In this document: in pieces, positions 1 to 64,000 of the stretch
Numbering within the stretch: position 1 is the stretch's first letter
Layout: the number at the start of each line of letters is the position of its first letter
Made by a program: the position numbers and the translations under genes
The notes under the pieces: generated by a model
Seen by the model: only the letters and a program-made list of their open reading frames with translations
Told to the model about the DNA's origin: nothing
The model's database searches: none
Assembly: GCA_944388955.1 (NCBI GenBank)
Contig: CALXKJ010000011.1
Location: 1-64,000, forward strand
Direction of reading: 5' to 3'
DNA length: 64,000 nucleotides
From: an uncultured Spirochaetaceae bacterium
GTDB taxonomy: Bacteria; Spirochaetota; Spirochaetia; Sphaerochaetales; Sphaerochaetaceae

Positions 1-177
1 GCGGGCTATCATCCCATATTCCGATGCAAGCACATCCCGGATTATCAGCCAGATGCAGATGAACGGAAGCAGAGCCAGAAGCGCTGATATTGCTGACAAT
101 ACCCACGAAAGATACGTCAGAGCCTTATATCTGCCCGCATACCTGAGCAGGCGTTCAAGGTCATTGTTCTTGGACAT
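1..177 (-). CDS. ABC exporter, N-terminal fragment (partial)
   Basis: Only the first 59 codons lie in the window; the gene runs off the left edge. The start is the ATG at 177, preceded by a strong TTTGGAGG ribosome site. The fragment begins MSKNNDLERLLRYAGRYK and is followed by a long hydrophobic stretch (about residues 20-50), typical of the first helix of fused permease-ATPase (MsbA/MdlB-type) exporters. It follows the TetR gene in the same direction, a common arrangement for a drug or lipid exporter controlled by its neighbour. No ATPase motif is visible, so the family call rests on the N-terminus and context. Confidence 0.6.
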   Translation of the reverse strand, partial: MSKNNDLERLLRYAGRYKALTYLSWVLSAISALLALLPFICIWLIIRDVLASEYGMIAR

Positions 178-193
178 AAAAACCTCCAAATAA

Positions 194-209
194 GTTAGCC
201 GAGGCTAAC
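194..209. promoter_or_regulatory. 16-bp perfect palindrome before the exporter gene
   Basis: GTTAGCC-GA-GGCTAAC is a perfect inverted repeat in the 57-bp gap between the TetR stop and the exporter start. It could be an operator or a short mRNA hairpin. The run of T on the minus strand lies upstream of it rather than downstream, so a terminator is unlikely. Confidence 0.45.
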
Positions 210-234
210 CATTATGTTCAAAAAAAAAGAGACA

Positions 235-846
235 TTAGAGCCTCATGCCGAAAAGACGCTCCCATCCAGCCTTGTAGAAGGCCTGAAGGTTCTTGATGTA
301 GATTCTGGCATCCTCACGTGGGACGGAGTGCCGTACCACCTCGAAGAAGGATGTGAAGTAGCCCGATGTAACCATATGCTCAAGAAGGGGATCGATCTCA
401 GGTATCTCCTTCCCATTCTTCCGCATAAGCGCAATGAATTCCTCTGTGGATTCCTCCTCTATTTTCATCATCTCATCGACCATATTCGTATAGCGTGTCC
501 CTTCGGAGCACATCAGGATCAGGCGGAACTCATCCAGATGGTCATAGATATATTCCAGGCACCACTCAACACATTTAGCTGTTATATCTCCCATTCCTGA
601 GACTTGGGTATCATATGGCAATGCTGCGAATTCCACATGGGCACCCTTATAGGCATCCATCACAGTCTCATATGCATCTTTCACGAGCGAGTCGAAGATT
701 TCTTCCTTTGATGCGAAATAGCCATAGAGGGCTCCTGTCGTAACGCCAGCGAGAGAGGCAATCCGCCTCATTGAGGTTCCTTGGAAGCCTCTCTCAAGGA
801 ATTCCTTCTTGGCTGTTTCAAGTATTTTCTTTTCGGTCTCACTCAT
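235..846 (-). CDS. TetR/AcrR family transcriptional regulator
   Basis: This 203-aa protein has a TetR-type helix-turn-helix at residues 8-55 (ILETAKKEFLERGFQGTSM, then GALYGYFASKEEIF), followed by a divergent helical ligand-binding domain. Length and layout are normal for the family. It lies directly upstream of an ABC exporter gene on the same strand, so it probably represses itself and the exporter in response to a small ligand. Two tandem palindromes overlap its own -10 element, which supports autoregulation. The ligand cannot be told from sequence. Confidence 0.9.
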   Translation of the reverse strand: MSETEKKILETAKKEFLERGFQGTSMRRIASLAGVTTGALYGYFASKEEIFDSLVKDAYETVMDAYKGAHVEFAALPYDTQVSGMGDITAKCVEWCLEYIYDHLDEFRLILMCSEGTRYTNMVDEMMKIEEESTEEFIALMRKNGKEIPEIDPLLEHMVTSGYFTSFFEVVRHSVPREDARIYIKNLQAFYKAGWERLFGMRL

Positions 847-848
847 AG

Positions 849-874
849 ATAACAGTGTTATATAACGATGTTAT
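849..874. promoter_or_regulatory. Tandem palindromic operators of the TetR gene
   Basis: Two 13-bp inverted repeats of the form ATAAC-N3-GTTAT (849-861 and 862-874) sit back to back without a gap. They cover the -10 element and part of the spacer of the predicted TetR promoter. Paired half-sites next to a TetR gene are the usual arrangement for autorepression. Confidence 0.6.
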
Positions 875-885
875 AATTGAGTCAA
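857..885 (-). promoter_or_regulatory. Promoter of the TetR gene
   Basis: On the minus strand TTGACT (880-885) is followed after exactly 17 bp by TATAAC (857-862), a near-consensus sigma-70 promoter ending a few bases before the TetR start codon. The untranslated leader would be very short. Confidence 0.6.
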
Positions 886-1245
886 CATCAAGAGAGGCTA
901 TAGACGGCAATGAAACACTGAATAGGATAATAATTTGTGAACATGAAATGGATGACATCGAATCAGCAACACCATTGGGATACAGCATGAAATCAATGCA
1001 GGACGAGAAATATTGCTGAAAGATTATACACTGTTTATATTTCGGTTTTCATCATGGTAGGCATCGTAAATGATTTGTTCCGCGACTTTCAAAAAATGAT
1101 AGAGGCATGTCTATATCATGATTTTCGGTTGATATCACTGGTACGTTTTCAGCAAGAATGGCTTATTTCTAACAGAATATGAAGAATATGCAGGAAATAA
1201 GCATTTATAAAATAATAGGATGCAGATAGGCTGAAAACGCTTTCT
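886..1245. other. Intergenic region without recognised gene
   Basis: This stretch separates the TetR gene from ygfK. I see no credible coding region (only short open stretches without a ribosome site or recognisable product), no tRNA and no strong hairpin. It is AT-rich. Confidence 0.5.
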
Positions 1246-1263
1246 ATGTTGCAATATGTTGCA
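1246..1263. promoter_or_regulatory. 18-bp direct-repeat element upstream of ygfK
   Basis: Read on the minus strand the element is TGCAACAT-AT-TGCAACAT, an 8-bp direct repeat with a 10-bp period that also contains the inverted repeat TGCAA-N4-TTGCA. The identical 18 bp occur at 21447-21464 upstream of ygeW. It ends 9 bp before the -35 element of the ygfK promoter, a position suited to an activator. I infer it is the binding site of a shared regulator of this locus. Confidence 0.6.
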
Positions 1264-1272
1264 GGAATGCAG

Positions 1273-1300
1273 TTGACACCTCAATATGATAAGATAGAAT
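1273..1300 (+). promoter_or_regulatory. Promoter of ygfK
   Basis: TTGACA (1273-1278) is followed by a 16-bp spacer and TAGAAT (1295-1300), 19 bp before the start codon. An ATGAGGAG ribosome site lies just ahead of the start. Confidence 0.55.
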
Positions 1301-1318
1301 CGTATATGAGGAGTTTCT

Positions 1319-4300
1319 ATGGCAGATATTATGAGACCTGTACCGTTTTCTGAGCTGCTTTCAAGAATAGCAGGTGAACTCAGGAATCATGGCTCGATTT
1401 TCGGAATCGATTCGTCGCTTTTCTATCATGATAAAGGCAAGAAGGCGATACGGGTCTTCTCCGAGGAGGCAAGTACTCCTGTAGGTCCTGCGGCTGGACC
1501 GCACACTCAGCTGGCTCAGAATATAATAACAGCATATCTGGAAGGTGCTCGCTTCATTGAGCTCAAGACAGTGCAGATCATGGATCATCTTGAGATTGCC
1601 AAGCCATGCATTGACGCGCGTGATGAATGCTATAACGTTGAATGGTCCACGGAGTTTACTGTCGAGAAGGCTTATGATGAGTATCTGAAGGCGTGGATAA
1701 TCCTCCATATTCTTGAATGCCTGGAGAAGGGCAATCTCGATAAACCATCATTCATCTTCAATATGTCAGTCGGATATGATCTCAAAGGCATCAAGGAAAA
1801 GAAGATGCAATCATATATTGATTCCATGATGGATGCATCCGGCGATAAGTTCGACGACTATATCGCAGAAGCTTCTTCTCTTCTTGGTGATGACCTCTTT
1901 GAAGGTACTGTATGGGAAGGCCGGGAGAAGAAAGCGATTAAGGAGCTGGAAAAGATATCGAGGAATATCTCACCATCAGTAACGATATCAACAATGCATG
2001 GATGCCCGCCTGATGAGATAGAAGCGATATGCTCCTATATGATTGAAGAAAAGCATCTTGATACATTCGTGAAACTCAATCCTACGCTTCTTGGATATGA
2101 AGAGGCGAGGGAAGTTCTCGATTCACATGGTTTCCAGCGAGTGGTACTCAGACGTGAAAGCTTTGAGCATGACCTCCAATATAGCGATGCTGTCCCGATG
2201 CTTGAGCGTCTTGTGGCTCTAGCTGAGAAAGAAGGCAGGGGCTTTGGTGTTAAGCTCACGAATACACTGGGCTCTGTTAATGATGGAAGTGTCCTTCCCG
2301 GTGATGAGATGTACATGTCTGGAAGAGCGCTTCTGCCGCTTTCAATGAGAGTCGCGCTCCGTCTTTCTGAGCACTTTGCAGGTAAGCTTCCAATCTCGTA
2401 TTCAGGCGGTGTCAGCGCGCAGAATGCTTCTTTGATTTTCTCTTCAGGCATTCATCCGATAACGCTTGCAACTGATATGCTGAAACCGGGCGGATACGCG
2501 CGTATGGCTCAGATTGCATCGTTATTGGAGGAAAGCGATGGCTGGAATAAGACAGAAGTCTCAACAGATGCCATAAAGAAGATAATTGATAACAGCGATG
2601 CGAATGCTGAGCGTGATGACTGGAAAGGCGGAAGAAGAGCCAAGCTTGATTCCCCGCTTCCGCTTACCGATTGTTTTGTCGCTCCATGTGTGGAGTCTTG
2701 TCCTATACATCAGGACATCCCCGATTACATCGCGCTTGCGGGAGAGGGACGATGGGCTGAGGCTATCGGTCTAATATACCTCAAGAATGCGCTTCCCAAT
2801 ATCACAGGATGGATATGTGATCATGAATGTCAGAATCACTGTACCCGCCTTGATTATGAAGGTCCTGTGGAAATAAGGGAAATCAAGAGACAGGCAGCAG
2901 AGAAAGGCTTCAAGGAATTCCATGATGAGATATGGGAGAAGCCTGATGAGCCAGCTGATGTGAAAGCTGCTGTCATCGGTGCAGGACCTGCAGGCCTTTC
3001 CGCAGCTTTCTTCCTCGCAAGAGCCGGATTCAGAGTGACTGTCTTTGAGCGTGAGAAGAATGCAGGAGGAGTTGTCAGGAATGTCATTCCAGATTTCCGT
3101 ATTCCTGACGAGGCTATTGAGAAGGATGTCTCGTTCATCGAGGAGCATGGAGTTGAATTCCGCTTCTCATCAGAGACTGATACACTCTCGCTTAGAAAAG
3201 AAGAATATGATTATATCTTCATCTCCGTTGGTGCTGAGAAGCCAAATGATCCGGGAATCACTGGAAATGGGAAGATCATCAGCGCTGTCTCATTCCTTCT
3301 TTCTCTTAAGAGAGGAGATGAGATGGAAGTCGGCAAACATGTCGCAATCATAGGCGGAGGCAATACCGCAATGGATGCAGCTCGCGCCGCTAAACGCATG
3401 AAAGGTGTTGAGAGCGTTACAGTCATATACAGACGCACAGCGCAGGAGATGCCGGCTGACAGGGAGGAATACAAGGAAGCTTTGAGTGAAGGCATAGTCT
3501 TCAGATTCCTTTCTTCTCCTGCAGATTTCACGGATGGCAGACTCCGTGTCAGTATTATGGAGCTGGGGGAGAAGGACTCGTCTGGACGAAGACGTCCTGT
3601 CGCGACTGGTAAGTATGAGGAACTTGCGATAGATACGGTAATCTCCGCTATAGGTGAGAAGGCTGATCCGGAGATGCTGAGAAAGCTTGCCTCCGATGAG
3701 GGTGAGGATGATGGAGTCTTTATCATCGGAGATGCTGCAACAGGCCCGTCGACAGTCGTCAGATGCATGGCAAGCGCGAGATGTGCTGTAGATAAAGCCA
3801 TAGATATGGTTTACGAGGATATCCTCGAGGAAGACGAGGATGAGGATGAGTGCTCTTGCGGTCACCACCATGAAGATGGTGAAGAATGCACCTGCGGCCA
3901 TCATCATGATGAAGATGAGATTTCAGAGGAAGAGGAAATCAAGCTGAGAGAGGCTGAGGATGAGTTCTTCAGGAATATAACTGAAAAGAAGAGCCGTATA
4001 CGTAAGAGTGTCTCTAAAGATGATGACTTCTTCGCTCATACTGAGGCGAAGAGATGCACCGAGTGCTCGTATCTTTGCCTGAAATGCGTTGACGTCTGTC
4101 CGAACAGAGCCAATGTCGCTCTCGATATGCGCTCTACAGGACTATTTGATGATCCATTCCAGATTCTCCATCTTGATGCATATTGCAACGAATGCGGAAA
4201 CTGCGCGACATTCTGTCCTCATAATGGAAAGCCTTATAAAGACAAGTTCACGCTCTTCTCGCTTCGTGAGGATTTCGAGAATAGCACTAACAGCGGTTTC

Positions 4301-4465
4301 TACTACGAAAACGATGAGCTTTATGTGCGGCTTGATGGAAAGGTGACAGAGTGTACGCTTACCCGCGATGGTGAGATTGATGGAGATATTCCAGAGGAGA
4401 TCAAGGCCATGATAGAAGAAGTCTTCCTATCATATCCATATCTTCTTGGCGCTGTGGAGGAGTAA
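1319..4465 (+). CDS. ygfK: YgfK-type selenium-linked flavin/Fe-S oxidoreductase subunit
   Basis: This 1048-aa protein matches the YgfK family ("putative selenate reductase subunit"), now tied to anaerobic purine catabolism. The first ~430 residues form a dihydroorotate-dehydrogenase-like region. A GltD-like Cys cluster follows at ~444-520 (CVESCPIHQD, then C..HECQNHC). Two dinucleotide motifs are present, GAGPAGL at ~550 and GGGNTAMDAA at ~675. A ferredoxin-like C-terminal part has C..C..C...CVDVCP and CNECGNCATFCP at ~911-970. Residues ~838-872 carry an acidic, His/Cys-rich insertion. It probably moves electrons between NAD(P)H and a purine or molybdenum-hydroxylase partner in the cytoplasm. 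The stop overlaps the ssnA start (TAATG). Confidence 0.9.
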   Translation: MADIMRPVPFSELLSRIAGELRNHGSIFGIDSSLFYHDKGKKAIRVFSEEASTPVGPAAGPHTQLAQNIITAYLEGARFIELKTVQIMDHLEIAKPCIDARDECYNVEWSTEFTVEKAYDEYLKAWIILHILECLEKGNLDKPSFIFNMSVGYDLKGIKEKKMQSYIDSMMDASGDKFDDYIAEASSLLGDDLFEGTVWEGREKKAIKELEKISRNISPSVTISTMHGCPPDEIEAICSYMIEEKHLDTFVKLNPTLLGYEEAREVLDSHGFQRVVLRRESFEHDLQYSDAVPMLERLVALAEKEGRGFGVKLTNTLGSVNDGSVLPGDEMYMSGRALLPLSMRVALRLSEHFAGKLPISYSGGVSAQNASLIFSSGIHPITLATDMLKPGGYARMAQIASLLEESDGWNKTEVSTDAIKKIIDNSDANAERDDWKGGRRAKLDSPLPLTDCFVAPCVESCPIHQDIPDYIALAGEGRWAEAIGLIYLKNALPNITGWICDHECQNHCTRLDYEGPVEIREIKRQAAEKGFKEFHDEIWEKPDEPADVKAAVIGAGPAGLSAAFFLARAGFRVTVFEREKNAGGVVRNVIPDFRIPDEAIEKDVSFIEEHGVEFRFSSETDTLSLRKEEYDYIFISVGAEKPNDPGITGNGKIISAVSFLLSLKRGDEMEVGKHVAIIGGGNTAMDAARAAKRMKGVESVTVIYRRTAQEMPADREEYKEALSEGIVFRFLSSPADFTDGRLRVSIMELGEKDSSGRRRPVATGKYEELAIDTVISAIGEKADPEMLRKLASDEGEDDGVFIIGDAATGPSTVVRCMASARCAVDKAIDMVYEDILEEDEDEDECSCGHHHEDGEECTCGHHHDEDEISEEEEIKLREAEDEFFRNITEKKSRIRKSVSKDDDFFAHTEAKRCTECSYLCLKCVDVCPNRANVALDMRSTGLFDDPFQILHLDAYCNECGNCATFCPHNGKPYKDKFTLFSLREDFENSTNSGFYYENDELYVRLDGKVTECTLTRDGEIDGDIPEEIKAMIEEVFLSYPYLLGAVEE

Positions 4466-5811
4466 TGGCAGATATAGTTATCAGGAACATCACTGTTTTT
4501 CAGACGGAGCCGCCATTCGAGATTATAGAAAATGCGGATGTCGTTATTACAGGAAGCACGATTGAGCGCGTTGGTGTGAATGCCGCTGATGGTGTGAATG
4601 CGGGAAAAATGATTGACGGAAGCGGTAAAATCCTTATTCCTGGCAATGTGTGCTCACATCATCATTACTATTCAGCTCTTTCAAGAGGCATGCTCATTTC
4701 AGCAGGTCCTCAGACAGATTTCATCCAGGTCCTCAAGGAGTGGTGGTGGCGTCTTGATAGAGCTCTCGATGAAGAAGCGCTTTATTATTCCTCACTTGTG
4801 GCATCAATGGAGGCTGTTAGCCAAGGTACGACTGGGGTAGTGGATCATCATGCATCTCCGGCGTTCATTAATGGCTCCCTTTCTGTCATTGCCAAAGGCA
4901 TGGAGGATACCGGTATACGAGGTGTAACATGCTTTGAGGTCACAGACCGCAACGGCGGTATGAAGGAAGCTGAAGACGGTGTCAAGGAGAATGTACGCTT
5001 CGCGAAGGAAATCGATGAGCGTATTGCGAAAGGCGAGGATGTGCTTACAGAGGCGATGATTGGAGGGCACGCTCCATTCACGCTGCCTGATGAGGCACTT
5101 GCGATGATGTCCGATGCTGTAAGCAGCTCAGGACGTGGAATGCACCTTCATGTCGCTGAGGATAAGTACGATACGGTATGGTCTCATCATTTCCACAATG
5201 AGGATATCATGACGCGTCTCGACCGCTTTTCCCTTCTTGGAGAGAACACGCTTCTGGTTCATGGGACAGCGCTCTCTGCAAAAGAAGTTGAGCTTCTCAA
5301 TGAAAGAGGCTGCTTCCTTGCTCACAACGCAAGGTCGAATATGAATAACCATGTAGGTTATTTCAGATATCTTCCTGATGTGAAGAAGCTTGTCATCGGT
5401 ACTGACGGATGCGGTGGAAACATGTTCGAGGAGCTGAAGATTACTTTCTTCAAGCATAAGGATGAGGGTGGTCCATGGTGGCCTGCAGATTTCCTTTCAG
5501 CTCTCAGCAGAGGCAACAGGCTTCTTGAGTCAGCATTCGGGAATAGAATGAAGCTTGGACGTATTGAAGCGGGGTACAAGGCGGATGCTGTCATACTGGA
5601 TTATCAATCACCGACACCGCTGAGAAGCGAAAATGCAGCTTCCCACTTTGTGTGGGGAATGTGCTCTGGCAATGTAGAGACTACGATTGTGAATGGCCGT
5701 GTCCTCTATGAGAACGGGCACTTCACGATGCTTGATGAGGAAAGGATCTTCTCTGAAGCGCGTAAAAGCGCGGAAAGAGTCTGGAGAATTGCGGACAGGA
5801 TAAAGGCCTGA
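4465..5811 (+). CDS. ssnA: SsnA family metal-dependent aminohydrolase
   Basis: This 448-aa amidohydrolase-superfamily protein has the standard zinc ligands: HHHYY near residue 64, HLHVAED near 226, LVHGT near 266 and GTDG near 312. SsnA belongs to the guanine-deaminase/chlorohydrolase branch and is conserved next to ygfK and ygeY in selenium-linked purine loci. The likely reaction is hydrolytic deamination of a purine-related compound; the exact substrate cannot be read from the sequence. The start codon overlaps the ygfK stop by one base, so translation is coupled. The next gene begins 16 bp after its stop. Confidence 0.88.
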   Translation: MADIVIRNITVFQTEPPFEIIENADVVITGSTIERVGVNAADGVNAGKMIDGSGKILIPGNVCSHHHYYSALSRGMLISAGPQTDFIQVLKEWWWRLDRALDEEALYYSSLVASMEAVSQGTTGVVDHHASPAFINGSLSVIAKGMEDTGIRGVTCFEVTDRNGGMKEAEDGVKENVRFAKEIDERIAKGEDVLTEAMIGGHAPFTLPDEALAMMSDAVSSSGRGMHLHVAEDKYDTVWSHHFHNEDIMTRLDRFSLLGENTLLVHGTALSAKEVELLNERGCFLAHNARSNMNNHVGYFRYLPDVKKLVIGTDGCGGNMFEELKITFFKHKDEGGPWWPADFLSALSRGNRLLESAFGNRMKLGRIEAGYKADAVILDYQSPTPLRSENAASHFVWGMCSGNVETTIVNGRVLYENGHFTMLDEERIFSEARKSAERVWRIADRIKA

Positions 5812-5827
5812 GGGCGAAGGAGAGAAT

Positions 5828-7048
5828 ATGATAAAAGACAGGATTGCCGAGCTCGGCGAGAAGTACAGGGATTACACAGCAGAGAATCTTTCGAAGCTTG
5901 TGCAGACAAAGAGCTACAGCTCGAAGGAAGAAGATGTCTGCCGTCTTATCGTGAAACTTTGCGAAGAAGCTGGATTTGATGAGGCTAGAATCGAAGGCCT
6001 TGGCTCTGTTGTAGCCAGAGTCGGCAATGGTCCAAAGACGCTTGCTTTCGATGCTCATATCGACACAGTTGAGGTTGGAAACCTTAAGAACTGGAATTTC
6101 GAGCCGTTCTCTGGAGCTATCAAGGATGGGCTTGTTATGGGACGTGGCGCATCTGACCAGAAAGGCGGAGCCGCTTCCATGATAACAGCGGGCCGTATTC
6201 TCAAGGAGCTTGGGTATGGTGGTGAGTACACCATTCTCTTCACATTCACTGTAATGGAAGAGGATTGCGATGGAATGTGCTGGAAGTACATGATTGAGGA
6301 AGAGGGCATCAAACCTGACATGATTGTCTCCACAGAGCCTACAAGCTGCCGCCTTTACCGTGGACACAGGGGCAGAATGGAGATCCGTGTCATACTTCGC
6401 GGTATCTCATGCCATGGTTCAGCACCGGAGCGTGGTGTCTCTGCGGCATACAAGGCAGCAAAAGCCGCACTCGCGATTGAGCAGCTCAATAAGGATCTGC
6501 AGCCCGATGATGACAACTTCCTTGGAAAGGGGACAATCACAGTATCGCAGATGGATGTCAAAGGACCATCGCAGTGCGCTGTTCCAGATTACGCGATGCT
6601 TTACTGTGACCGCCGTCTTACATGGGGCGAGGATGCGGAGCTTGCAATAAAGCAGGTCAAGGAATATGTTTCAAAGGCTACAGGAGACCCGGAGGATCAG
6701 ATAATCGTTGAGATGCCTGACTACGACAAGATAGCGTGGACTGGCACGAAGTACTCTCAGGAGCTTTACTTCCCGACATGGAAGCTCGATGAATCACATC
6801 CTCTTGTGCAGGCTGGTATCAAGGACTATGAGGATCTTTTCGGCAAGAAGCCTGTTGTGGATAAGTGGACATTCTCCACGAATCTTGTTGCGACTACAGG
6901 ACGTCATAAGATTCCTGCAATCGGATTCGGACCTGGCGATGAAGCACAGGCCCATGCGCCAAATGAGATCAATAGGGTCGAGGATCTTGTTATATGCTCT
7001 AAATTCTATGCAATGCTGCCATATGCGCTTGAGGGCAGAACAGAATAA
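5828..7048 (+). CDS. ygeY: YgeY family M20/DapE-like hydrolase
   Basis: This 406-aa M20 family metallohydrolase is shaped like DapE/ArgE deacylases. Visible metal-site motifs are FDAHIDTV near residue 75, GRGASDQKGG near 110, and an EE pair in VMEEDCDG. A dimerisation segment includes HGSAPERGV. YgeY is a fixed member of the selenium/purine locus, where it is thought to cleave a ring-opened purine intermediate. The start at 5828 has a GAAGGAGAG ribosome site, 16 bp after ssnA. A terminator hairpin follows, so ygfK-ssnA-ygeY looks like one transcription unit. Confidence 0.88.
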   Translation: MIKDRIAELGEKYRDYTAENLSKLVQTKSYSSKEEDVCRLIVKLCEEAGFDEARIEGLGSVVARVGNGPKTLAFDAHIDTVEVGNLKNWNFEPFSGAIKDGLVMGRGASDQKGGAASMITAGRILKELGYGGEYTILFTFTVMEEDCDGMCWKYMIEEEGIKPDMIVSTEPTSCRLYRGHRGRMEIRVILRGISCHGSAPERGVSAAYKAAKAALAIEQLNKDLQPDDDNFLGKGTITVSQMDVKGPSQCAVPDYAMLYCDRRLTWGEDAELAIKQVKEYVSKATGDPEDQIIVEMPDYDKIAWTGTKYSQELYFPTWKLDESHPLVQAGIKDYEDLFGKKPVVDKWTFSTNLVATTGRHKIPAIGFGPGDEAQAHAPNEINRVEDLVICSKFYAMLPYALEGRTE

Positions 7049-7068
7049 TCGAGATAGGATTTGGCTTG

Positions 7069-7090
7069 CGGCTCCTTCGGGAGCCGTTTC
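7069..7090 (+). terminator. Rho-independent terminator after ygeY
   Basis: CGGCTCC / GGAGCCG stem of 7 bp with a TTCG loop (7069-7086), followed by TTTCTTG. It closes the ygfK-ssnA-ygeY unit. Confidence 0.75.
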
Positions 7091-7172
7091 TTGTTGACTG
7101 ATTCCCGTTTCGCTGATAGAGAAGAATTGTGATTGCTTGGCAGTCAATGAATATTATCCAGGAGGCAGGATC

Positions 7173-8186
7173 ATGAAGAAATTCGTTGCGGTTCTTCTGA
7201 TGGTGTGTGCTGTACTTTCACTGGTATCAGCGGCTGATGGCGAGAAAATCAGCGTCAGTGTTCTTATCATGCCTAAATTCGAGAATGGTGAGATGAGCGG
7301 TGATTTCCCCGGAGAGGCTCAGTACTACTACGAGAATTATGTGGAAGGCGGTGAGGCTTACGACATTCCAGGCGGTAACCCAGGCCAGAAATTCTATTAC
7401 AAGGACGGGGTTGCGCTTTATATTACAGGTGTTGGCAAGGTAGCTACATCAAATAGCCTTACAGCAGTACTTCTCGATCCTCGTTTTGATTTCTCTGATT
7501 GCTACTTCATCAGCACAGGCTGTGCAGGTTCTGCTGTCGGCAGCACTGTAATGGGCGATGTCTTCATCAATACTGCCGCTATTGACTTTGACTTGGGGCA
7601 TCATGCCGATCCGCGTGAGATGGCAGATCCGTCAAGACCGACATGGTTCCATGATCCATCATATGACTCGACAGCTTTCATGCTCCTCGATCAGGATCTA
7701 ATGGACAGAATTTATGAGCTTGTGAAGGATACTGAGCTCGAGACGACGGAAAAGACGCGTGCATTCATGGCATACACTTTTGACAACGCAGAATGGGCGA
7801 CAAGAGATCCAATGGTTCTGAGAGGCACGACAGTAACCGGTGATAACTACTGGAAAGGCTATTATGATCATCAGAATGCTGTTCTTCAGTGTGAGACATA
7901 TGGTGCACCTGATCCATTTACCATGACGGAGATGGAAGATGCCGCTCTTGCTGTTGTCCTTGACAGATTCGGTCTTCTTGACAGATATATCATCATCCGT
8001 GACAGCGTGAATATGGATGTGTTCATGAATGGAGTAGGGCCAGAGCTTCTCTGGGATCCGACTAGCGATGAATCACTTTCGAATGAGGATTCAATCGAGG
8101 CCGCGGATATCTTCGCTACAGCCATGGAGAACAATTACAAGGTAGGCTCTCAGGTCATTGACGCGATACTCGCAGGCACACTCTGA
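7173..8186 (+). CDS. Periplasmic purine nucleoside permease/binding-like protein (NUP family)
   Basis: This 337-aa protein resembles the NUP family (purine nucleoside permease, PF06516, described first in Candida and found in some bacteria), distantly related to nucleoside phosphorylases. I chose the ATG at 7173 because AGGAGG lies just upstream and the first ~20 residues (MKKFVAVLLMVCAVLSLVSA) form a signal peptide without a lipobox Cys. Supporting segments are VGKVATSNSLTAVLLDPRF, STGCAGSA, FDLGHH and the C-terminal DRYIIIRDSVNMD. It lies between purine-catabolism genes, so it probably binds or cleaves purine nucleosides in the periplasm. It has its own terminator and is a monocistronic insert in the locus. 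Confidence 0.75.
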   Translation: MKKFVAVLLMVCAVLSLVSAADGEKISVSVLIMPKFENGEMSGDFPGEAQYYYENYVEGGEAYDIPGGNPGQKFYYKDGVALYITGVGKVATSNSLTAVLLDPRFDFSDCYFISTGCAGSAVGSTVMGDVFINTAAIDFDLGHHADPREMADPSRPTWFHDPSYDSTAFMLLDQDLMDRIYELVKDTELETTEKTRAFMAYTFDNAEWATRDPMVLRGTTVTGDNYWKGYYDHQNAVLQCETYGAPDPFTMTEMEDAALAVVLDRFGLLDRYIIIRDSVNMDVFMNGVGPELLWDPTSDESLSNEDSIEAADIFATAMENNYKVGSQVIDAILAGTL

Positions 8187-8208
8187 GAGAGTTGGTGAAT
8201 TCAGATGA

Positions 8209-8237
8209 AATCCTCCGCCCTCGCGGAGGATTCTCTA
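8209..8237. terminator. Bidirectional terminator between NUP gene and nucleotidyltransferase
   Basis: A perfect 10-bp stem AATCCTCCGC / GCGGAGGATT with a CCTC loop (8209-8232), flanked by A-rich and T-rich sequence, lies between the convergent gene ends at 8186 and 8238. Confidence 0.75.
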
Positions 8238-9017
8238 TCATGAATGGAGAAAGTCATCAAGATGGCTTATAAGCGTTTTCAGCGCCTTGATATGTCCATC
8301 CTTCGCTACCGTGTGTATTGCTCTTTCGATATCATCGTCCATATCCTTCGGGAAATCCTTGAGAAGGTGCGCATATTGGAGAAGTTTCTTCTCTCCCGGA
8401 TGATACGTCCTGTTATACGCAAAGAGAATGTCAAAGTAGGATGACAGTATCGCAGTCAGCCTGTGGTTGCTGCTGACTATATCATGACGCTTCTTTGCCA
8501 GTTCCGCCTGTATCATGAATGTCGATGCGCCGCTTCCGTTGATTACCCTGGCATTCTTTCTGATGATATTCGTCCTGAGCTCTTCCGGATATCCGCTGTT
8601 TATCTCATCCTGAATGCGTTTGAACCAGCCATTCCTGTCGAAAAGAATCTCTGAAGTGGAGATGTTATGAAGGAAGCAGGTTGTGTATCCGACCCTTGCG
8701 TTATGATGCCTATAGACATCATCCACCTCCCTTTCAGTCCATTCCAGGCTTCTGTACATGATATCAAAGACATTGCCGTCTTTATCAATGCATTCATCAC
8801 CTTCCTCAAAAGGTGAGCAGTTTACTGAAACATGCGGAAACATTGAATCGAATATGCATTCTCTTTCTTCCGGCATGATACGGCTGGATGAATACACATA
8901 AATATCCCAGTCCGATGAATCATCATTGATTGCACACTTCCTTGAGCCGGAAAGACATATGGATTCTGTTTTCGTGATGTCAGCAAGCGACTCTGTGATA
9001 TATCTCAGGCTGCTCAT
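8238..9017 (-). CDS. Nucleotidyltransferase-domain protein
   Basis: This 259-aa protein has a Pol-beta/aminoglycoside-adenylyltransferase-like core: LSGSRKCAINDDSSDWDIYVY at residues ~21-41 gives the GS motif and the DxD metal ligands. A helical C-terminal half (~110-250) resembles DUF4037/AadA-like substrate domains. The substrate is unknown; it could modify a small molecule or a protein. Its start overlaps the stop of the 88-aa protein gene by four bases (ATGA), so the two are cotranscribed on the minus strand, against the direction of the purine locus. Confidence 0.65.
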   Translation of the reverse strand: MSSLRYITESLADITKTESICLSGSRKCAINDDSSDWDIYVYSSSRIMPEERECIFDSMFPHVSVNCSPFEEGDECIDKDGNVFDIMYRSLEWTEREVDDVYRHHNARVGYTTCFLHNISTSEILFDRNGWFKRIQDEINSGYPEELRTNIIRKNARVINGSGASTFMIQAELAKKRHDIVSSNHRLTAILSSYFDILFAYNRTYHPGEKKLLQYAHLLKDFPKDMDDDIERAIHTVAKDGHIKALKTLISHLDDFLHS

Positions 9018-9280
9018 TTCTCAGGCTTCGGGTCTTCCCATGCGAGATTCCCTTCCTTGTCGGTATATGTATACGCAATAGCATAGTAGATGATTGGATC
9101 CTTCTCCTTCCACCTTCTGTATGCGGCAGAGACGGCAGACGCCATGCCTCTGTTGTTTACATAATCCTTGCCTTTATCCAGAAGGATTGCCCTGAGTGCA
9201 CCAAGGGAAATCTGTATCTTCTTTGAATAAAGTGCTATCGCAAGCTCCCCGATGAATTCGTAAATCTCGTCGTTCGTCAT
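9014..9280 (-). CDS. Small conserved-looking hypothetical protein
   Basis: This 88-aa protein has no recognised domain. It is mostly helical, with a segment ALRAILLDKGKDYVNNRGMA and a C-terminal charged tail ending EDPKPEK. It is coupled by an ATGA overlap to the downstream nucleotidyltransferase gene, so a functional pair (for example regulator or partner with nucleotidyltransferase) is possible. An AAGGAGA ribosome site lies upstream of the start. No cysteine, signal peptide or membrane segment is seen. Confidence 0.6.
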   Translation of the reverse strand: MTNDEIYEFIGELAIALYSKKIQISLGALRAILLDKGKDYVNNRGMASAVSAAYRRWKEKDPIIYYAIAYTYTDKEGNLAWEDPKPEK

Positions 9281-9467
9281 AATCTGAATCTCCTTTTATC
9301 ATCGTAACCACAGGGGACGGATGCCGCAAGGATAACATGTACCTTTGTCGGTATTTTCATACTCCAAATATCTCTTCCACCTTCTGCCTTTTGTGCTATG
9401 CTGTAGATGCAATAAGTCAGGTAATTATCCATTATAAAAAGAAAAAGATAATGGAAATGGAGGAAAA

Positions 9468-11606
9468 ATGCCGGCGACTGGGATTAATGACAGGATAGTT
9501 AGGGTTGACGCGGCAGCAAAGGCAAGAGGTGAAGCTAAATACGCTTGTGATTACACCTTCCCCGATATGCTTTATGCTTATATGATCCGCTCATCAATAC
9601 CTCGCGGAACGATAGACAGCATCGATATGCCTAATCTTCCGGAGGGCTACTATTTCATCAGTGCAAAGGATATACCGCCAGAGGGAAAGAATGAGCTCTG
9701 GATGATTGCGAAGGACTGGAGATGCTTTGCTGACGGCGATGTGCGCTTTGTCGGTGAGACAATAGGTCTTCTTGTCGGTCCTGACAGGAACATGCTGAAA
9801 TATCTCTCGGAGCACATTGAGATCAAATATACGGAAATGGAGCCTGCAATCTCCATCAATGACGCTATTGCGCTCAAAGGCGGTCCGATTGTCGGCAGCG
9901 ATAACGTCATGTGCCAGCTTTTTGTCGAGAAGGGCAAGCCGATGGAAGAGGTCTTCAGAGAAGCGGATTCAGTTTTCGAGGAGACAATCGAGACAGGTTT
10001 CCAGGAGCATGTCCATCTTGAGACAAATGCCGCCATAGCGACGATTGAGGATGGCAAGTACACAATCTACGCATCCGCTCAGTGCCCATTCTACATCAGC
10101 AAGGCAGTAGCCGGGCTTCTGGGACTTGAGCAGAAGGATATCGTCATAAAACAGACGACGACAGGCGGTGCTTTCGGCGGTAAAGAGCATTTCCCTGATG
10201 TTCTCTGCGGTCCGCTTCTTGTCGCTGAATATAAGATAAGGAAACCGATAAAGCTTATTTTCGACAGGGAAGAGGATATGCTTTATTCTGTAAAGCGCCA
10301 TCCGTCGAAGATAACCCTGAAGACAGCGCTCGATAAAGATGGAAACATCCTGGGAATCGATGGCCTTGTGTATTACAATGGCGGTCCGTATCTTTCGGGA
10401 ACATATGTTGTACTTCAGAGAGGAGTTTTCCATGCCAATGGTGTCTATGACATACCGAATACATATGTGAAGGGAATCGGAATAGCTACAAACACATTCC
10501 CCTCCGATGCATTCCGTGGCTTCGGGGCGCCTCAGACTCTCTTTGCCATCGAAACCCATATGGAGCATATCGCGAAGAAGTTCGGTTTTGATCCTGCGGA
10601 GTATAAGTCAAGGTACTTTCTCAAGAAAGATAGCGAGACGATAACCAATGGTCATATCATAGAGCGTGTGATGCTTCCCGAGATGCTCGAGAAAGTAGCC
10701 ACTGCTTCGGATTACTGGAGGAAATCAAAGGAGTACAAGACTGGCGAAGGCCGGGGAATCGGTATCTCATTCTATAACCATGGAGGTGCTTTCACAGGAA
10801 ATGGTGAGCAGGCCATCATCAAAGCCCATGCCCGGCTTGTGAAGACTGGTGACAGAGTCCGTATCGAAGTGGGCTCCACTGAGATGGGGCAGGGCTTCCA
10901 GACAACACTCAGGAAGATCGCCGCAGCCACGCTTGGTATTTCAATCGAGCAGATTGATTACGACAATCCTGATACATCAAAAGTCCCTGACTCAGGTCCT
11001 ACTGCAGCTTCCAGATCCACGATGATAGTCGGAAGGCTTGTCCAGCGCTGCGGTGAGGAGATGAAGGAAAGGTGGAATGAAGGTGACTTCTCAGTGGAGA
11101 AGGAGTATGAGCACCCGGAAGGCCATCCATGGAATCAGGAGACATTCCGCGGCGATGCCTATCTTGGCTATGGCTGGGGCTGCGCTGCTGTCGAGGTTGA
11201 AGCTGATAAGCTTACTAATGAAATCAAGGTTGTGGGTATATGGTCTTGCCATGATATCGGTCATGCAATCGATGAGCTTATAGTCCATGGGCAGGTCAAT
11301 GGAGGTATTGTCCAGTCCCTTGGATATGCTTCGATGGAGAAGATGGAGAACCGTAAGGGATATTTCAAGCAGACATCGATGTCTGACTATGTAATCCCGA
11401 CAAGTATGGATTTCCCGAAACAGGAATGGTCACTGGTGGAGAATCCATATGAATGGGGTCCTTTCGGAGCGAAGGGAATGGGTGAGCTTGTCTTCAATGG
11501 CGCAGATGCCGCATACATCGATGCTGTCGAGAGAGCGCTGGGGATAACAGTGCATAAGATCCCTATGCCACCAGAGGATATTGAGGAGGCGCTGGATGCT
11601 GAGTGA
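9468..11606 (+). CDS. xdhA: Xanthine dehydrogenase family, molybdopterin-binding subunit
   Basis: This 712-aa large subunit of a three-part molybdenum hydroxylase is close in size to XdhA. Family motifs are VRVDAAAKARGEAKY at the N-terminus, TTGGAFGGKEH near 230, DAFRGFGAPQT near 348, GSTEMGQGF near 470, a PTAASRS segment near 510, and GAKGMGELVFNGA near 667, which holds the catalytic glutamate. It hydroxylates a purine or related heterocycle; with selD, yedE and yqeC nearby, the active site probably carries the labile selenium ligand. The start has a GGAGGAAAA ribosome site. The reading frame overlaps the Fe-S subunit gene by 11 bases, opening a five-gene operon that ends at 16514. Confidence 0.9.
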   Translation: MPATGINDRIVRVDAAAKARGEAKYACDYTFPDMLYAYMIRSSIPRGTIDSIDMPNLPEGYYFISAKDIPPEGKNELWMIAKDWRCFADGDVRFVGETIGLLVGPDRNMLKYLSEHIEIKYTEMEPAISINDAIALKGGPIVGSDNVMCQLFVEKGKPMEEVFREADSVFEETIETGFQEHVHLETNAAIATIEDGKYTIYASAQCPFYISKAVAGLLGLEQKDIVIKQTTTGGAFGGKEHFPDVLCGPLLVAEYKIRKPIKLIFDREEDMLYSVKRHPSKITLKTALDKDGNILGIDGLVYYNGGPYLSGTYVVLQRGVFHANGVYDIPNTYVKGIGIATNTFPSDAFRGFGAPQTLFAIETHMEHIAKKFGFDPAEYKSRYFLKKDSETITNGHIIERVMLPEMLEKVATASDYWRKSKEYKTGEGRGIGISFYNHGGAFTGNGEQAIIKAHARLVKTGDRVRIEVGSTEMGQGFQTTLRKIAAATLGISIEQIDYDNPDTSKVPDSGPTAASRSTMIVGRLVQRCGEEMKERWNEGDFSVEKEYEHPEGHPWNQETFRGDAYLGYGWGCAAVEVEADKLTNEIKVVGIWSCHDIGHAIDELIVHGQVNGGIVQSLGYASMEKMENRKGYFKQTSMSDYVIPTSMDFPKQEWSLVENPYEWGPFGAKGMGELVFNGADAAYIDAVERALGITVHKIPMPPEDIEEALDAE

Positions 11607-12078
11607 GATTGTATTCTACGTGAATGATAAGAAGACTGTGTTCAGCGGTAATCCGCTTACACGGCTTATAGATGTCCTGAGGGATGATCTTCATCTCACA
11701 GGTGTGAAAGAGGGATGCGGAGAAGGTGAATGTGGCGCTTGCTCTGTCTTGAAAGATGGAAAGCTCGTTACAAGCTGCATAATCCCTGTCGGTGCAGTCA
11801 ATGGCTCCCATATCTACACGATTGAGGGAATCAGGGACACTGAGAAAGGCAAGTGCATCGTCGATGCTTTTGTCGAAGGCGGTGCTGTCCAGTGCGGTTT
11901 CTGTATCCCCGGTATGGTCATGGCGGCTTATGCTCTGCTGGAGTCCAATCCACATCCTGATGATGAAGCGATAAGGCAAGGTATCAGCGGTAATATATGC
12001 AGATGCACAGGCTATGATCTCATAGTCGAAAGCATAAAGCTCGCTTCTGAGAGAGGAGGTGCACTATGGGAGAAATGA
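11596..12078 (+). CDS. xdhC: Xanthine dehydrogenase family, [2Fe-2S] subunit
   Basis: This 160-aa protein has two [2Fe-2S] clusters. The plant-type ferredoxin half holds GCGEGECGAC plus a later TSC. The helical half holds VQCGFCIPG and NICRCTGY. All eight expected cysteines are present. It passes electrons from the molybdenum site to the FAD subunit. I start it at the ATG at 11596 (MLSEIVFYVND), which has GAGGAGG upstream. The name follows the E. coli xdhABC scheme and should not be confused with the XdhC-type maturation factor at 16545. Confidence 0.9.
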   Translation: MLSEIVFYVNDKKTVFSGNPLTRLIDVLRDDLHLTGVKEGCGEGECGACSVLKDGKLVTSCIIPVGAVNGSHIYTIEGIRDTEKGKCIVDAFVEGGAVQCGFCIPGMVMAAYALLESNPHPDDEAIRQGISGNICRCTGYDLIVESIKLASERGGALWEK

Positions 12079-12935
12079 TTTACGTCCCTACGACGCTTGA
12101 AGAAGCGCTGCAGATAAGGAAGGAGACAGGAGCAAGACCACTTGCCGGTGGCTCTGATATCATGGTGCAAGGTAAGCGCGGTATAGGGCTGTGTCCAGAG
12201 CTTCCATATTCTGTGATGATTATCTCGGGACTTGATGAGCTTAAAGGCATTACCGCTTCTGAAGACGGCTCCGTGACGATAGGGGCCCTTGCAACTCCTT
12301 CAGAGATTGCTTCGTCATCTATTGTGCCATGGCATGTGAGAAAAGCCGCCTCCGGGATGGGTGCTATCGCGCTGAGAAATACTGCAACAATAGGTGGCAA
12401 TATAGGGAATGCCTCTCCGAAGGGAGACCTTCCGCAGCCACTGATTCTCCTTGATGCATACCTTGTTCTTGCATCAGAAAGGGGAGAGCGTACGATATCT
12501 GTCGATGATTTTATTATCGGTGCGAAAAAGACAGCGCTTATGGATGATGAAATCATAAAGAGCGTCGTTATACCTCACTCGTCATTCACATACAGCTATT
12601 ACAGGAAGATCGGCATGAGAAGAGCCAACGCTATATCAAAGCTTTCTCTTTCTGCGGCGATGACAGTGCAAAACGGGGAAATAACGGATTTCCGCGCCTC
12701 TTCGGGTGCAGCTGGACCGAAGGTCATCAGATCAAGAAGCGCTGAGGATATTATAAGAGGAAGGAAGATAGATGAGATTCCATCGCTTAAGGAGGATTTC
12801 CTGTCAGCATGGAATGATGCCATCTCTCCGCACGCGATGCCTGAGTATAGACGTCATACAACGCGGAGAATGCTTGAATATTTCCTTGATGAGATTTCAC
12901 GAGGCGCTGAGCCTGGAATCATAGGGGAGGAGTGA
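12066..12935 (+). CDS. xdhB: Xanthine dehydrogenase family, FAD-binding subunit
   Basis: This 289-aa CO-dehydrogenase-flavoprotein-type subunit has the FAD pyrophosphate motifs LAGGSDIMVQ near residue 28 and TATIGGNIGNASPKGD near 105-120, followed by a C-terminal helical domain. Its start lies 13 bases inside the Fe-S subunit gene, with AGGAGG ahead of it. It completes an XdhA/B/C-type enzyme and should reduce NAD+ or another acceptor. The next gene, also an FAD subunit, overlaps its stop (ATGA), so two paralogous flavoproteins are made from one message. Confidence 0.9.
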   Translation: MGEMIYVPTTLEEALQIRKETGARPLAGGSDIMVQGKRGIGLCPELPYSVMIISGLDELKGITASEDGSVTIGALATPSEIASSSIVPWHVRKAASGMGAIALRNTATIGGNIGNASPKGDLPQPLILLDAYLVLASERGERTISVDDFIIGAKKTALMDDEIIKSVVIPHSSFTYSYYRKIGMRRANAISKLSLSAAMTVQNGEITDFRASSGAAGPKVIRSRSAEDIIRGRKIDEIPSLKEDFLSAWNDAISPHAMPEYRRHTTRRMLEYFLDEISRGAEPGIIGEE

Positions 12936-13645
12936 TGAGGAGAATAATCTCTGCTACGTCAGCTGAAGAGGCTGTAAAGCTCAGACATGAGATAGAGAAT
13001 TCTTCATATCTTGCGGGGGGAACCGAGGTGATGCGCCTTGGTTCCTCTATTGATGAGGAATGTACTCTTATCGATATTTCTTCGCTGCCGCTTTCCGGGA
13101 TAACAAAGGAAAACGGGAAGATCCGAATCGGTGCGCTTACACCGCTTGAAGATATAAGGAATTCTGAGCTGGTTCCTGCATTCATCCGCGAGGCGGCCTC
13201 TTTTGCCGCTTCCCTCCAGCTCAGGAACGCTGCGACTATTGGTGGCAATTTCGCGCTCAGACGCTCTGATAGCTACATGGCTGCCGCGCTTCTGGCCTCA
13301 GGCTGTACGCTGAGAGTCATGTGCACGAAAGGCGAGAAAGAAAAGAGTGTCTCGGAATATTTTGAGAAGAAAGGCTGCCGCGCTCTGATTCTCTCTTTTG
13401 ATATTGATGAATCAAGGAAGGGAAGCGTGAATCGGATTGGCCGGTCATCACACTCACATGCTGCTGTGATAATGGCAGAAAGCATGGGTATCTGGGCTTA
13501 TTCAGTTTCAGGGTCTGGGATTGCATACGGCTCAGATCGTAATGTTTATGAGTCGATTGACTACCACTCTGATCTTACAGGCAGTGCTGAATACAAGAAG
13601 TATCTGGCTTCTGTCCTAGCTGAGGAGGGCTCTGATGATTGTTAA
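12932..13645 (+). CDS. ygfM: YgfM-type FAD-binding subunit of second Mo hydroxylase
   Basis: This 237-aa FAD-binding protein is a paralogue of its upstream neighbour. It has the motifs LAGGTEVMRLG near residue 30 and NAATIGGNFALRRSD near 100, and it lacks part of the C-terminal domain. Length and position directly before xdhD match the YgfM family ("probable selenate reductase FAD-binding subunit"). Start and stop overlap the flanking genes (ATGA at 12932; an 11-base overlap with xdhD), so expression is coupled. It probably forms a complex with XdhD and receives its electrons. Confidence 0.85.
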   Translation: MMRRIISATSAEEAVKLRHEIENSSYLAGGTEVMRLGSSIDEECTLIDISSLPLSGITKENGKIRIGALTPLEDIRNSELVPAFIREAASFAASLQLRNAATIGGNFALRRSDSYMAAALLASGCTLRVMCTKGEKEKSVSEYFEKKGCRALILSFDIDESRKGSVNRIGRSSHSHAAVIMAESMGIWAYSVSGSGIAYGSDRNVYESIDYHSDLTGSAEYKKYLASVLAEEGSDDC

Positions 13646-16514
13646 TGCTATAGTCAATGGCAAGCGCATGGCACTTGAAGGGCGTGAGGATGAAAGACTG
13701 AGGGATGTACTCTACCGAAGTGGATTCAACAGTGTCAGGGATTCCGATGATGCGGAAGGATTTGCAGGTTCTGATACCATTGTTTTCAATAATCGCCTCA
13801 GATACTCCAATCTGATAATGCTTTATCAGGCAGAAGGGTCTGTGATAAGAACTCCGGAGAGCCTTCTCGATGGACGTGAAATCAATGATGTCCAGAAGGC
13901 AATGGTCAAAGCAGGTGTCGTGCAGAGCGCATATAACGCTCCTGAAGCGGCTCTGGCACTTACATTCCTTCTTGAGAACAATCCCAATCCATCAAAGGAT
14001 GAGATAAAGGAAGCTCTCTCTGGTATCTTCATCCGTGATGCGGGGTATGAGCACTACTTCCTCGCTGTGGACATGGTCAAGGAGATGAGGAGCGGAAATG
14101 GAGAAACGACGATAGCATCCGGACCTTCTTTCCGTGAGAATCTGCGGTATGTCGGGAAGCCGACAGGGAAGATTGACGGGGAGGCACTTGTTTCAGGTGA
14201 GCGCTTGTTCGTGGAGGATAAAGTCCAGAGCAACGCATATGCTATGCATGTACTCCGCTCTCCGTTTGCCCATGCCTATATTCTCTCAATAGACACGTCG
14301 GAAGCTGAGAAGATGGAAGGTGTTGTCGATATCATCACGGCATTCAACTGCCCTGATATTTACTACATGCAAGCCGGTCAGGGCTATCCTGAGCCATCAC
14401 CGTATGACAGGAGGCTATTCAACAGGAAAGTCAGGCATGTCGGGGACCGTGTTGCGGCGGTAATAGCGGAAACAGAGGAAATCGCACTCAAGGCATCTTC
14501 CCTGATTAAGGTTGAGTATGAGCCTATAAAACCTGTATTCACTGTCGAGGAAGCAATGGAAGAGGGCGCGCCTCTTGTGCACAACGGCGTTGTAGAGTAT
14601 GCCTCTGGCGCTCCCGATGACCTTGATGAGTACAATAGCAAGGCAGATGAGCGTGACGGCAAGGTCATCTATCAGTTCCCTCTCCATGCTGATATCAGGA
14701 AGAATATCGCGGCTTCGGCGCATGGTGGTATCGGTGATATCGAGAAAGGCTTTGCTGAGGCGGATGCTGTTGTCGATGAGACATATCAGACAAGCCAGGT
14801 CCAGTGCACGCCACTTGAGCCTCACGTGTGCTATGCGTATATCGAGGGTGGCAGGCTGGTTCTCAGATGCTCGACGCAGGTACCATACCATGTGCGTCGT
14901 ATCGTCGCTAAAGTGTGTGATATCCCAGAGAATAAGGTACATGTCATAAAGGAGCGCGTCGGTGGCGGATATGGCTCAAAGCAGGATATTCTTATCGAGG
15001 ATCTTGTCGGCTATGCTGTATGGAAGACAGGAAAGCCTATATACTACCGCAATACGCGAGCTGAGGAGTTCTATGCCAATTCCACACGTCATCCGATGCG
15101 TGTGCGGGTGAAGATGGGCGGAAAGAAAGATGGTACTATCACTGCAATCTATATGGATGTAAGGGCAAATACAGGACCTTATGGCAATCACTGCCTTACA
15201 GTTCCGATGAACGCCTCATCAAAGACTCTACCTATCTTCCGTGTCGATAACATGTATTACGATCTCATAACGTACTACACGAATATCCCTCCAACTGGTG
15301 CTTATCAGGGATATGGGGCACCTAAGGGTTATTTCGGTATCATATCCGCAATGGGTGAGCTGGCGTTCAAGCTTGGTATCGATCCGCTGGAGATGGCGAG
15401 GAAGAATATCGTCAGTGAAGGATATATGCTTGAAATCCTCAAGGGCCTTGGAGAAGGAAGGGAAGGCACCGTTGTTCCAGTCGGATCCTGCGGACTTCGG
15501 GAAGCACTTGATCTTGGTGCTGAGATGATAGACTGGGGCAAGAAGGAGGAGTCTGAGGATCCTGACTGGAAAATCGGCAAGGGTTTTGCAATGATACAGC
15601 AAGGCTCGGGACTTCCAGGCCTTGACCATTCAAACGCACAGGTGAAGCTGTTAACGGATGGCACGATTCTTGTTCTCTCTGGCGGTGCGGATCTCGGTAC
15701 AGGTCTTGATACGATTTCAGCGAAAATCGCGGCAGAGATTCTCCAGGTTCCGCTTGATATCGTTTCCGTTGTCTCCGGCGATACTGATTCGTGCATGTTC
15801 GACACTGGCGCGTACGCCTCTTCCGGTACATATTTCTCAGGCAATGCATCCCTTCGGGCTGCTGAGGACCTCAAGAGCAAGATGCTTAAGGAAGCTGCGC
15901 TGCAGATGGGTGAGAATGAAGAGGATCTTGTTCTTGAGTACCCAGGATTCGTAAAGTCTCTAAAGAGTGGGAAGAAACTTTCATATTTCACACTCTCTCA
16001 TGACGCGACTGCAGGTGATGGACGTGGACAGCTCATCGGGACTGGCTCGTTTACCACGCCTAATTTCGCAGTGCCTTATGGCGCACATTTCGCAGAAGTC
16101 GCTGTGAATGTGAAGACAGGTGAGATAAAGGTCAGGAAGTTCTACGCCCTTCAGGATGCAGGAACTCCGATTAATCCTGAGATTGCCCTGTGCCAGATTT
16201 ATGGTGCGGCAATGAAGTCGATAGGACACACGCTTTATGAGGATATGGTCCTTGATAAGGATGGCAGATGCCTTACTACGGACTTCACGGATTATTGTGT
16301 GCCTATGGTTGATGAGACGCCTGATGATTTCCGTGCTGAGCTAATAGATGTCAATGACAAATTCGGACCGTTCGGTGCAAAGTCGATATCTGAGATAGCC
16401 TGCAATGGTGCGGCCCCTGCAATTGCGATGGCGATAGCTGACGCGACAGGCGTATGGGTAAGATCCTGGCCTATAACAGGTGAGAAAATCCTGAAAGGCC
16501 TCGGGAAATTCTGA
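13635..16514 (+). CDS. xdhD: XdhD-type selenium-dependent molybdenum hydroxylase
   Basis: This 959-aa fusion combines an N-terminal domain with the fold order of the [2Fe-2S] subunit (~1-155) and a molybdopterin domain. Key motifs are ERVGGGYGSKQD near 437, AYQGYGAPKG near 556, GADLGTGLDT near 685 and PFGAKSISEIACNGAA near 912 with the catalytic Glu. The N-terminal domain has no cysteine at all: SVRDSDDAEGFAGSD replaces GC..G.CGAC, QSAYNAP replaces QCGFC.P, and FIRDAGY replaces CRCTGY. I recall the same loss in E. coli XdhD, so it is an orthologue feature rather than a local defect. Substrate is probably a purine such as urate or an oxopurine. A terminator follows. Confidence 0.9.
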   Translation: MIVNAIVNGKRMALEGREDERLRDVLYRSGFNSVRDSDDAEGFAGSDTIVFNNRLRYSNLIMLYQAEGSVIRTPESLLDGREINDVQKAMVKAGVVQSAYNAPEAALALTFLLENNPNPSKDEIKEALSGIFIRDAGYEHYFLAVDMVKEMRSGNGETTIASGPSFRENLRYVGKPTGKIDGEALVSGERLFVEDKVQSNAYAMHVLRSPFAHAYILSIDTSEAEKMEGVVDIITAFNCPDIYYMQAGQGYPEPSPYDRRLFNRKVRHVGDRVAAVIAETEEIALKASSLIKVEYEPIKPVFTVEEAMEEGAPLVHNGVVEYASGAPDDLDEYNSKADERDGKVIYQFPLHADIRKNIAASAHGGIGDIEKGFAEADAVVDETYQTSQVQCTPLEPHVCYAYIEGGRLVLRCSTQVPYHVRRIVAKVCDIPENKVHVIKERVGGGYGSKQDILIEDLVGYAVWKTGKPIYYRNTRAEEFYANSTRHPMRVRVKMGGKKDGTITAIYMDVRANTGPYGNHCLTVPMNASSKTLPIFRVDNMYYDLITYYTNIPPTGAYQGYGAPKGYFGIISAMGELAFKLGIDPLEMARKNIVSEGYMLEILKGLGEGREGTVVPVGSCGLREALDLGAEMIDWGKKEESEDPDWKIGKGFAMIQQGSGLPGLDHSNAQVKLLTDGTILVLSGGADLGTGLDTISAKIAAEILQVPLDIVSVVSGDTDSCMFDTGAYASSGTYFSGNASLRAAEDLKSKMLKEAALQMGENEEDLVLEYPGFVKSLKSGKKLSYFTLSHDATAGDGRGQLIGTGSFTTPNFAVPYGAHFAEVAVNVKTGEIKVRKFYALQDAGTPINPEIALCQIYGAAMKSIGHTLYEDMVLDKDGRCLTTDFTDYCVPMVDETPDDFRAELIDVNDKFGPFGAKSISEIACNGAAPAIAMAIADATGVWVRSWPITGEKILKGLGKF

Positions 16515-16519
16515 GTTTG

Positions 16520-16545
16520 AAGGTGCGGCTTCGGCTGCACCTTTT
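16520..16545. terminator. Bidirectional terminator between xdhD and the XdhC-like gene
   Basis: AAGGTGCGGC / GCTGCACCTT forms a 10-bp stem (one G-T pair) with a TTCG loop, followed by TTTTC. It serves the convergent gene ends at 16514 and 16545. Confidence 0.8.
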
Positions 16546-17480
16546 CATATACGTGTGAAGAGGACTTTCTCATCACCTCCACAGACCATGCCTATATCAC
16601 TGCTATTGTTGAGCGTGTAGTGGCGAAGAAGCACTGAGTCCCCATTTATTAGCATCTTCCTCGCTTTATCTATAGCGTCTTTCTCTATTGCACCACCACC
16701 GATAGTCGAATAGACATTCTCGCATGTTACGAGCATCATGCTTCCTTCGGCGCGTGGTGCTGAGCCATGTTTCTCTATGATTCTTACAGCAATTCCGTCA
16801 TTGTTATCTGCCATTGTTTCCAATAGTGACGGAGAGATTACCGTTATATGCTTCTCAGCTCTGAAGATGCTGATTATCTCAGCCATTATTGAGATAGCAA
16901 TTTCCTCCGGTGTCTCCGCCCCGATTCCAAGTCCTATCGGGGCATGAACTTTCATGAGCTTCTCCTCACTTATACCTCGCTCTCTGAGAATATCGTAGGT
17001 TCGTGCAACTTTCCCTTTTGAGCCAATCATCCCAATATACGAGGACTTATGTGAAAGCGCGTATTCAAGGCATGCAGTATCATACTCGTGTCCATGTGTG
17101 AAAATAGCGTAATACGGTGAGAAGGCATTATACTCGCGCTCAAGAAGCTTGCTGTATGGAGCAACATGCCTTTCAGCATTTGGAAATCTCTCTTCTGTCA
17201 GGAGTTCAGCCCTGTCATCGAGTATCGTGAACTTCATCGATAAGAGATCTGATAAATCATAGAGGGCTTTTCCTATATGACCTGCACCGAATGCTATGAT
17301 ATGCGGTTCTGGCTTGATTATCTCTGTGTATAAGCTTGCAGGAAAGACTTTCCTTTCTGATGATGATGCGACAAGACACCCATTCTGGAATATAGCCTCT
17401 TCTCCTGTCTCTGTATCAGTCCGCCTTTCAATGTCTCCGTTTCTCAGAGCCGCGAGGAATGCACGGTAATACTCACTCAT
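16545..17480 (-). CDS. XdhC/CoxI family Mo-hydroxylase maturation factor, swapped domain order
   Basis: This 311-aa protein belongs to the family that inserts and sulfurates (or selenates) the molybdenum cofactor of hydroxylases. The Rossmann XdhC_C-type domain comes first (IIAFGAGHIGKALYDLSD near 62, then DDRAELL). The XdhC_CoxI domain comes second (near 215-311: IIEKHGSAPRAEGSMML, TIGGGAIE, GMVCGG). In the best-known XdhC proteins the order is the reverse. The start codon overlaps the end of the cysteine desulfurase gene by 8 bases, and the two form a minus-strand maturation operon facing the structural genes. Likely role: loading Se or S onto the XdhA and XdhD cofactors. Confidence 0.8.
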   Translation of the reverse strand: MSEYYRAFLAALRNGDIERRTDTETGEEAIFQNGCLVASSSERKVFPASLYTEIIKPEPHIIAFGAGHIGKALYDLSDLLSMKFTILDDRAELLTEERFPNAERHVAPYSKLLEREYNAFSPYYAIFTHGHEYDTACLEYALSHKSSYIGMIGSKGKVARTYDILRERGISEEKLMKVHAPIGLGIGAETPEEIAISIMAEIISIFRAEKHITVISPSLLETMADNNDGIAVRIIEKHGSAPRAEGSMMLVTCENVYSTIGGGAIEKDAIDKARKMLINGDSVLLRHYTLNNSSDIGMVCGGDEKVLFTRI

Positions 17481-18612
17481 TCATTATCTCCTTCAGCAAA
17501 ACAAGCGTTTTCTCGATATCGTCATCGGTTGTGAACTGACCGGGGGAGAGACGGAGCGTGCCGATTGGGAATGTGCCGATGCTTTTATGCGCGGACGGCG
17601 CGCAGTGGAGTCCGACTCTTGTCTCTATTCCTCCTCTTTCGAGAAGGAGTGCCGCTATCTCGGCGATATCCTTCTTTCTGGATACAATCGATATAATCGA
17701 GCTGCGCTTCTCATTGATAGGAGCTCCCTTTATCTCGATTCCATCAATACAGGAAAGACCGAGATAGAGCTTTTCTGTTATTCTCTGTAGCTTCTCTGCT
17801 ATTTCTTTCCTTCTAAGGACAGAAAAGCGCATCGCTTTCTCAAGGCCGGTAAGGCCTGTCATATTCATTGTCCCCGGCGATAAACGCTCTGGAAGCGTAT
17901 GTGGAATCTCCTCGGAATCACTCTCGCTCCCAGTGCCTCCGGCTATTAGCGGTTTGATACTCTCCGCCACCTCCCTTCTTATGAGCATACCACCTGTACC
18001 ATCTGGTCCGAGAAAACCTTTATGGCCCGTGAATGCTACAGCCGTGGCGTTGAGCTCATCCATGTTTATATCGATATATGGTGAAGCCTGCGCGCTGTCG
18101 ACAATAAACATGAGATTATGCTTTCTTGCTATTTCAGCGGGAATCTCCAGATTCTGTACCGCACCGGACACATTGCTTGCCGCGTTGATTATGATTCCTT
18201 TCGTATTCTTTTCTATCAAGCTCTCAAGGTTGCTGTAATCGTTGTATCCATTGCCAGTTGATGGGATTCTGGAATAAGGGATTCCTTCCTCGTTCAGCGG
18301 TCGCATCACTGCGTTGTGCTCGTTTGATGATACGATGATATGGTCATTCGCGGTGAATAGACCTTTTATAAGCCAGTTAAGCGCCTCGGTGATATTCCTC
18401 GTGAAGGCAACACACTCCGGATGGTTGTAAGAATAGAGATTGGCTATCATCGTGCGGATGGAGAAAAGCGTGTCGAAATTATCCTCATCTTCACTTGATA
18501 CAGTCCTGTCTATTCCAGACGCTTTGCTGTTTATGTACAGAGCTATCGCATCTGCGACACCTGGTGCTTTCGGAAATGATGTGGATGCATTATCGAGATA
18601 AATCCGCTTCAT
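17473..18612 (-). CDS. Class V aminotransferase, cysteine desulfurase family
   Basis: This 379-aa PLP enzyme is of the NifS/CsdA type. The start at ATG 18612 gives the family N-terminus MKRIYLDNASTSFPKAP. The cofactor lysine lies in AFTGHKGFLGP near residue 200. The catalytic cysteine lies in the C-terminal GLHCAPSAHKSIG, as in the subfamily (EF2568-like) that co-occurs with orphan selD and Mo hydroxylases. It should release sulfur from cysteine, or selenium from selenocysteine, for transfer through XdhC- or TusA-like carriers. It overlaps the XdhC-like gene by 8 bases. It is divergent from yedE, with 62 bp between start codons. Confidence 0.85.
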   Translation of the reverse strand: MKRIYLDNASTSFPKAPGVADAIALYINSKASGIDRTVSSEDEDNFDTLFSIRTMIANLYSYNHPECVAFTRNITEALNWLIKGLFTANDHIIVSSNEHNAVMRPLNEEGIPYSRIPSTGNGYNDYSNLESLIEKNTKGIIINAASNVSGAVQNLEIPAEIARKHNLMFIVDSAQASPYIDINMDELNATAVAFTGHKGFLGPDGTGGMLIRREVAESIKPLIAGGTGSESDSEEIPHTLPERLSPGTMNMTGLTGLEKAMRFSVLRRKEIAEKLQRITEKLYLGLSCIDGIEIKGAPINEKRSSIISIVSRKKDIAEIAALLLERGGIETRVGLHCAPSAHKSIGTFPIGTLRLSPGQFTTDDDIEKTLVLLKEIMNE

Positions 18613-18674
18613 ATTGCTGATATTACCACAAAGCCATTGTTTATGGAGATGCATGATGGTAGAATCATGAAAAT

Positions 18675-19742
18675 ATGAAACTCGGTGAGAAACAGAAACT
18701 TGGGCTGACAGGTATTGCCATCGGGGTTATAGCTGTCATTCTTGTTGTGCTCGGTAATCCTAAGAACATGGGATTCTGCATAGCTTGCTTTATCCGTGAT
18801 ACAGCTGGTGCAATGCATATGCATACAGCTCCTATCGTCGAATATGTCAGACCTGAGATAATCGGTATTATTCTCGGCTCGTTTGCCATAAGCGTCATAA
18901 GCGGCGATTTCCGTCCAAAAGGAGGCTCTTCACCAGTCCTCCGGTTCGTAATCGGATTTATAGTCATGATCGGTGCTCTCGTCTTCCTTGGATGTCCTTT
19001 GAGGATGGTTCTCCGTCTTGGGGGCGGTGATCTTAACGCGTTTATAGGGCTTTTAGGCTTTATTTCCGGCATCGCGATTGGCTGTGTTTTCCTTTCCAAC
19101 GGCTTCACGTTAGGGAAGGCGGCAGTCCAGAGCAGAGCAGAAGGTGCGGCGCTTTCAGCAGTCACTACGCTGCTTTTCATACTTTTCATTGCGGCACCTT
19201 CGCTATTCCTCTTCTCTGAAACAGGCCCCGGGTCTATGCACGCGCCTGTTGCCGCAGCGCTTCTTGCCGGTCTTGCTGTCGGAATAATCTCCGAAAGAAC
19301 ACGGCTATGTATGGCTGGTGGCATAAGGGATATCATCCTTGTCCGTGATTACACTCTTATAATAGGGTTTGCTGGAATCTTCATAGCCTCCCTTGCTGGC
19401 AATCTCATAACAGGGAATTTCTCTCTTGGTTTTTCAGGACAGCCTGTCGCTCATTCAAAGCACGTATGGAATTTTCTGGGAATGCTTGCAGTAGGGCTAG
19501 GCTCCGCGATGCTTGGCGGTTGTCCGCTTCGTCAGCTTATACTTGCCGGTGAAGGCTCTTCAGATAGCGTAATGGCTGTGCTGGGAATGCTTGTAGGAGC
19601 AGCATTCGCCCATAACTTCTCACTTGCATCTTCAGCTGATGCCGGACCTGGGATAAACGGGAAAATCGCTCTTGTCATTTCGATTGCTGTGCTTCTTCTT
19701 ATAGGCATAGTTGTGACACTCAGGGAAAGGAGGAAAGCATGA
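18675..19742 (+). CDS. yedE: YedE family putative selenium transporter
   Basis: This 355-aa integral membrane protein has about 9-10 hydrophobic segments in two pseudo-repeats, each with the Cys motif typical of YeeE/YedE (FLGCPLRMVLRLGGGD and LGGCPLRQLILAGEG). Related proteins import thiosulfate, while YedE members near selD are linked to selenium uptake. An early CIACFIRD motif (residues ~32-39) adds further cysteines. Its last codons overlap the TusA-like gene (ATGA). It starts the operon yedE-yedF-DUF3343-selD, and the divergent partner is the cysteine desulfurase. Confidence 0.85.
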   Translation: MKLGEKQKLGLTGIAIGVIAVILVVLGNPKNMGFCIACFIRDTAGAMHMHTAPIVEYVRPEIIGIILGSFAISVISGDFRPKGGSSPVLRFVIGFIVMIGALVFLGCPLRMVLRLGGGDLNAFIGLLGFISGIAIGCVFLSNGFTLGKAAVQSRAEGAALSAVTTLLFILFIAAPSLFLFSETGPGSMHAPVAAALLAGLAVGIISERTRLCMAGGIRDIILVRDYTLIIGFAGIFIASLAGNLITGNFSLGFSGQPVAHSKHVWNFLGMLAVGLGSAMLGGCPLRQLILAGEGSSDSVMAVLGMLVGAAFAHNFSLASSADAGPGINGKIALVISIAVLLLIGIVVTLRERRKA

Positions 19743-19942
19743 GACTAGACACATCTGGATACAGCTGCCCAGAGCCGGTAATAATGACAAAGAAAGCACT
19801 GAAGGAGAATCCGGCTGGCCTTGATGTCATTGTTGATAACAGAGCCTCAAAAGAGAATGTCACACGATATGCGAAGGCTCTTGGCTATAATGTTGCTATC
19901 GAAGAAGGAAATGGATGCTGGACGCTGAAGATATCAAAGTAG
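19739..19942 (+). CDS. yedF: TusA-domain Se/S carrier, YedF-like but short
   Basis: This 67-aa protein is a single TusA/SirA domain with the reactive-cysteine motif SGYSCPEPVIMTKKAL at residues 6-21 and a second Cys near the end (GNGCWTL). Full-length YedF proteins near selD are about 200 aa and carry a C-terminal DsrE-like domain; here that domain is absent. It overlaps yedE by four bases and the next gene by 28 bases. Likely role: accepting Se or S from the cysteine desulfurase and handing it to SelD or the molybdenum-cofactor enzymes. Confidence 0.8.
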   Translation: MRLDTSGYSCPEPVIMTKKALKENPAGLDVIVDNRASKENVTRYAKALGYNVAIEEGNGCWTLKISK

Positions 19943-20148
19943 CGACATTCCATAGCCACTATGGAGCAATGATGTTCCATAAGCGTGTTGCTGGCTCATT
20001 GCTCCGTCCTGTCCCGCGCTCCCTTTCATCGTCATGCGGGACCGCGGTTTTCTTCTCATCTCCATTCAGCGATGAATGCACAGATGAGAATACGGAAGCT
20101 GTGTATCAGAAAGAAGGGGAAATCTGGAGGCTTATATGGAAAAAGTGA
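19915..20148 (+). CDS. DUF3343 putative Se/S carrier protein
   Basis: This 77-aa protein overlaps yedF by 28 bases and selD by 13. The DUF3343 signature is clear: VATFHSHYGAMMFHKRV, then LLRPVPRSLSSSCGTAV with the conserved Ser-Cys-Gly. The start at 19915 has GAAGGAA six bases upstream, inside yedF, and no better start exists before the conserved TFHS motif. DUF3343 proteins often accompany selD, YedF and cysteine desulfurases and are described as Se/S carrier-like. The last 28 residues (from about PFSDECTDEN) are acidic and unlike the family. I am fairly sure of the family but not of the role. Confidence 0.75.
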   Translation: MLDAEDIKVATFHSHYGAMMFHKRVAGSLLRPVPRSLSSSCGTAVFFSSPFSDECTDENTEAVYQKEGEIWRLIWKK

Positions 20149-21152
20149 AGCTTACATCTCTTGTCAGAAGCTCTGGATGCAATGCGAAGCTGCCACCTGG
20201 GGATCTTCATGCCGCACTCGATGACCTCAGACAGAAGAAAAGCGAATATCTTATTGAGGGCTTTGAAAGCTCCGATGATGCCCTTGTCTATGATCTAGCA
20301 GATGGAAGGGTGCTTATTGAGACTGTGGATTTCTTCCCTCCGATGGTTGATGATCCTGAGGTTTTCGGTGAGATAGCAGCCGCGAATGCACTCTCTGATA
20401 TCTATGCGATGGGCGGCGAGCCGAAGATTGCGATGAGTCTTATGTGCTTTCCTTCCTGTCTCGATATAAAGATAATGCGCCGCATTATGGAAGGCGCGAT
20501 AAGAAAGACAGAGGAAGCCGGTGTCGTGATTGCCGGTGGTCATACTTTATCAGACAGGGAGCCTAAGTTCGGGCTTGCAGTCACTGGCTTTGCCGATAAG
20601 GATTCAGTATGGACAAATAAAGGCGCTAAGGCAGGGGATTCGATTGTACTTACAAAGAAGCTCGGAGTGGGGCTTCTGATGACAGCGCATAAAGCTGGCG
20701 AGACTGAGGCTGTGGAAGCTATTGCACAGATGCGAAAGCTCAACAAGGAAGCAAAGGAGAATGCAAGCGGTCTTGAGATTCATGCCGCGACTGATGTGAC
20801 AGGCTTCTCTCTCATAGGTCACTCATATGAGGCGGCGTATGCATCAGGTGTTTCCGCTGTCATTTCATTTGAAAGGCTTCGTTACCTTGAGGGAGCTGAG
20901 GAAGCGGCGAGATATGGATTCGTTCCTGAGGGAAGGTATACGAATGAGGATTATCTTCAGGATAAAGTCTCGATTCCCTCTGACTTCTCCACCGCAGAGC
21001 GCGATATGCTATTCTCGCCTGAGACTTCAGGAGGTCTTCTTCTTTTTATGCCTCCTGAGGATGCCGCAGTTTATATCAAGCGCTTCAGTGATGCATTCAT
21101 AATCGGTCATGTAGTGGAAAAACAGGATTACCCTGTGATTGTGACCAGATGA
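20136..21152 (+). CDS. selD: Selenide, water dikinase (selenophosphate synthase)
   Basis: This 338-aa enzyme makes selenophosphate from selenide and ATP. The active-site motif is SSGCNAKLPPGDL with Cys15 and Lys18, so this is the cysteine form with no in-frame TGA. Further signatures are LIETVDFFPPMVDDP, GEIAAANALSDIYAMGG and ATDVTGFSLIGH. A TGGAGG ribosome site lies ahead of the start. No selA, selB, selC or mnmH gene lies in the window, and the neighbours all concern Mo hydroxylases, so its product probably feeds the labile selenium cofactor. Whether selenoproteins are also made in this organism cannot be decided here. Confidence 0.95.
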   Translation: MEKVKLTSLVRSSGCNAKLPPGDLHAALDDLRQKKSEYLIEGFESSDDALVYDLADGRVLIETVDFFPPMVDDPEVFGEIAAANALSDIYAMGGEPKIAMSLMCFPSCLDIKIMRRIMEGAIRKTEEAGVVIAGGHTLSDREPKFGLAVTGFADKDSVWTNKGAKAGDSIVLTKKLGVGLLMTAHKAGETEAVEAIAQMRKLNKEAKENASGLEIHAATDVTGFSLIGHSYEAAYASGVSAVISFERLRYLEGAEEAARYGFVPEGRYTNEDYLQDKVSIPSDFSTAERDMLFSPETSGGLLLFMPPEDAAVYIKRFSDAFIIGHVVEKQDYPVIVTR

Positions 21153-21206
21153 TTAAGCTATCCATATCTCTTTTCATGAATTACAATTTCATCAAGGGAG
21201 GATGCT

Positions 21207-21443
21207 ATGGCGGATAACATCATGGATGCTTTTCTTCTGTATGTTGATGAAAATGAAACTGTGAAGAATGAGCTTGACAGGAGAATCATGGAGTACCCCG
21301 GAGATACAGCAGATATAACAAAGAATGTACTTGTGCCATTTGCAAGGGCGCATGGCTTTGATATGACTGTTGAGGACGTGGAGTATTATAACGACCATAT
21401 CGCTGATGGAAGCGAAGTACCAGAGCATCTTAGAAGCAGGTAA
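21207..21443 (+). CDS. Small Nif11-like protein
   Basis: This 78-aa protein has a strong AAGGGAGG ribosome site. The pattern AFLLYVDENETVKNELDRRI, then VPFARAHGFDMTVEDVEYYND, matches the helix spacing of Nif11-type domains (short leader-like proteins common in nif regions and RiPP precursors). No Cys-rich or GG-type core follows, so it does not look like a RiPP precursor. It lies alone between selD and ygeW. Its role is unknown; a partner or regulator of the Se/Mo system is only a guess. Confidence 0.55.
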   Translation: MADNIMDAFLLYVDENETVKNELDRRIMEYPGDTADITKNVLVPFARAHGFDMTVEDVEYYNDHIADGSEVPEHLRSR

Positions 21444-21446
21444 GAT

Positions 21447-21464
21447 TGCAACATATTGCAACAT
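21447..21464. promoter_or_regulatory. 18-bp direct-repeat element upstream of ygeW
   Basis: TGCAACAT-AT-TGCAACAT, identical (on the opposite strand) to 1246-1263 upstream of ygfK. A further partial copy, ATTGCAAGG, follows at 21468-21476. It sits about 60 bp upstream of the ygeW start, next to a weak promoter, which fits an activator site. Confidence 0.6.
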
Positions 21465-21468
21465 CTCA

Positions 21469-21497
21469 TTGCAAGGCGATGAATGCTGTGTTAAGCT
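21469..21497 (+). promoter_or_regulatory. Weak promoter of ygeW
   Basis: TTGCAA (21469-21474), a 17-bp spacer, then TAAGCT (21492-21497). The -10 is poor, consistent with dependence on an activator bound at the adjacent repeat. Confidence 0.35.
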
Positions 21498-21523
21498 TTT
21501 GTTGAAAATCCAAGGAGGATTAT

Positions 21524-22726
21524 ATGGCCAAAGATAAAGCGGTTATCATGAAGATGATTGAAGAGCTCAAGGCTCTTGATACATCAAAGATGTACCTCAA
21601 TGATTTCTTCCACACATGGAAGGAAAGCGATGATGAGATTGCAGCTGTTTTCAAGGTTGCAGAGATTCTCAGGGGGATGAGGGAGAACAATATCTCCGCG
21701 AAGGTCTTCGATTCTGGGCTCGGTATCTCGATTTTCCGTGATAACTCAACACGCACGAGATTCTCATTTGCTTCTGCTTGCAACCTCCTTGGTCTTGAGG
21801 TTCAGGATCTTGACGAAAAGGTTTCCCAGATTGCTCATGGCGAGACAGTCAGAGAGACTGCAAACATGATTTCATTCATGGCTGATGTAATCGGTATCCG
21901 TGATGATATGTATATCGGTAAAGGCTATACATACATGAAGAGCGTTTCCGAGGCTGTACAGGAAGGCTACAGGGATGGTGTTCTTGAGCAGCGCCCTACG
22001 CTTGTGAACCTCCAGTGTGATATAGATCACCCGACACAGTGCATGGCTGATATGCTTCATGTCATCAACCATTTTGGCGGAGTGGAGAATCTCAAGGGCA
22101 AGAAGATTGCCATGACTTGGGCATACTCACCATCATATGGTAAGCCGCTTTCAGTTCCACAGGGTGTCATCGGTCTCTTCACAAGATTCGGAATGGATGT
22201 CGTTCTTGCTCATCCTGAAGGATATGATGTGATGAGCGATGTTGAGGAAGTCGCTATCAAGAACGCGAAGGCTTCAGGTGGCTCATATAAGAAAGTGAAC
22301 ACTATGGAAGAGGCATTCAAGGATGCAGATATCGTCTATCCGAAGTCATGGGCTCCATATGCGGTTATGGAAGAGAGAACAAAGCTCGTAGGCGAGGGCA
22401 GATTCGACGAACTTAAGGATCTTGAGAAGAGATGCCTCGAGAACAATGCCAAGTTCAAGAACTGGACATGCTCTGAAGAGCTCATGAAGACAACAAAGGA
22501 TGGCAAGGCTCTTTATATGCATTGTCTCCCTGCTGATATCACTGGCGTGAGCTGCAAGGAAGGCGAGGTCGATGCATCAGTTTTCGACCGCTATCTTGTT
22601 CCTCTCTACAAGGAGGCTTCATATAAGCCATATGTAATCGCGGCTATGATCTTCCTCTCGAAGTTCCAGAATCCATCAGCAAAGCTTGACGAGCTTATGG
22701 CTGCCGCAAAACCGAGAATCAGATAA
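21524..22726 (+). CDS. ygeW: YgeW family carbamoyltransferase
   Basis: This 400-aa protein of the aspartate/ornithine carbamoyltransferase superfamily has the carbamoyl-phosphate motif FRDNSTRTRFSF near residue 72 and the C-terminal MHCLPADITG near 327. The extra length and the segments IAHGETVRETANMIS and PSYGKPLSVPQG match YgeW, a conserved member of selenium/purine loci; the homologue from E. coli shows the knotted fold. Its physiological substrate is not settled; an allantoin- or ureido-like compound produced from purines is likely. An AAGGAGG ribosome site precedes the start, and a terminator closes this unit. Confidence 0.9.
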   Translation: MAKDKAVIMKMIEELKALDTSKMYLNDFFHTWKESDDEIAAVFKVAEILRGMRENNISAKVFDSGLGISIFRDNSTRTRFSFASACNLLGLEVQDLDEKVSQIAHGETVRETANMISFMADVIGIRDDMYIGKGYTYMKSVSEAVQEGYRDGVLEQRPTLVNLQCDIDHPTQCMADMLHVINHFGGVENLKGKKIAMTWAYSPSYGKPLSVPQGVIGLFTRFGMDVVLAHPEGYDVMSDVEEVAIKNAKASGGSYKKVNTMEEAFKDADIVYPKSWAPYAVMEERTKLVGEGRFDELKDLEKRCLENNAKFKNWTCSEELMKTTKDGKALYMHCLPADITGVSCKEGEVDASVFDRYLVPLYKEASYKPYVIAAMIFLSKFQNPSAKLDELMAAAKPRIR

Positions 22727-22748
22727 GACGCTTTCATCTGGGAAAAAA

Positions 22749-22785
22749 GGCACTCATTGGATTATCCTCTGAGTGTCTTTCTTTT
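22749..22785 (+). terminator. Terminator after ygeW
   Basis: GGCACTCA / TGAGTGTC stem (one G-T pair) with a 13-base loop, followed by TTTCTTTT. Confidence 0.7.
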
Positions 22786-22803
22786 AGCGTATGCTTAGTT
22801 GTT

Positions 22804-23823
22804 TTAGTCGATATACAGAATCCTTTCGGCTGCCTCCCTTGATAATTCATATCCGTAGAAAAGCTCATAGAATTCAATGGTTTTCTCAGTGATATCAACA
22901 AGATAAAGCTCCGGATATAGAAGATTCCCAAGCCAGTATATGCCTATGATTCTGTTAGTGGCTGGAGGATTGTCTATAAATGGATATGGCTCGGAAGGAA
23001 TGAGATATACTTTCCCGTTCCTGACAGCGTCCAGCATTCCCCAGAGCGGGCTATTCATCACCTCATCATATGCCTTCTTCTCAGAGAGGAGGATTACATC
23101 AGGATTTATCATGAAAAGCTCTTCCATCGAAATGTCTGCATAGGCGGAACCGAATGAATTCTTTACCGCATTCTCCGCGCCTACCTTCTCAATAACCTCG
23201 CCATGAAAGCTTCCCTCCGGAATTGCTGAAAGTCCATCTTCAGAAGATGAATAATAGACTGTAACAGGATTTGTGATCTTGCTTCTTGCGTCTTTTGCCA
23301 TCTCCAGGGCTTCCTCTGTGAAAGTGGCAAGCTTCTCACATTTCTCTTCTTTGCCAAGGAGATATCCCAATGTCCTGAAAGCTTCTGGAGTGTTGTCAAG
23401 GTAAGATTCGATGAACACTACCGGTGTCATGATGCTCTTCTCAAGGTCATCAAGCTCTCTGCTCATGGTTTCCCTTGAGCCTTTTATCTCCCCCATGTCG
23501 ATAACAGCATCAGGGCTTGCGACCATCAGAGCTTCCCTGTTGAGATTTGCCTTCTTCCCGTAGAATGTACCGAAAACAGGAAGCTCCGCAGCTCCTTCAA
23601 GAAAATAGTCAGCTGCGCTTCCCGAAATGCGAGAGGACCATCCTACAATCTTCTCTGGTGCTATGGAGTAGAGGGCCAGCTGGGCAAGATTCCCGGATGG
23701 TACGATTCTTTCAATTTCATCCGGAAGCTCTGCCGTCCGTCCTAGAGAATCTGTGAATACAGCAGCATTAATGCTCATGATTGATAATGCAATTATGGCA
23801 ATGAGAATTATGCGTTTCATCAT
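22804..23823 (-). CDS. ABC transporter periplasmic binding protein, FecB/MolA type
   Basis: This 339-aa protein has a signal peptide (MMKRIILIAIIALSIMSINA, no lipobox Cys) and a two-lobed FecB/BtuF fold: FTDSLGRTAELPDEIERIV at the start, then NPDVILLSEKKAYDEV and AVRNGKVYLIPSEPYPF in the C-lobe. The family binds iron-siderophores, cobalamin, or oxyanions (MolA of Haemophilus). Since the same operon starts with a ModE-like regulator and lies beside two Mo hydroxylases, molybdate or tungstate is the most likely ligand. Its start overlaps the methyltransferase stop (ATGA). Confidence 0.8.
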   Translation of the reverse strand: MMKRIILIAIIALSIMSINAAVFTDSLGRTAELPDEIERIVPSGNLAQLALYSIAPEKIVGWSSRISGSAADYFLEGAAELPVFGTFYGKKANLNREALMVASPDAVIDMGEIKGSRETMSRELDDLEKSIMTPVVFIESYLDNTPEAFRTLGYLLGKEEKCEKLATFTEEALEMAKDARSKITNPVTVYYSSSEDGLSAIPEGSFHGEVIEKVGAENAVKNSFGSAYADISMEELFMINPDVILLSEKKAYDEVMNSPLWGMLDAVRNGKVYLIPSEPYPFIDNPPATNRIIGIYWLGNLLYPELYLVDITEKTIEFYELFYGYELSREAAERILYID

Positions 23824-24485
23824 TCCTCCTTTGTGATTATGAAAATTGAGATATGCTTGTCATTCGGAAGGAGATAGGACTCCTCCGTCTTCTTCAGGTA
23901 TCGAAGATACTTATCTATCTTTTCGTTTCCATACATCCTTGTGATATATCGCTGGGCATCTGAAAGACTATCCAGCGGCTGGCTGAAATCAGCATGGAAT
24001 GGGACTCTTTCCCATTTGATTCCTTTCTGCTTTGAGAGAAAATCTATTGTCTTCTCCGGTTCACCTTCAGTTTTTCTGAGGTTCTCGTTCTGTCCTCTGT
24101 GTTCTGATATGACATATATGATTTTATCTGCACTTTTTAGATAGCGATGGAGATTTCCGTTCTCTGAAAGCCTGCCGAAAAAGAGCATCAGGATGCAGCT
24201 GCTTCTGGGAATCTCGTCTGTTGTCGCATCGAGAAATCTGAATTGCTCTGTCATTCCGGTTCTCTGACAGGCTTTTCTGATGGCATTCCAGTCATTGTCA
24301 TAGGATATGATGTCGTAACCATCTTGCATGAGAATCTCGGAAACATATCCAAGTCCGCATCCGAGTTCGGTTATCCTTTCATCCTTTGATATGTGTTTCT
24401 CGAGTTCGCTCGCAAGCTTCTGATGGAAATCAGTGCTGACGCTTGCCCTCTCGTACCATTTGATTTTCTCGTCATCCCACCACAT
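23820..24485 (-). CDS. SAM-dependent class I methyltransferase within the ABC operon
   Basis: This 221-aa protein has motif I ITELGCGLGYVSEIL near residue 36, an acidic motif II (IISYDNDW) and a poorly conserved C-terminal half. I start it at ATG 24485, one base after the ATPase stop; a longer frame would overlap the ATPase by 95 bases. It sits between the ATPase and binding-protein genes. Methyltransferases occur in some FecBCD-type metal-chelate operons, where they may modify a metallophore or protein, but no biosynthesis genes for a metallophore are seen here. Substrate unknown. Confidence 0.65.
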   Translation of the reverse strand: MWWDDEKIKWYERASVSTDFHQKLASELEKHISKDERITELGCGLGYVSEILMQDGYDIISYDNDWNAIRKACQRTGMTEQFRFLDATTDEIPRSSCILMLFFGRLSENGNLHRYLKSADKIIYVISEHRGQNENLRKTEGEPEKTIDFLSKQKGIKWERVPFHADFSQPLDSLSDAQRYITRMYGNEKIDKYLRYLKKTEESYLLPNDKHISIFIITKEE

Positions 24486-24486
24486 A

Positions 24487-25260
24487 TCACACTGGCACGC
24501 AGACAAGGCGTTCTCCTTTTTCTGTATCAATGCTTCTGACCGAGAGATTCCTCCCGTAAAGTGCTGAAAGCTTTTTACCATCTTTAAGCATTCCGGGATT
24601 TTCTATGTATTCAGAATGCGTTTCTGAAAGAAGAATGACTGAGGAGCAATTCTGCAGGGCCAGCTCTGGATTATGAGTTGAATACAGAATTCCGTAACCT
24701 TCTTTTCTCAGCTCTTCTGTTTTTTCCATAACCATGAGTGCGTTTGCATAATCCAGTGCTGATGTGGGCTCATCCATCACCATGAATGAAGCCTCCTGCG
24801 TTATTGCCCTTGCAATGAGTACAAGCTGTCTTTCTCCGCCAGAAAGCGTGTTGACATTTCTGTCTTTCAGATTTGAAATCCCAAGAAGGGCGAGGGCTTC
24901 TTCGGCTTTTTCTCTGTCTTTTTCCTTTGGGGAGCTGAATACTGATAGCGATGGGGCTCTTCCCATCATCACAGAATCAAAGACTGAATAAGGATATGCA
25001 TCCGATAGCTTCTGCGGTATGTATGCTATTACTTTCGCGCGATCCTTGCTGCTCATTTCTCTGATATCCCTGCCATCGAGCGTAATGGCTCCGGAGTCAG
25101 GTTTGATGAATCCAAGGATAAGTCTCATAAGTGTCGTCTTCCCTGAGCCATTCCTGCCGAGGAGTGCGGTCACATCACCGCTATTAAGGATAAATGATAC
25201 AGAAGAAAGAATTTCCTTTCCTGAATAACTGAATGAGATATTCCTTATTTCAAGCTTCAT
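24487..25260 (-). CDS. ABC transporter ATP-binding protein, FecE/MolC type
   Basis: This 257-aa ATPase has Walker A GRNGSGKTT near 38, Q-loop YIPQ, signature LSGGERQLV near 140, Walker B FMVMDEP and H-loop YSTHN. I use ATG 25260 (MKLEIRNISFSYSG), because the upstream extension lies inside the permease gene. The permease stop overlaps it by 11 bases. It energises uptake of the metal or oxyanion bound by the partner at 22804. Confidence 0.88.
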   Translation of the reverse strand: MKLEIRNISFSYSGKEILSSVSFILNSGDVTALLGRNGSGKTTLMRLILGFIKPDSGAITLDGRDIREMSSKDRAKVIAYIPQKLSDAYPYSVFDSVMMGRAPSLSVFSSPKEKDREKAEEALALLGISNLKDRNVNTLSGGERQLVLIARAITQEASFMVMDEPTSALDYANALMVMEKTEELRKEGYGILYSTHNPELALQNCSSVILLSETHSEYIENPGMLKDGKKLSALYGRNLSVRSIDTEKGERLVCVPV

Positions 25261-26263
25261 TCTTCTTGCCCTCCCTGATGATGAGATAAAGGAAGAATGG
25301 AGCACCTATGAAGGATGTGAGTATTCCTATCGGGATTTCTGAATATGTAACGCTTCTTGATACTGTATCAGCGGCTGTGAGGAAAGCAGCTCCAAGAAAG
25401 ATGGAAGCTGGAACGGATCTTCGCGCATCAGGGCCAGCAATCATTCTTGAGAAGTGAGGTATGACAAGCCCCACCCAGCCTATGATACCGCTTACAGCAA
25501 CGGATGATGCTGTCATGAGCGAAGCGGATGCGATGGCGATGATTCTTATCACTCTGATTCTCACGCCTAGTGAGAGCGCTTCATCATCCGAGAGCGTAAG
25601 TATATTAAGTCTCCATGAGATTGCGAGAATCGCGGTGAGGGAGATTGCCATAGGAAGAAGCAGCAGACGCACATCACCCATGTCCGCACCTGATAGCGAG
25701 CCCATCAGGAAATAGGTTATAGCGGGAAGCTCATCCTCAGGATCCGCAACAAGCTTTATGAAACTTGTAGCTGATTGGAAGAGTGAGCTTATCATAATGC
25801 CTCCGAGTACAAGACCAAGCACCTGATTGGATGGAATACGGCTTGCAACAAGATAGACAAAACTCACAGCAAGAAGTCCCATAAGAAATGCTGAAACGCT
25901 TACCATCGCTGAAGGCAATGCAAAAAGAAGGGCAAGTGCCGCACCGAAACCAGCTCCAGTTGATGTTCCGAGAACATCAGGAGAGACCATCGGATTCCGG
26001 AATATAGTCTGGAATACAAGTCCAGAGACAGACAATCCCGCACCGATGAGCGATGACACGATTATCCTTGGCAGTCTGATGCTGAAGACTACAGCCTCAG
26101 CCTGAGGAGATAAATCATGAGGAAGTCCTGTTATTCTTGAGAAAAGGATTTTCAGAAGTTCTGGTGGTGTGACAGGGAAACGTCCTGTTGAGAATGATAG
26201 AAAAAACACAAGGATATATATAACGAGCAGAGTGGTTATAAGAGATGGCTTAGAGAGTTTCAT
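25250..26263 (-). CDS. ABC transporter permease, FecCD/MolB type
   Basis: This 337-aa permease has about ten membrane segments and the FecCD-type loop LGTSTGAGFGAALALLFAL, plus GVRIRVIRI and VGLVIPHFSRMIAGPDARR near the C-terminus. I start it at ATG 26263 (MKLSKPSLITT), preceded by GAGAGGTG; this overlaps the ModE-like gene by 14 bases. The 51-residue longer frame reads through the regulator gene in another frame and is not coding. With 24487 and 22804 it makes a full importer. Confidence 0.88.
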   Translation of the reverse strand: MKLSKPSLITTLLVIYILVFFLSFSTGRFPVTPPELLKILFSRITGLPHDLSPQAEAVVFSIRLPRIIVSSLIGAGLSVSGLVFQTIFRNPMVSPDVLGTSTGAGFGAALALLFALPSAMVSVSAFLMGLLAVSFVYLVASRIPSNQVLGLVLGGIMISSLFQSATSFIKLVADPEDELPAITYFLMGSLSGADMGDVRLLLLPMAISLTAILAISWRLNILTLSDDEALSLGVRIRVIRIIAIASASLMTASSVAVSGIIGWVGLVIPHFSRMIAGPDARRSVPASIFLGAAFLTAADTVSRSVTYSEIPIGILTSFIGAPFFLYLIIREGKKNEA

Positions 26264-26582
26264 CCTGCACCTCTCTGGCAATGAATTCATCGAGCTTTCT
26301 CTGTATGTCGATGTATTCTGATAAGATTCTGCGTCCTTCTTCCGTAAGCGACGCTTTTCCTCCGCCTCTGCCGCCTTGCACGCAGCTGACTGCCTCTTTT
26401 CCAGTATATTCTTCAATCCTTCTTATGATTTTCCAGGCTTTTGAATAGGAAAGTCCCATCGTGTCTGCCGCATGCCGGACTGAGCCAGTTTCTTCAATCA
26501 GTGAGAAAAGCTCTTCTGCTCCAGAGCAGAAGATATTGTTTCCTTCGTTATCTATGAATCTCAGCTTAGCTATGGCTTTCAT
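26250..26582 (-). CDS. ModE-like HTH regulator (DNA-binding domain only)
   Basis: This 110-aa protein matches the N-terminal winged helix-turn-helix of ModE: LFSLIEETGSVRHAADTMG, then LSYSKAWKIIRRIE and GGRGGGKASLTEEGRRIL. The molybdate-binding Mop domains of full-length ModE (about 260 aa) are missing. HTH-only forms are frequent in bacteria. It is the first gene of the importer operon and probably links its expression to molybdate or tungstate supply, although without a Mop domain the sensing route is unclear. Confidence 0.8.
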   Translation of the reverse strand: MKAIAKLRFIDNEGNNIFCSGAEELFSLIEETGSVRHAADTMGLSYSKAWKIIRRIEEYTGKEAVSCVQGGRGGGKASLTEEGRRILSEYIDIQRKLDEFIAREVQDETL

Positions 26583-26613
26583 CGAATTGTTTTAAGAAAT
26601 AACTCCAGAAGCC

Positions 26614-26642
26614 ATTATATATCAAAGAATATGATGGCGCAA
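26614..26642 (-). promoter_or_regulatory. Promoter and candidate operator of the ModE/importer operon
   Basis: On the minus strand TTGCGC (26637-26642), 17 bp, then TATAAT (26614-26619). The spacer and -10 contain the imperfect inverted repeat ATCATAT-N8-ATATAAT, loosely like ModE sites. The -35 region overlaps GCAACGATATTGC, partly similar to the 18-bp element near ygfK and ygeW. Confidence 0.45.
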
Positions 26643-27240
26643 CGATATTGCTTCCATGCAGTATGCAGAGCATCTGCCGTGCATCATTTATTGAGCTTCA
26701 TCGATAGTGAATGTTACCTGCGTTTCAGTATCTGAATTGCATCACTTCTTCAATTACGTGTTTTGTATATCTTTAAACTTTTTTAAAATAACTTAAAAAA
26801 GTTGTAATAAACGATAAGTTTTTAAAATTACTTTCAAAAACTTGATATAATCACATGGATGGATTTCACTTTCTTAGCTACTAAGAGCCATTCCATGCTT
26901 CAAGCATGGTAATCTGAACTATCGTTTATTCTTCCTCGTTTCTTTCCCTCAATCTTCATGATTACATCTTCAAAGATTAAATCAATTTCTTATTTGTTAT
27001 ATTTGCTTGATAATAACGTAACAATGAATTTTAGTCATACTAAGCCTAGACAATAATACCCTCAGATTTTCATGAACGTTGATTCAGCGGAACCATGATC
27101 TAAACAAAATGGAACATGGTCGTAGCGGCATGCAGCTATGCTGGTGTTGTCAGCTATAATATATCAGGGGACCTTTTATTTTGCCCACTGAAATTTTGAA
27201 AATAATAGAAAACAATAGGGAACGAAGGTTCTCTTCATAA
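26643..27240. other. AT-rich gene-poor stretch
   Basis: About 600 bp with no credible coding region. It is clearly richer in A and T than its surroundings (runs such as AAACTTTTTTAAAATAAC). It contains the inverted repeat pair listed separately and an isolated GATATAATC -10-like sequence at 26846-26851 without a good -35. It may be foreign or decayed DNA. Confidence 0.45.
26806..26930. repeat. Inverted repeat pair enclosing a hairpin
   Basis: AATAAACGATA (26806-26816) and its exact complement TATCGTTTATT (26920-26930) enclose about 100 bp; allowing one indel the match extends by three more bases. Inside lies a strong hairpin CCATGCTT-C-AAGCATGG (26893-26909). It could be a structured RNA or the footprint of a very small element. 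No target-site duplication was identified. Confidence 0.4.
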
Positions 27241-27347
27241 AGAAACCACCTCACATCCGGAGGTGGCTCCCCGGGACTGACGTACTTGCAGTACGCTTAG
27301 ACGACAATCCAGTGATCCCAGGTCATCAGTGTGCATCTCTGCACCTG
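27240..27347 (-). mobile_element. Structured IS200/IS605-like right-end remnant
   Basis: On the minus strand several hairpins follow one another: GTGCA/TGCAC (27331-27344), CGTACT/AGTACG (27281-27295), then CCCGGGGAGCCACCTC...GAGGTGG and TTTCTTT (27246-27266). This layout resembles the right end/omegaRNA scaffold of IS605-family tnpB elements, which ends with a GGGGAGCCACC-type hairpin. No tnpA or tnpB remains. The last hairpin plus its T-rich tail could simply be a terminator. Confidence 0.3.
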
Positions 27348-27409
27348 TAACTATAAAATAATGGTGCTTAGCTGAAGCTGTCAATCTGTTTTCTTGTAAT
27401 TTTTGCCCT

Positions 27410-27555
27410 TTATATCTCGTTGTGAAACCAGCCGACAACTGTGCCTGATATTCTTAGACCATGAGCATCAGCTGGTACTGTTCCTGGCTTATAGTTCTTG
27501 TTCATGGTGATAATCGTAAACTCATTTTTCTGTAAGCGAGCCTTTCCCCATCTCT
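27410..27555 (-). pseudogene. C-terminal fragment of an S24 peptidase/repressor-like protein
   Basis: One frame on the minus strand reads RLQKNEFTIITM, then NKNYKPGTVPADAHGLRISG and TVVGWFHNEI before a stop at 27410-27412. This resembles the extreme C-terminus of LexA/UmuD/phage-repressor S24 peptidases (a NP.Y-like turn followed by I.G.VVG). The frame upstream is basic and non-homologous and soon merges with the 3' end of the AAA ATPase gene, so only a stump is left. It suggests past insertion or deletion here. Confidence 0.35.
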
Positions 27556-27596
27556 GCCGCCTTGTCCGTAGCTTCCTGCCTTTTCCTGTTTTGCAT

Positions 27597-29591
27597 TCAG
27601 AATGAGAATCCTATCTGCCGCCTTTTTTCTTCTTTCTTCTCCGGCTCAGCAAAGTCATCAGCTGTTAATGTCCTGATATCAGAATCAGTCGGAGATGTGA
27701 TATGCAGAACGCGGCTTGCCTGTTTCAACCTTGCCTGTTCAAAGAGATTCCGAGCGAATCTGCCGTTGCCGAAGTCTTTCCTTCCCGCAGCATCTTCGAA
27801 AATATGCAAAAGCTTTGGAAATGCACGTTCCTCAAGTTCCATCCCAGCTTCACTGATAAAAAGGTTCAGGATAGATAGAAGTTCGTCCGGAGTATAATCC
27901 CGGAAATGAACATGGAAACTTATTCTGCTTCTCAGACCAGGATTGCGTGAGAGGAACGTCTCCATTTCCTCTGGATATCCTGCAAGAATAACAATAACAG
28001 AATCCCTTTTGTTCTCCATTTCCTGCACAATCGTGTTTATCGCCTCATCGCCATAGAGACCTTTCTTGTCATCGACAAGAGAGTAGGCTTCATCTATGAA
28101 AAGCACACCACCATCAGCTTTCTCAAAGTATTCCTTTATAAGCGGTGCTGTACCTCCAAGGTATTTGCTGACAATATCCTTTCTGCCGACCTCGACAAGA
28201 TGCCCCTTCTTCAGAATGCCATTATCTTTCATTATCTGAGCATAAAGTCTGGCACATGTTGTTTTGGCAGTTCCGGGATTTCCGTAGAAGACCATATGCC
28301 GTGTCATTTCCGAAGTGGCAATGCCTGCTTTTTCGTATAGTATCTGAGCTCGGGAAAAATCAATGGCGCTTGTTATCACGGATCTTACATCATCAAGGCC
28401 AATCATATTCGATAGCTTCTGATATGCGTTTCCCTTAGTCTGCTTCAATACATCCTGATTGCATAACGAAAGATCTGAATACGCAGGGTAGATAGATGTA
28501 CATAGGTGCTTATCATACCATGATGAATAGATTGATTTGAGATCTCCTATTGAATAAGAAGATTCATCGATGAGTCTGAGAAGGGACGTCCTGTCTGAGA
28601 CATTATCAGAAGCGGCAAGCTTATCGATAAAGCTTTTTGATTCTTCGTTTGTCAGATTAGTCTCTTTAAGCTCTACGAAATTTATTTCCATTAATGAGCT
28701 CTTTATATATTTCCATGTTGGCTCCGCTGCTCTTGAGAATTCGAAGATAAACAATACATCGCGTTTTACTCGCTTTATCTGGGCAATAAGCTCATCCATT
28801 GCCAGATGCAGGTCATTCAATGAGTTATCACTGTCAAAGCTTTTATACAGAGCGACGATGACTATGCCGCATTTCTGAAGATTCAGAAAACCAGTAAGCC
28901 GCTCGTTTGATAATTCAGCGATTGTACTGAGTTTTATCTCAGTGACTCTGCGTAGCACAGCTCTATTCTGCGTAAGAAGGCAGGAGATGAGAAGCTTTCG
29001 TATATCAGTCCGGTCTTTCGCATCTTCCACATCTATCGCGTAATGCACAGGATTGCCTTTATATGAGGATGTCTTCACGGAGAATATTCTCAGGATTTCC
29101 TCTTTCAGCCCACTGATATGCTTCCAGTTGTCAGTGGCATTCTTCATAGCTGTTTTCTTGATAGTTAATTTCTTAATCAGAGTTTCACGGGCATATCCTC
29201 GTCTGACGATTCCTTCATACTCTCCATAGTTCATAAGGCCTTCCAGCTGCTGCCTATGTGCCAGATCATAGTTGAAGGCATCGTCAGCAAGTGAGTCAAA
29301 ACGTTCAAGCGTTGTTTCTTCAGCATCTTCCGTTCTGTATGCTTCATCAAGCTCATCGTTTATCATCTTGCCGATTGCTTCTGGTGTGATGGAATAATCA
29401 AGAAGCTCTGCACAGCAACGAAGCCTCCTGCCTTTCTGAGCCACAGAACTTACAAGCGCAAAGGATTTTCCGTCAAGTTTGCTGTTCACTTCCCCGATAG
29501 CGCTATTGACCTTATTTATGAACTCACTGTCATCATTCTTCTGAAGCTGTTCTCTCTCTTTGTTGATGAGATTGAATGTGTAGTAAAGCAT
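27597..29591 (-). CDS. CbbX/SpoVK-type AAA ATPase with long N-terminal region
   Basis: This 664-aa protein has a complete C-terminal AAA module (~385-640): HMVFYGNPGTAKTTCARL (Walker A), GGVLFIDEAYSL (Walker B), a sensor segment VIVILAGYPEEM and arginine fingers in NPGLRSRI, typical of the CbbX/SpoVK group. A second region (~190-340) looks like a degenerate AAA domain without P-loop (DVLFIFEFSRAAE in the Walker B place). The first ~180 residues are helical and charged. It is divergent from a WYL regulator with 70 bp between starts and lies in an accessory-looking stretch. CbbX-like ATPases remodel protein complexes; no RuBisCO is present, so the target is unknown. Confidence 0.8.
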   Translation of the reverse strand: MLYYTFNLINKEREQLQKNDDSEFINKVNSAIGEVNSKLDGKSFALVSSVAQKGRRLRCCAELLDYSITPEAIGKMINDELDEAYRTEDAEETTLERFDSLADDAFNYDLAHRQQLEGLMNYGEYEGIVRRGYARETLIKKLTIKKTAMKNATDNWKHISGLKEEILRIFSVKTSSYKGNPVHYAIDVEDAKDRTDIRKLLISCLLTQNRAVLRRVTEIKLSTIAELSNERLTGFLNLQKCGIVIVALYKSFDSDNSLNDLHLAMDELIAQIKRVKRDVLFIFEFSRAAEPTWKYIKSSLMEINFVELKETNLTNEESKSFIDKLAASDNVSDRTSLLRLIDESSYSIGDLKSIYSSWYDKHLCTSIYPAYSDLSLCNQDVLKQTKGNAYQKLSNMIGLDDVRSVITSAIDFSRAQILYEKAGIATSEMTRHMVFYGNPGTAKTTCARLYAQIMKDNGILKKGHLVEVGRKDIVSKYLGGTAPLIKEYFEKADGGVLFIDEAYSLVDDKKGLYGDEAINTIVQEMENKRDSVIVILAGYPEEMETFLSRNPGLRSRISFHVHFRDYTPDELLSILNLFISEAGMELEERAFPKLLHIFEDAAGRKDFGNGRFARNLFEQARLKQASRVLHITSPTDSDIRTLTADDFAEPEKKEEKRRQIGFSF

Positions 29592-29661
29592 ATGTTTTCC
29601 ATCCTTTCAGCTTCATGCTATGCTGGAAGAGTGAAGATTCTGTTCACAGCAAAATAAGAAA

Positions 29662-30678
29662 ATGAAAGATTATCTGGATGAATACATCATTGCGACAAGA
29701 CTGATACATCGTGATTGCGGAGCGACTATTGAAGAACTCTCGGAAGCTCTGGATAAGACTCCGCGAGCAGTATTTTCTATACTCAATCAGCTCGATTCAA
29801 TGATGTTCCCGATTTACGACATGCCTGATCCGGATAATCCCAAGAAAAAGCGCTATCATGCAGACGGGACATTCGCTGAATATCTTCCATCGCTGGATTT
29901 CTCGGAAGAGGAGAAAGCTGTTTTCAATTATCTGATTAATGCTTCCGATTCTGTTCCTGGTATTGAGATAGGGGCAAGAAGGCTATTCACCAAGTTCAAG
30001 CTGATGGCAGCAGAACGAGGTGCTCTGATTGAGAATGGGAATCGTAAGCCCGTACTGATTGTCAGCACTAAGACCCTGAACAAGAATATCGATAACAAGA
30101 AACTCAATACAGTCACGTCTGATTTATTGAGTGCGATAAAAGAAAAGAAATGGGTAACATTGGAATACAGAAATGCAGTAAGCAATGGATTTTTCAGCTA
30201 TACAGTATTTCCTCTCTTGATCTTCATACATAAAGGCGATAGTTACGCATATGTGAGAAATAGATTCAATGGTCTCCGCGTGATAGCCCTTGAACGCATT
30301 GGAAGAATAGAGAGTACATTTGATGGCGATATTCCTCCTGATGATACGGATGTAATCAAACTGCTTGATGATCCTTTCGGCTTCATCTGTGATATGGATG
30401 AGACCGAGGTCATTTTAGAAGTTGATTCAGAGCAGGCATCTTTTGAAAAAGCAATCAACTGGCCAATCTCAACAAAGCTTGAGGAAAAGGAAGATGGCGC
30501 ATTGCTGATGAAAACAAGAACTCATTCGTATTTCGATCTGAAACGATGGATTCTTGAGCGCACACCTCATATCAGAGTCATGTCTCCAGAGTGGATGAGG
30601 GAGGACATCAAGGAGACACTTTCTGCTGGTCTTGAACTCAATTCTTCTCAGGAAATTGAAAAAGCAGAGAGGTCTTAA
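29662..30678 (+). CDS. WYL-domain transcriptional regulator
   Basis: This 338-aa protein has an N-terminal winged-helix (LDEYIIATRLIHRDCGATIE, then LSEALDKTPRAVFSIL), a WYL domain at ~145-235 (WVTLEYRNAV, FPLLIFIHKGDSYAYVRN, RVIALERIGRI) and a C-terminal WCX-like extension. The WYL core is partly degenerate. Such regulators often bind nucleic-acid ligands and control phage-defence or DNA-stress genes. It is divergent from the AAA ATPase gene and probably controls it. Confidence 0.8.
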   Translation: MKDYLDEYIIATRLIHRDCGATIEELSEALDKTPRAVFSILNQLDSMMFPIYDMPDPDNPKKKRYHADGTFAEYLPSLDFSEEEKAVFNYLINASDSVPGIEIGARRLFTKFKLMAAERGALIENGNRKPVLIVSTKTLNKNIDNKKLNTVTSDLLSAIKEKKWVTLEYRNAVSNGFFSYTVFPLLIFIHKGDSYAYVRNRFNGLRVIALERIGRIESTFDGDIPPDDTDVIKLLDDPFGFICDMDETEVILEVDSEQASFEKAINWPISTKLEEKEDGALLMKTRTHSYFDLKRWILERTPHIRVMSPEWMREDIKETLSAGLELNSSQEIEKAERS

Positions 30679-30695
30679 GTGTTGGTTGAAATTCT

Positions 30696-31811
30696 CTACG
30701 CATAATCGGGATCTATATTAAACTGGAATGTGTATGTCGGGAATGCATCTGTGAGGGCCTTAGTTGCTTTCTCCCTGAAGGATGCGTAATCGGTGAGAGA
30801 GAAGTCGACAACAACATCAAAGTGAACTCTTGAGTCATCCATGTGGACATGGAATGCATGAAGGGAAATCACAGAAGGAGAGACGCTCTTCAGCACTTTG
30901 TAGACTTCCTGCTTCATGAGAACGACAACAGGATTGTCAGAATTCACCGCGTACATGCCGAATGTGAAGTAAATATCCATCTTGCTGAGAATCTCCAGCT
31001 GAGCTTCTGTCATTGCATCGAAGATTTCCTCTCCCTTTGCATCGGAAGGGACTTCAACGTTGCATGTACCTATCATTCTCGATGGTCCATAAGTATGTAT
31101 CTGGATATCATAACCGCCGGAAAGAGGTGGATGGGCCGCGATGATTTTCCTTATTTCATTTACAGTTGCCTTCGTTGGGCGCTCCCCTACAATCGATGAG
31201 ACAGTTCCGACAACGCTCTTCACGCCAGCATAGAGTACGAAGATGGAAACGATTATTCCGGCAAGTCCATCGATAGGAAGAGCTGTGAAGCGGGACAGAA
31301 TAGCTGCAACGATCGTGACGGCTGTTGCCAGCGCATCTGACAGGGCATCAGTGCCGGAAGCGCTGAGTGCTTCGCTTTCGATTTTCCTGCCATTGCTGAG
31401 ATTTATGCGCCATAGTCCAAGTTTCACACCTATAGTGAGAATAAGAATGAATAGCATTGGTATTGAAACGGACACCGGCGCTGGATGGATTATGCTTTCT
31501 ATGGATGAGCGGAAGAATGAGCCACCTGTGAAGAGGACAATGAAAGCGACAAACAGGGCAGATATGTACTCCATCCTGCCGAACCCAAGAGGATGTGAAT
31601 GGGTAGGATTTCTTTTTGCGACATTGAATCCAATGATTGTCACAAGAGAGGAAAGCATATCAGAAGCGTTGTTCGCAGCATCTGACATGATGGCAACAGA
31701 GCCCGAGAAGAAACCGATGATGATTTTCACGAGCGCAATCGCTGCATTGGCTGCTATTCCCAGGATAGCTGTTCTCTTCAGTATTTTATTCCGTATTTCC
31801 GCATTAGCCAT
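30696..31811 (-). CDS. Cation diffusion facilitator, probably Mn exporter
   Basis: This 371-aa CDF protein has six membrane helices (residues ~12-215) and a C-terminal cytoplasmic domain that seems duplicated or extended (to 371). The metal site reads NNASD in helix 2 (SDAANNASDMLSS) and DALSD in helix 5, i.e. N-x3-D and D-x3-D, which in characterised CDFs goes with manganese; zinc exporters have H in helix 5. Early helices carry GFFSGSVAIMSDA and PLGFGRMEYISAL. It is divergent from yqeC with about 47 bp between. Confidence 0.85.
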   Translation of the reverse strand: MANAEIRNKILKRTAILGIAANAAIALVKIIIGFFSGSVAIMSDAANNASDMLSSLVTIIGFNVAKRNPTHSHPLGFGRMEYISALFVAFIVLFTGGSFFRSSIESIIHPAPVSVSIPMLFILILTIGVKLGLWRINLSNGRKIESEALSASGTDALSDALATAVTIVAAILSRFTALPIDGLAGIIVSIFVLYAGVKSVVGTVSSIVGERPTKATVNEIRKIIAAHPPLSGGYDIQIHTYGPSRMIGTCNVEVPSDAKGEEIFDAMTEAQLEILSKMDIYFTFGMYAVNSDNPVVVLMKQEVYKVLKSVSPSVISLHAFHVHMDDSRVHFDVVVDFSLTDYASFREKATKALTDAFPTYTFQFNIDPDYA

Positions 31812-31858
31812 TTTGGGAAAGTCTAATCATCTTTGATTGAAAATGCTACTATTTCATT

Positions 31859-32572
31859 GTGAAGCTTACAGAATTCATCAGCAATGTATTTATCAATAAC
31901 GATAAAGCTTTCATATCCATTACCGGCGGTGGCGGCAAGACTACGCTCATGGAGAAGCTTGCTTTTCATCTTTCCTCCAATGGAAAGAGTGTTCTCATGA
32001 CAACAACGACAAAGGTTGCCTCTCCATATCTTCACGATTATGGAGCTTCCCGCATATTCGCCGATGAATCGATTCTTGCATATATACCTTCTCTGGGAGA
32101 TGCCATCTTCTATGCCGAGCATCATCCGATGGATATGAAGAAGTGGATTGCCCCTAGAGAAGAGGTTCTGGAAATCCTTTCATCCCGCTATGATATCGTG
32201 ATATCCGAAGCTGATGGTTCCCGGGGCCTCCCTCTGAAGATACACACATCAAGAGATCCTGTTATTCATCCGTCAACCACTCATTTGATAGCAGTCATGG
32301 GCATGTGGGGAATAGGAGAGAAAGCATGTTCTTCTGTGTTTGGCTCGGATGAGGATGTGATTGTCGATAGATCCTATATCCAGCATTATATCGATATGCC
32401 TGAAGGCCTCCTGAAGGGAAGCATTGAGGAGCATACAGCGATTATATTCAATGGCGCAGAGAATAGTAGTTGCGATGAGATATCCATGCTGAATGAGCTT
32501 TCATATCCTGCCGGAGTGATTGCCCTCGCAGCTTCTGAAAAAAACAACCGCATTATAAGTGTTATTGCATGA
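31859..32572 (+). CDS. yqeC: YqeC family Se-dependent Mo hydroxylase accessory protein
   Basis: This 237-aa P-loop protein has ISITGGGGKTTLMEKLAFHL at residues ~20-39 and VMTTTTKVA, matching YqeC, found only with selenium-dependent molybdenum hydroxylases. The Mg site probably uses EADGSRGLPLKIH. The start appears to be GTG at 31859 and the ribosome site is weak. It is separated from the rest of the Se/Mo genes by about 5 kb of accessory DNA, and is followed by proA on the same strand 27 bp later. Confidence 0.85.
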   Translation: MKLTEFISNVFINNDKAFISITGGGGKTTLMEKLAFHLSSNGKSVLMTTTTKVASPYLHDYGASRIFADESILAYIPSLGDAIFYAEHHPMDMKKWIAPREEVLEILSSRYDIVISEADGSRGLPLKIHTSRDPVIHPSTTHLIAVMGMWGIGEKACSSVFGSDEDVIVDRSYIQHYIDMPEGLLKGSIEEHTAIIFNGAENSSCDEISMLNELSYPAGVIALAASEKNNRIISVIA

Positions 32573-32599
32573 TTTCATTATATGTAGCATCCTTTCTAT

Positions 32600-33892
32600 A
32601 TGGCAAATCTTGAAGATATGGTACGGGAGCTCAAGCTTGGCGCTGCAAAGCTTTCCATTACCTCTGATGCAACAAGGAAAAAGGCGCTTAATGCGATTTC
32701 TGAAGCGCTTCTTGAAAACAGAGAAGCGATTAAAGAAGCCAATAGGCTTGATCTGGAAAACGCAAGGAAGTCTGGTATATCCGACGCGATACTCCATCGT
32801 CTTCAGTTCACTGATGATAAAATCAATGCGGCAGTAAAAGGCCTTAAGGAGCTTATAGAGCTTCCGGATCCGGTAGGAAGAATCAGGGAAAGGCGTGAGC
32901 TTGATCCTGGCTTTATTCTTGAAAAGAGGACATTTCCGATAGGCGTCATTGCCATGATATTCGAGGCACGCCCTGATGCGCTTGTCCAGATAGCAGGTCT
33001 TGCGCTGCGCTCTGGAAATGCTGTAGTCCTCAAGGGCGGCAAGGAGGCGCAGAACTCCAACAGGTTACTGACTGAGATTATCAGAAAGGCATCCGTATCC
33101 ATCGTTGGTGCAGAATGGATTCTCGGTATCGAAAGCCATGAGGATGTGAACACGCTTCTGACTCTTGAGAAGTATATAGATCTCGTCATACCGCGAGGCT
33201 CAAATAGCTTTGTCAGGTATGTGATGGATAATACGAGAATTCCTGTCATAGGGCATTCGGATGGAATTTGCTCCGTCTATGTCGATGAAAATGCGGATCT
33301 GGGGAAAGCGCTTCCTATAGTGATTGACAGCAAGACGCAGTACCCCGCGGCCTGCAACGCAGCAGAGACGATTCTTGTTCATGAGAATATAGCATCTGAA
33401 TTCCTTCCTTCGCTTGATTCAGAATTCACTAAGCTTGGCGTGAAAGTACACGCTGATGATAAAGCTATTGGTTACATGCCTTCAGCGCTTCCTGCATCCG
33501 ATGCCGACTGGGATACAGAGTATCTGTCGCTGGAATGCGCTATTAAAGTTGTTTCATCAATAGACGAGGCTATTTCCCATATTGCGCAGCACTCTTCGCA
33601 TCACACGGACGCGATAATCTCCAATGATGAGAAAGCTATCGAGAGATTCTTCCAGGAAGTGGACAGCGCTGATGTCTTTGCGAATTGCTCAACTCGGTTT
33701 GCTGATGGCTTCAGGTTCGGTCTTGGCGCAGAGGTCGGGATTTCAACATCGAAGATACATGCTCGAGGACCTGTTGGACTAGATGGGCTCATGACGACAA
33801 AATGGCTTCTCAGAGGACACGGAGAGACTGTGGGAGAGTATTCAGCTCCTAATGGCAAATGCTTCCATCATAAGGAGCTTCCTCATGCGTGA
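32600..33892 (+). CDS. proA: Gamma-glutamyl phosphate reductase
   Basis: This 430-aa aldehyde-dehydrogenase-fold enzyme catalyses the second step of proline synthesis. Motifs are FEARPDALVQIAGLALRSGN near 118, VLKGGKEAQNSN, and the catalytic Cys in KTQYPAACNAAETILV near 250, with FGLGAEVGISTSK near 375. The gene precedes proB, reversed relative to the common proBA order, and their ends overlap by 8 bases. No strong ribosome site is seen at its start. Confidence 0.95.
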   Translation: MANLEDMVRELKLGAAKLSITSDATRKKALNAISEALLENREAIKEANRLDLENARKSGISDAILHRLQFTDDKINAAVKGLKELIELPDPVGRIRERRELDPGFILEKRTFPIGVIAMIFEARPDALVQIAGLALRSGNAVVLKGGKEAQNSNRLLTEIIRKASVSIVGAEWILGIESHEDVNTLLTLEKYIDLVIPRGSNSFVRYVMDNTRIPVIGHSDGICSVYVDENADLGKALPIVIDSKTQYPAACNAAETILVHENIASEFLPSLDSEFTKLGVKVHADDKAIGYMPSALPASDADWDTEYLSLECAIKVVSSIDEAISHIAQHSSHHTDAIISNDEKAIERFFQEVDSADVFANCSTRFADGFRFGLGAEVGISTSKIHARGPVGLDGLMTTKWLLRGHGETVGEYSAPNGKCFHHKELPHA

Positions 33893-35009
33893 TTTCTCTA
33901 AAGTACGCCGTGTTGTCATCAAAGCAGGTACGAATCTTCTTTCCTCTCAGACTGGTATTGATGAGAATCGCATAAAAAACATCGTTGAGCAGATATCAGC
34001 ACTGAAGGATGAAGGATATCAGGTGATACTTGTCTCATCTGGAGCTGTAGGACTTGGTGCGAAAGCTCTAGGCCATACAAGTCCTGTTGTCTATATCACG
34101 ATGAAGCAGGCTTGTGCAGCTATCGGGCAGCCTTTGCTGATGAGCGCATATAGAAATGAGTTTGCCAGGCATAATCTGCTATCAGCACAGGTTCTCATCA
34201 CGCGCTCGATACTCAATAACAGAAAGAGCTACAATAATCTCAGGGCATCTGTATCAACGCTTCTTGCCATGGGGGTTGTCCCGATTTTCAATGAGAATGA
34301 TGTCGTCTCAACAGCGGAAATCGGCAATGTCTTTGGTGATAACGACAGGATGAGCGCTATGGTTGCCTCGAAGATTGATGCGGATCTTCTCATCCTCCTC
34401 ACGGATATCGATGGCCTTTATACCGGTAATCCGAAAACCGATAAGGACGCAGTCCTCATAAAGACTATCGACAGAATCACTCCGGAGATAATGAGTTACG
34501 CCAAAGGTGCTGGCTCAAAGTTCGCGACAGGTGGAATGAAGACAAAGCTTCTTGCCGCGGAAATCGCAAAGAATGGCGGCTGCTCAACCGTCATCGCTTC
34601 AGGATATGAGGAGAATGCGATTCTCCGCATAGTACATGGGGAAGAGCTGGGCTCTTATATCCTTCCGGATGAGCGTTTGCATCAGAAGGAAAGATGGCTT
34701 CTCAATACTCCGCCTTCTGGAACGATAAAAGTCGATGAGGGAGCAAAGAAGGCACTCTTTGCACATAAGAGCCTGCTTCCATCTGGAATCAAGGAGATAA
34801 CAGGTGTGTTCGGAAAAGGCGAGGTCGTTGCTATAATGGATCCTGATGGGATGGTGTTCGCTAAAGCCGCTCCATATTTCGACAGCACTGAGATTGAGAA
34901 ACTTCAGGGTCATAAGAGCTCTGAAATCGGCGATATACTAGGAAAGGGGAGGAAGGATGTGATCTTCAGACCAGAAGATCTCGTCTTTACAGATTGTGTC
35001 AAGCTATAG
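33885..35009 (+). CDS. proB: Glutamate 5-kinase
   Basis: This 374-aa kinase is the first step of proline synthesis. I use ATG 33885 (MRDFSKVRRVVIKAGTNLL), because AAGGAG lies 8 bases upstream inside proA. The amino-acid-kinase domain has VVIKAGTNLL, VSSGAVGLG, FNENDVVST and DIDGLYTGNP, and a glycine-rich GAGSKFATGGMKTK loop. A PUA domain fills residues ~275-374. Translation is coupled to proA by the 8-base overlap. Confidence 0.95.
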   Translation: MRDFSKVRRVVIKAGTNLLSSQTGIDENRIKNIVEQISALKDEGYQVILVSSGAVGLGAKALGHTSPVVYITMKQACAAIGQPLLMSAYRNEFARHNLLSAQVLITRSILNNRKSYNNLRASVSTLLAMGVVPIFNENDVVSTAEIGNVFGDNDRMSAMVASKIDADLLILLTDIDGLYTGNPKTDKDAVLIKTIDRITPEIMSYAKGAGSKFATGGMKTKLLAAEIAKNGGCSTVIASGYEENAILRIVHGEELGSYILPDERLHQKERWLLNTPPSGTIKVDEGAKKALFAHKSLLPSGIKEITGVFGKGEVVAIMDPDGMVFAKAAPYFDSTEIEKLQGHKSSEIGDILGKGRKDVIFRPEDLVFTDCVKL

Positions 35010-35013
35010 GGTA

Positions 35014-35931
35014 ATGCATCAGATGCAGGATGTCGGCTATCGTATATCAGCACTATACAGGCAGCCGCAGATGGCGATTGGTATTCTGGATCTTTCCACG
35101 AAAGAGGATCTTATTGAGACTCTCAGATGGTATACAGAGAATATGAATATGCCTCTGTATGTCATCACGCTCCAATCGAGGATGGATGAATATGACTGGC
35201 AGAAGGAATTCTCAAGCGTCAATTTCATAATCTTCAAGCTTCCTGCGACGACGGGCGAGTACATCAACGCATTCGCCGATGAATGCTATGCGACATATTT
35301 TCTTGTCGTGCGCACGGATTCTGTGCTTGTTGCCTTTGATGGGGCACATCTTATGGAGCTGATGGCGGAGAAAAATCATCCAGCTATAATAACGCCTGTA
35401 ATGCTCTCATCCTCAATGGAAGTGCTTCCAACTCTGAGAGCGCCTTATATCAATGGGCGTCAGGTCGATCCCGCTTCATTCGTGCCTACAGCCGATTACG
35501 ATACAGAGGAGGATAATCTCTATCCTGTAATGGAGCTGGGATTATATGACAGGGCATTATTCCAGCGTCTTAGGAGCTACGATACTCTTATATCTGGAGA
35601 GTTCTATCAATCGATGGATTTCGGAGTGCGGTGCTTCCTTTTCGGGCATCGTATTTTCACAACACGCGCTCTGGCGATACAGTTTCCTCGCCGTATATCT
35701 GTAATCGAGGATCGCTCATTGTGCGATGGAGTGAACAGATTCTATACAAAAGCTCTTTCCATACGGCGTATTGCGGGAAAGAATGTCGTTGAGAAATGGA
35801 AACCTTTTGTCGATAAAGAGCTTCTTAATGATGAGGTGAAGAAAAAACAGGTAATGCTGCAGAAGACAGACTTCTTCACGCTGATGAAAAACTGGAAAGC
35901 TCCTGAAACGGCAAGTGAAAGGCCCCTATAA
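35014..35931 (+). CDS. Unknown protein, possibly GT-A glycosyltransferase-like
   Basis: This 305-aa protein directly follows proB. I start it at ATG 35014, four bases after the proB stop; GTG 34996 is an alternative, and neither has a good ribosome site. A Rossmann-like first half (MAIGILDLSTKEDLIETLRW, LPLYVITL-like strand, FLVVRTDSVLVAFDG near 105) loosely recalls nucleotide-sugar-binding glycosyltransferases, with VRTDS in the DxD position. The C-terminal 60 residues are basic. No signal peptide or membrane helix. The assignment is weak. Confidence 0.5.
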   Translation: MHQMQDVGYRISALYRQPQMAIGILDLSTKEDLIETLRWYTENMNMPLYVITLQSRMDEYDWQKEFSSVNFIIFKLPATTGEYINAFADECYATYFLVVRTDSVLVAFDGAHLMELMAEKNHPAIITPVMLSSSMEVLPTLRAPYINGRQVDPASFVPTADYDTEEDNLYPVMELGLYDRALFQRLRSYDTLISGEFYQSMDFGVRCFLFGHRIFTTRALAIQFPRRISVIEDRSLCDGVNRFYTKALSIRRIAGKNVVEKWKPFVDKELLNDEVKKKQVMLQKTDFFTLMKNWKAPETASERPL

Positions 35932-35940
35932 CGGGGCTCT
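35921..35940. terminator. Hairpin at convergent gene ends
   Basis: GGCCCC-TATAAC-GGGGCT forms a 6-bp stem (one G-T pair) that includes the stop codon of the 305-aa gene, followed by CTTC. It lies just before the convergent histone H1-like gene. Confidence 0.5.
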
Positions 35941-35944
35941 TCAC

Positions 35945-36121
35945 TCATTCACTGGCTTTCTGCTCTTGGATTTCTTTTCTTCTTTCTTTGCAGAGCTTTG
36001 AAATCTCAGCAAGCGCTTTTCTTGCTCTTGCAGCAGAAGCCTTTACACCTTTCTCTTCGAATTTTGTGCTTTCAGCAACGTATGTTTCAAACTGAGAAAC
36101 TAAATCTTCGTGGATGGACAT
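35945..36121 (-). CDS. Histone H1-like (Hc1-type) small protein
   Basis: This 58-aa protein has the pattern LVSQFETYVAESTKFEEKG, then KASAARARKALAEISKLCKE and RRKEIQE, matching short bacterial histone H1/Hc1-like proteins found in chlamydiae, Bacteroidota and spirochaetes. I use ATG 36121, placed 7 bases after AAGGAGG; an upstream TTG is less likely. It is lysine/arginine- and alanine-rich and helical, so a nucleoid-binding role is likely. Confidence 0.65.
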   Translation of the reverse strand: MSIHEDLVSQFETYVAESTKFEEKGVKASAARARKALAEISKLCKERRKEIQEQKASE

Positions 36122-36307
36122 TCCCAACCTCCTTGGTTAAAAATGGTACCATATTGAGTTGATTATGCAACAGAAATATTGTGTAATTGCTCATTTCCAA
36201 ACAAATTGGTTTATACAATATATACAGCATGAAGAATTTATGTGGCTTTTTCGCCAGAGATTGACATGGTATTGTGCAACTTGAACAATCATTGTAGGAA
36301 AAACGAG

Positions 36308-38146
36308 ATGTCTAAAGTTGTCATTTTTCTCTGTATTCTGCTTTCAGTGATACCTGTTTCTGCTTCTAATCTCCAGCGGACATACACATCCAGGGACTGG
36401 GAGTATAGGCTTACTGATATGCTTTCACGTGAAGCCGGTGTTGTCGGTACACCCGGTGTATCGCCTTTGCCTGCAAGCGGACTTCTGATGGTTCTCGACA
36501 GGGTAGACACATCTCGCCTTTCTCCCGAAAGCCGTGAGGATTATGAAGAGCTTTACAGCAGGCTTTCCGGCGACACAAGAGAAACGGTTTTCTCCCATGA
36601 CTGGATGAGCGTTGAAGTGGAGCCGCAGGTCAATCTGGGCGTGAATATTGCAAAATACAGTGATTTCGACTGGAGCAATACTGGTGATATATCGCTTAAA
36701 GACAGGAGAAATGAGACACTCACACCATTTAGGTATGAGAATCCTTTCCTCTCACTTCATGCCCGCGTATACTTCGGTGAGTATTTCCAGCTTGAGTCAG
36801 GGATAATCGTCAGTAACAACAATCATCATCTCTATGAATCGACAATCGGATTCCTTATCTCATCTTATGATGGACGTCTGCTGACAATGGGAATGCCTGA
36901 TCAGTATCCAGCGTCTTTGCAATTTGATTTTCCCTGGAGAGCTGGGATATCTCTTGGAAACGAGTATTTCTCATTCATAATGGGACGTTATCCATTCTCC
37001 GTAGGCACGGGTGTGACCGGAAATCTCATTGCTGGTGATAACTTCACTTATCAGGAGATTGCCCAGCTGACATTCATGAATAACTACTTCACTTATTCAC
37101 TTTCTGTCACGCAGTTCGATCAGCAGATTCCCGAGGAGACAGACGATGGGATAGGAGAAGGGACAAATAATCCCATCACAAGCATTTCACAGCGCCAGTT
37201 CTCAGGTGACCAGATGTACAGGATTATCCATCGTTTCGATATAAACATCATGGATCGTGTAAGGCTTTCCATGGATCTTGCGACGCTTTACAATACCGAC
37301 AACAGCTTTGATCTCAGATTTTTCTATCCATTCTTCTTCCATCACAATCTCAGCAACTACACGAATGAAACAGAGATGTCCTATTATGATGAGTCGAACA
37401 ACATGATGGGCTTTACCCTTGAAGGCGCATTGCCGTGGGGATTATCCGCATCATTCTCGTTCGTGCTTGATCAGGCCCAGACATATGCGGAGAAAGCAGG
37501 TGCTGTGCCACCTGCATATGGCATGCAGGCAAACGTGAAACATACGAAGCGATTTAATAAAGGCCGTCTCGATTCTTTCTTTGAATTCGTGCTTACGAAT
37601 CCGTATCTTTATCTCAATGGAAAGACATATGCTGATGGAGAGTACAATTACAATCTTGACTACATCGTGGGATATTATTCGATGAATTTCTCCGATGTCG
37701 GATACTCAGGCTACGTCTGGGGACCTGATAGCATTGTCATGGCTCTTGGCAGTGAGTACATCTCCGACAGCAATTTCTCAGTTGCTCTCAATGCTCTTTA
37801 TAGAATACAGGGAAAGAAGGGTTATCGTTTGAGATCTTCTAAAAGCGGTATAAGCGATCACCATTACACGTATGTTGATATGACAAATGCTGTCTTCACC
37901 GATGAAGATGGGAAGAATCCTCTGCGGACGCCATCTGGGCCATGGAATGAGGTTGAGCATATGCTCAGGCTTTCTGCCTCTTTTACATATACATTTGATG
38001 TACCGAATATAGAGCTGTATCTGGGACTTGCAGGGCACGTTTACTGGAATTATGGCGGAGACAGCAGCAGAGATGGTGTCTTCCGGCCTCAGGCCTCAAT
38101 CGGAGTGAGATGGACTGGTCTTGATAAAGCCTGGTGGGGTAGGTAA
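36308..38146 (+). CDS. Predicted outer-membrane beta-barrel protein
   Basis: This 612-aa protein has a signal peptide (MSKVVIFLCILLSVIPVSAS) at the ATG at 36308, the first start that places the hydrophobic segment at the N-terminus. After a ~90-residue helical periplasmic part, the rest shows alternating polar/aromatic strands (for example FFSFIMGRYPFSV-like and YNYNLDYIVGYYSMNFS) rich in Tyr, Phe, Asn, Gly and Asp, and an aromatic C-terminal strand (SIGVRWTGLDKAWWG). This fits a capsule-assembly/Wzi-like or other large barrel, but I do not recognise the family. Its stop directly abuts the stop of the convergent glycosyltransferase gene. Confidence 0.6.
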   Translation: MSKVVIFLCILLSVIPVSASNLQRTYTSRDWEYRLTDMLSREAGVVGTPGVSPLPASGLLMVLDRVDTSRLSPESREDYEELYSRLSGDTRETVFSHDWMSVEVEPQVNLGVNIAKYSDFDWSNTGDISLKDRRNETLTPFRYENPFLSLHARVYFGEYFQLESGIIVSNNNHHLYESTIGFLISSYDGRLLTMGMPDQYPASLQFDFPWRAGISLGNEYFSFIMGRYPFSVGTGVTGNLIAGDNFTYQEIAQLTFMNNYFTYSLSVTQFDQQIPEETDDGIGEGTNNPITSISQRQFSGDQMYRIIHRFDINIMDRVRLSMDLATLYNTDNSFDLRFFYPFFFHHNLSNYTNETEMSYYDESNNMMGFTLEGALPWGLSASFSFVLDQAQTYAEKAGAVPPAYGMQANVKHTKRFNKGRLDSFFEFVLTNPYLYLNGKTYADGEYNYNLDYIVGYYSMNFSDVGYSGYVWGPDSIVMALGSEYISDSNFSVALNALYRIQGKKGYRLRSSKSGISDHHYTYVDMTNAVFTDEDGKNPLRTPSGPWNEVEHMLRLSASFTYTFDVPNIELYLGLAGHVYWNYGGDSSRDGVFRPQASIGVRWTGLDKAWWGR

Positions 38147-39283
38147 TCAGCTGACCTTGCGGCCTTTCCATTCGAATTCACGTCCCATAAGCTGGTAACA
38201 CGTGCTCTTGAGATACATGAGAATCATTGCAATGAGCGAGAATGATGGGAAGATGGCAATCTTCCGCTCCCAGCCAGTGCCTCTGCAGTCAATGTACCAT
38301 GAAGCGAGAAAAAGAAGGTACCCGCCGATAATTGAGAGAATTGGCATGGATAATCCTTTCATAACAAAAAGAAGAATGAAAGCTATTGGGGCAAGCGCCA
38401 GATGAAGCAGTACAACAACAAGAATGAGAAGAAGTATTACAGAGATGAATGATGGTGGGAGTATGCCTGAGATTGAGCGTGTTATGCCATTGAATGCATC
38501 TTTGGCGTTGCTGTACATATTGCATGAGATGTAGTCGGAAATTGAAATGAATGCGGTTCTCTTCCTGTGCTCCGAAAAGAGTCTCGCGATTCCCATGTCA
38601 TCGCAGAGCGTGTTTACATTCTCATAACCACCTGTCTCGTCATATGCGCTTTTGCGCATCATCACGAACTGCCCGATAGCAAAAGAAGCGCGGGGAATAC
38701 GGAAGACTGAGAGCATGAATTGCGGGACAAGAACAGTTACGAGCATCATCGCTGACATCGAGATGCTTCCCCAGAAAGATGGGGAGTATTCTTTTGGAAA
38801 TCCAGAAATCAAATCGAGATTATTGCCTTCTATGATTCTGTATGCATATGAGACAGCGCCCGGGGCGAAGACTGTGTCAGCATCGGTGGAGATGATGTAT
38901 TTACCGCGTACTTTCGATACCAGTGTTATAAGTGCGTTGATCTTACCGTTTTTTCTGATTCTATCCTCTTCTCCGATGCGGAATATCCTGACTCTCTCGT
39001 CCTTTACCGCATATTCAGACATTATGCGCCAGGTGTCATCAGAGCTCTGGTCATCGATTACCAGTATCTCGATATTCTCATAATCCTGCACGAGAAGCGA
39101 ATCGAGAAGATGCGGAAGATTTTCCTCCTCATTCCTTGCGGGAACAAGAATAGATATAAGGGGATTACCTTCTGCTTTGCCTTTCCGCCGCAGCTTTCTG
39201 AATAATCTATGATTAAGTGTCACATTAAGCGTGGCATAGATTCCCGCGAGAATCATCAGCACCGCATATATCTCAATCCACAT
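38147..39283 (-). CDS. Membrane glycosyltransferase family 2
   Basis: This 378-aa protein has an N-terminal membrane helix (residues 3-22), a GT2 catalytic domain (ISILVPARNEEENLPHLLDS, VIDDQSSDDT, IISTDADTVFAPGAV with the DxD, then CDDMGIARLF) and four C-terminal helices. The layout is like CrtQ/hopanoid- or glycolipid-type GT2 enzymes. It may decorate a lipid or cell-surface polymer. A possible promoter (TTGAAG, 18 bp, TATAAA) lies upstream at 39293-39322. The gene is divergent from the TPR protein gene. Confidence 0.8.
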   Translation of the reverse strand: MWIEIYAVLMILAGIYATLNVTLNHRLFRKLRRKGKAEGNPLISILVPARNEEENLPHLLDSLLVQDYENIEILVIDDQSSDDTWRIMSEYAVKDERVRIFRIGEEDRIRKNGKINALITLVSKVRGKYIISTDADTVFAPGAVSYAYRIIEGNNLDLISGFPKEYSPSFWGSISMSAMMLVTVLVPQFMLSVFRIPRASFAIGQFVMMRKSAYDETGGYENVNTLCDDMGIARLFSEHRKRTAFISISDYISCNMYSNAKDAFNGITRSISGILPPSFISVILLLILVVVLLHLALAPIAFILLFVMKGLSMPILSIIGGYLLFLASWYIDCRGTGWERKIAIFPSFSLIAMILMYLKSTCYQLMGREFEWKGRKVS

Positions 39284-39292
39284 CAGCCATAT

Positions 39293-39322
39293 TTTATATT
39301 AAATCTTTGCTATTTGCTTCAA
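39293..39322 (-). promoter_or_regulatory. Promoter of the GT2 gene
   Basis: Minus-strand TTGAAG (39317-39322), 18-bp spacer, TATAAA (39293-39298), just upstream of the glycosyltransferase start. Confidence 0.4.
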
Positions 39323-39404
39323 GTGCAAAAGCAATTTATGTAGTCTCAATGGATTCTGCTGGAATCATATAGACGGAAGATGCCATATGTGAGATATTCC
39401 CATT

Positions 39405-40181
39405 ATGTTCAGAGCATCAGCAAGGCGTTCATTATTTGCCGTAATACTTGTATTTCTTGCTTTTTCCGCATCTATCTCAGCTTCAGATGAAGATGGATCG
39501 GTAAATTATTTTCTCCCGATGGCAGAAGATATCGCTTATGGTGATTTCTGCAGGCATGTATTCAATGGGGGAGCGCTCAATGGGGCGATTCTTCTTTATG
39601 ATTTCCTTGAGGAAAGTCTTGATAGCGCGCCATATGATGAATGGATGAAGGATCTTGCGCTTTCCCGTGCCTCATGCATTCTCGCGCGTTATTGCATTCA
39701 GACAGACAAGAAGGCAAATAAGGAAATTGCACGGGATTATATGAGGCGTGCTGATGATCTCATTGCCGAAGCGAGGGATAATGGGGCTCCGGAAAGCGCT
39801 GCCGGTGTTGTTGAAGCTCTTGCTGCCTCATTCTGGTACCTTGTCGATGGCTCTCTCTCCATGGGAATGAAGTTCCCTAAGATGGTCAATGCCCTCTACA
39901 AAGAGCATCCAGAGGATTTCCATGTGCTTCTGATCGCATCTGACAGGTATCTTCAGGCTCCTCCTATCGCGGGAGGCAACAAGAAGAAGGGGCTCAGATT
40001 CTTCCAGAACGCGGAGCGTGTAATGGATGGATGTGCTGAGTGGGATGCCTTCACTGTCTATGCCGGTCTTGCTCTTGGCTATGACGAAGCAGGTGATGAT
40101 GCTAAAGCTATTGAGTATGCGGAAAAAGCTTACGCGATATATAAGGCTGATCCGATAGTCAATGAAATACTTGGAAAGTAA
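39405..40181 (+). CDS. Secreted TPR protein, TatT-like
   Basis: This 258-aa protein has a signal peptide (to about residue 27, SISASDED) and tetratricopeptide-like helices: GALNGAILLYDFLEE, ALSRASCILARYCI and, near the end, AFTVYAGLALGYDEAGDDAK and AIEYAEKAYAIYKADP. The segment PIAGGNKKKGLRFFQNA resembles spirochaetal TatT proteins, the periplasmic TPR partners of TRAP transporters, but no TRAP genes are here. It could instead be a scaffold for the glycolipid enzymes; the next glycosyltransferase starts 6 bases after it. Confidence 0.55.
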   Translation: MFRASARRSLFAVILVFLAFSASISASDEDGSVNYFLPMAEDIAYGDFCRHVFNGGALNGAILLYDFLEESLDSAPYDEWMKDLALSRASCILARYCIQTDKKANKEIARDYMRRADDLIAEARDNGAPESAAGVVEALAASFWYLVDGSLSMGMKFPKMVNALYKEHPEDFHVLLIASDRYLQAPPIAGGNKKKGLRFFQNAERVMDGCAEWDAFTVYAGLALGYDEAGDDAKAIEYAEKAYAIYKADPIVNEILGK

Positions 40182-40187
40182 GCTCTC

Positions 40188-41345
40188 ATGAAGATTCTGC
40201 TAGTACTTGAAATATATGATGGCGCCACTAATGGCAACACTATTTCTGCCCATCAGCTCCGGGATAATCTTGTCGCCCGTGGCCATGAGGTAAGAATAGC
40301 CGCATCGGGAGATTCACGCGAAGATAAATGGGGATTCGGTGTCTACCATCTGCCTTTCTTCGATCACCTTGTAGTCAAACAAGGCTTCACGTTCGGACAG
40401 CCAGATAAGGAAAAGATGACAGAAGCCGTACTGTGGGCTGATATAGTGCATGTCATGATGCCATTTCCTCTCGGAAAGCTTGCTGTGAAGATTGCCAGAA
40501 AGCATAACATCCCATGTACGGGTGCATTTCATATCCAGCCGGAGAATATATGGTCATCGGTAGGACTTGGGAACTGCATGTCTCTTGTCGACTTCACATA
40601 CTGGTTCGCGGAGAAGTATATCTATCGTCATTTCCGTATTATCCATTGTCCGAGCCGCATGATTGCCAATATGCTTGATGAGCATCATTACAAGGCTGAG
40701 AAACGTGTGATATCAAATGGCATCTCTCCTGATTTCGTCTACCATAAGTGTGAGAAGAGGGCAGAGTTCAAAGGAAAATTCGTTGTTGTCATGTCTGGTC
40801 GTCTTTCAAGGGAAAAGCGTCAGGATATCCTCATTGATGCAGTACTGAAGTCACGGCATGAAAAGGATATACAGCTTGTACTCGCAGGTCAGGGACCGCT
40901 TTATGATGAATACAGAAAGCGTGCCTCATCCCTTACGAATCCTGTCTTCATGAAATTCCTTTCACATGAGGATCTTATAGATATCCTTGGGGAGTCAGAT
41001 CTCTATGTTCATGCTTCTGATATAGATATCGAGGCTATGAGCTGTATGGAAGCTTTCGCATCCGGTCTGGTGCCTGTCATAAGCGATAGCTGTCGCTCTG
41101 CGGCATCCCAGTTCGCGCTGGATGACAGATCCGTCTTCAAGGCTGGTGACAGTGCAGATCTGGCAAGTCATATCGATTGGTGGATTGAGCACGATAATGA
41201 GCGCAGGCGGATGGAGCATGAGTACGCACAATCTGCGAAGAAGTATGCGCTTTCACTCTCTGTGGATAATATGCTCCATCTCTTCGAGGATGAGATAAGG
41301 TCCGCTTCCTGTGTCTCCGAAGCGGACTATCCAGTCACTTTATGA
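40188..41345 (+). CDS. Glycosyltransferase family 4 (glycolipid-synthase-like)
   Basis: This 385-aa GT-B enzyme has two Rossmann domains: the acceptor side begins MKILLVLEIYDGATNGNTIS and the donor side holds VVVMSGRLSREKRQDILIDA, QLVLAGQGPLYDEYR and the E-x7-E motif EAMSCMEAFASG. It resembles diacylglycerol alpha-glucosyltransferases (MgdA/AlMGS type), so membrane glycolipid synthesis is likely. It starts 6 bases after the TPR protein gene; its 3' end overlaps the convergent U32 gene by 11 bases. Confidence 0.8.
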   Translation: MKILLVLEIYDGATNGNTISAHQLRDNLVARGHEVRIAASGDSREDKWGFGVYHLPFFDHLVVKQGFTFGQPDKEKMTEAVLWADIVHVMMPFPLGKLAVKIARKHNIPCTGAFHIQPENIWSSVGLGNCMSLVDFTYWFAEKYIYRHFRIIHCPSRMIANMLDEHHYKAEKRVISNGISPDFVYHKCEKRAEFKGKFVVVMSGRLSREKRQDILIDAVLKSRHEKDIQLVLAGQGPLYDEYRKRASSLTNPVFMKFLSHEDLIDILGESDLYVHASDIDIEAMSCMEAFASGLVPVISDSCRSAASQFALDDRSVFKAGDSADLASHIDWWIEHDNERRRMEHEYAQSAKKYALSLSVDNMLHLFEDEIRSASCVSEADYPVTL

Positions 41346-42561
41346 TTGGGCTGCCTTCTGTGAGTCTCCTCATTATATAGCCTTTTCTGAGAGGAAGAGC
41401 TGTCTTTATATATCCGGGCTTTCCATGATCAAGCTGCGATGTTTCATTCATGTCCCCATCAAGAAGCGTGACATCACCTTTCAGAAGCGGGATATCCGGA
41501 CCGATGAATTCAAGCCCATCGCCTTTGATCTGATTCCTTATGTCCAGTGCGTAGATATTCTCAGCAACTTTATCCCGCACAGTACCAAGGAAAATGTAAT
41601 TTCTTTCATAGCCATAGCTTGTGGGTCTTGAGACATCCTTCTCATCGATAGGGCCATCAGAGAAGAAGAAACCTGTTGTGAATTCCCTATGAGAGACATC
41701 GAAGATATCGCGCTTATAGCTATCTGCATCGGGAGCGTTGTCAATCGCCTTCCTGTATGCTCTCGTGACGACAGCCACGTAGTATACGGATTTCATCCTC
41801 CCTTCAATCTTCAGCGATGAGAGACCTGCATCCTCAAGCTCCTTGACATGGTCTATCATGCATAGATCTTTTGATGAGAGTATTGTTGTGTAGCCATCTT
41901 CCTCCTCAATAGGGAAGTAGAGGCCTTTCCTTTCCTCTTCTTCAAGGGCATAGTGAAGCTTGTAGTTCCATCGGCATGTATGGGAGCAATCGCCCTGATT
42001 ACCGCTTCTGCCTGCAAGGTGCGCGGAGAGAAGACAGCGTCCGGAATAGGCCATGCACATAGCTCCATGCACAAAGGCCTCAAGCTCTATATCCGGCACT
42101 CTGTCGCGTATGCGTTTGATATCATCAAGCGATGCCTCGCGGCCTAATATCACGCGTTTGAAACCCATATCCCTATACATCCTCACGCTTTCGCTGTTGA
42201 TGCATGAGGCCTGTGTGGAGAGGTGAAGCTCTCTTTCCGGAAAATTCTTCTGCAGGAATGGGACAAGACCGATGTCTGAGATTATGAATGCGTCAAAAGG
42301 CCATGCGCTGATCTCATCCTTCATATTCATCACTTTCTCAATCTGATTCTGATGGAAGAGAATGTTCATCGTGCAGTATATCTTCTTGCCACTTAATCTC
42401 TTTATCTCTTTTACTTCCTCGATTTCCTTCTCGGAGAAGTTTCCCGCATTCTTCCTGAGAGAGAATTCAGTCATGCCCATATAAGCGGCATCCGCTCCGT
42501 AGTTGAATGCGGTCCTGAGCTTCTCGATATTACCTGCCGGTGATAGTAATTCTATTCCCAT
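41335..42561 (-). CDS. Peptidase U32 family protein (RlhA/YegQ group)
   Basis: This 408-aa TIM-barrel protein carries the U32 signature ELEAFVHGAMCMAYSGRCLL near residue 167 and further conserved cysteines (GDCSHTCRW). Studied members of the group modify tRNA or rRNA (TrhP, RlhA) or ubiquinone precursors, or act as collagenases, so the enzyme type here is open; length favours the tRNA/rRNA hydroxylation group. It lies directly downstream of lon with a 10-base overlap, so the two are cotranscribed. Confidence 0.85.
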   Translation of the reverse strand: MGIELLSPAGNIEKLRTAFNYGADAAYMGMTEFSLRKNAGNFSEKEIEEVKEIKRLSGKKIYCTMNILFHQNQIEKVMNMKDEISAWPFDAFIISDIGLVPFLQKNFPERELHLSTQASCINSESVRMYRDMGFKRVILGREASLDDIKRIRDRVPDIELEAFVHGAMCMAYSGRCLLSAHLAGRSGNQGDCSHTCRWNYKLHYALEEEERKGLYFPIEEEDGYTTILSSKDLCMIDHVKELEDAGLSSLKIEGRMKSVYYVAVVTRAYRKAIDNAPDADSYKRDIFDVSHREFTTGFFFSDGPIDEKDVSRPTSYGYERNYIFLGTVRDKVAENIYALDIRNQIKGDGLEFIGPDIPLLKGDVTLLDGDMNETSQLDHGKPGYIKTALPLRKGYIMRRLTEGSPIIK

Positions 42562-45038
42562 CTTACTGCCTTATCATAAGAATGCTTTGCTTTTTCCCTT
42601 TCTTTCTCTTCCTCAGCCTCTTTCCGTCTCTTTTCATCCATAGTCTTCAGTATCGTTTTAGAGAGGCGTCTGGATGTCTCATCAGGAAAAGCAATCGCTA
42701 TTACTTCAGATATATCCTCCACGGGGTGGAAGAGTACATCGCCTTTGACTTCAGCATCAAGCTTCTCCAGATCTATGACATTGCGCTTAGGAATGATGAT
42801 TTCCTTTATTCCGTTGCGGCGCGCAGCGAGGATTTTCTCTTTCAGCCCTCCAATAGGCATAACACGTCCCGTCAGAGTCAACTCTCCTGTCATCGCGAGA
42901 TATGGCTTTATAATCTCATCACGGTACATCGACCAGAGTGCTGTAAAGAGCGTTATGCCTGCAGATGGACCATCTTTCGGAGTCGCTCCTTCAGGTATAT
43001 GGATGTGTACTGTACTGTCATCAAAGAATGCAAGATCGAGTCCCCTGAGATAAGCTTCCTTTTTCAGGGATGACCATGCGATTGAAACAGATTCCTGCAT
43101 TACAGAGCCGAGCTGGCCTGTGACTTTCATCTCTCCTTTCATCGGAAGGGCTTCTGCCTCGATGAGAAGAACATCGCCGCCCATGCTTGTCCAGGCCAGA
43201 CCTATTGCTGTGCCAGGCTTGTCCGCTTTGATGATGTCATCGGATGGGAAGATAGGCTTTCCAAGGTACTTCTCTACATTCTTTCCTTTTACAAGTACAG
43301 GCAGGTGAATCTTGCCATTCTCGAGAATCTCAAGATCGACCTTCCTCATAATCTTGTCCAATGATTTCTCGAAGTTCCTCACGCCTGCCTCTCTAGCATA
43401 TTCCTCGGCTATCATCGAGAGGGCTTTGGAATCAAAGCGTATCTCCTTACCTGTGAGTCCATTCTTTGCAAGAAGTCTTGGGACAAGATAATCCTTGCCT
43501 ATGTGTATCTTCTCTTCTGGTGTGTATCCCGACAGCTCTATGATTTCCATCCTGTCCAGAAGCGGCTCTGGAATTCTCGAGGGATCATTTGCTGTCACGA
43601 TGAACAGGACATTTGAAAGGTCATAAGGCAAATCGATGTAGAAATCCTGGAAGCTTGTATTCTGCTCAGGATCCAGCACCTCAAGAAGCGCAGACGCCGG
43701 GTCCCCACGGAAAGATTCTCCCATCTTGTCGATCTCATCAATGAGAATGACAGGATCCGGAACACCTACAGTCTTCATTGCCTGTATGATTTTCCCGGGC
43801 ATGGCACCGACATAAGTTCTCCTGTGCCCTTTGATTTCCGCCTCGTCACGCATGCCACCGACACTGAATCTGAATATCTTCTTGCCAAGTGCCCTTGCTA
43901 TTGAATACCCGATGGATGTCTTTCCGACTCCTGGAGGCCCAGAGAGACAGATGATGGCACCTTTTCCATTCTCGGCCTTTAGCCTGGATGCGAGGAATTC
44001 AAGGATTCTTTCCTTCACTTCCTTCATCCCGTAATGATCATGGTCAAGAACCTTCTTTACTTTCGGGATTGAATAGTCAGGTGCTTTTGTCTCAAAAGAG
44101 AAGGGAAGGGAGATAAGCGTCTCGATATAAAGCTTTGTCATCGCATACTCGGGATTCATCGTCTCGAGTCCCGCAAGCTTGTCCAGTTCTTTATCGACAG
44201 CCTGACGGAAAACTTCAGGAAGCTTCGCCTCAGCGGCTTTCTGCCAGGGATCAGCATTCTTTGCCTTTCCATTTCCCTGGGCTTGTCCGGTGAGCTGCTG
44301 AAGCTCGCTGTTCAGCGCGTTTATCTGCTCACGTAGCAACTGCTCCCTGTTTCTCGTTTTCGCTCTCTCGTATATTTCCTGCCTGATCTCATTTTCCTTG
44401 TCTATGATGTCTTTCTCAGAGGCGATGAATGTAAGGAGCTTCTCTATTCTCTCCTTCGGGCTTCTTGTCTCAAGAAGGTCCTGCAGGAAAGGAGCAGGCG
44501 CATTGATCGATGACGCTGCATAGAATGAAATAAGCGATGGGTCATCGATATTCGAGATGTTAACATCAGCGGCGAACGAGAAGAGATTCGTTGTCTGCAC
44601 AAGCCCTGCTATCGTTTCCCTGAGAATCCTTACATATGAAGTGATGGTTTTCTCATTTTCTTCGGTGTCAGGCTCCTCGTGGAATGTCGCTGTAGTAATT
44701 CCTCCATCAACGTCCAGAGTATCAATCCTGACTCTCTCGAGGGTTGATACAAAGACATGAAGACATGAATTCGGGAGCTTTATATATCTTGAGACGCGGC
44801 ATAGCGTACCGACGTCCCTGTATCCTTTCTCCTGCTCTTGCAGAAGCGCGACGAAGCAGCCATCACCCTCGATAGCTTTAGTCATCGCCAATACATCCTG
44901 AGGCCTTCCTATCATCAATGTAGTGAAGGTCTCTGGGAATAGTGGTCTGTCGCCTAGCGCAAGAACTATAGCTCTTTTCGGAAGAGTCTCCTCATTCTGT
45001 GTATCTTCAATTGCTGTGTTGTTTATATTCTTATCCAT
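42552..45038 (-). CDS. lon: ATP-dependent Lon protease
   Basis: This 828-aa protease has the N-terminal LON substrate domain (~20-220), an AAA module (GPPGVGKTSIGYSIAR near 378, FSVGGMRDEAEIKGHRRTYVG-type pore segment, DPVILIDEIDKM) and the C-terminal Ser-Lys protease domain (PEGATPKDGPSAGITLF with the catalytic Ser, then GLKEKILAA with Lys). I use ATG 45038 (MDKNINNTAIED); 21 more codons upstream are in frame but lack a ribosome site. A candidate promoter (TTGCCT, 18 bp, TAAATT) lies upstream on the minus strand. Role: quality control and regulatory proteolysis. Confidence 0.93.
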   Translation of the reverse strand: MDKNINNTAIEDTQNEETLPKRAIVLALGDRPLFPETFTTLMIGRPQDVLAMTKAIEGDGCFVALLQEQEKGYRDVGTLCRVSRYIKLPNSCLHVFVSTLERVRIDTLDVDGGITTATFHEEPDTEENEKTITSYVRILRETIAGLVQTTNLFSFAADVNISNIDDPSLISFYAASSINAPAPFLQDLLETRSPKERIEKLLTFIASEKDIIDKENEIRQEIYERAKTRNREQLLREQINALNSELQQLTGQAQGNGKAKNADPWQKAAEAKLPEVFRQAVDKELDKLAGLETMNPEYAMTKLYIETLISLPFSFETKAPDYSIPKVKKVLDHDHYGMKEVKERILEFLASRLKAENGKGAIICLSGPPGVGKTSIGYSIARALGKKIFRFSVGGMRDEAEIKGHRRTYVGAMPGKIIQAMKTVGVPDPVILIDEIDKMGESFRGDPASALLEVLDPEQNTSFQDFYIDLPYDLSNVLFIVTANDPSRIPEPLLDRMEIIELSGYTPEEKIHIGKDYLVPRLLAKNGLTGKEIRFDSKALSMIAEEYAREAGVRNFEKSLDKIMRKVDLEILENGKIHLPVLVKGKNVEKYLGKPIFPSDDIIKADKPGTAIGLAWTSMGGDVLLIEAEALPMKGEMKVTGQLGSVMQESVSIAWSSLKKEAYLRGLDLAFFDDSTVHIHIPEGATPKDGPSAGITLFTALWSMYRDEIIKPYLAMTGELTLTGRVMPIGGLKEKILAARRNGIKEIIIPKRNVIDLEKLDAEVKGDVLFHPVEDISEVIAIAFPDETSRRLSKTILKTMDEKRRKEAEEEKEREKAKHSYDKAVRWE

Positions 45039-45178
45039 ATATTCTCTATATACCTTCGCTTTAGGATAATTTAGTAAGGAAATAACAGGATAGGCAAGCA
45101 CAAAAGACGTGATTTTGCGTATACGCCTATGAGAATCATGGACAGATGATGCTATCGGATGCGGGAAACATGCCTTTC
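45039..45178. promoter_or_regulatory. Upstream region of lon
   Basis: This 140-bp gap contains the perfect 10-bp palindrome GCGTATACGC near 45116-45125 and, nearer lon, a weak TTGCCT-N18-TAAATT promoter on the minus strand. No clear terminator for the gene ending at 45179; only a weak GGAAA/TTTCC hairpin. Confidence 0.35.
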
Positions 45179-47104
45179 CTATACGAAAATATCTGGAAAC
45201 TCATCCTTGATTGAAAGATATGAGCTGTAGCCAAGCACATTCACCCATGCTATGTCGATACTATACGTCCCGTTCATATTCGCTTCATCCGAGAAGTAAT
45301 CCCAAGCGGTATGGTTTATCTGCTCGGGCTGCCATCCTGAATATTCCTTGCTTCTTCCCAGATACTCATTATCCTCATTGGCTATGAGCTGGAGGCATGC
45401 GTTCATCATCTTGATAGCCTGAGTCTTCCAGAGAGGATCGTCTGTTATTTCTTCTAGTCTCAGGAAAAGCTCCGCTATAAGCATTCCATAGAAATCAAGA
45501 TGATGATGCGCGACGGAAACGCTTGTCATTCCTGCCGTGCTGAAACCGAGCTTTCCAAGAGGGGAGCTGGACGGAAGATACGAATCAGCCTGCCATATCC
45601 ATGTAAGAATGAATGACGCTGCATTGATTGCCGCCTGCAGCGTATTCTCATCGCCATAGCCCTCCTCAATCGCCTTGATAAGGAAGGAAAGGATGCTGAC
45701 ACCGGCTTCCTTATCTGTGGAGTCCGCGTCAAGCGTGTCACCATGGAAGCTATCGGAGAGGGAAAGGGAAGTGTAATAAGCGAGAGCGCGTTTGATAGCT
45801 GCTCTCCATCTTTCCCGTTCCTCTCCGCTTTCGATGAACGGCATTGTCTTCAGCAGGGCCAGGGCGATATATGCCCCATTAGTCCCTTTCCTGTCGATTG
45901 CCTTTCCGTTTTTATCCCACCATCGTCCGAATGATCCATCTTCGAGCTGGACCTTGATGAAATAGCGCATTACGCGAAGAGATAGCTCCAGAAACGCTCT
46001 GTAGTCTGTTGATTTATAAAGCTCTATATAAGCAGAGACAGCTTCTCCTGCACAGCGCGCGTTCATCAGAAACCTGAATTCGGGATGCTCGCTGATACCG
46101 AGATAACCTCCTCTCTCTCCCGTGCTGAGACTGATTGAATCCTGGTAGAATCCGCTCTCGTCACAGCAGCGGAGAAAATATTTGCCGATTCTCATCGGGA
46201 TTTCCTTTCGGACATTCTCATTCTCGATACCGAATAGCGTGCTGATCCGCTCCGTCTCGCTTATCACGGAAGGGGATAAGAAAAGGGCTTTATCTGTATG
46301 GAGGAATGAAAGAGCACCTTCCAGAGCCTTGACGAGGAATGAGCCAGCTGTGAATTCATAGACGCTCTGATGTTCCCCGTTTCCTTTTCCCATTATGAGC
46401 GTTGCGTTGTCATCATCAGTCCTGATTACGAGGGAGAGCAGATGCCTGAGCTTTGATGCCTCGTATTCCTTCCAGCACTTATTGCATTCTGCACCGCTAT
46501 TGAAAAAACTCTCGATGAGCTTCTTGTATGCCTTATATAGATGTATTTCAGAGCTTCTGTAGATATGGAAGCTTCTTGAAATGGAAGCACCTGCAGGAAT
46601 CGATAAAAGGGGAGCAGATCCTGCAGGGCTCAGTTTTGTTTTTCCATTGTAGCTGTATGGTTTCTCGTGTCCGGGAATGCGGTAGATGATACCTCTATCG
46701 TCCCAGCCGGCAGAAGCGAGCGCCATGGATGATCCGCATTCATCCATCCATATGAAAGTCCATCCGTCATCTTCCTGATACCCGATAAGCCCCGGGATGG
46801 GCATTCTTGTCTCAAGGAAAGTCCAGTATCGTGATTTCTCCTCTGATGGAAAGCATCCTTCTCCTTCTCTGTTGCCTCCATACCAGACAGCAGGGACGAA
46901 TACTCTCTCTCCTGAGAATGATGGAAAGGCGAAATGGATGGACAAAGCACAAGTGAGAGCGCCGCTGCTTTCCATCGATATTGACAGCTTGTCGTCCGAT
47001 GACGACGCGGCTATGATCGTGCCATCTCTTACGATTCTGCAGTTTTGGGTGAAGTCTACTGTCTCGCTTCTGTTATCATGCTCCAGTATTATGCTGGTTC
47101 TCAT
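45179..47104 (-). CDS. Probable glycoside-active enzyme, (alpha/alpha)6-like, unknown family
   Basis: This 642-aa protein starts at ATG 47104, overlapping the permease stop (ATGA). A beta-rich N-terminal half (~1-200) is followed by a helical C-terminal half with repeated aromatic helices (SFGRWWDKNGKAIDRKGTNG, SVAHHHLDFYGMLIAELFLR, WQPEQINHTAWDYF) as in six-hairpin glycosidases and epimerases. No signal peptide, so it acts in the cytoplasm on the sugar brought in by the adjacent importer. I cannot assign a family. Confidence 0.6.
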   Translation of the reverse strand: MRTSIILEHDNRSETVDFTQNCRIVRDGTIIAASSSDDKLSISMESSGALTCALSIHFAFPSFSGERVFVPAVWYGGNREGEGCFPSEEKSRYWTFLETRMPIPGLIGYQEDDGWTFIWMDECGSSMALASAGWDDRGIIYRIPGHEKPYSYNGKTKLSPAGSAPLLSIPAGASISRSFHIYRSSEIHLYKAYKKLIESFFNSGAECNKCWKEYEASKLRHLLSLVIRTDDDNATLIMGKGNGEHQSVYEFTAGSFLVKALEGALSFLHTDKALFLSPSVISETERISTLFGIENENVRKEIPMRIGKYFLRCCDESGFYQDSISLSTGERGGYLGISEHPEFRFLMNARCAGEAVSAYIELYKSTDYRAFLELSLRVMRYFIKVQLEDGSFGRWWDKNGKAIDRKGTNGAYIALALLKTMPFIESGEERERWRAAIKRALAYYTSLSLSDSFHGDTLDADSTDKEAGVSILSFLIKAIEEGYGDENTLQAAINAASFILTWIWQADSYLPSSSPLGKLGFSTAGMTSVSVAHHHLDFYGMLIAELFLRLEEITDDPLWKTQAIKMMNACLQLIANEDNEYLGRSKEYSGWQPEQINHTAWDYFSDEANMNGTYSIDIAWVNVLGYSSYLSIKDEFPDIFV

Positions 47105-47922
47105 CCTTTCAATCCTGTCATTGCGATTCCATCGATAATCTTCCTTCTGAAGATAAGGAAGAAGACAAGTTCCGGCAGCGATGCAATCACGGCTCCCGCC
47201 ATAATCATCGCATATTCTGTTCCGTGTGTGCCCTGGAAATTTGCGATTCCTACGGTTATCGTGTAGTTTACTGAATCGCTTATGGCGATAAGAGGCCACA
47301 GAAAGTCATTCCATGCGTTTATGAAGGCAAGTATTATGACAGTCGTAGCGGCTGCTTTCCCCAGCGGCAGTATGATTTTCACGAAAGTCCTCAGCCTGCC
47401 GGCACCATCGATGAACGCCGCTTCCTCAAGCGCTGTCGGGATTCCCTCGTAGAATTGCCTAAGGATGAATATCCCGATAGGAAGCGCAAGACGGGGGAGA
47501 ATTGCCGATAGAAGCGTGTTGATGATTCCGTACGATGTGAATTGCAGATAAAGCGGTACTATAAGCACCTGAAAGGGGACCATCATTCCCGCCATGACTA
47601 CCCAGAAGAGGATATTGCGGCCTGGGAATCTGATTTTCGCAAACGCATATGCAATAGGAGCATCAAGCAGGAACGTGAATACCATCGTCACAACGCTGAT
47701 GACCAATGAGTTGATAAGCCATTGCAGGATATATGTTGAGCCGAATGCCTCCTGATAATTATGCAATGTCGGATTCTGCGGCAGGAATGTGAAAACCCTT
47801 GTCACAACCTCGTTTTCATATTTGAGCGATGTGATCACCATCCAGACAAGAGGGAAGATCCAGATTGCGATGATGAATATCTCAAGAATACGGAATATGA
47901 CGTTCTTGCTATGCTTTTTCAT
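47101..47922 (-). CDS. Carbohydrate ABC transporter permease, MalG type
   Basis: This 273-aa permease has six membrane helices and the EAA loop EEAAFIDGAGRLRTFVKIILP near residue 170, typical of the CUT1 (MalG) inner-membrane subunits. C-terminal IIDGIAMTGLKG is also usual. It abuts the partner permease (one-base overlap at 47922) and overlaps the downstream enzyme gene by four bases. No ATPase gene is present in the operon; a shared MsmK-type ATPase elsewhere probably serves it. Confidence 0.9.
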   Translation of the reverse strand: MKKHSKNVIFRILEIFIIAIWIFPLVWMVITSLKYENEVVTRVFTFLPQNPTLHNYQEAFGSTYILQWLINSLVISVVTMVFTFLLDAPIAYAFAKIRFPGRNILFWVVMAGMMVPFQVLIVPLYLQFTSYGIINTLLSAILPRLALPIGIFILRQFYEGIPTALEEAAFIDGAGRLRTFVKIILPLGKAAATTVIILAFINAWNDFLWPLIAISDSVNYTITVGIANFQGTHGTEYAMIMAGAVIASLPELVFFLIFRRKIIDGIAMTGLKG

Positions 47923-48791
47923 CAGTCATTCCTCCTTCCCAGAATCGCGTACTGAACAACTGAAATCACCATGATAATCAGGAAGAGCACGTAGCTCATG
48001 GCCGCGCTGTAGCCCATCCTGAAGTAGTTGAAGCCTGTTTCATAGATATACTGCACCAGCACTCTTGTCGAACCTGCGGGGCCTCCTCCCGTCATCACAT
48101 ACACCTGTCCGAAGACGTTGAATGACGCAATGACCTGCAGTATAAGGCATAGAATCGTTGTCGGTTTCAATAGCGGTATGGTTATGTGGAATATCTGCTG
48201 CAAAGGCCCGGCCCCATCTACTGTTGCGCTTTCGTAGATTTCCTTTGAAATCTGCTTTATGCCGGCTGTGAAGAGAACCATGTTGAAACCAGCAGTCCAC
48301 CAGTATGTGGCTATGGAGATCGACCACATGGCGTTCTTCTCAGATGTGAGCCAGCTCACGCCGTCTTTGCCAAGTATCCGCAGTATCTGGTTGATGATTC
48401 CGAAATCCTTCTGCATGATCCAGGCCCAGAGTGTGGCGACTACGGTCATCGAGAATATGTAAGGAACGAAGAAGCATGTCTCCATGATGCCTTTCAGCGG
48501 TGACTTCCCCGTGACAAGCAGAGCCATGATGAATCCAAGGATAAGGAGTACAGGAGTTGTCATGAGAACAAACTGCAGCGTGTGCCATAGTGAAGACCAG
48601 AAACGCTCATCCTTCAGAAGATCAAGGTAGTTCTGGAGTGCTATGAATTTCGGCGTCCCGAGTATATTCCACTGGAAGAAGCTTATGTAGAAGCCGAACA
48701 CAAGCGGGTAAATCATGAAAAGCGCGAAGACAATCATGAATGGAAGCGAGAAAAGTATGCCATCTCTTGTATCCTTGTTTCCCGGTATCAT
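47922..48791 (-). CDS. Carbohydrate ABC transporter permease, MalF type
   Basis: This 289-aa permease has six membrane helices. The EAA loop reads EIYESATVDGAGPLQQIFHI near residue 190 and is followed by ITIPLLKPTTILC. It is the partner of 47101, together with the binding protein at 48867. A stable hairpin in the 75-bp gap upstream separates it from the binding-protein gene. Confidence 0.9.
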   Translation of the reverse strand: MIPGNKDTRDGILFSLPFMIVFALFMIYPLVFGFYISFFQWNILGTPKFIALQNYLDLLKDERFWSSLWHTLQFVLMTTPVLLILGFIMALLVTGKSPLKGIMETCFFVPYIFSMTVVATLWAWIMQKDFGIINQILRILGKDGVSWLTSEKNAMWSISIATYWWTAGFNMVLFTAGIKQISKEIYESATVDGAGPLQQIFHITIPLLKPTTILCLILQVIASFNVFGQVYVMTGGGPAGSTRVLVQYIYETGFNYFRMGYSAAMSYVLFLIIMVISVVQYAILGRRND

Positions 48792-48841
48792 CCTATAACC
48801 TCCGATCTCCAGGACTCCTCATGAGAGAAATCCTGAACATC

Positions 48842-48860
48842 GCTCCCCGGAAAGGGGAGC
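48842..48860 (-). promoter_or_regulatory. Intercistronic hairpin after the binding-protein gene (operon A)
   Basis: GCTCCCC-GGAAA-GGGGAGC, a perfect 7-bp GC-rich stem directly after the binding-protein stop and without a T tract on the minus strand. It probably stabilises or partly terminates the message, so that more binding protein than permease is made. Confidence 0.6.
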
Positions 48861-48866
48861 TTATGA

Positions 48867-50135
48867 TCAATAGTGACTGATAATCTCGTTGACAGTGTTT
48901 TCCATGTTGTTGAGTGCTGTCGCCGGATCCTCATTCTTCGTCACAGCGCTCTCGAGAAGATCGCTCAGTGTCTCGTAGATTTCGCCCCATGCCGCTGTTG
49001 GCGGGTTAGGAATAACTGATGAGACTGCCGCAGCGTAGTCTGCCCTGTATGGGAGCTCGTTGAATGCAGCTCCTTCAAGCACGCTTGTTCTGGTAGGTAT
49101 GTTTCCAGCTTTTGCCCAGAGATGAGCGTTTGCTGTCATCCAATCGATGAACTTTATCGCGGCCTCGACTTTCACAGGATCCTGATTCTTCTGTACAGGT
49201 ATTGCGAAAGTATGGGAGTCTGTCCATGCTGCGCTCTTTCCCATGAATGGCGGAAGCGGGCTGGCGATGAATTCAAGTCCCTCTGTCTGCTCAAGCGTTC
49301 CTGTTGCCCAGACGCCGTTGAAGTAGAAAGCTCCTTCTCCGAGCTTGAACATGTTCATAGCAGCATCATAGTCGAGCTCATTCGGATTCACTCCTGCTTC
49401 GTTGACAAGCATCTGCAGGTTGACGAGCGCATTGTATCCATATTCGTTATTGAAAGCCGCCGCGCTCAGATCATCGGTGAGCATTGAGCCGCCCTGCTGG
49501 TTTACAAGCGATACAAAGAGGCGAGTGAGCGTGTATGCCTTGTATGTTCCTGTGGTGTTGTCGATGAGAGAGCCCCACTGCCCAGTCTTCTCTTTCACAG
49601 CTTCTGCGGCAGCAAGGAATTCCTCTGCAGTCTGCGGTATTTCAGAAACACCTGCTTCCTCGAGAAGTGCCTTGTTGCTGTACATCACGATTGGATGGAC
49701 ATCGAATGGAATCGCATAAAGCTGACCATCCATGCGGCATGCTTCAAGAGGCGCGCTCTGGAAATCGGAGAGCATATCATCCGATATATACTCATCAAGC
49801 GCGAGAAGTGTTCCAGATGGCACATAGTTGATCAGTCTTGCCTGATGCAGGACGATGACATCGGGAGCTGTCCCCGCAGCCAGTGCCGTTGTGAGTCTTG
49901 TGTAGTAGTCATCGAATCTCACCATGTCATTCGTCATGTGGATTTCGTTCTGCGAGGCGTTGAATTCATCAATCATAGCATTGAAGAACTCTCCATCACC
50001 ACCTGTGAACAGAGACCAGAATTTAAGCTCAATTGGTCCGCTCGTCTCCGCACTTTTCTCTTTTGCGGGGGATGCGAAGATCATCATCGAGCCTAAAACG
50101 ATAAGCGCTATGATGGCGATAAGCCTTTTTCTCAT
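48867..50135 (-). CDS. Carbohydrate ABC transporter substrate-binding protein (CUT1)
   Basis: This 422-aa UgpB/MalE-type binding protein has a signal peptide (MRKRLIAIIALIVLGSMMIFAS) without a lipobox Cys, so it should be free in the periplasm. Family segments include LKFWSLFTGGDGEFFNAMID, AAGTAPDVIVLHQARL and IPTRTSVLEGAAFN. It is encoded just after the LacI gene and upstream of the permeases. An AGGAGGAGT ribosome site precedes it. Ligand unknown, probably an oligosaccharide. Confidence 0.9.
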   Translation of the reverse strand: MRKRLIAIIALIVLGSMMIFASPAKEKSAETSGPIELKFWSLFTGGDGEFFNAMIDEFNASQNEIHMTNDMVRFDDYYTRLTTALAAGTAPDVIVLHQARLINYVPSGTLLALDEYISDDMLSDFQSAPLEACRMDGQLYAIPFDVHPIVMYSNKALLEEAGVSEIPQTAEEFLAAAEAVKEKTGQWGSLIDNTTGTYKAYTLTRLFVSLVNQQGGSMLTDDLSAAAFNNEYGYNALVNLQMLVNEAGVNPNELDYDAAMNMFKLGEGAFYFNGVWATGTLEQTEGLEFIASPLPPFMGKSAAWTDSHTFAIPVQKNQDPVKVEAAIKFIDWMTANAHLWAKAGNIPTRTSVLEGAAFNELPYRADYAAAVSSVIPNPPTAAWGEIYETLSDLLESAVTKNEDPATALNNMENTVNEIISHY

Positions 50136-50157
50136 AGTCGTACTCCTCCTTTTGTTT

Positions 50158-51162
50158 TTATCGTTCTTGTGTGCTATCCCTGAAGATAAGCCTCACAGGA
50201 AGATTTTCAGTTCTGAAATCCAGATCCGGATTGTTTATATGGTTTTCAAGTATTTCCATCGCCACGTAACCGAGACGATGCTTGGGAACATCAACTGTCG
50301 AAAGCGATGGCTGCATGAATTGCGAGAAGAGGAGATTGTCGTAACCTATGACCTCAACATCACGAGGAACCGAAAGGTCATTCTCCTGAAGGCTCTTCAT
50401 CGCACCCATGGCAAGGATGTCATTGAAGCATGCGATTGCTGTGAATGGAAGGCCTTTGTTTATGGCGGTGTTCACAGCCTGATACCCATCCTCAGGATGT
50501 CCGGGAAGATGGAAGATATAGCGGCTGTCAGGAGCAATGGAATGATTCTCATAGGCTTTCCTCATTCCCATGTCCCTGTCAAATGTGTTGCTTATATGCT
50601 CAGGCCCTGAAAGGTAGAGAATATTCCTGTGTCCGGCGGAGAGAAGATATTCGAATACGCTTTTCTCTCCTTCCTCATCATTGTGAAGGACGCTATGATT
50701 CTCTAGCCCGTCGATGTATCGGCCTGCGAAGATATAGGGAACGGGAAGAGCAGCGTAGAAATCATAAAGCGAGCTTCCTTTCCCGTGAGAAGGCATGATA
50801 ATGAAGCCTTCCACCTTTCTTGAAAGAAACAGCTTCACAAGGTGCTTTTCCTTCTCCTCGCTTTCCTCGTTGTTCCCCATCAGCATCTGATAACCGGACT
50901 CTTCCGCTTTTTCCTCTATACCCTTGATCACTTCGCTGAAAAACGGGTTTGAAAGATCCGCGCTTATAACACCGATTGTCTTGGTCCTTGGGTTCCTCAT
51001 GCTGGATGCCAGGGCATCTGGGATGTATCCAAGTTCCTCTGCCTTGCTCTTTATGAGGACTGATGTCTCATTGCTTATCCTTGTGTCATTGCGGAGGACT
51101 CTCGACACTGTGTTGATCGAGAAACCAGTAGCTTTTGCAATGGTTTTAAGAGTCGTCCTCAT
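50158..51162 (-). CDS. LacI family regulator of operon A
   Basis: This 334-aa regulator has a LacI helix-turn-helix at residues 4-25 (LKTIAKATGFSINTVSRVL), hinge, and a periplasmic-binding-protein-like effector domain (GVISADLSNPFFSEVIKGIE, VIGYDNLLFSQFMQPSLSTVD). It heads operon A and so is probably autoregulated; a TTAATGTTAA palindrome lies four bases before its start codon. No ribosome site is seen upstream of that start. It may also act on the divergent operon B through the second palindrome at 51242. Confidence 0.9.
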   Translation of the reverse strand: MRTTLKTIAKATGFSINTVSRVLRNDTRISNETSVLIKSKAEELGYIPDALASSMRNPRTKTIGVISADLSNPFFSEVIKGIEEKAEESGYQMLMGNNEESEEKEKHLVKLFLSRKVEGFIIMPSHGKGSSLYDFYAALPVPYIFAGRYIDGLENHSVLHNDEEGEKSVFEYLLSAGHRNILYLSGPEHISNTFDRDMGMRKAYENHSIAPDSRYIFHLPGHPEDGYQAVNTAINKGLPFTAIACFNDILAMGAMKSLQENDLSVPRDVEVIGYDNLLFSQFMQPSLSTVDVPKHRLGYVAMEILENHINNPDLDFRTENLPVRLIFRDSTQER

Positions 51163-51165
51163 AGG

Positions 51166-51175
51166 TTAATGTTAA
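51166..51175. promoter_or_regulatory. LacI-type operator candidate 1
   Basis: TTAATGTTAA lies within the 12-bp perfect palindrome AATGTTAACATT region, four bases upstream of the LacI start codon. It differs from the second site (51242) at one central base. Confidence 0.55.
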
Positions 51176-51241
51176 CATTGAATCGCGGCTTTGCAATGAA
51201 AAAATTGCATAAATTGATTGTACTGTAAGAAAATATTTGAA

Positions 51242-51251
51242 TTAACGTTAA
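51242..51251. promoter_or_regulatory. LacI-type operator candidate 2
   Basis: TTAACGTTAA within the 12-bp perfect palindrome ATTAACGTTAAT, in the divergent gap between the LacI gene and the GH31 gene, two bases before a TTGACA (51254-51259). Confidence 0.6.
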
Positions 51252-51330
51252 TCTTGACATAACGATTCTTCTCATTTTGAAGTGCAGATTCGATCTGAGA
51301 AAAATGATAGTGAATCCATGTTTTTGCGTT

Positions 51331-51336
51331 TATAAT
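51331..51336 (+). promoter_or_regulatory. -10 element for GH31 operon B
   Basis: A consensus TATAAT lies 41 bp upstream of the GH31 start. No good -35 is found at the right distance; the TTGACA at 51254 is too far away. Transcription probably starts near 51343. Confidence 0.35.
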
Positions 51337-51377
51337 CTTCCAAAAGAAGTTTTCCAAATGTGTCGGAGGATTGTGGA

Positions 51378-53891
51378 ATGCTCTTAAGGAAATTCGAGTC
51401 AATCGAGAAACTGGATAACGGATATCTCATAAAAGGCGACAAAGCCTCGGTAAAGCTTATCTTCCTTACCGATGATGTGATCAGGATACGCGTAAGTTTC
51501 GATGGCATATTCAGGGAGTCATCATACGCGCTTGTTACAACAGCCTGGGATGATGATCTTGATGAGCTTTTCAAAGACGAGAGAGTACGTATCAAAGCCC
51601 TTGATATCCCATATGAAGATAGAGGCGGTGAGATTGTATTCAGCACATCATCTTTGACGCTTGTCCTCTGTAAATCCCCATTCCATTTCCGCCTCTACGA
51701 TGCAACAGGCGATCTCATATACTCGGATCTTGCTGAGCGGGCATACGATAAGGATCAGCTGGGGCGTCTGACGCATTATTCCAAGGTTGATAGGGAAAAT
51801 GATCATTTCTATGGTTTCGGGGAAAAGACAGGCCATCTCGATAAGAAAGGCCGTCATATGAGGATGTCTCCAAAGGATGCTATAGGGCATGACCCTGAAA
51901 CCGGGGATCCTATGTACAAGCACATTCCTTTCTATATCCGTATAAACGAGGTGCAGCAGAAAGCTGTCGGGCTTTTCTACAATAACAGCTATGACGCGGT
52001 CTTCGATATGTGCGCTGAGATAAGCGGATACTGGGAAAGATACTCATATTACCAGACAGATGGCGGAGATATCGATCTGTTTCTCATAAACGGACCAGCA
52101 ATGACATCTGTCATCGACCGATACACTATGCTTACAGGCCGCCCGATAATGCCTACGAAGCAGGCTATCGGATTCACAGACAGCACGATGTACTATGCCG
52201 AGCTCGAGAAGGATTGCGACAAGGAAATCTACAAAGTCATCGAGAAGCATTTCAAGGAGAATATCTATATTGATAACTTCTGGCTCGCGAGCGGTTATTC
52301 TTCTGGCGAAGAGGATAATCTCAGATATGTCTTCAACTGGAACAGAAAGAGATTCCCGGATCCAAAGGCCTTCTTTGACAGAATGAATGAGATGGGCATA
52401 AACGTCATTCCTAACCTTAAGCTCGGAATACTCAGGCACCATCCCTACATCAAGGAATTCGAGGATGCTGACGCTTTTATAAAGAATCCCGATGGCAAAG
52501 GTGATTATTACGGAAGATGGTGGGGTGGAACAGGCCGCTTTGTTGATTTCTCCAATCCGAAGGCGAGGGAATGCTGGAAGGCGCTGCTCAAGAAGAATAT
52601 CCTCGAAATGGGGACGAAGACCGTCTGGAATGACAACTGCGAAATGGATGGCGTGGAAGACAGGGAAGCCAGATGCAGCAAGGAGGGGATGGGCTCAGAT
52701 ATGGCGGAAATGAAGATCATCCACTCGAATATGATGGCATACCTTGCGAAGGAAGCCATAGCGGAAGTCTATCCTGATGAAAGGCCTTATATCATCAACA
52801 GGGCCGGATATGCTGGCATACAGCGCTATGCCCAGGTATGGGGCGGGGATAACCTCACAGACTGGAGGACTGTGAAATACAATATCGCGACAATAATCGG
52901 AATGGGGCTTTCAGGCTGTCCTGATATGGGGTGCGATATCGGTGGGTTCGCAGGTCCCGCGCCGGGATCTGAGCTTCTTCTGCGCTGGATACAGAATGGT
53001 ATTTTCCAGCCCCGCTTCTGCATGAATAGCGCCAATAATGATAACACGGTGACACAGCCGTGGATGTACAGTGAAATGCTCGGTTACGTGCAGAGCGCGT
53101 TCGCAGAGCGCTATAGGATGATTCCATATCTATATTCATTGATGTATCAGGCACATGTGTGCGGAATACCGGCTATGAGGCCGCTTTTCCTCGAGTTCCC
53201 TGAGGACAGGAAGTGCTATAGCGATAAGCTTCTGACATTCATGTTCGGACCTTCAGTTCTTGTCGCTAATGTTGTTGAGGAGGGGGCTAGGACAAGAGAG
53301 ATATATCTTCCATCCGGCACCTGCTGGTACGATATGGGCGATAACATGAAACGCTACGAGGGAGGACAGACGATAGAAATACCTGTTGATCTGTCATCCA
53401 TACCGATGTTCCTCCGTGGTGGCTCTGTTTATTTCACATCGGAGGATATCCATCATGCTTCTTCCGATAAGATAAAGACCCTCGATTTCATAATCTCTGC
53501 CGATTCCGATACTTCCATGGTTTTCTATGATGATGACGGGCATACGAAGGATTTCGAGAAAGGTATCTACGCCAAGACGGAGATTACCGTGAAATCAGGG
53601 GAGCGGAAAGTCATATCATTCCATAGGGAAGGTGAGTATGTGCCGACTGTGGAGAATCTCACGATGCGTGTAGTCAGCCCTGATAAAGGTGCGTACTGGG
53701 TCTCTGTATCGGATCGTCTTCTTCCTCAGTTCATCATAAGCGATGAGTACGAGAGGAGCGATGAAGGCTGGTACTATAACCTGTCTGACAGGACAATCAT
53801 GCTGAAGACGAGAATGCCTCAGGAGCGTGATTTCTCCATCACCGTAAGCACGGAGAAATTCGATCTCATCGGCATGGCTGAGGATGAATGA
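51378..53891 (+). CDS. Glycoside hydrolase family 31 (first copy)
   Basis: This 837-aa GH31 enzyme (alpha-glucosidase/alpha-xylosidase family) starts at ATG 51378, with TCGGAGGA ahead. The N-terminal beta-sandwich has HFYGFGEKTGHLDKKGR. The barrel carries the nucleophile region KTVWNDNCEMDG near 420 (Asp) and the acid/base Asp in VWGGDNLTDW near 490. The nucleophile motif normally reads WND.NE; here a Cys precedes the Glu. No signal peptide, so it is cytoplasmic. It is the first gene of operon B, with a terminator-like hairpin between it and the binding-protein gene. Confidence 0.9.
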   Translation: MLLRKFESIEKLDNGYLIKGDKASVKLIFLTDDVIRIRVSFDGIFRESSYALVTTAWDDDLDELFKDERVRIKALDIPYEDRGGEIVFSTSSLTLVLCKSPFHFRLYDATGDLIYSDLAERAYDKDQLGRLTHYSKVDRENDHFYGFGEKTGHLDKKGRHMRMSPKDAIGHDPETGDPMYKHIPFYIRINEVQQKAVGLFYNNSYDAVFDMCAEISGYWERYSYYQTDGGDIDLFLINGPAMTSVIDRYTMLTGRPIMPTKQAIGFTDSTMYYAELEKDCDKEIYKVIEKHFKENIYIDNFWLASGYSSGEEDNLRYVFNWNRKRFPDPKAFFDRMNEMGINVIPNLKLGILRHHPYIKEFEDADAFIKNPDGKGDYYGRWWGGTGRFVDFSNPKARECWKALLKKNILEMGTKTVWNDNCEMDGVEDREARCSKEGMGSDMAEMKIIHSNMMAYLAKEAIAEVYPDERPYIINRAGYAGIQRYAQVWGGDNLTDWRTVKYNIATIIGMGLSGCPDMGCDIGGFAGPAPGSELLLRWIQNGIFQPRFCMNSANNDNTVTQPWMYSEMLGYVQSAFAERYRMIPYLYSLMYQAHVCGIPAMRPLFLEFPEDRKCYSDKLLTFMFGPSVLVANVVEEGARTREIYLPSGTCWYDMGDNMKRYEGGQTIEIPVDLSSIPMFLRGGSVYFTSEDIHHASSDKIKTLDFIISADSDTSMVFYDDDGHTKDFEKGIYAKTEITVKSGERKVISFHREGEYVPTVENLTMRVVSPDKGAYWVSVSDRLLPQFIISDEYERSDEGWYYNLSDRTIMLKTRMPQERDFSITVSTEKFDLIGMAEDE

Positions 53892-53900
53892 CAGCGTATG

Positions 53901-53935
53901 CGAGGCGGGGTTTCTCCCGTCTCGAAAATTCTTTA
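53901..53935 (+). terminator. Terminator-like hairpin after first GH31
   Basis: CGAGGCGGG / CCCGTCTCG, a 9-bp stem (one G-T pair) with a 6-base loop, followed by AAAATTCTTT. The T tract is weak, so it may allow partial read-through into the binding-protein gene. Confidence 0.5.
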
Positions 53936-53965
53936 ATTCTTTGTATCTGAAGCGGTAAAAACAAT

Positions 53966-53971
53966 TTGACA
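53966..53971 (+). promoter_or_regulatory. Possible -35 element before operon B binding-protein gene
   Basis: A perfect TTGACA follows the terminator-like hairpin, but no convincing -10 is found 16-19 bp downstream. GTTAAC at 54001-54006 between it and the start codon could be part of an operator. Confidence 0.3.
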
Positions 53972-54027
53972 AAATTTTCTTGTGGGATGCCGGATTCGAT
54001 GTTAACCTGAATCAAAAGGAGATAATA

Positions 54028-55275
54028 ATGAAAAGGAGTCTAGTTGTATTATTCTGCATCTTCGCACTGTTTTCCCCTCTTTTCGCTGGAGGCGGCAAAG
54101 AGTCCTCTGCATCTGATGATGTAACGCTTACAGTACTCTGGTTCAATGACGCAAATGAATCTGAAGTTTTCATGGATACAATCCAGGATTATCTTGACGC
54201 GAATCCAAATGTAAAGATTGACCTTCAGGTTATCGCGTTCGGCGATTATGAGCAGAAGCTCAAGATGATGATAAGCGGTGGAAACCCACCAGATGTCGCA
54301 CGTCTTACAACAAGCCATGTTCCTATTCTCGCAGCCTCACTCGAGCCAATTGATCCATACCTTGAGAATCCAGAGGCAACAAAAGCGGAATTCATGCCTT
54401 CGATGCTCGCTTTCGCTCTTGATAAGGAAGGCCAGATGCTCGCTTACCCAACAGAGGCGACAGCAAATGGCATGATAGTCAATCTTACCGCATGGGAGAA
54501 TGCCGGAATCGATGTCAGAGAGATCTCAAAGACATGGACATGGGATGAATGGGAAGAAGCTGTGAAGAAAGTCATCGCAGCCAATGAAGGCATGAAGTAT
54601 GGTCTCGCTGTTGATTACACAATCCACAGATTCGCAACTCTCCTTTATGAGTTCGGCGGAAGCTTCATGAATGAGGACCAGACTGCCTTTGACATGGTCA
54701 AGGAAGAGAATATCAACGCTATAAACTACTTCAAGCATCTCCATGATGAAGGCCTCGTGCCTCAGAGCGTATGGCTCGGATCTGAGAATCCTGCTGAGCT
54801 CTTCCAGGCTGGCCTCGTGGCATGCCACATCGGTGGAAGCTGGAATATCAATACATACAACACGAATGTTAAGGATTTCGAATGGACTGTAGTATCAACG
54901 CCTAAGGGAGAGATCAACTCATCCGTTCCTGGTGGTAAGTTCATCGGAGCTTTCAAGGATGGCAAGAACAAGGAAGCCGCTATGGATCTCATGGCATGGT
55001 TCTCCGATAAAGCTCACAACGAGAAGTATTGCCTCGATACATTCAACCTTTCATCCCGCGCTGATGCAGAGATTGAGTATCCTACTAATTCCGCTGAGTT
55101 TGCTGTATTCCAGCATGACCTCTCCATCACACCTGCTTTCACAGCAGTCGAATGGGGCAACGCGAAAGTCACGCAGCTTTCAACTTTCATGGTCGAGCAG
55201 ATTGTACAGGTCCTTCTTGGCAACCAGACAGCCGAGGAAGCCTGTCAGGCAATCCAGGCAAGATCAGAAGCCTGA
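54028..55275 (+). CDS. Carbohydrate ABC transporter substrate-binding protein (operon B)
   Basis: This 415-aa CUT1-type binding protein starts at ATG 54028, with AAAAGGAG upstream. The signal peptide is MKRSLVVLFCIFALFSPLFAGG; its Cys lies within the hydrophobic core, so a lipobox is doubtful. Family segments are LTVLWFNDANESEVFMDTIQ, ISGGNPPDVARL and VPGGKFIGAFKDGKNKEAAM. It differs clearly from the operon A protein, so the two importers likely take different sugars. Confidence 0.9.
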   Translation: MKRSLVVLFCIFALFSPLFAGGGKESSASDDVTLTVLWFNDANESEVFMDTIQDYLDANPNVKIDLQVIAFGDYEQKLKMMISGGNPPDVARLTTSHVPILAASLEPIDPYLENPEATKAEFMPSMLAFALDKEGQMLAYPTEATANGMIVNLTAWENAGIDVREISKTWTWDEWEEAVKKVIAANEGMKYGLAVDYTIHRFATLLYEFGGSFMNEDQTAFDMVKEENINAINYFKHLHDEGLVPQSVWLGSENPAELFQAGLVACHIGGSWNINTYNTNVKDFEWTVVSTPKGEINSSVPGGKFIGAFKDGKNKEAAMDLMAWFSDKAHNEKYCLDTFNLSSRADAEIEYPTNSAEFAVFQHDLSITPAFTAVEWGNAKVTQLSTFMVEQIVQVLLGNQTAEEACQAIQARSEA

Positions 55276-55286
55276 TCTGTTTTCAC

Positions 55287-55308
55287 GGATGCCGGATTTC
55301 CGGCATCC
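55287..55308 (+). promoter_or_regulatory. Intercistronic hairpin after the binding-protein gene (operon B)
   Basis: GGATGCCGG-ATTT-CCGGCATCC, a perfect 9-bp stem 12 bp after the stop, followed by ATTCCCTTTT. A second, weaker hairpin (TTTTCTGA...TCAGGAAA) follows at 55315-55347. Same position as the hairpin at 48842 in operon A. Confidence 0.65.
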
Positions 55309-55431
55309 ATTCCCTTTTCTGAGGAGCGTCTTGCTCTTCAGGAAAGGAAATATCCTGCATAGTCAACTCCAGCATGCAGAAAGATGATTTTACATTTGCA
55401 ATCCTATAATGATGATTGCGTTGGAGGTCAG

Positions 55432-56352
55432 ATGAAGAAACTTAAGAAAAAAGATGAGCGGATTCATGTGCGGACCAAAGGAAATTTCCATCAGACGCTT
55501 GCACCGATGCTCTTTCTGGCACCTAATATATTGATATTCCTGCTCTTTATCATAATCCCGTTATTCCAGGGCCTGAGAATGGCATTCATGGATTGGGGAA
55601 TCTTCACCGTTCCGGAGTTCGTCGGATTGAAGAACTTCGCGAATCTCTTCAAGGATGAAGTATTCCTTATTACGATAAAGAATACAATCGTTTATTCATT
55701 CTTCGCTGTTGTGCTTCTCACCGTCGTTTCCTTATGCCTTGCATTGATGCTCAGCAGGAACTCGATGAAAGGTGAGAGAGTATTCAGGGCTGTGTTCTAT
55801 ATACCGTCGCTTCTTTCAATGATAGCTGTCGGTATCGCATGGCGCTTCATACTCGGCGATGAGATGGGAATCGTCAATTATGTTCTCAGAAGCATGGGTG
55901 GAAGCGGCGTGAAATGGCTTACAGACGGAAATCTGGCGATGATGTGCGTCATCCTCGTCTCCGTATGGGCAAGTTCAGGTTACTACATGATCATGTTCAT
56001 AAGCGGTCTTCAGGCTATCCCGAATGAGCTCTATGAAGCCGCGACTATCGATGGCTCATCTCCTTGGAATACATTCTGGCGTATTACGCTTCCGCTTCTG
56101 AGAAGCACTGTGCTTGTTGTCCTCGTCCTGGCTACAATCGCGTCATTCAAGGCCTATGAGCTTATTGTCACAATGACGAAAGGCGGTCCTGGATATGCCA
56201 CGAAGTTCATCGTTCAGCAGGTTTATCAGGTCGCGTTCCAGGAGGATAGGATGGGATACGCGTCAGCGATGTCTATCGTCCTCATGGTAATCATCGGCAT
56301 CTTCACGCTTGTCCAGTTCAAGTTCGCTGGAAAGGATGGACAGTATGACTAA
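55432..56352 (+). CDS. Carbohydrate ABC transporter permease, MalF type (operon B)
   Basis: This 306-aa permease starts at ATG 55432, with TTGGAGG 6 bases upstream. It has a basic N-terminus (KKLKKKDER), six membrane helices and the EAA loop ELYEAATIDGSSPWNTFWRI near 200. Its stop overlaps the next permease gene by eight bases. Confidence 0.9.
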   Translation: MKKLKKKDERIHVRTKGNFHQTLAPMLFLAPNILIFLLFIIIPLFQGLRMAFMDWGIFTVPEFVGLKNFANLFKDEVFLITIKNTIVYSFFAVVLLTVVSLCLALMLSRNSMKGERVFRAVFYIPSLLSMIAVGIAWRFILGDEMGIVNYVLRSMGGSGVKWLTDGNLAMMCVILVSVWASSGYYMIMFISGLQAIPNELYEAATIDGSSPWNTFWRITLPLLRSTVLVVLVLATIASFKAYELIVTMTKGGPGYATKFIVQQVYQVAFQEDRMGYASAMSIVLMVIIGIFTLVQFKFAGKDGQYD

Positions 56353-57172
56353 GAGCAGAAAAGCAACAAACAGAGTATTCCTTGTAATTCTTATTGTGCT
56401 GGCAATTGTATCGCTTTTTCCTGTCATCTGGGTCGCCCTGTCATCATTCAAGCCTCAGAATGAGCTTTTCAGCAGTCCGATGACTTTCTTTCCGAAGACA
56501 TGGACGCTCGGAAATTATATTTCAGCAATCAGTCAGGGGAACTTCGCCCGGTATTTCATGAATACTGTCTTTGTCGCGTGTGTCTCTACTGTGCTTACTG
56601 TGCTTATCAACATCATGGCAGGCTATGCACTCGCGAAATACTATTTCAGAGGCCGCAATCTCATATTCGGTCTTATGATAGCCACCCTGATGGTACCGCT
56701 GCAGGTAATCATGATACCTATCTTCCTTCAGCTGAAGAACCTTGGGATGCTCAACAGTCTCTGGGGAATCATCATTCCTCCTGCTGCAACGCCAACAGGT
56801 ATCTTCCTTGCAAGGCAGTATATGGTCAATCTCTCCAACTCGATGATTGAGTCAGCGCGTATCGATGGTGCGAAGGAATTGAGGATATTCGTCCGTATCA
56901 TACTTCCGCTCTCACAGCCGATTATCGCGACGATCACGATATTCTCCTTCATGTGGAGATGGAATGATTATCTCTGGCCTCTCATTGTCATTACTGACAA
57001 CGACAAGATGACGATGCAGCAAGCCCTCGCAAATTTCGTTGGCCAGCTTCAGATCAACTGGTCCAATCTTCTGGCTATGACGACTATTTCCATTATTCCT
57101 GTCCTGATAGTCTTCTTTGCCTTCCAGAAATTCTTCATGTCCGGAATAACAGCGGGCTCCGTCAAAGGGTAG
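56345..57172 (+). CDS. Carbohydrate ABC transporter permease, MalG type (operon B)
   Basis: This 275-aa permease starts at ATG 56345 (MTKSRKATNRVFL), inside the end of the previous gene, with GGAAAGGA upstream. It has six membrane helices and an EAA-like loop SMIESARIDGAKELRIFVRI near 175. C-terminal FMSGITAGSVKG is usual for the family. As in operon A, no ATPase gene follows. Confidence 0.9.
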   Translation: MTKSRKATNRVFLVILIVLAIVSLFPVIWVALSSFKPQNELFSSPMTFFPKTWTLGNYISAISQGNFARYFMNTVFVACVSTVLTVLINIMAGYALAKYYFRGRNLIFGLMIATLMVPLQVIMIPIFLQLKNLGMLNSLWGIIIPPAATPTGIFLARQYMVNLSNSMIESARIDGAKELRIFVRIILPLSQPIIATITIFSFMWRWNDYLWPLIVITDNDKMTMQQALANFVGQLQINWSNLLAMTTISIIPVLIVFFAFQKFFMSGITAGSVKG

Positions 57173-57178
57173 CGCTTT

Positions 57179-58231
57179 ATGAAAATGACTGGAAGCGGCA
57201 AGACAATCATGGACGTCGCGAGGATGGCGAATGTCTCGCCATCTACAGTGACTCACGCACTCAATGGCAAACGTCCTGTCAAGGCAGAAACCAGAGCACG
57301 TGTCATGAATGCCATTTCAGCGCTTGGATATGTTCCTTCATGGAATGCATCAAGGCTGAAAGGCCGCTTCAGCGGTGTGATCGGATGCCTCGCAACAGAT
57401 ATCAGCGAGACCTTCGTGAACCGTATAGTGCGAGGAATCGAACAGGGGCTTGCAGGAGGTACGGAGACGCTTCTTTTTGTCTCGCTTGTCGAGTTCGGTG
57501 GCGATTATGAAGCGGCATTCCGCTTTCTCAGAAGCCATGATATCGATGGCCTTCTCATCTGTCATCACATTATACCGAATGAAAAGCTCATTCGTATGAT
57601 TGATGATAACCTTCCTGTTGTTTCAATCAACATGGAGCTCAAGAATACAGTCTCTGTCGTTGCTGACGGTGAGTCTGGCGGTGCTATGGCTGCAGAGCAT
57701 CTCTACAGCGCGGGTATGAGAAAGCCTGCAGTGATTTCCGGTCCAGAAGACAGAGTCAGTACGCAGCTTAGGTATAAAGGCTTCTGCAGCAGGCTGAAGG
57801 CTCTCTCACTGCCGTTGCCGCAATCTCCCTGCTACGGAGCCTATGACGCTGAGCATGGTTACGATGCATGCCGTGAGCTACTGAGAAAAGGCATTCGCTT
57901 CGATGGCCTTTTCGCTGGTAATGACTATATCGCGGCAGGAGCTATCAATGCACTTCATGAACATGGAATCAGAGTACCTGAGGATGTGAAGGTCGTTGGT
58001 TTTGATAATCGTGATTTCTCATCATTCTGGAAGCCTTCCATAACCACATTCCAGCAGCCGCTGGGGGAGATGGGGCTTGTCGGAATAGGTGTGCTGAGAA
58101 ATCTCATCGCGAACAGGTCGGATGTGGAGATGCGTTATGTTCTTGAATCACGTCTTATCATCCGGGAAAGCTCAAGACGGGCAGAGAGAGGAAGCCGTGA
58201 AGTATCAGATTCTGAATATCGGAAAGATTGA
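57179..58231 (+). CDS. LacI family regulator of operon B
   Basis: This 350-aa regulator has the helix-turn-helix at residues 9-30 (IMDVARMANVSPSTVTHAL), the hinge, and an effector domain (GVIGCLATDISETFVNRIVR, VVGFDNRDFSSFWKPSITTF). It is embedded in the operon, 6 bases after the permease gene, and its last 35 bases overlap the next GH31 gene. It is only distantly like the operon A regulator. Confidence 0.9.
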   Translation: MKMTGSGKTIMDVARMANVSPSTVTHALNGKRPVKAETRARVMNAISALGYVPSWNASRLKGRFSGVIGCLATDISETFVNRIVRGIEQGLAGGTETLLFVSLVEFGGDYEAAFRFLRSHDIDGLLICHHIIPNEKLIRMIDDNLPVVSINMELKNTVSVVADGESGGAMAAEHLYSAGMRKPAVISGPEDRVSTQLRYKGFCSRLKALSLPLPQSPCYGAYDAEHGYDACRELLRKGIRFDGLFAGNDYIAAGAINALHEHGIRVPEDVKVVGFDNRDFSSFWKPSITTFQQPLGEMGLVGIGVLRNLIANRSDVEMRYVLESRLIIRESSRRAERGSREVSDSEYRKD

Positions 58232-60494
58232 AAACTGCAATGGTGATTATATTCTCCATGGTGATGATGGATCTATCAGACTGACATTTTATGATGATGG
58301 CATTGTCAGGATTTCTTATGACTTCATTGCTCTGGGCGATATTCTGGACGCTGATGTTTCCAAGCGTGTTCTGACTCCAGAACTTGTAAAGAAAGCCGAA
58401 GCCGGAATAGAAGAAAACGATTCAGAGTTCGTATTATCAAGAAATGATTTTCAATTGACTGTGTCAAAGGAAAATGCCGCACTCTCCGCGTATTGGAAGG
58501 GAATTCTGATACATGGAGGGAATATAGGCACTTCCGATACAGTTGTGCCGTCATCACAGGTAAGGGGATTCTCCAGATATGGAAAGAATGCTTATGCGCG
58601 TTTCAACTTCCCCGTTGCAGACAATGATGAATTCTATGGTCTTGGCGACAAAACAGGTGTTCCAGACAGACGTGGACGACGCTTTCTGATGTTCAACAGG
58701 GATTCCCTTGGATATGATGCATCCAGAACAGATCCTATGTACAAGTCTGTGCCTTTCTTCCTTAAGTCTAATCCTGTGACGAAAGCGCTAGCGGGAATTT
58801 TTATTGATGCGCCTTGCATTGATTATGTTGATTTCGCCTGTGAAAGCGAATTCTATTACAGCTGGCAGGTAGAAGGTGGTCCATATTCATATTTCATCAT
58901 TGCCGGCGATGACTATCATGCGATTCTCTCACGTTATGCGCAACTTACCGGGCTGCCGTATCTTCCTCCGCTTTATAGTTTCGGTTTTTTTGCTTCATCA
59001 ATGAACTATGCGGATCCAGATAATTCACGAGATCGTATCCTCCGCTATTTCTCCAAAGTAGAAGAGCTTGGGATACCGTGTGAAGGTCTCTATTTCTCTA
59101 GTGGTTATCTTAAAGCTGATGACGGGAAACGCTATGCATTCATCTGGAACAGGAAGAAGTTCCCTGATGTGAAAGGTTTTGTTGGCGCTTTGAAGGAAAG
59201 AGGCTATCACCTCTGTATGAACCTCAAACCGGGAATACTGAAAACCCACCCTTGGTATAATGAACTTGCCTCTAAGGGGTACTTCATAAAAGATGAAGAA
59301 GGGAAGCCTTATACTGATTTCTTCTGGGGAGGGGAGGCGTCGCTTATTGATTTTCTCAATCCTGAGGCTTTCTCTTGGTGGAAGGAGAAGCTCAAGGAGA
59401 CATACCTTGAGATGGGCTGTTCTGGAATATGGAATGACAACAACGAGTTTGAGATGGAAGATCCCGAGATTGGAAGCTACAGGCTGAGGACTCTGCTTCC
59501 TATTGAGATGTGCAGGGCCTCGAAGGAAGCTTTTGAGGAGTTTATGCCTGGAAAGCGCGGCTGGATTTATTCGAGAAGCGGCTATGCCGGTATCCAGAGA
59601 TATGCTCGGACATGGTCCGGCGATAACGTCAGCGATTGGGTTTCATATAAATATAACCAGTATATGAGCGTTGGTTTCGGACTGTCAGGTATTCCATACT
59701 ACGGCCATGATCTTGGAGGTTTCTTCGGAGATCCTCCTTCTGAGGAACTGCTTGTAAGAAGCTGCCAGAGCGCAGTGTTCCAGCCGCGTTTTGTCATTCA
59801 TTCGTGGAGAGAGGACGGAAATCCGACTGAGCCATGGACGTATCCAGATGCACTGGAGAAGATAAAATCCCTTATTAAAGAGCATTATAAGTTCATGCCT
59901 TATATCTATTCCGAAGCGATCAAGGCCGCCATGACGGGAATCCCTATAGATAGGAATCTGCATCTGGAATATCCAGAGGATGATATCCCAAACGATGCTG
60001 TGTACTCACTTTTCGGGGACTCTGTCATCAAAGTGCCTGTCACGGAAGAGAGCGTGGAAAGTCTGACACTTAAGCTTCCTTCTTCAGAGATATGGTATGA
60101 CGGCAGAAGCGGGGAGAAAGTGCCTTCTGGTGTCTCTTTCTCAATAGAAGCACCTCTTGATGGACATGCAATCTGGTTCGCGCGTTCAGGCTCTGCCATA
60201 GCGACAGCACCAGGCTGCAGGAAGCTTTCAGGCTCTTTCGTAATAACGGATTTCATTGTCTTCCCCTCGGATGCTGAACATGTGAATGATTATTTCGAGG
60301 ATGATGGTGAGACGATGCTTGAAAGCGGGAAATATAATCATTGGAGAATTGCTGTCTCTTGTGATTCAGTCAGGTTCACGCTGGTGAAGAAAGCACTTGC
60401 TGTCAGTGGCAGGATATTCAGCGTCAATGGAGCGAATGGCTTCGATCCTGATGCGATGGGCGAGGGTGAGACAAAGGAGCTGTGCCTTAGATGA
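58197..60494 (+). CDS. Glycoside hydrolase family 31 (second copy)
   Basis: This 765-aa GH31 enzyme probably starts at GTG 58197 (VKYQILNIGKIEN), where AGAGAGGAAG lies just upstream; a longer frame back to 58122 would run through the LacI gene. The N-terminal domain holds DEFYGLGDKTGVPDRRGRRF. The nucleophile Asp is in SGIWNDNNEFEM near 400 and the acid/base in TWSGDNVSDW near 480. It shares the domain plan of the first copy but is shorter and diverged, so it may attack a different linkage. It is cytoplasmic, and its stop overlaps the next gene (ATGA). Confidence 0.9.
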   Translation: MKYQILNIGKIENCNGDYILHGDDGSIRLTFYDDGIVRISYDFIALGDILDADVSKRVLTPELVKKAEAGIEENDSEFVLSRNDFQLTVSKENAALSAYWKGILIHGGNIGTSDTVVPSSQVRGFSRYGKNAYARFNFPVADNDEFYGLGDKTGVPDRRGRRFLMFNRDSLGYDASRTDPMYKSVPFFLKSNPVTKALAGIFIDAPCIDYVDFACESEFYYSWQVEGGPYSYFIIAGDDYHAILSRYAQLTGLPYLPPLYSFGFFASSMNYADPDNSRDRILRYFSKVEELGIPCEGLYFSSGYLKADDGKRYAFIWNRKKFPDVKGFVGALKERGYHLCMNLKPGILKTHPWYNELASKGYFIKDEEGKPYTDFFWGGEASLIDFLNPEAFSWWKEKLKETYLEMGCSGIWNDNNEFEMEDPEIGSYRLRTLLPIEMCRASKEAFEEFMPGKRGWIYSRSGYAGIQRYARTWSGDNVSDWVSYKYNQYMSVGFGLSGIPYYGHDLGGFFGDPPSEELLVRSCQSAVFQPRFVIHSWREDGNPTEPWTYPDALEKIKSLIKEHYKFMPYIYSEAIKAAMTGIPIDRNLHLEYPEDDIPNDAVYSLFGDSVIKVPVTEESVESLTLKLPSSEIWYDGRSGEKVPSGVSFSIEAPLDGHAIWFARSGSAIATAPGCRKLSGSFVITDFIVFPSDAEHVNDYFEDDGETMLESGKYNHWRIAVSCDSVRFTLVKKALAVSGRIFSVNGANGFDPDAMGEGETKELCLR

Positions 60495-61639
60495 AGCGGA
60501 TAGGTGTCGCTATAATCGGTACAGGCAACATTGCCCATCAGCACACTGAGGGTTATCTTAAGCTGACAGAGAGAGCGGAGATAAGGGCTTTATGCGATAT
60601 CTTCCCCGATAAAGCCGAGGGCTTTCGCTCTCATTACGATCTTAAAGCTGATATAGTTTCCGATTATCATGAGCTGCTTTCGAGAGAAGATGTGGAGCTT
60701 GTATCAATCTGTCTGCCTCCGTCAATGCATATGGAGGCTTCTGTCGATTTCATGAGAGCTGGAAAGCATGTCATATGCGAGAAGCCAATGGCTGCCTCTC
60801 TTGAGGAAGCTGATATCATGAATGAGACAGCGAGGAAAACAGGCGTGATTCTTTCTGTCATCTCTCAGAACAGGTACAGAAATAATCTTTACAAAGCGAA
60901 GAAGATCCTCGACTCGGGTATTCTCGGACGGATTCTATTCACAAAAGTCAATTCATTCTGGTTCCGGGGCTCAAATTACTACACGCTCTGGTGGCGTGGC
61001 ACATGGGATAAGGAAGGCGGAGGTTGCACGCTCAATCATGCGGTACATCAGATTGATATCCTGAATTATCTTATGGGAGAGCCGGAATCCATTACATCAG
61101 TCATGGCGAATCTCAATCATGATAACGCCGAGATAGAGGATATATCGCTATCAATACTGCGATACCCTAACGCGCTTGCGGAGATGAATGTGACGCTATG
61201 CAATCATGATGAGAGACAGGAATTCGAGATAGTGACGGAAAATGCGACTATCACGATTCCATGGTCTGTGCATGCTGTGAAGCAGCTTCCGAATGGATTC
61301 TTCACAGAGGATCATGTGATGGAGAAAAAGATACAGGATGCATACGACAGCATCCCGGATCTGAAGCTGGAATGCCATGCGGCACAGCTTGAGAATGTGC
61401 TGAAGGCTATCAGTGGCGAAGAACCGCTCCTGATAGATGGTGATGACGGTAAAAGAGCACTTGATGTCATCTATGGAATATACCAAAGTGCGATAGAAAA
61501 ACATGAGGTTGCCATTCCCGTGGATAGCAAATCTCCATTCTATACGAAATCAGGAATGCTGGAGAAAGCTCCTGTATATCATGAGAAAAGCGTCTCTGTT
61601 GATAATCTTGATGGCGAGATAACGCTGGGAAGGAATTGA
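60491..61639 (+). CDS. Gfo/Idh/MocA family oxidoreductase (first)
   Basis: This 382-aa NAD(P)-dependent sugar dehydrogenase has the Rossmann motif VAIIGTGNIAHQHTEGYLKL at residues 5-24, EKPMAASLEEAD near 97 with the catalytic Lys, and GGGCTLNHAVHQIDILNYLM near 178 with the His of the active site. It overlaps the GH31 stop by four bases. It probably oxidises or epimerises the sugar released by the GH31 enzymes or an inositol-like part of it. Confidence 0.88.
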   Translation: MKRIGVAIIGTGNIAHQHTEGYLKLTERAEIRALCDIFPDKAEGFRSHYDLKADIVSDYHELLSREDVELVSICLPPSMHMEASVDFMRAGKHVICEKPMAASLEEADIMNETARKTGVILSVISQNRYRNNLYKAKKILDSGILGRILFTKVNSFWFRGSNYYTLWWRGTWDKEGGGCTLNHAVHQIDILNYLMGEPESITSVMANLNHDNAEIEDISLSILRYPNALAEMNVTLCNHDERQEFEIVTENATITIPWSVHAVKQLPNGFFTEDHVMEKKIQDAYDSIPDLKLECHAAQLENVLKAISGEEPLLIDGDDGKRALDVIYGIYQSAIEKHEVAIPVDSKSPFYTKSGMLEKAPVYHEKSVSVDNLDGEITLGRN

Positions 61640-61640
61640 A

Positions 61641-62708
61641 ATGGGCGTTGAAAGCGGGATGAACTATGCACCTGAAGGAAAAGCTTCGGCTGTTGTCGGC
61701 AAGGGAGAGTTCCGTGTCGGCGTGATTGGCCTGGAGCATGGACATATCTATGGCATGTGCAAAGGGCTGAGGGAAGCTGGTGCTGAGATCTGCATGGTCT
61801 ATGATCCTGATGAGAAGAAAGTTGAGGCCTTCCGCTCTGTCTTCCCGGAGGCTGTGCCGTCTTCACCTGATGATATATATCACAGCCAATCCATAAGAAT
61901 GATTGCATGCGCCTCGATTGCGTCTGAACGAGCTGAAGTGGGGATGAAAACGCTGGATTCCTCTAAGGATTTCTTCTCTGACAAACCTCCATTTGTCTCG
62001 CAGAAGCAAGTTGACGAAGCAAGACGGAAGGTGGAAGAGACGGGGCGGCGGTGGTTCGTCTACTATAGTGAACGCCTTCATGTCGAAGCCGCTGTGTATG
62101 CTGAAAAACTCATTAGGGACAAGGCAATAGGCGATGTTGTCGAGATAAGAGGATGGGGACCCCATAGAATCGGGTCTTCCGAACGCCCTGGATGGTTTTA
62201 CGAGAAAGATAAGTACGGGGGCATCCTCACTGATATTGGCTCACACCAGCTTGAGCAGATCCTCACGTATGCAGGTGCATCTGATGCCACGCTCATCGCA
62301 AGCAGAGTAGGCAATCTTCATCACAAAGCGCACCCAGGGCTTGAGGACTTCGGGGATGCCATGTTCGTGACAGATAATGGAATTCCCTGCTATGTCAATG
62401 TTGACTGGTTCACGCCTGACGGGCTTGGGTCATGGGGCGATGGCCGTATGATCATAATCGGTACGAAAGGCTACATTGAACTTAGAAAATACATAGATGT
62501 TGCAGCTGAAAATACACCAGATCATGTTATCCTAGTAGATGATAAGGCGGAGTATCATTACAAAGTGAATGGAAAGGTAGGCTATCCTTTCTTCTCAGCG
62601 ATGATTCTCGATTGTATCAACGGGACAGAGACCGCGATAAAGCAGGAGCATGTCTTCAAAGCAATCGAGCTCGCGATAGAAGCAGAGGATAAGGCTATCC
62701 ATATCTGA
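61641..62708 (+). CDS. Gfo/Idh/MocA family oxidoreductase (second)
   Basis: This 355-aa protein starts one base after the first. The Rossmann strand reads FRVGVIGLEHGHIYGMCKGL, a less regular glycine pattern (GLEHGH instead of GxGxxG), with DKPPFVSQKQVDEA near 115 in the EKP place and GGILTDIGSHQLEQILTYAG near 193. It is only remotely like its neighbour. The two may act in sequence, as in 3-keto-sugar or inositol-type pathways. Confidence 0.85.
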   Translation: MGVESGMNYAPEGKASAVVGKGEFRVGVIGLEHGHIYGMCKGLREAGAEICMVYDPDEKKVEAFRSVFPEAVPSSPDDIYHSQSIRMIACASIASERAEVGMKTLDSSKDFFSDKPPFVSQKQVDEARRKVEETGRRWFVYYSERLHVEAAVYAEKLIRDKAIGDVVEIRGWGPHRIGSSERPGWFYEKDKYGGILTDIGSHQLEQILTYAGASDATLIASRVGNLHHKAHPGLEDFGDAMFVTDNGIPCYVNVDWFTPDGLGSWGDGRMIIIGTKGYIELRKYIDVAAENTPDHVILVDDKAEYHYKVNGKVGYPFFSAMILDCINGTETAIKQEHVFKAIELAIEAEDKAIHI

Positions 62709-62737
62709 GTGGAAAACAAAACAAAAGAGAGGAATAA

Positions 62738-64000
62738 ATGTATTTCGGAGCAATCGATCAAGGTACAACAAGTACAAGATTCATACTTTTCTCGGAAAAG
62801 GGTGAAATCGCGGCAAGCGCTCAGAAGGAGCATAAACAGCATTTTCCTAAGCCGGGCTGGGTCGAGCATGACCCTGAGGAAATCTGGAAAAACACTTCTG
62901 ATGTCATAAAGGAGACCATCAGGAAGGCTGATATAAAGCCTAGCGAGATAAAGGGAATAGGCATAACGAATCAGAGAGAGACTGTCATTGCATGGAACAG
63001 GGAAACTGGGAAGCCTTACTACAATGCAATCGTCTGGCAGGATCTGAGAGGTACGGATCTCATCAACTCCATCAAGGAAAAGGGGCTGGAGAAGGAAATC
63101 CAGGAGACAACAGGGCTGATTCTCAATCCATATTTCTCCGCGTCGAAGATTGTCTGGCTTCTTGATAACATCCCGGGACTCAGGGAAGATGCAGAGAACG
63201 GCAAGGCTGTTTTCGGTACTATTGATTCATATCTTGTATGGAAGCTTACAGGAGGCAAGATATTCATAGCTGATGTGACGAACGCATCCAGATACCTTCT
63301 GATGAATCTCCGTACATTAAAATGGGATGAGAAGATGCTTTCGCTTTTCGGCATACCGGAGAAAGCTCTTCCAGAGATTGTCCCATCCGCTGGCCGTATC
63401 TATGGTTATACGGAGACTGATGGTCCATTCGACGCCGCTGTTGCAATAGCTGGAATCCTTGGCGATCAGCAGGCTGCGCTTTTCGGTCAGGCTTGTTTCA
63501 AGCCCGGAACAGGCAAATGCACTTATGGAACCGGATGCTTCCTGCTTGCCAATATCGGAAAGAATGTGTGCTTCTCCAAGAACGGGCTTCTGACGACAGT
63601 GGCTTACCAGATAGAAGGAGAAGAGCCTGTTTATGCTTTCGAAGGCTCTATAGCTGTCGCTGGCTCTCTCGTTCAGTGGGCTAGGGACAATCTGAAGATC
63701 ATCAAGAATCCACAGGAGCTTGACCAGCTTGCAGAGGAGGTCGCGGATTCAGGCGGTGTATATGTCGTTCCTGCATTCAGCGGACTCTTCGCGCCATATT
63801 GGCGGAGTGATGCACGTGGTGTCATCGCAGGTCTTACTGGCTATACAGATAGGCGGCATATATCACGGGCGATACTTGAGGCTACAGCTTTCCAGCTTTT
63901 CGATATCGTGAAGGTACTTGAGATGGATTCAGGCATAACGATGAAATCGATGAAAGCTGATGGTGGTCTGACAAACAGCCGGCCTCTGATGGCTTTCCAG
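62738..64000 (+). CDS. glpK: Glycerol kinase (3' end outside window)
   Basis: The 421 codons present begin at ATG 62738, with AGAGAGGAA upstream, 29 bp after the second dehydrogenase, and run off the right edge. The FGGY-kinase signatures are GAIDQGTTSTRFILF at residues 4-18, NQRETVIAWNRETGKPYYNA, VWQDLRGT, and LGDQQAALFGQACFKPGTGK near 245. WVEHDPEEIW near 43 is diagnostic of GlpK rather than xylulokinase. It phosphorylates glycerol to glycerol-3-phosphate. Its place at the end of the GH31 operon may mean the glycoside releases glycerol, or it may begin a separate glp cluster. Confidence 0.92.
   Translation, partial: MYFGAIDQGTTSTRFILFSEKGEIAASAQKEHKQHFPKPGWVEHDPEEIWKNTSDVIKETIRKADIKPSEIKGIGITNQRETVIAWNRETGKPYYNAIVWQDLRGTDLINSIKEKGLEKEIQETTGLILNPYFSASKIVWLLDNIPGLREDAENGKAVFGTIDSYLVWKLTGGKIFIADVTNASRYLLMNLRTLKWDEKMLSLFGIPEKALPEIVPSAGRIYGYTETDGPFDAAVAIAGILGDQQAALFGQACFKPGTGKCTYGTGCFLLANIGKNVCFSKNGLLTTVAYQIEGEEPVYAFEGSIAVAGSLVQWARDNLKIIKNPQELDQLAEEVADSGGVYVVPAFSGLFAPYWRSDARGVIAGLTGYTDRRHISRAILEATAFQLFDIVKVLEMDSGITMKSMKADGGLTNSRPLMAFQ

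Follow-up and report, generated by a model that had tools for sequence, protein, structure and literature searches.

WYL-family transcription regulators described in the literature consulted here serve either the response to DNA damage (PafBC, DriD, and SiwR) or phage defence (BrxR and CapW) (PMC12340889, PMC6789036, PMC9122601, PMC10693628). DriD of Caulobacter crescentus, which acts in DNA damage and is activated by single-stranded DNA, recognizes a pseudo-palindrome, ATACGAC-N7-GTCGTAT, that overlaps the -35 element (PMC12340889), whereas PafBC of mycobacteria is a heterodimer of the DNA-damage response (PMC6789036) and BrxR represses from a site located between its own promoter and gene (PMC9122601). 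The anaerobic breakdown of urate by gut bacteria is relevant to gout, and the pathway was worked out only recently (PMC12507026). The enzymes of reductive urate degradation are XdhD, YgfK, SsnA, HyuA, YgeW, YgeY, YgeX, and YqeA, the last of which is the carbamate kinase of Escherichia coli; the term "regulator" does not occur in the main text of that report (PMC12507026). We found no literature that joins WYL regulators with purine metabolism or catabolism, none on the regulation of purine genes in Sphaerochaeta, and none that names a regulator of anaerobic urate degradation in the organisms considered here.

In the present study, we followed a repeated 18-mer in a spirochaete genome through a set of 139 genomes (referred to here as the family) of gut and environmental spirochaetes around Ca. 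Ornithospirochaeta. Among genomes of the same genus as that under study, G073 matches a Candidatus Ornithospirochaeta stercoravium record without difference across the region compared, and another, G036, likewise matches an uncultured Spirochaetaceae record. NCBI classifies the genus under Spirochaetota, Spirochaetales, and the family probably equals Sphaerochaetaceae of GTDB. The comparison points, with good confidence, to a dedicated transcription factor, most likely a protein with HTH_11 and WYL/WCX regions, that would control purine and urate catabolism of the family through this element. The target genes correspond to the enzymes of the reductive urate pathway (PMC12507026). Both these targets and the protein fold were already known; what appears to be new is their combination, along with the operator and the regulon. 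The finding supplies a site, a gene set, and a single testable protein.

The element and its placement at promoters

The window, the whole stretch of 64,000 nucleotides that was analysed, contains two exact copies of TGCAACATATTGCAACAT, just as the first-pass annotation had reported, and these are the only exact copies in the genome (2.1 Mb in 33 contigs). Its identification of the genes downstream as ygfK and ygeW was borne out by matches to curated models far above the cut-off. The 18-mer ends 55 bp 5' of ygfK, in antisense orientation, and 59 bp 5' of ygeW, in sense orientation. The features concerned are as follows.

1246-1263, minus strand: putative operator at ygfK, with heptads TGCAACA-TAT-TGCAACA at 1247-1263, antisense to ygfK
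1273-1300, plus strand: predicted ygfK promoter, TTGACA (1273-1278), 16-bp spacer, TAGAAT (1295-1300)
1319-4465, plus strand: ygfK, yanthine reductase of the reductive urate pathway (function per PMC12507026), first gene under the operator
4465-5811, plus strand: ssnA, 3' of ygfK on the same strand
5828-7048, plus strand: ygeY-family hydrolase, 3' of ssnA on the same strand as ygfK
21447-21464, plus strand: putative operator at ygeW, with heptads TGCAACA-TAT-TGCAACA at 21447-21463, sense to ygeW
21469-21497, plus strand: tentative ygeW promoter (weak match), TTGCAA (21469-21474), 17-bp spacer, TTAAGC (21492-21497)
21524-22726, plus strand: ygeW, knotted carbamoyltransferase, under the second operator
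C3:73595-74551, outside the window: candidate regulator of the same genome, HTH_11 plus WYL/WCX

No further copy with up to three mismatches was present in the window (0.05 expected from shuffled sequence), and the whole genome contains only five sites at this level. The third best of these, with two mismatches (C16:669), lies directly 5' of a carbamate kinase gene (AA_kinase).

The repeat had originally been read as TGCAACAT-AT-TGCAACAT. Its repetition was confirmed, and the conserved unit is rather YGCAACA-N3-YGCAACA, a direct repeat with a period of 10 bp. In an alignment of 53 sites, two TGCAACA heptads stand head-to-tail; each repeat is variable in its opening bases, with CGCAACA being common, whereas the terminal CA is kept, a pattern that identifies a direct repeat and excludes the palindrome reading of TTGCAACATATTGCAA. 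A 4-bp spacer was also seen, for example 5' of the regulator gene of the same genome. CtsR operators are likewise direct heptad repeats with a 10-bp period, differing from the present element in sequence, in protein family, and in the genes served. A weaker relative had been proposed at the ModE promoter (26639-26651); the letters are present there, but they make up a single half-site that is not among the matches of the site model in the window (score above 9), and we have dropped it. Third heptad-like copies or tandem elements accompany some sites (L042:9894-9920, L370:103-141, and 21469-21474 of the window), which suggests cooperative binding.

The position of the element was determined with a site model that was trained on sites not located 5' of ygfK and then applied to 90 ygfK upstream regions. 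The element was detected in 84 of these regions, always in antisense orientation; 82 exceeded the 99% level of shuffled sequence, and those of G044 and G051 were also positive, scoring 21-23. In the 82 regions, the element is followed, usually 6-8 bp downstream, by a -35 hexamer of TTGACA or TTGACT, with TAGAAT, TACAAT, or TAAAAT in most cases at -10 and a 16-bp spacer in all but three (79/82).

Across target genes, three arrangements were apparent relative to promoters that are themselves predicted from sequence. In the first, the element lies just 5' of the -35 hexamer (18-mer at about -59 to -42), as at ygfK (antisense), ygeW and ygeY (both sense), and the gene for a Bmp-type transporter. 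In the second, it lies over the core promoter of carbamate kinase, with its own TTGCAA replacing the -35 hexamer. In the third, it is located at or after the start site, as for the regulator gene in several genera, where it directly follows TATAAT or TATACT, and for adenine deaminase in genus g16. The first arrangement fits an activator, the third fits a repressor, and the second could accommodate either. The proposal of one dedicated activator was sound with regard to a single dedicated regulator for functionally linked promoters, whereas the sign fits only part of the sites.

We lean slightly toward a dual action, with activation from the upstream position and autorepression, and would give repression throughout not quite an even chance. 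In its full form, the latter would make the WYL protein a plain repressor at all sites that is relieved by a purine, a possibility that we regard as somewhat doubtful. It would account for the elements at or after the start sites of the regulator gene and ade and for that overlapping the carbamate kinase -35 hexamer, and the -35 and -10 hexamers of ygfK are near consensus. It accounts less readily for the fairly constant distance at which the element precedes the -35 hexamer at independent promoters (those of ygfK, ygeW, ygeY, and the Bmp-type transporter), in either orientation, and the nearest relatives of the protein, DriD and PafBC, are activators.

The candidate regulator and its distribution

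The first-pass annotation had seen no regulator gene within the purine locus, and the best candidate indeed lies on another contig, C3. It came to light through one exact site situated about 21 bp 5' of a gene for a 320-amino acid protein with HTH_11 and WCX domains. All 28 members of the protein family that were compared match both HTH_11 and WCX (PF25583), with the protein of the genome under study scoring 28.8 (cut-off 25) and 28.3 (cut-off 23.9), respectively. The latter protein has no Pfam match to the WYL domain (PF13280) at an E value of 0.01. In its AlphaFold model, which has low overall confidence (pLDDT 64), strands of the WYL region are in the right place, and the protein family shares an invariant GRLRHT stretch there; the model also contains NH2-terminal helices and a wing, a part with low confidence.

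DriD-type WYL proteins ranked first in a profile search of the PDB, the best fold matches of the AlphaFold model (pLDDT 64) were DriD and PafBC, and some members match the PafC helix-turn-helix model. DriD, an HTH-WYL-WCX activator (PDB codes 8tp8, 8tpk, and 9pfq), is thus the nearest structure by both profile and fold, with a similar NH2-terminal helix-turn-helix and COOH-terminal WCX domain. It differs in its pseudo-palindromic site and its role in DNA damage, compared with a direct repeat and purine genes here. PafBC, the next nearest fold, has a non-palindromic site and is a heterodimer, as opposed to a single gene in the present case, and the BrxR and CapW repressors, likewise of the WYL family, bind inverted repeats at phage-defence genes. 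The sites of known WYL regulators are thus inverted, pseudo-palindromic, or non-palindromic, and the direct repeat counts against the candidate, as do the missing Pfam match for its WYL domain and the weak AlphaFold model.

A single-copy, full-strength orthologue was present in 125 of the 139 family genomes. The protein is missing in G017, G076, G136, G137, and G138, five genomes in which the exact element is absent as well, and was undetected in nine other genomes. Among these nine, completeness exceeds 90% in G120 alone. G120 (96% complete) carries the element with no detected orthologue, as do the eight less complete genomes, and G024 and G067 carry the protein with no element at ygfK. Overall, of 97 genomes that encode the protein, 95 have the element at ygfK, versus 5 of the 9 that lack it (Fisher p of about 0.0004, kinship being ignored). 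The heptad pair was also detected, at 12 or more of its 14 positions, in 53 of 60 regulator promoters, compared with 0.7% of shuffled sequences and none of the 60 with the reversed motif.

Outside the family, a close orthologue (52%) was found in only two genomes of the phylum sample. In each of these two outgroup genomes, elements that are exact or have one mismatch occupy 11 places, compared with one in the control. The genes concerned include ygfK, carbamate kinase, and a xanthine-permease/amidohydrolase pair, and two of the sites fall in the interval that separates a permease gene from a xanthine dehydrogenase gene; a two-mismatch site lies near the start of the regulator gene. Genomes with distant homologues only have 0 to 5 elements. 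The helix-turn-helix region of the regulator is almost invariant, which is what an invariant site would lead one to expect.

From these comparisons, the HTH_11 and WYL/WCX protein is the best candidate, and most likely the protein, that reads the element. The regulon and operator could be real and the WYL protein merely a regulated member, with another transcription factor reading the element, but we consider this unlikely. A regulator that is itself regulated could carry the same site, the regulator inventory of the genomes is incomplete, and G120 has the element with no detected orthologue; on the other hand, protein and element have been lost together, they co-occur in the outgroup, the helix-turn-helix is nearly invariant, and the OmpR-type and AsnC alternatives do worse.

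Several other proteins were considered as readers and set aside. No protein with PF00486, and hence no OmpR/PhoB-type response regulator, is encoded by G120, which has the element at ygfK, and the Lrp/AsnC regulator beside serA/serC is absent from G029 and G062, both of which have the element at ygfK. Neither the TetR protein of the window (235-846, minus strand), 400 bp from the ygfK operator, nor a second WYL/WCX protein (29662-30678, plus strand) has a match in element-bearing loci. No link to the element was found for the sole CdaR-type HTH_30 protein of the genome, which has a Diacid_rec domain. Separately, three genomes of genus g2 (L040, L042, and L044) encode, close to ygfK, a two-component pair whose response regulator is of the AraC type.

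For the WYL/WCX protein as reader, genome comparison establishes the site and where it is placed, which genes it accompanies, its presence at the regulator gene itself, and its joint occurrence with the protein, whereas we infer binding, dimer geometry, ligand, and sign. A dimer would use its two winged helix-turn-helix domains to contact the two YGCAACA heptads, head-to-tail and one helical turn apart. Bound just 5' of the -35 hexamer, the regulator would control ygfK, ygeW, and ygeY; when located at its own gene's start site, it would most likely limit its own synthesis; and its degenerate WYL domain may sense a purine or nucleotide-like signal. On balance, we find it plausible that a WYL branch gave up its roles in defence and DNA repair and now serves spirochaetes as the master switch for anaerobic catabolism of purines (urate), reading head-to-tail heptads rather than a palindrome and detecting a purine metabolite with a WYL domain whose name-giving signature has been lost. 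If so, central metabolism would join DNA damage and phage defence among the processes under WYL regulators, and the system would offer a natural setting in which to seek a small-molecule WYL ligand.

Conservation and gene content of the regulon

Exact TGCAACA-N3-TGCAACA occurs in 117 of the 139 family genomes and its reversed control in none. The 17-base core, allowing up to one mismatch, was found in 39 of the 139 genomes and 13 of 22 genera, again with no match to the reversed pattern, and the exact 17-mer, when sought in a sample spread evenly over the phylum, was confined to the family. Loci of sufficient length contained 116 distinct sites, only five of which are located deeper than 150 bp within an open reading frame, even though 85% of this DNA is coding. 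Copies are thus few in the genome, rarely well inside genes, and strongly kept 5' of orthologous ygfK and ygeW, so that the element passes the checks set out in the first-pass annotation.

Outside the family, none of 33 ygfK loci (from Clostridia, Enterococcus, Synergistaceae, and others) has the element 5' of the gene. This absence, the conservation linked to ygfK, and the sites at other purine genes together identify the 18-mer, at the level of sequence comparison, as the operator of a lineage-wide purine-catabolism regulon. A chance or mobile repeat, for which only the small copy number in one window speaks, is refuted to near certainty by this conservation, given the 117 genomes matched against none for the reversed control, the fixed place and orientation at ygfK, and the dissimilar flanks of different gene classes.

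Further targets, each in one or more genera, include ygeW, ygeY-like hydrolases, a ygeX-like PLP lyase, carbamate kinase, and adenine deaminase, as well as the transport genes for xanthine/uracil permeases and the Bmp-type transporter. A nucleoside-phosphorylase-family protein, a selenium-linked molybdenum hydroxylase, and xanthine dehydrogenase are additional targets. The ygfK gene is present in 132 of the 139 family genomes; reductive urate degradation is probably present alongside it family-wide and looks like a core trait.

Some elements precede genes of other kinds. One lies 5' of purE-purC-like genes (L311:1519, G034), with the same element sequence at G037:C1:13179, and would connect purine catabolism with biosynthesis. 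Others precede glyceraldehyde-3-phosphate dehydrogenase-like genes in two genera (L305:1524, G018; L316:1564, G077). Elements were also found 5' of a DUF1015 gene, itself followed by a permease-like gene, and 5' of a serC-like aminotransferase gene (L074:9993, G120; L080:9981, G131), a placement that suggests a possible link to serine metabolism.
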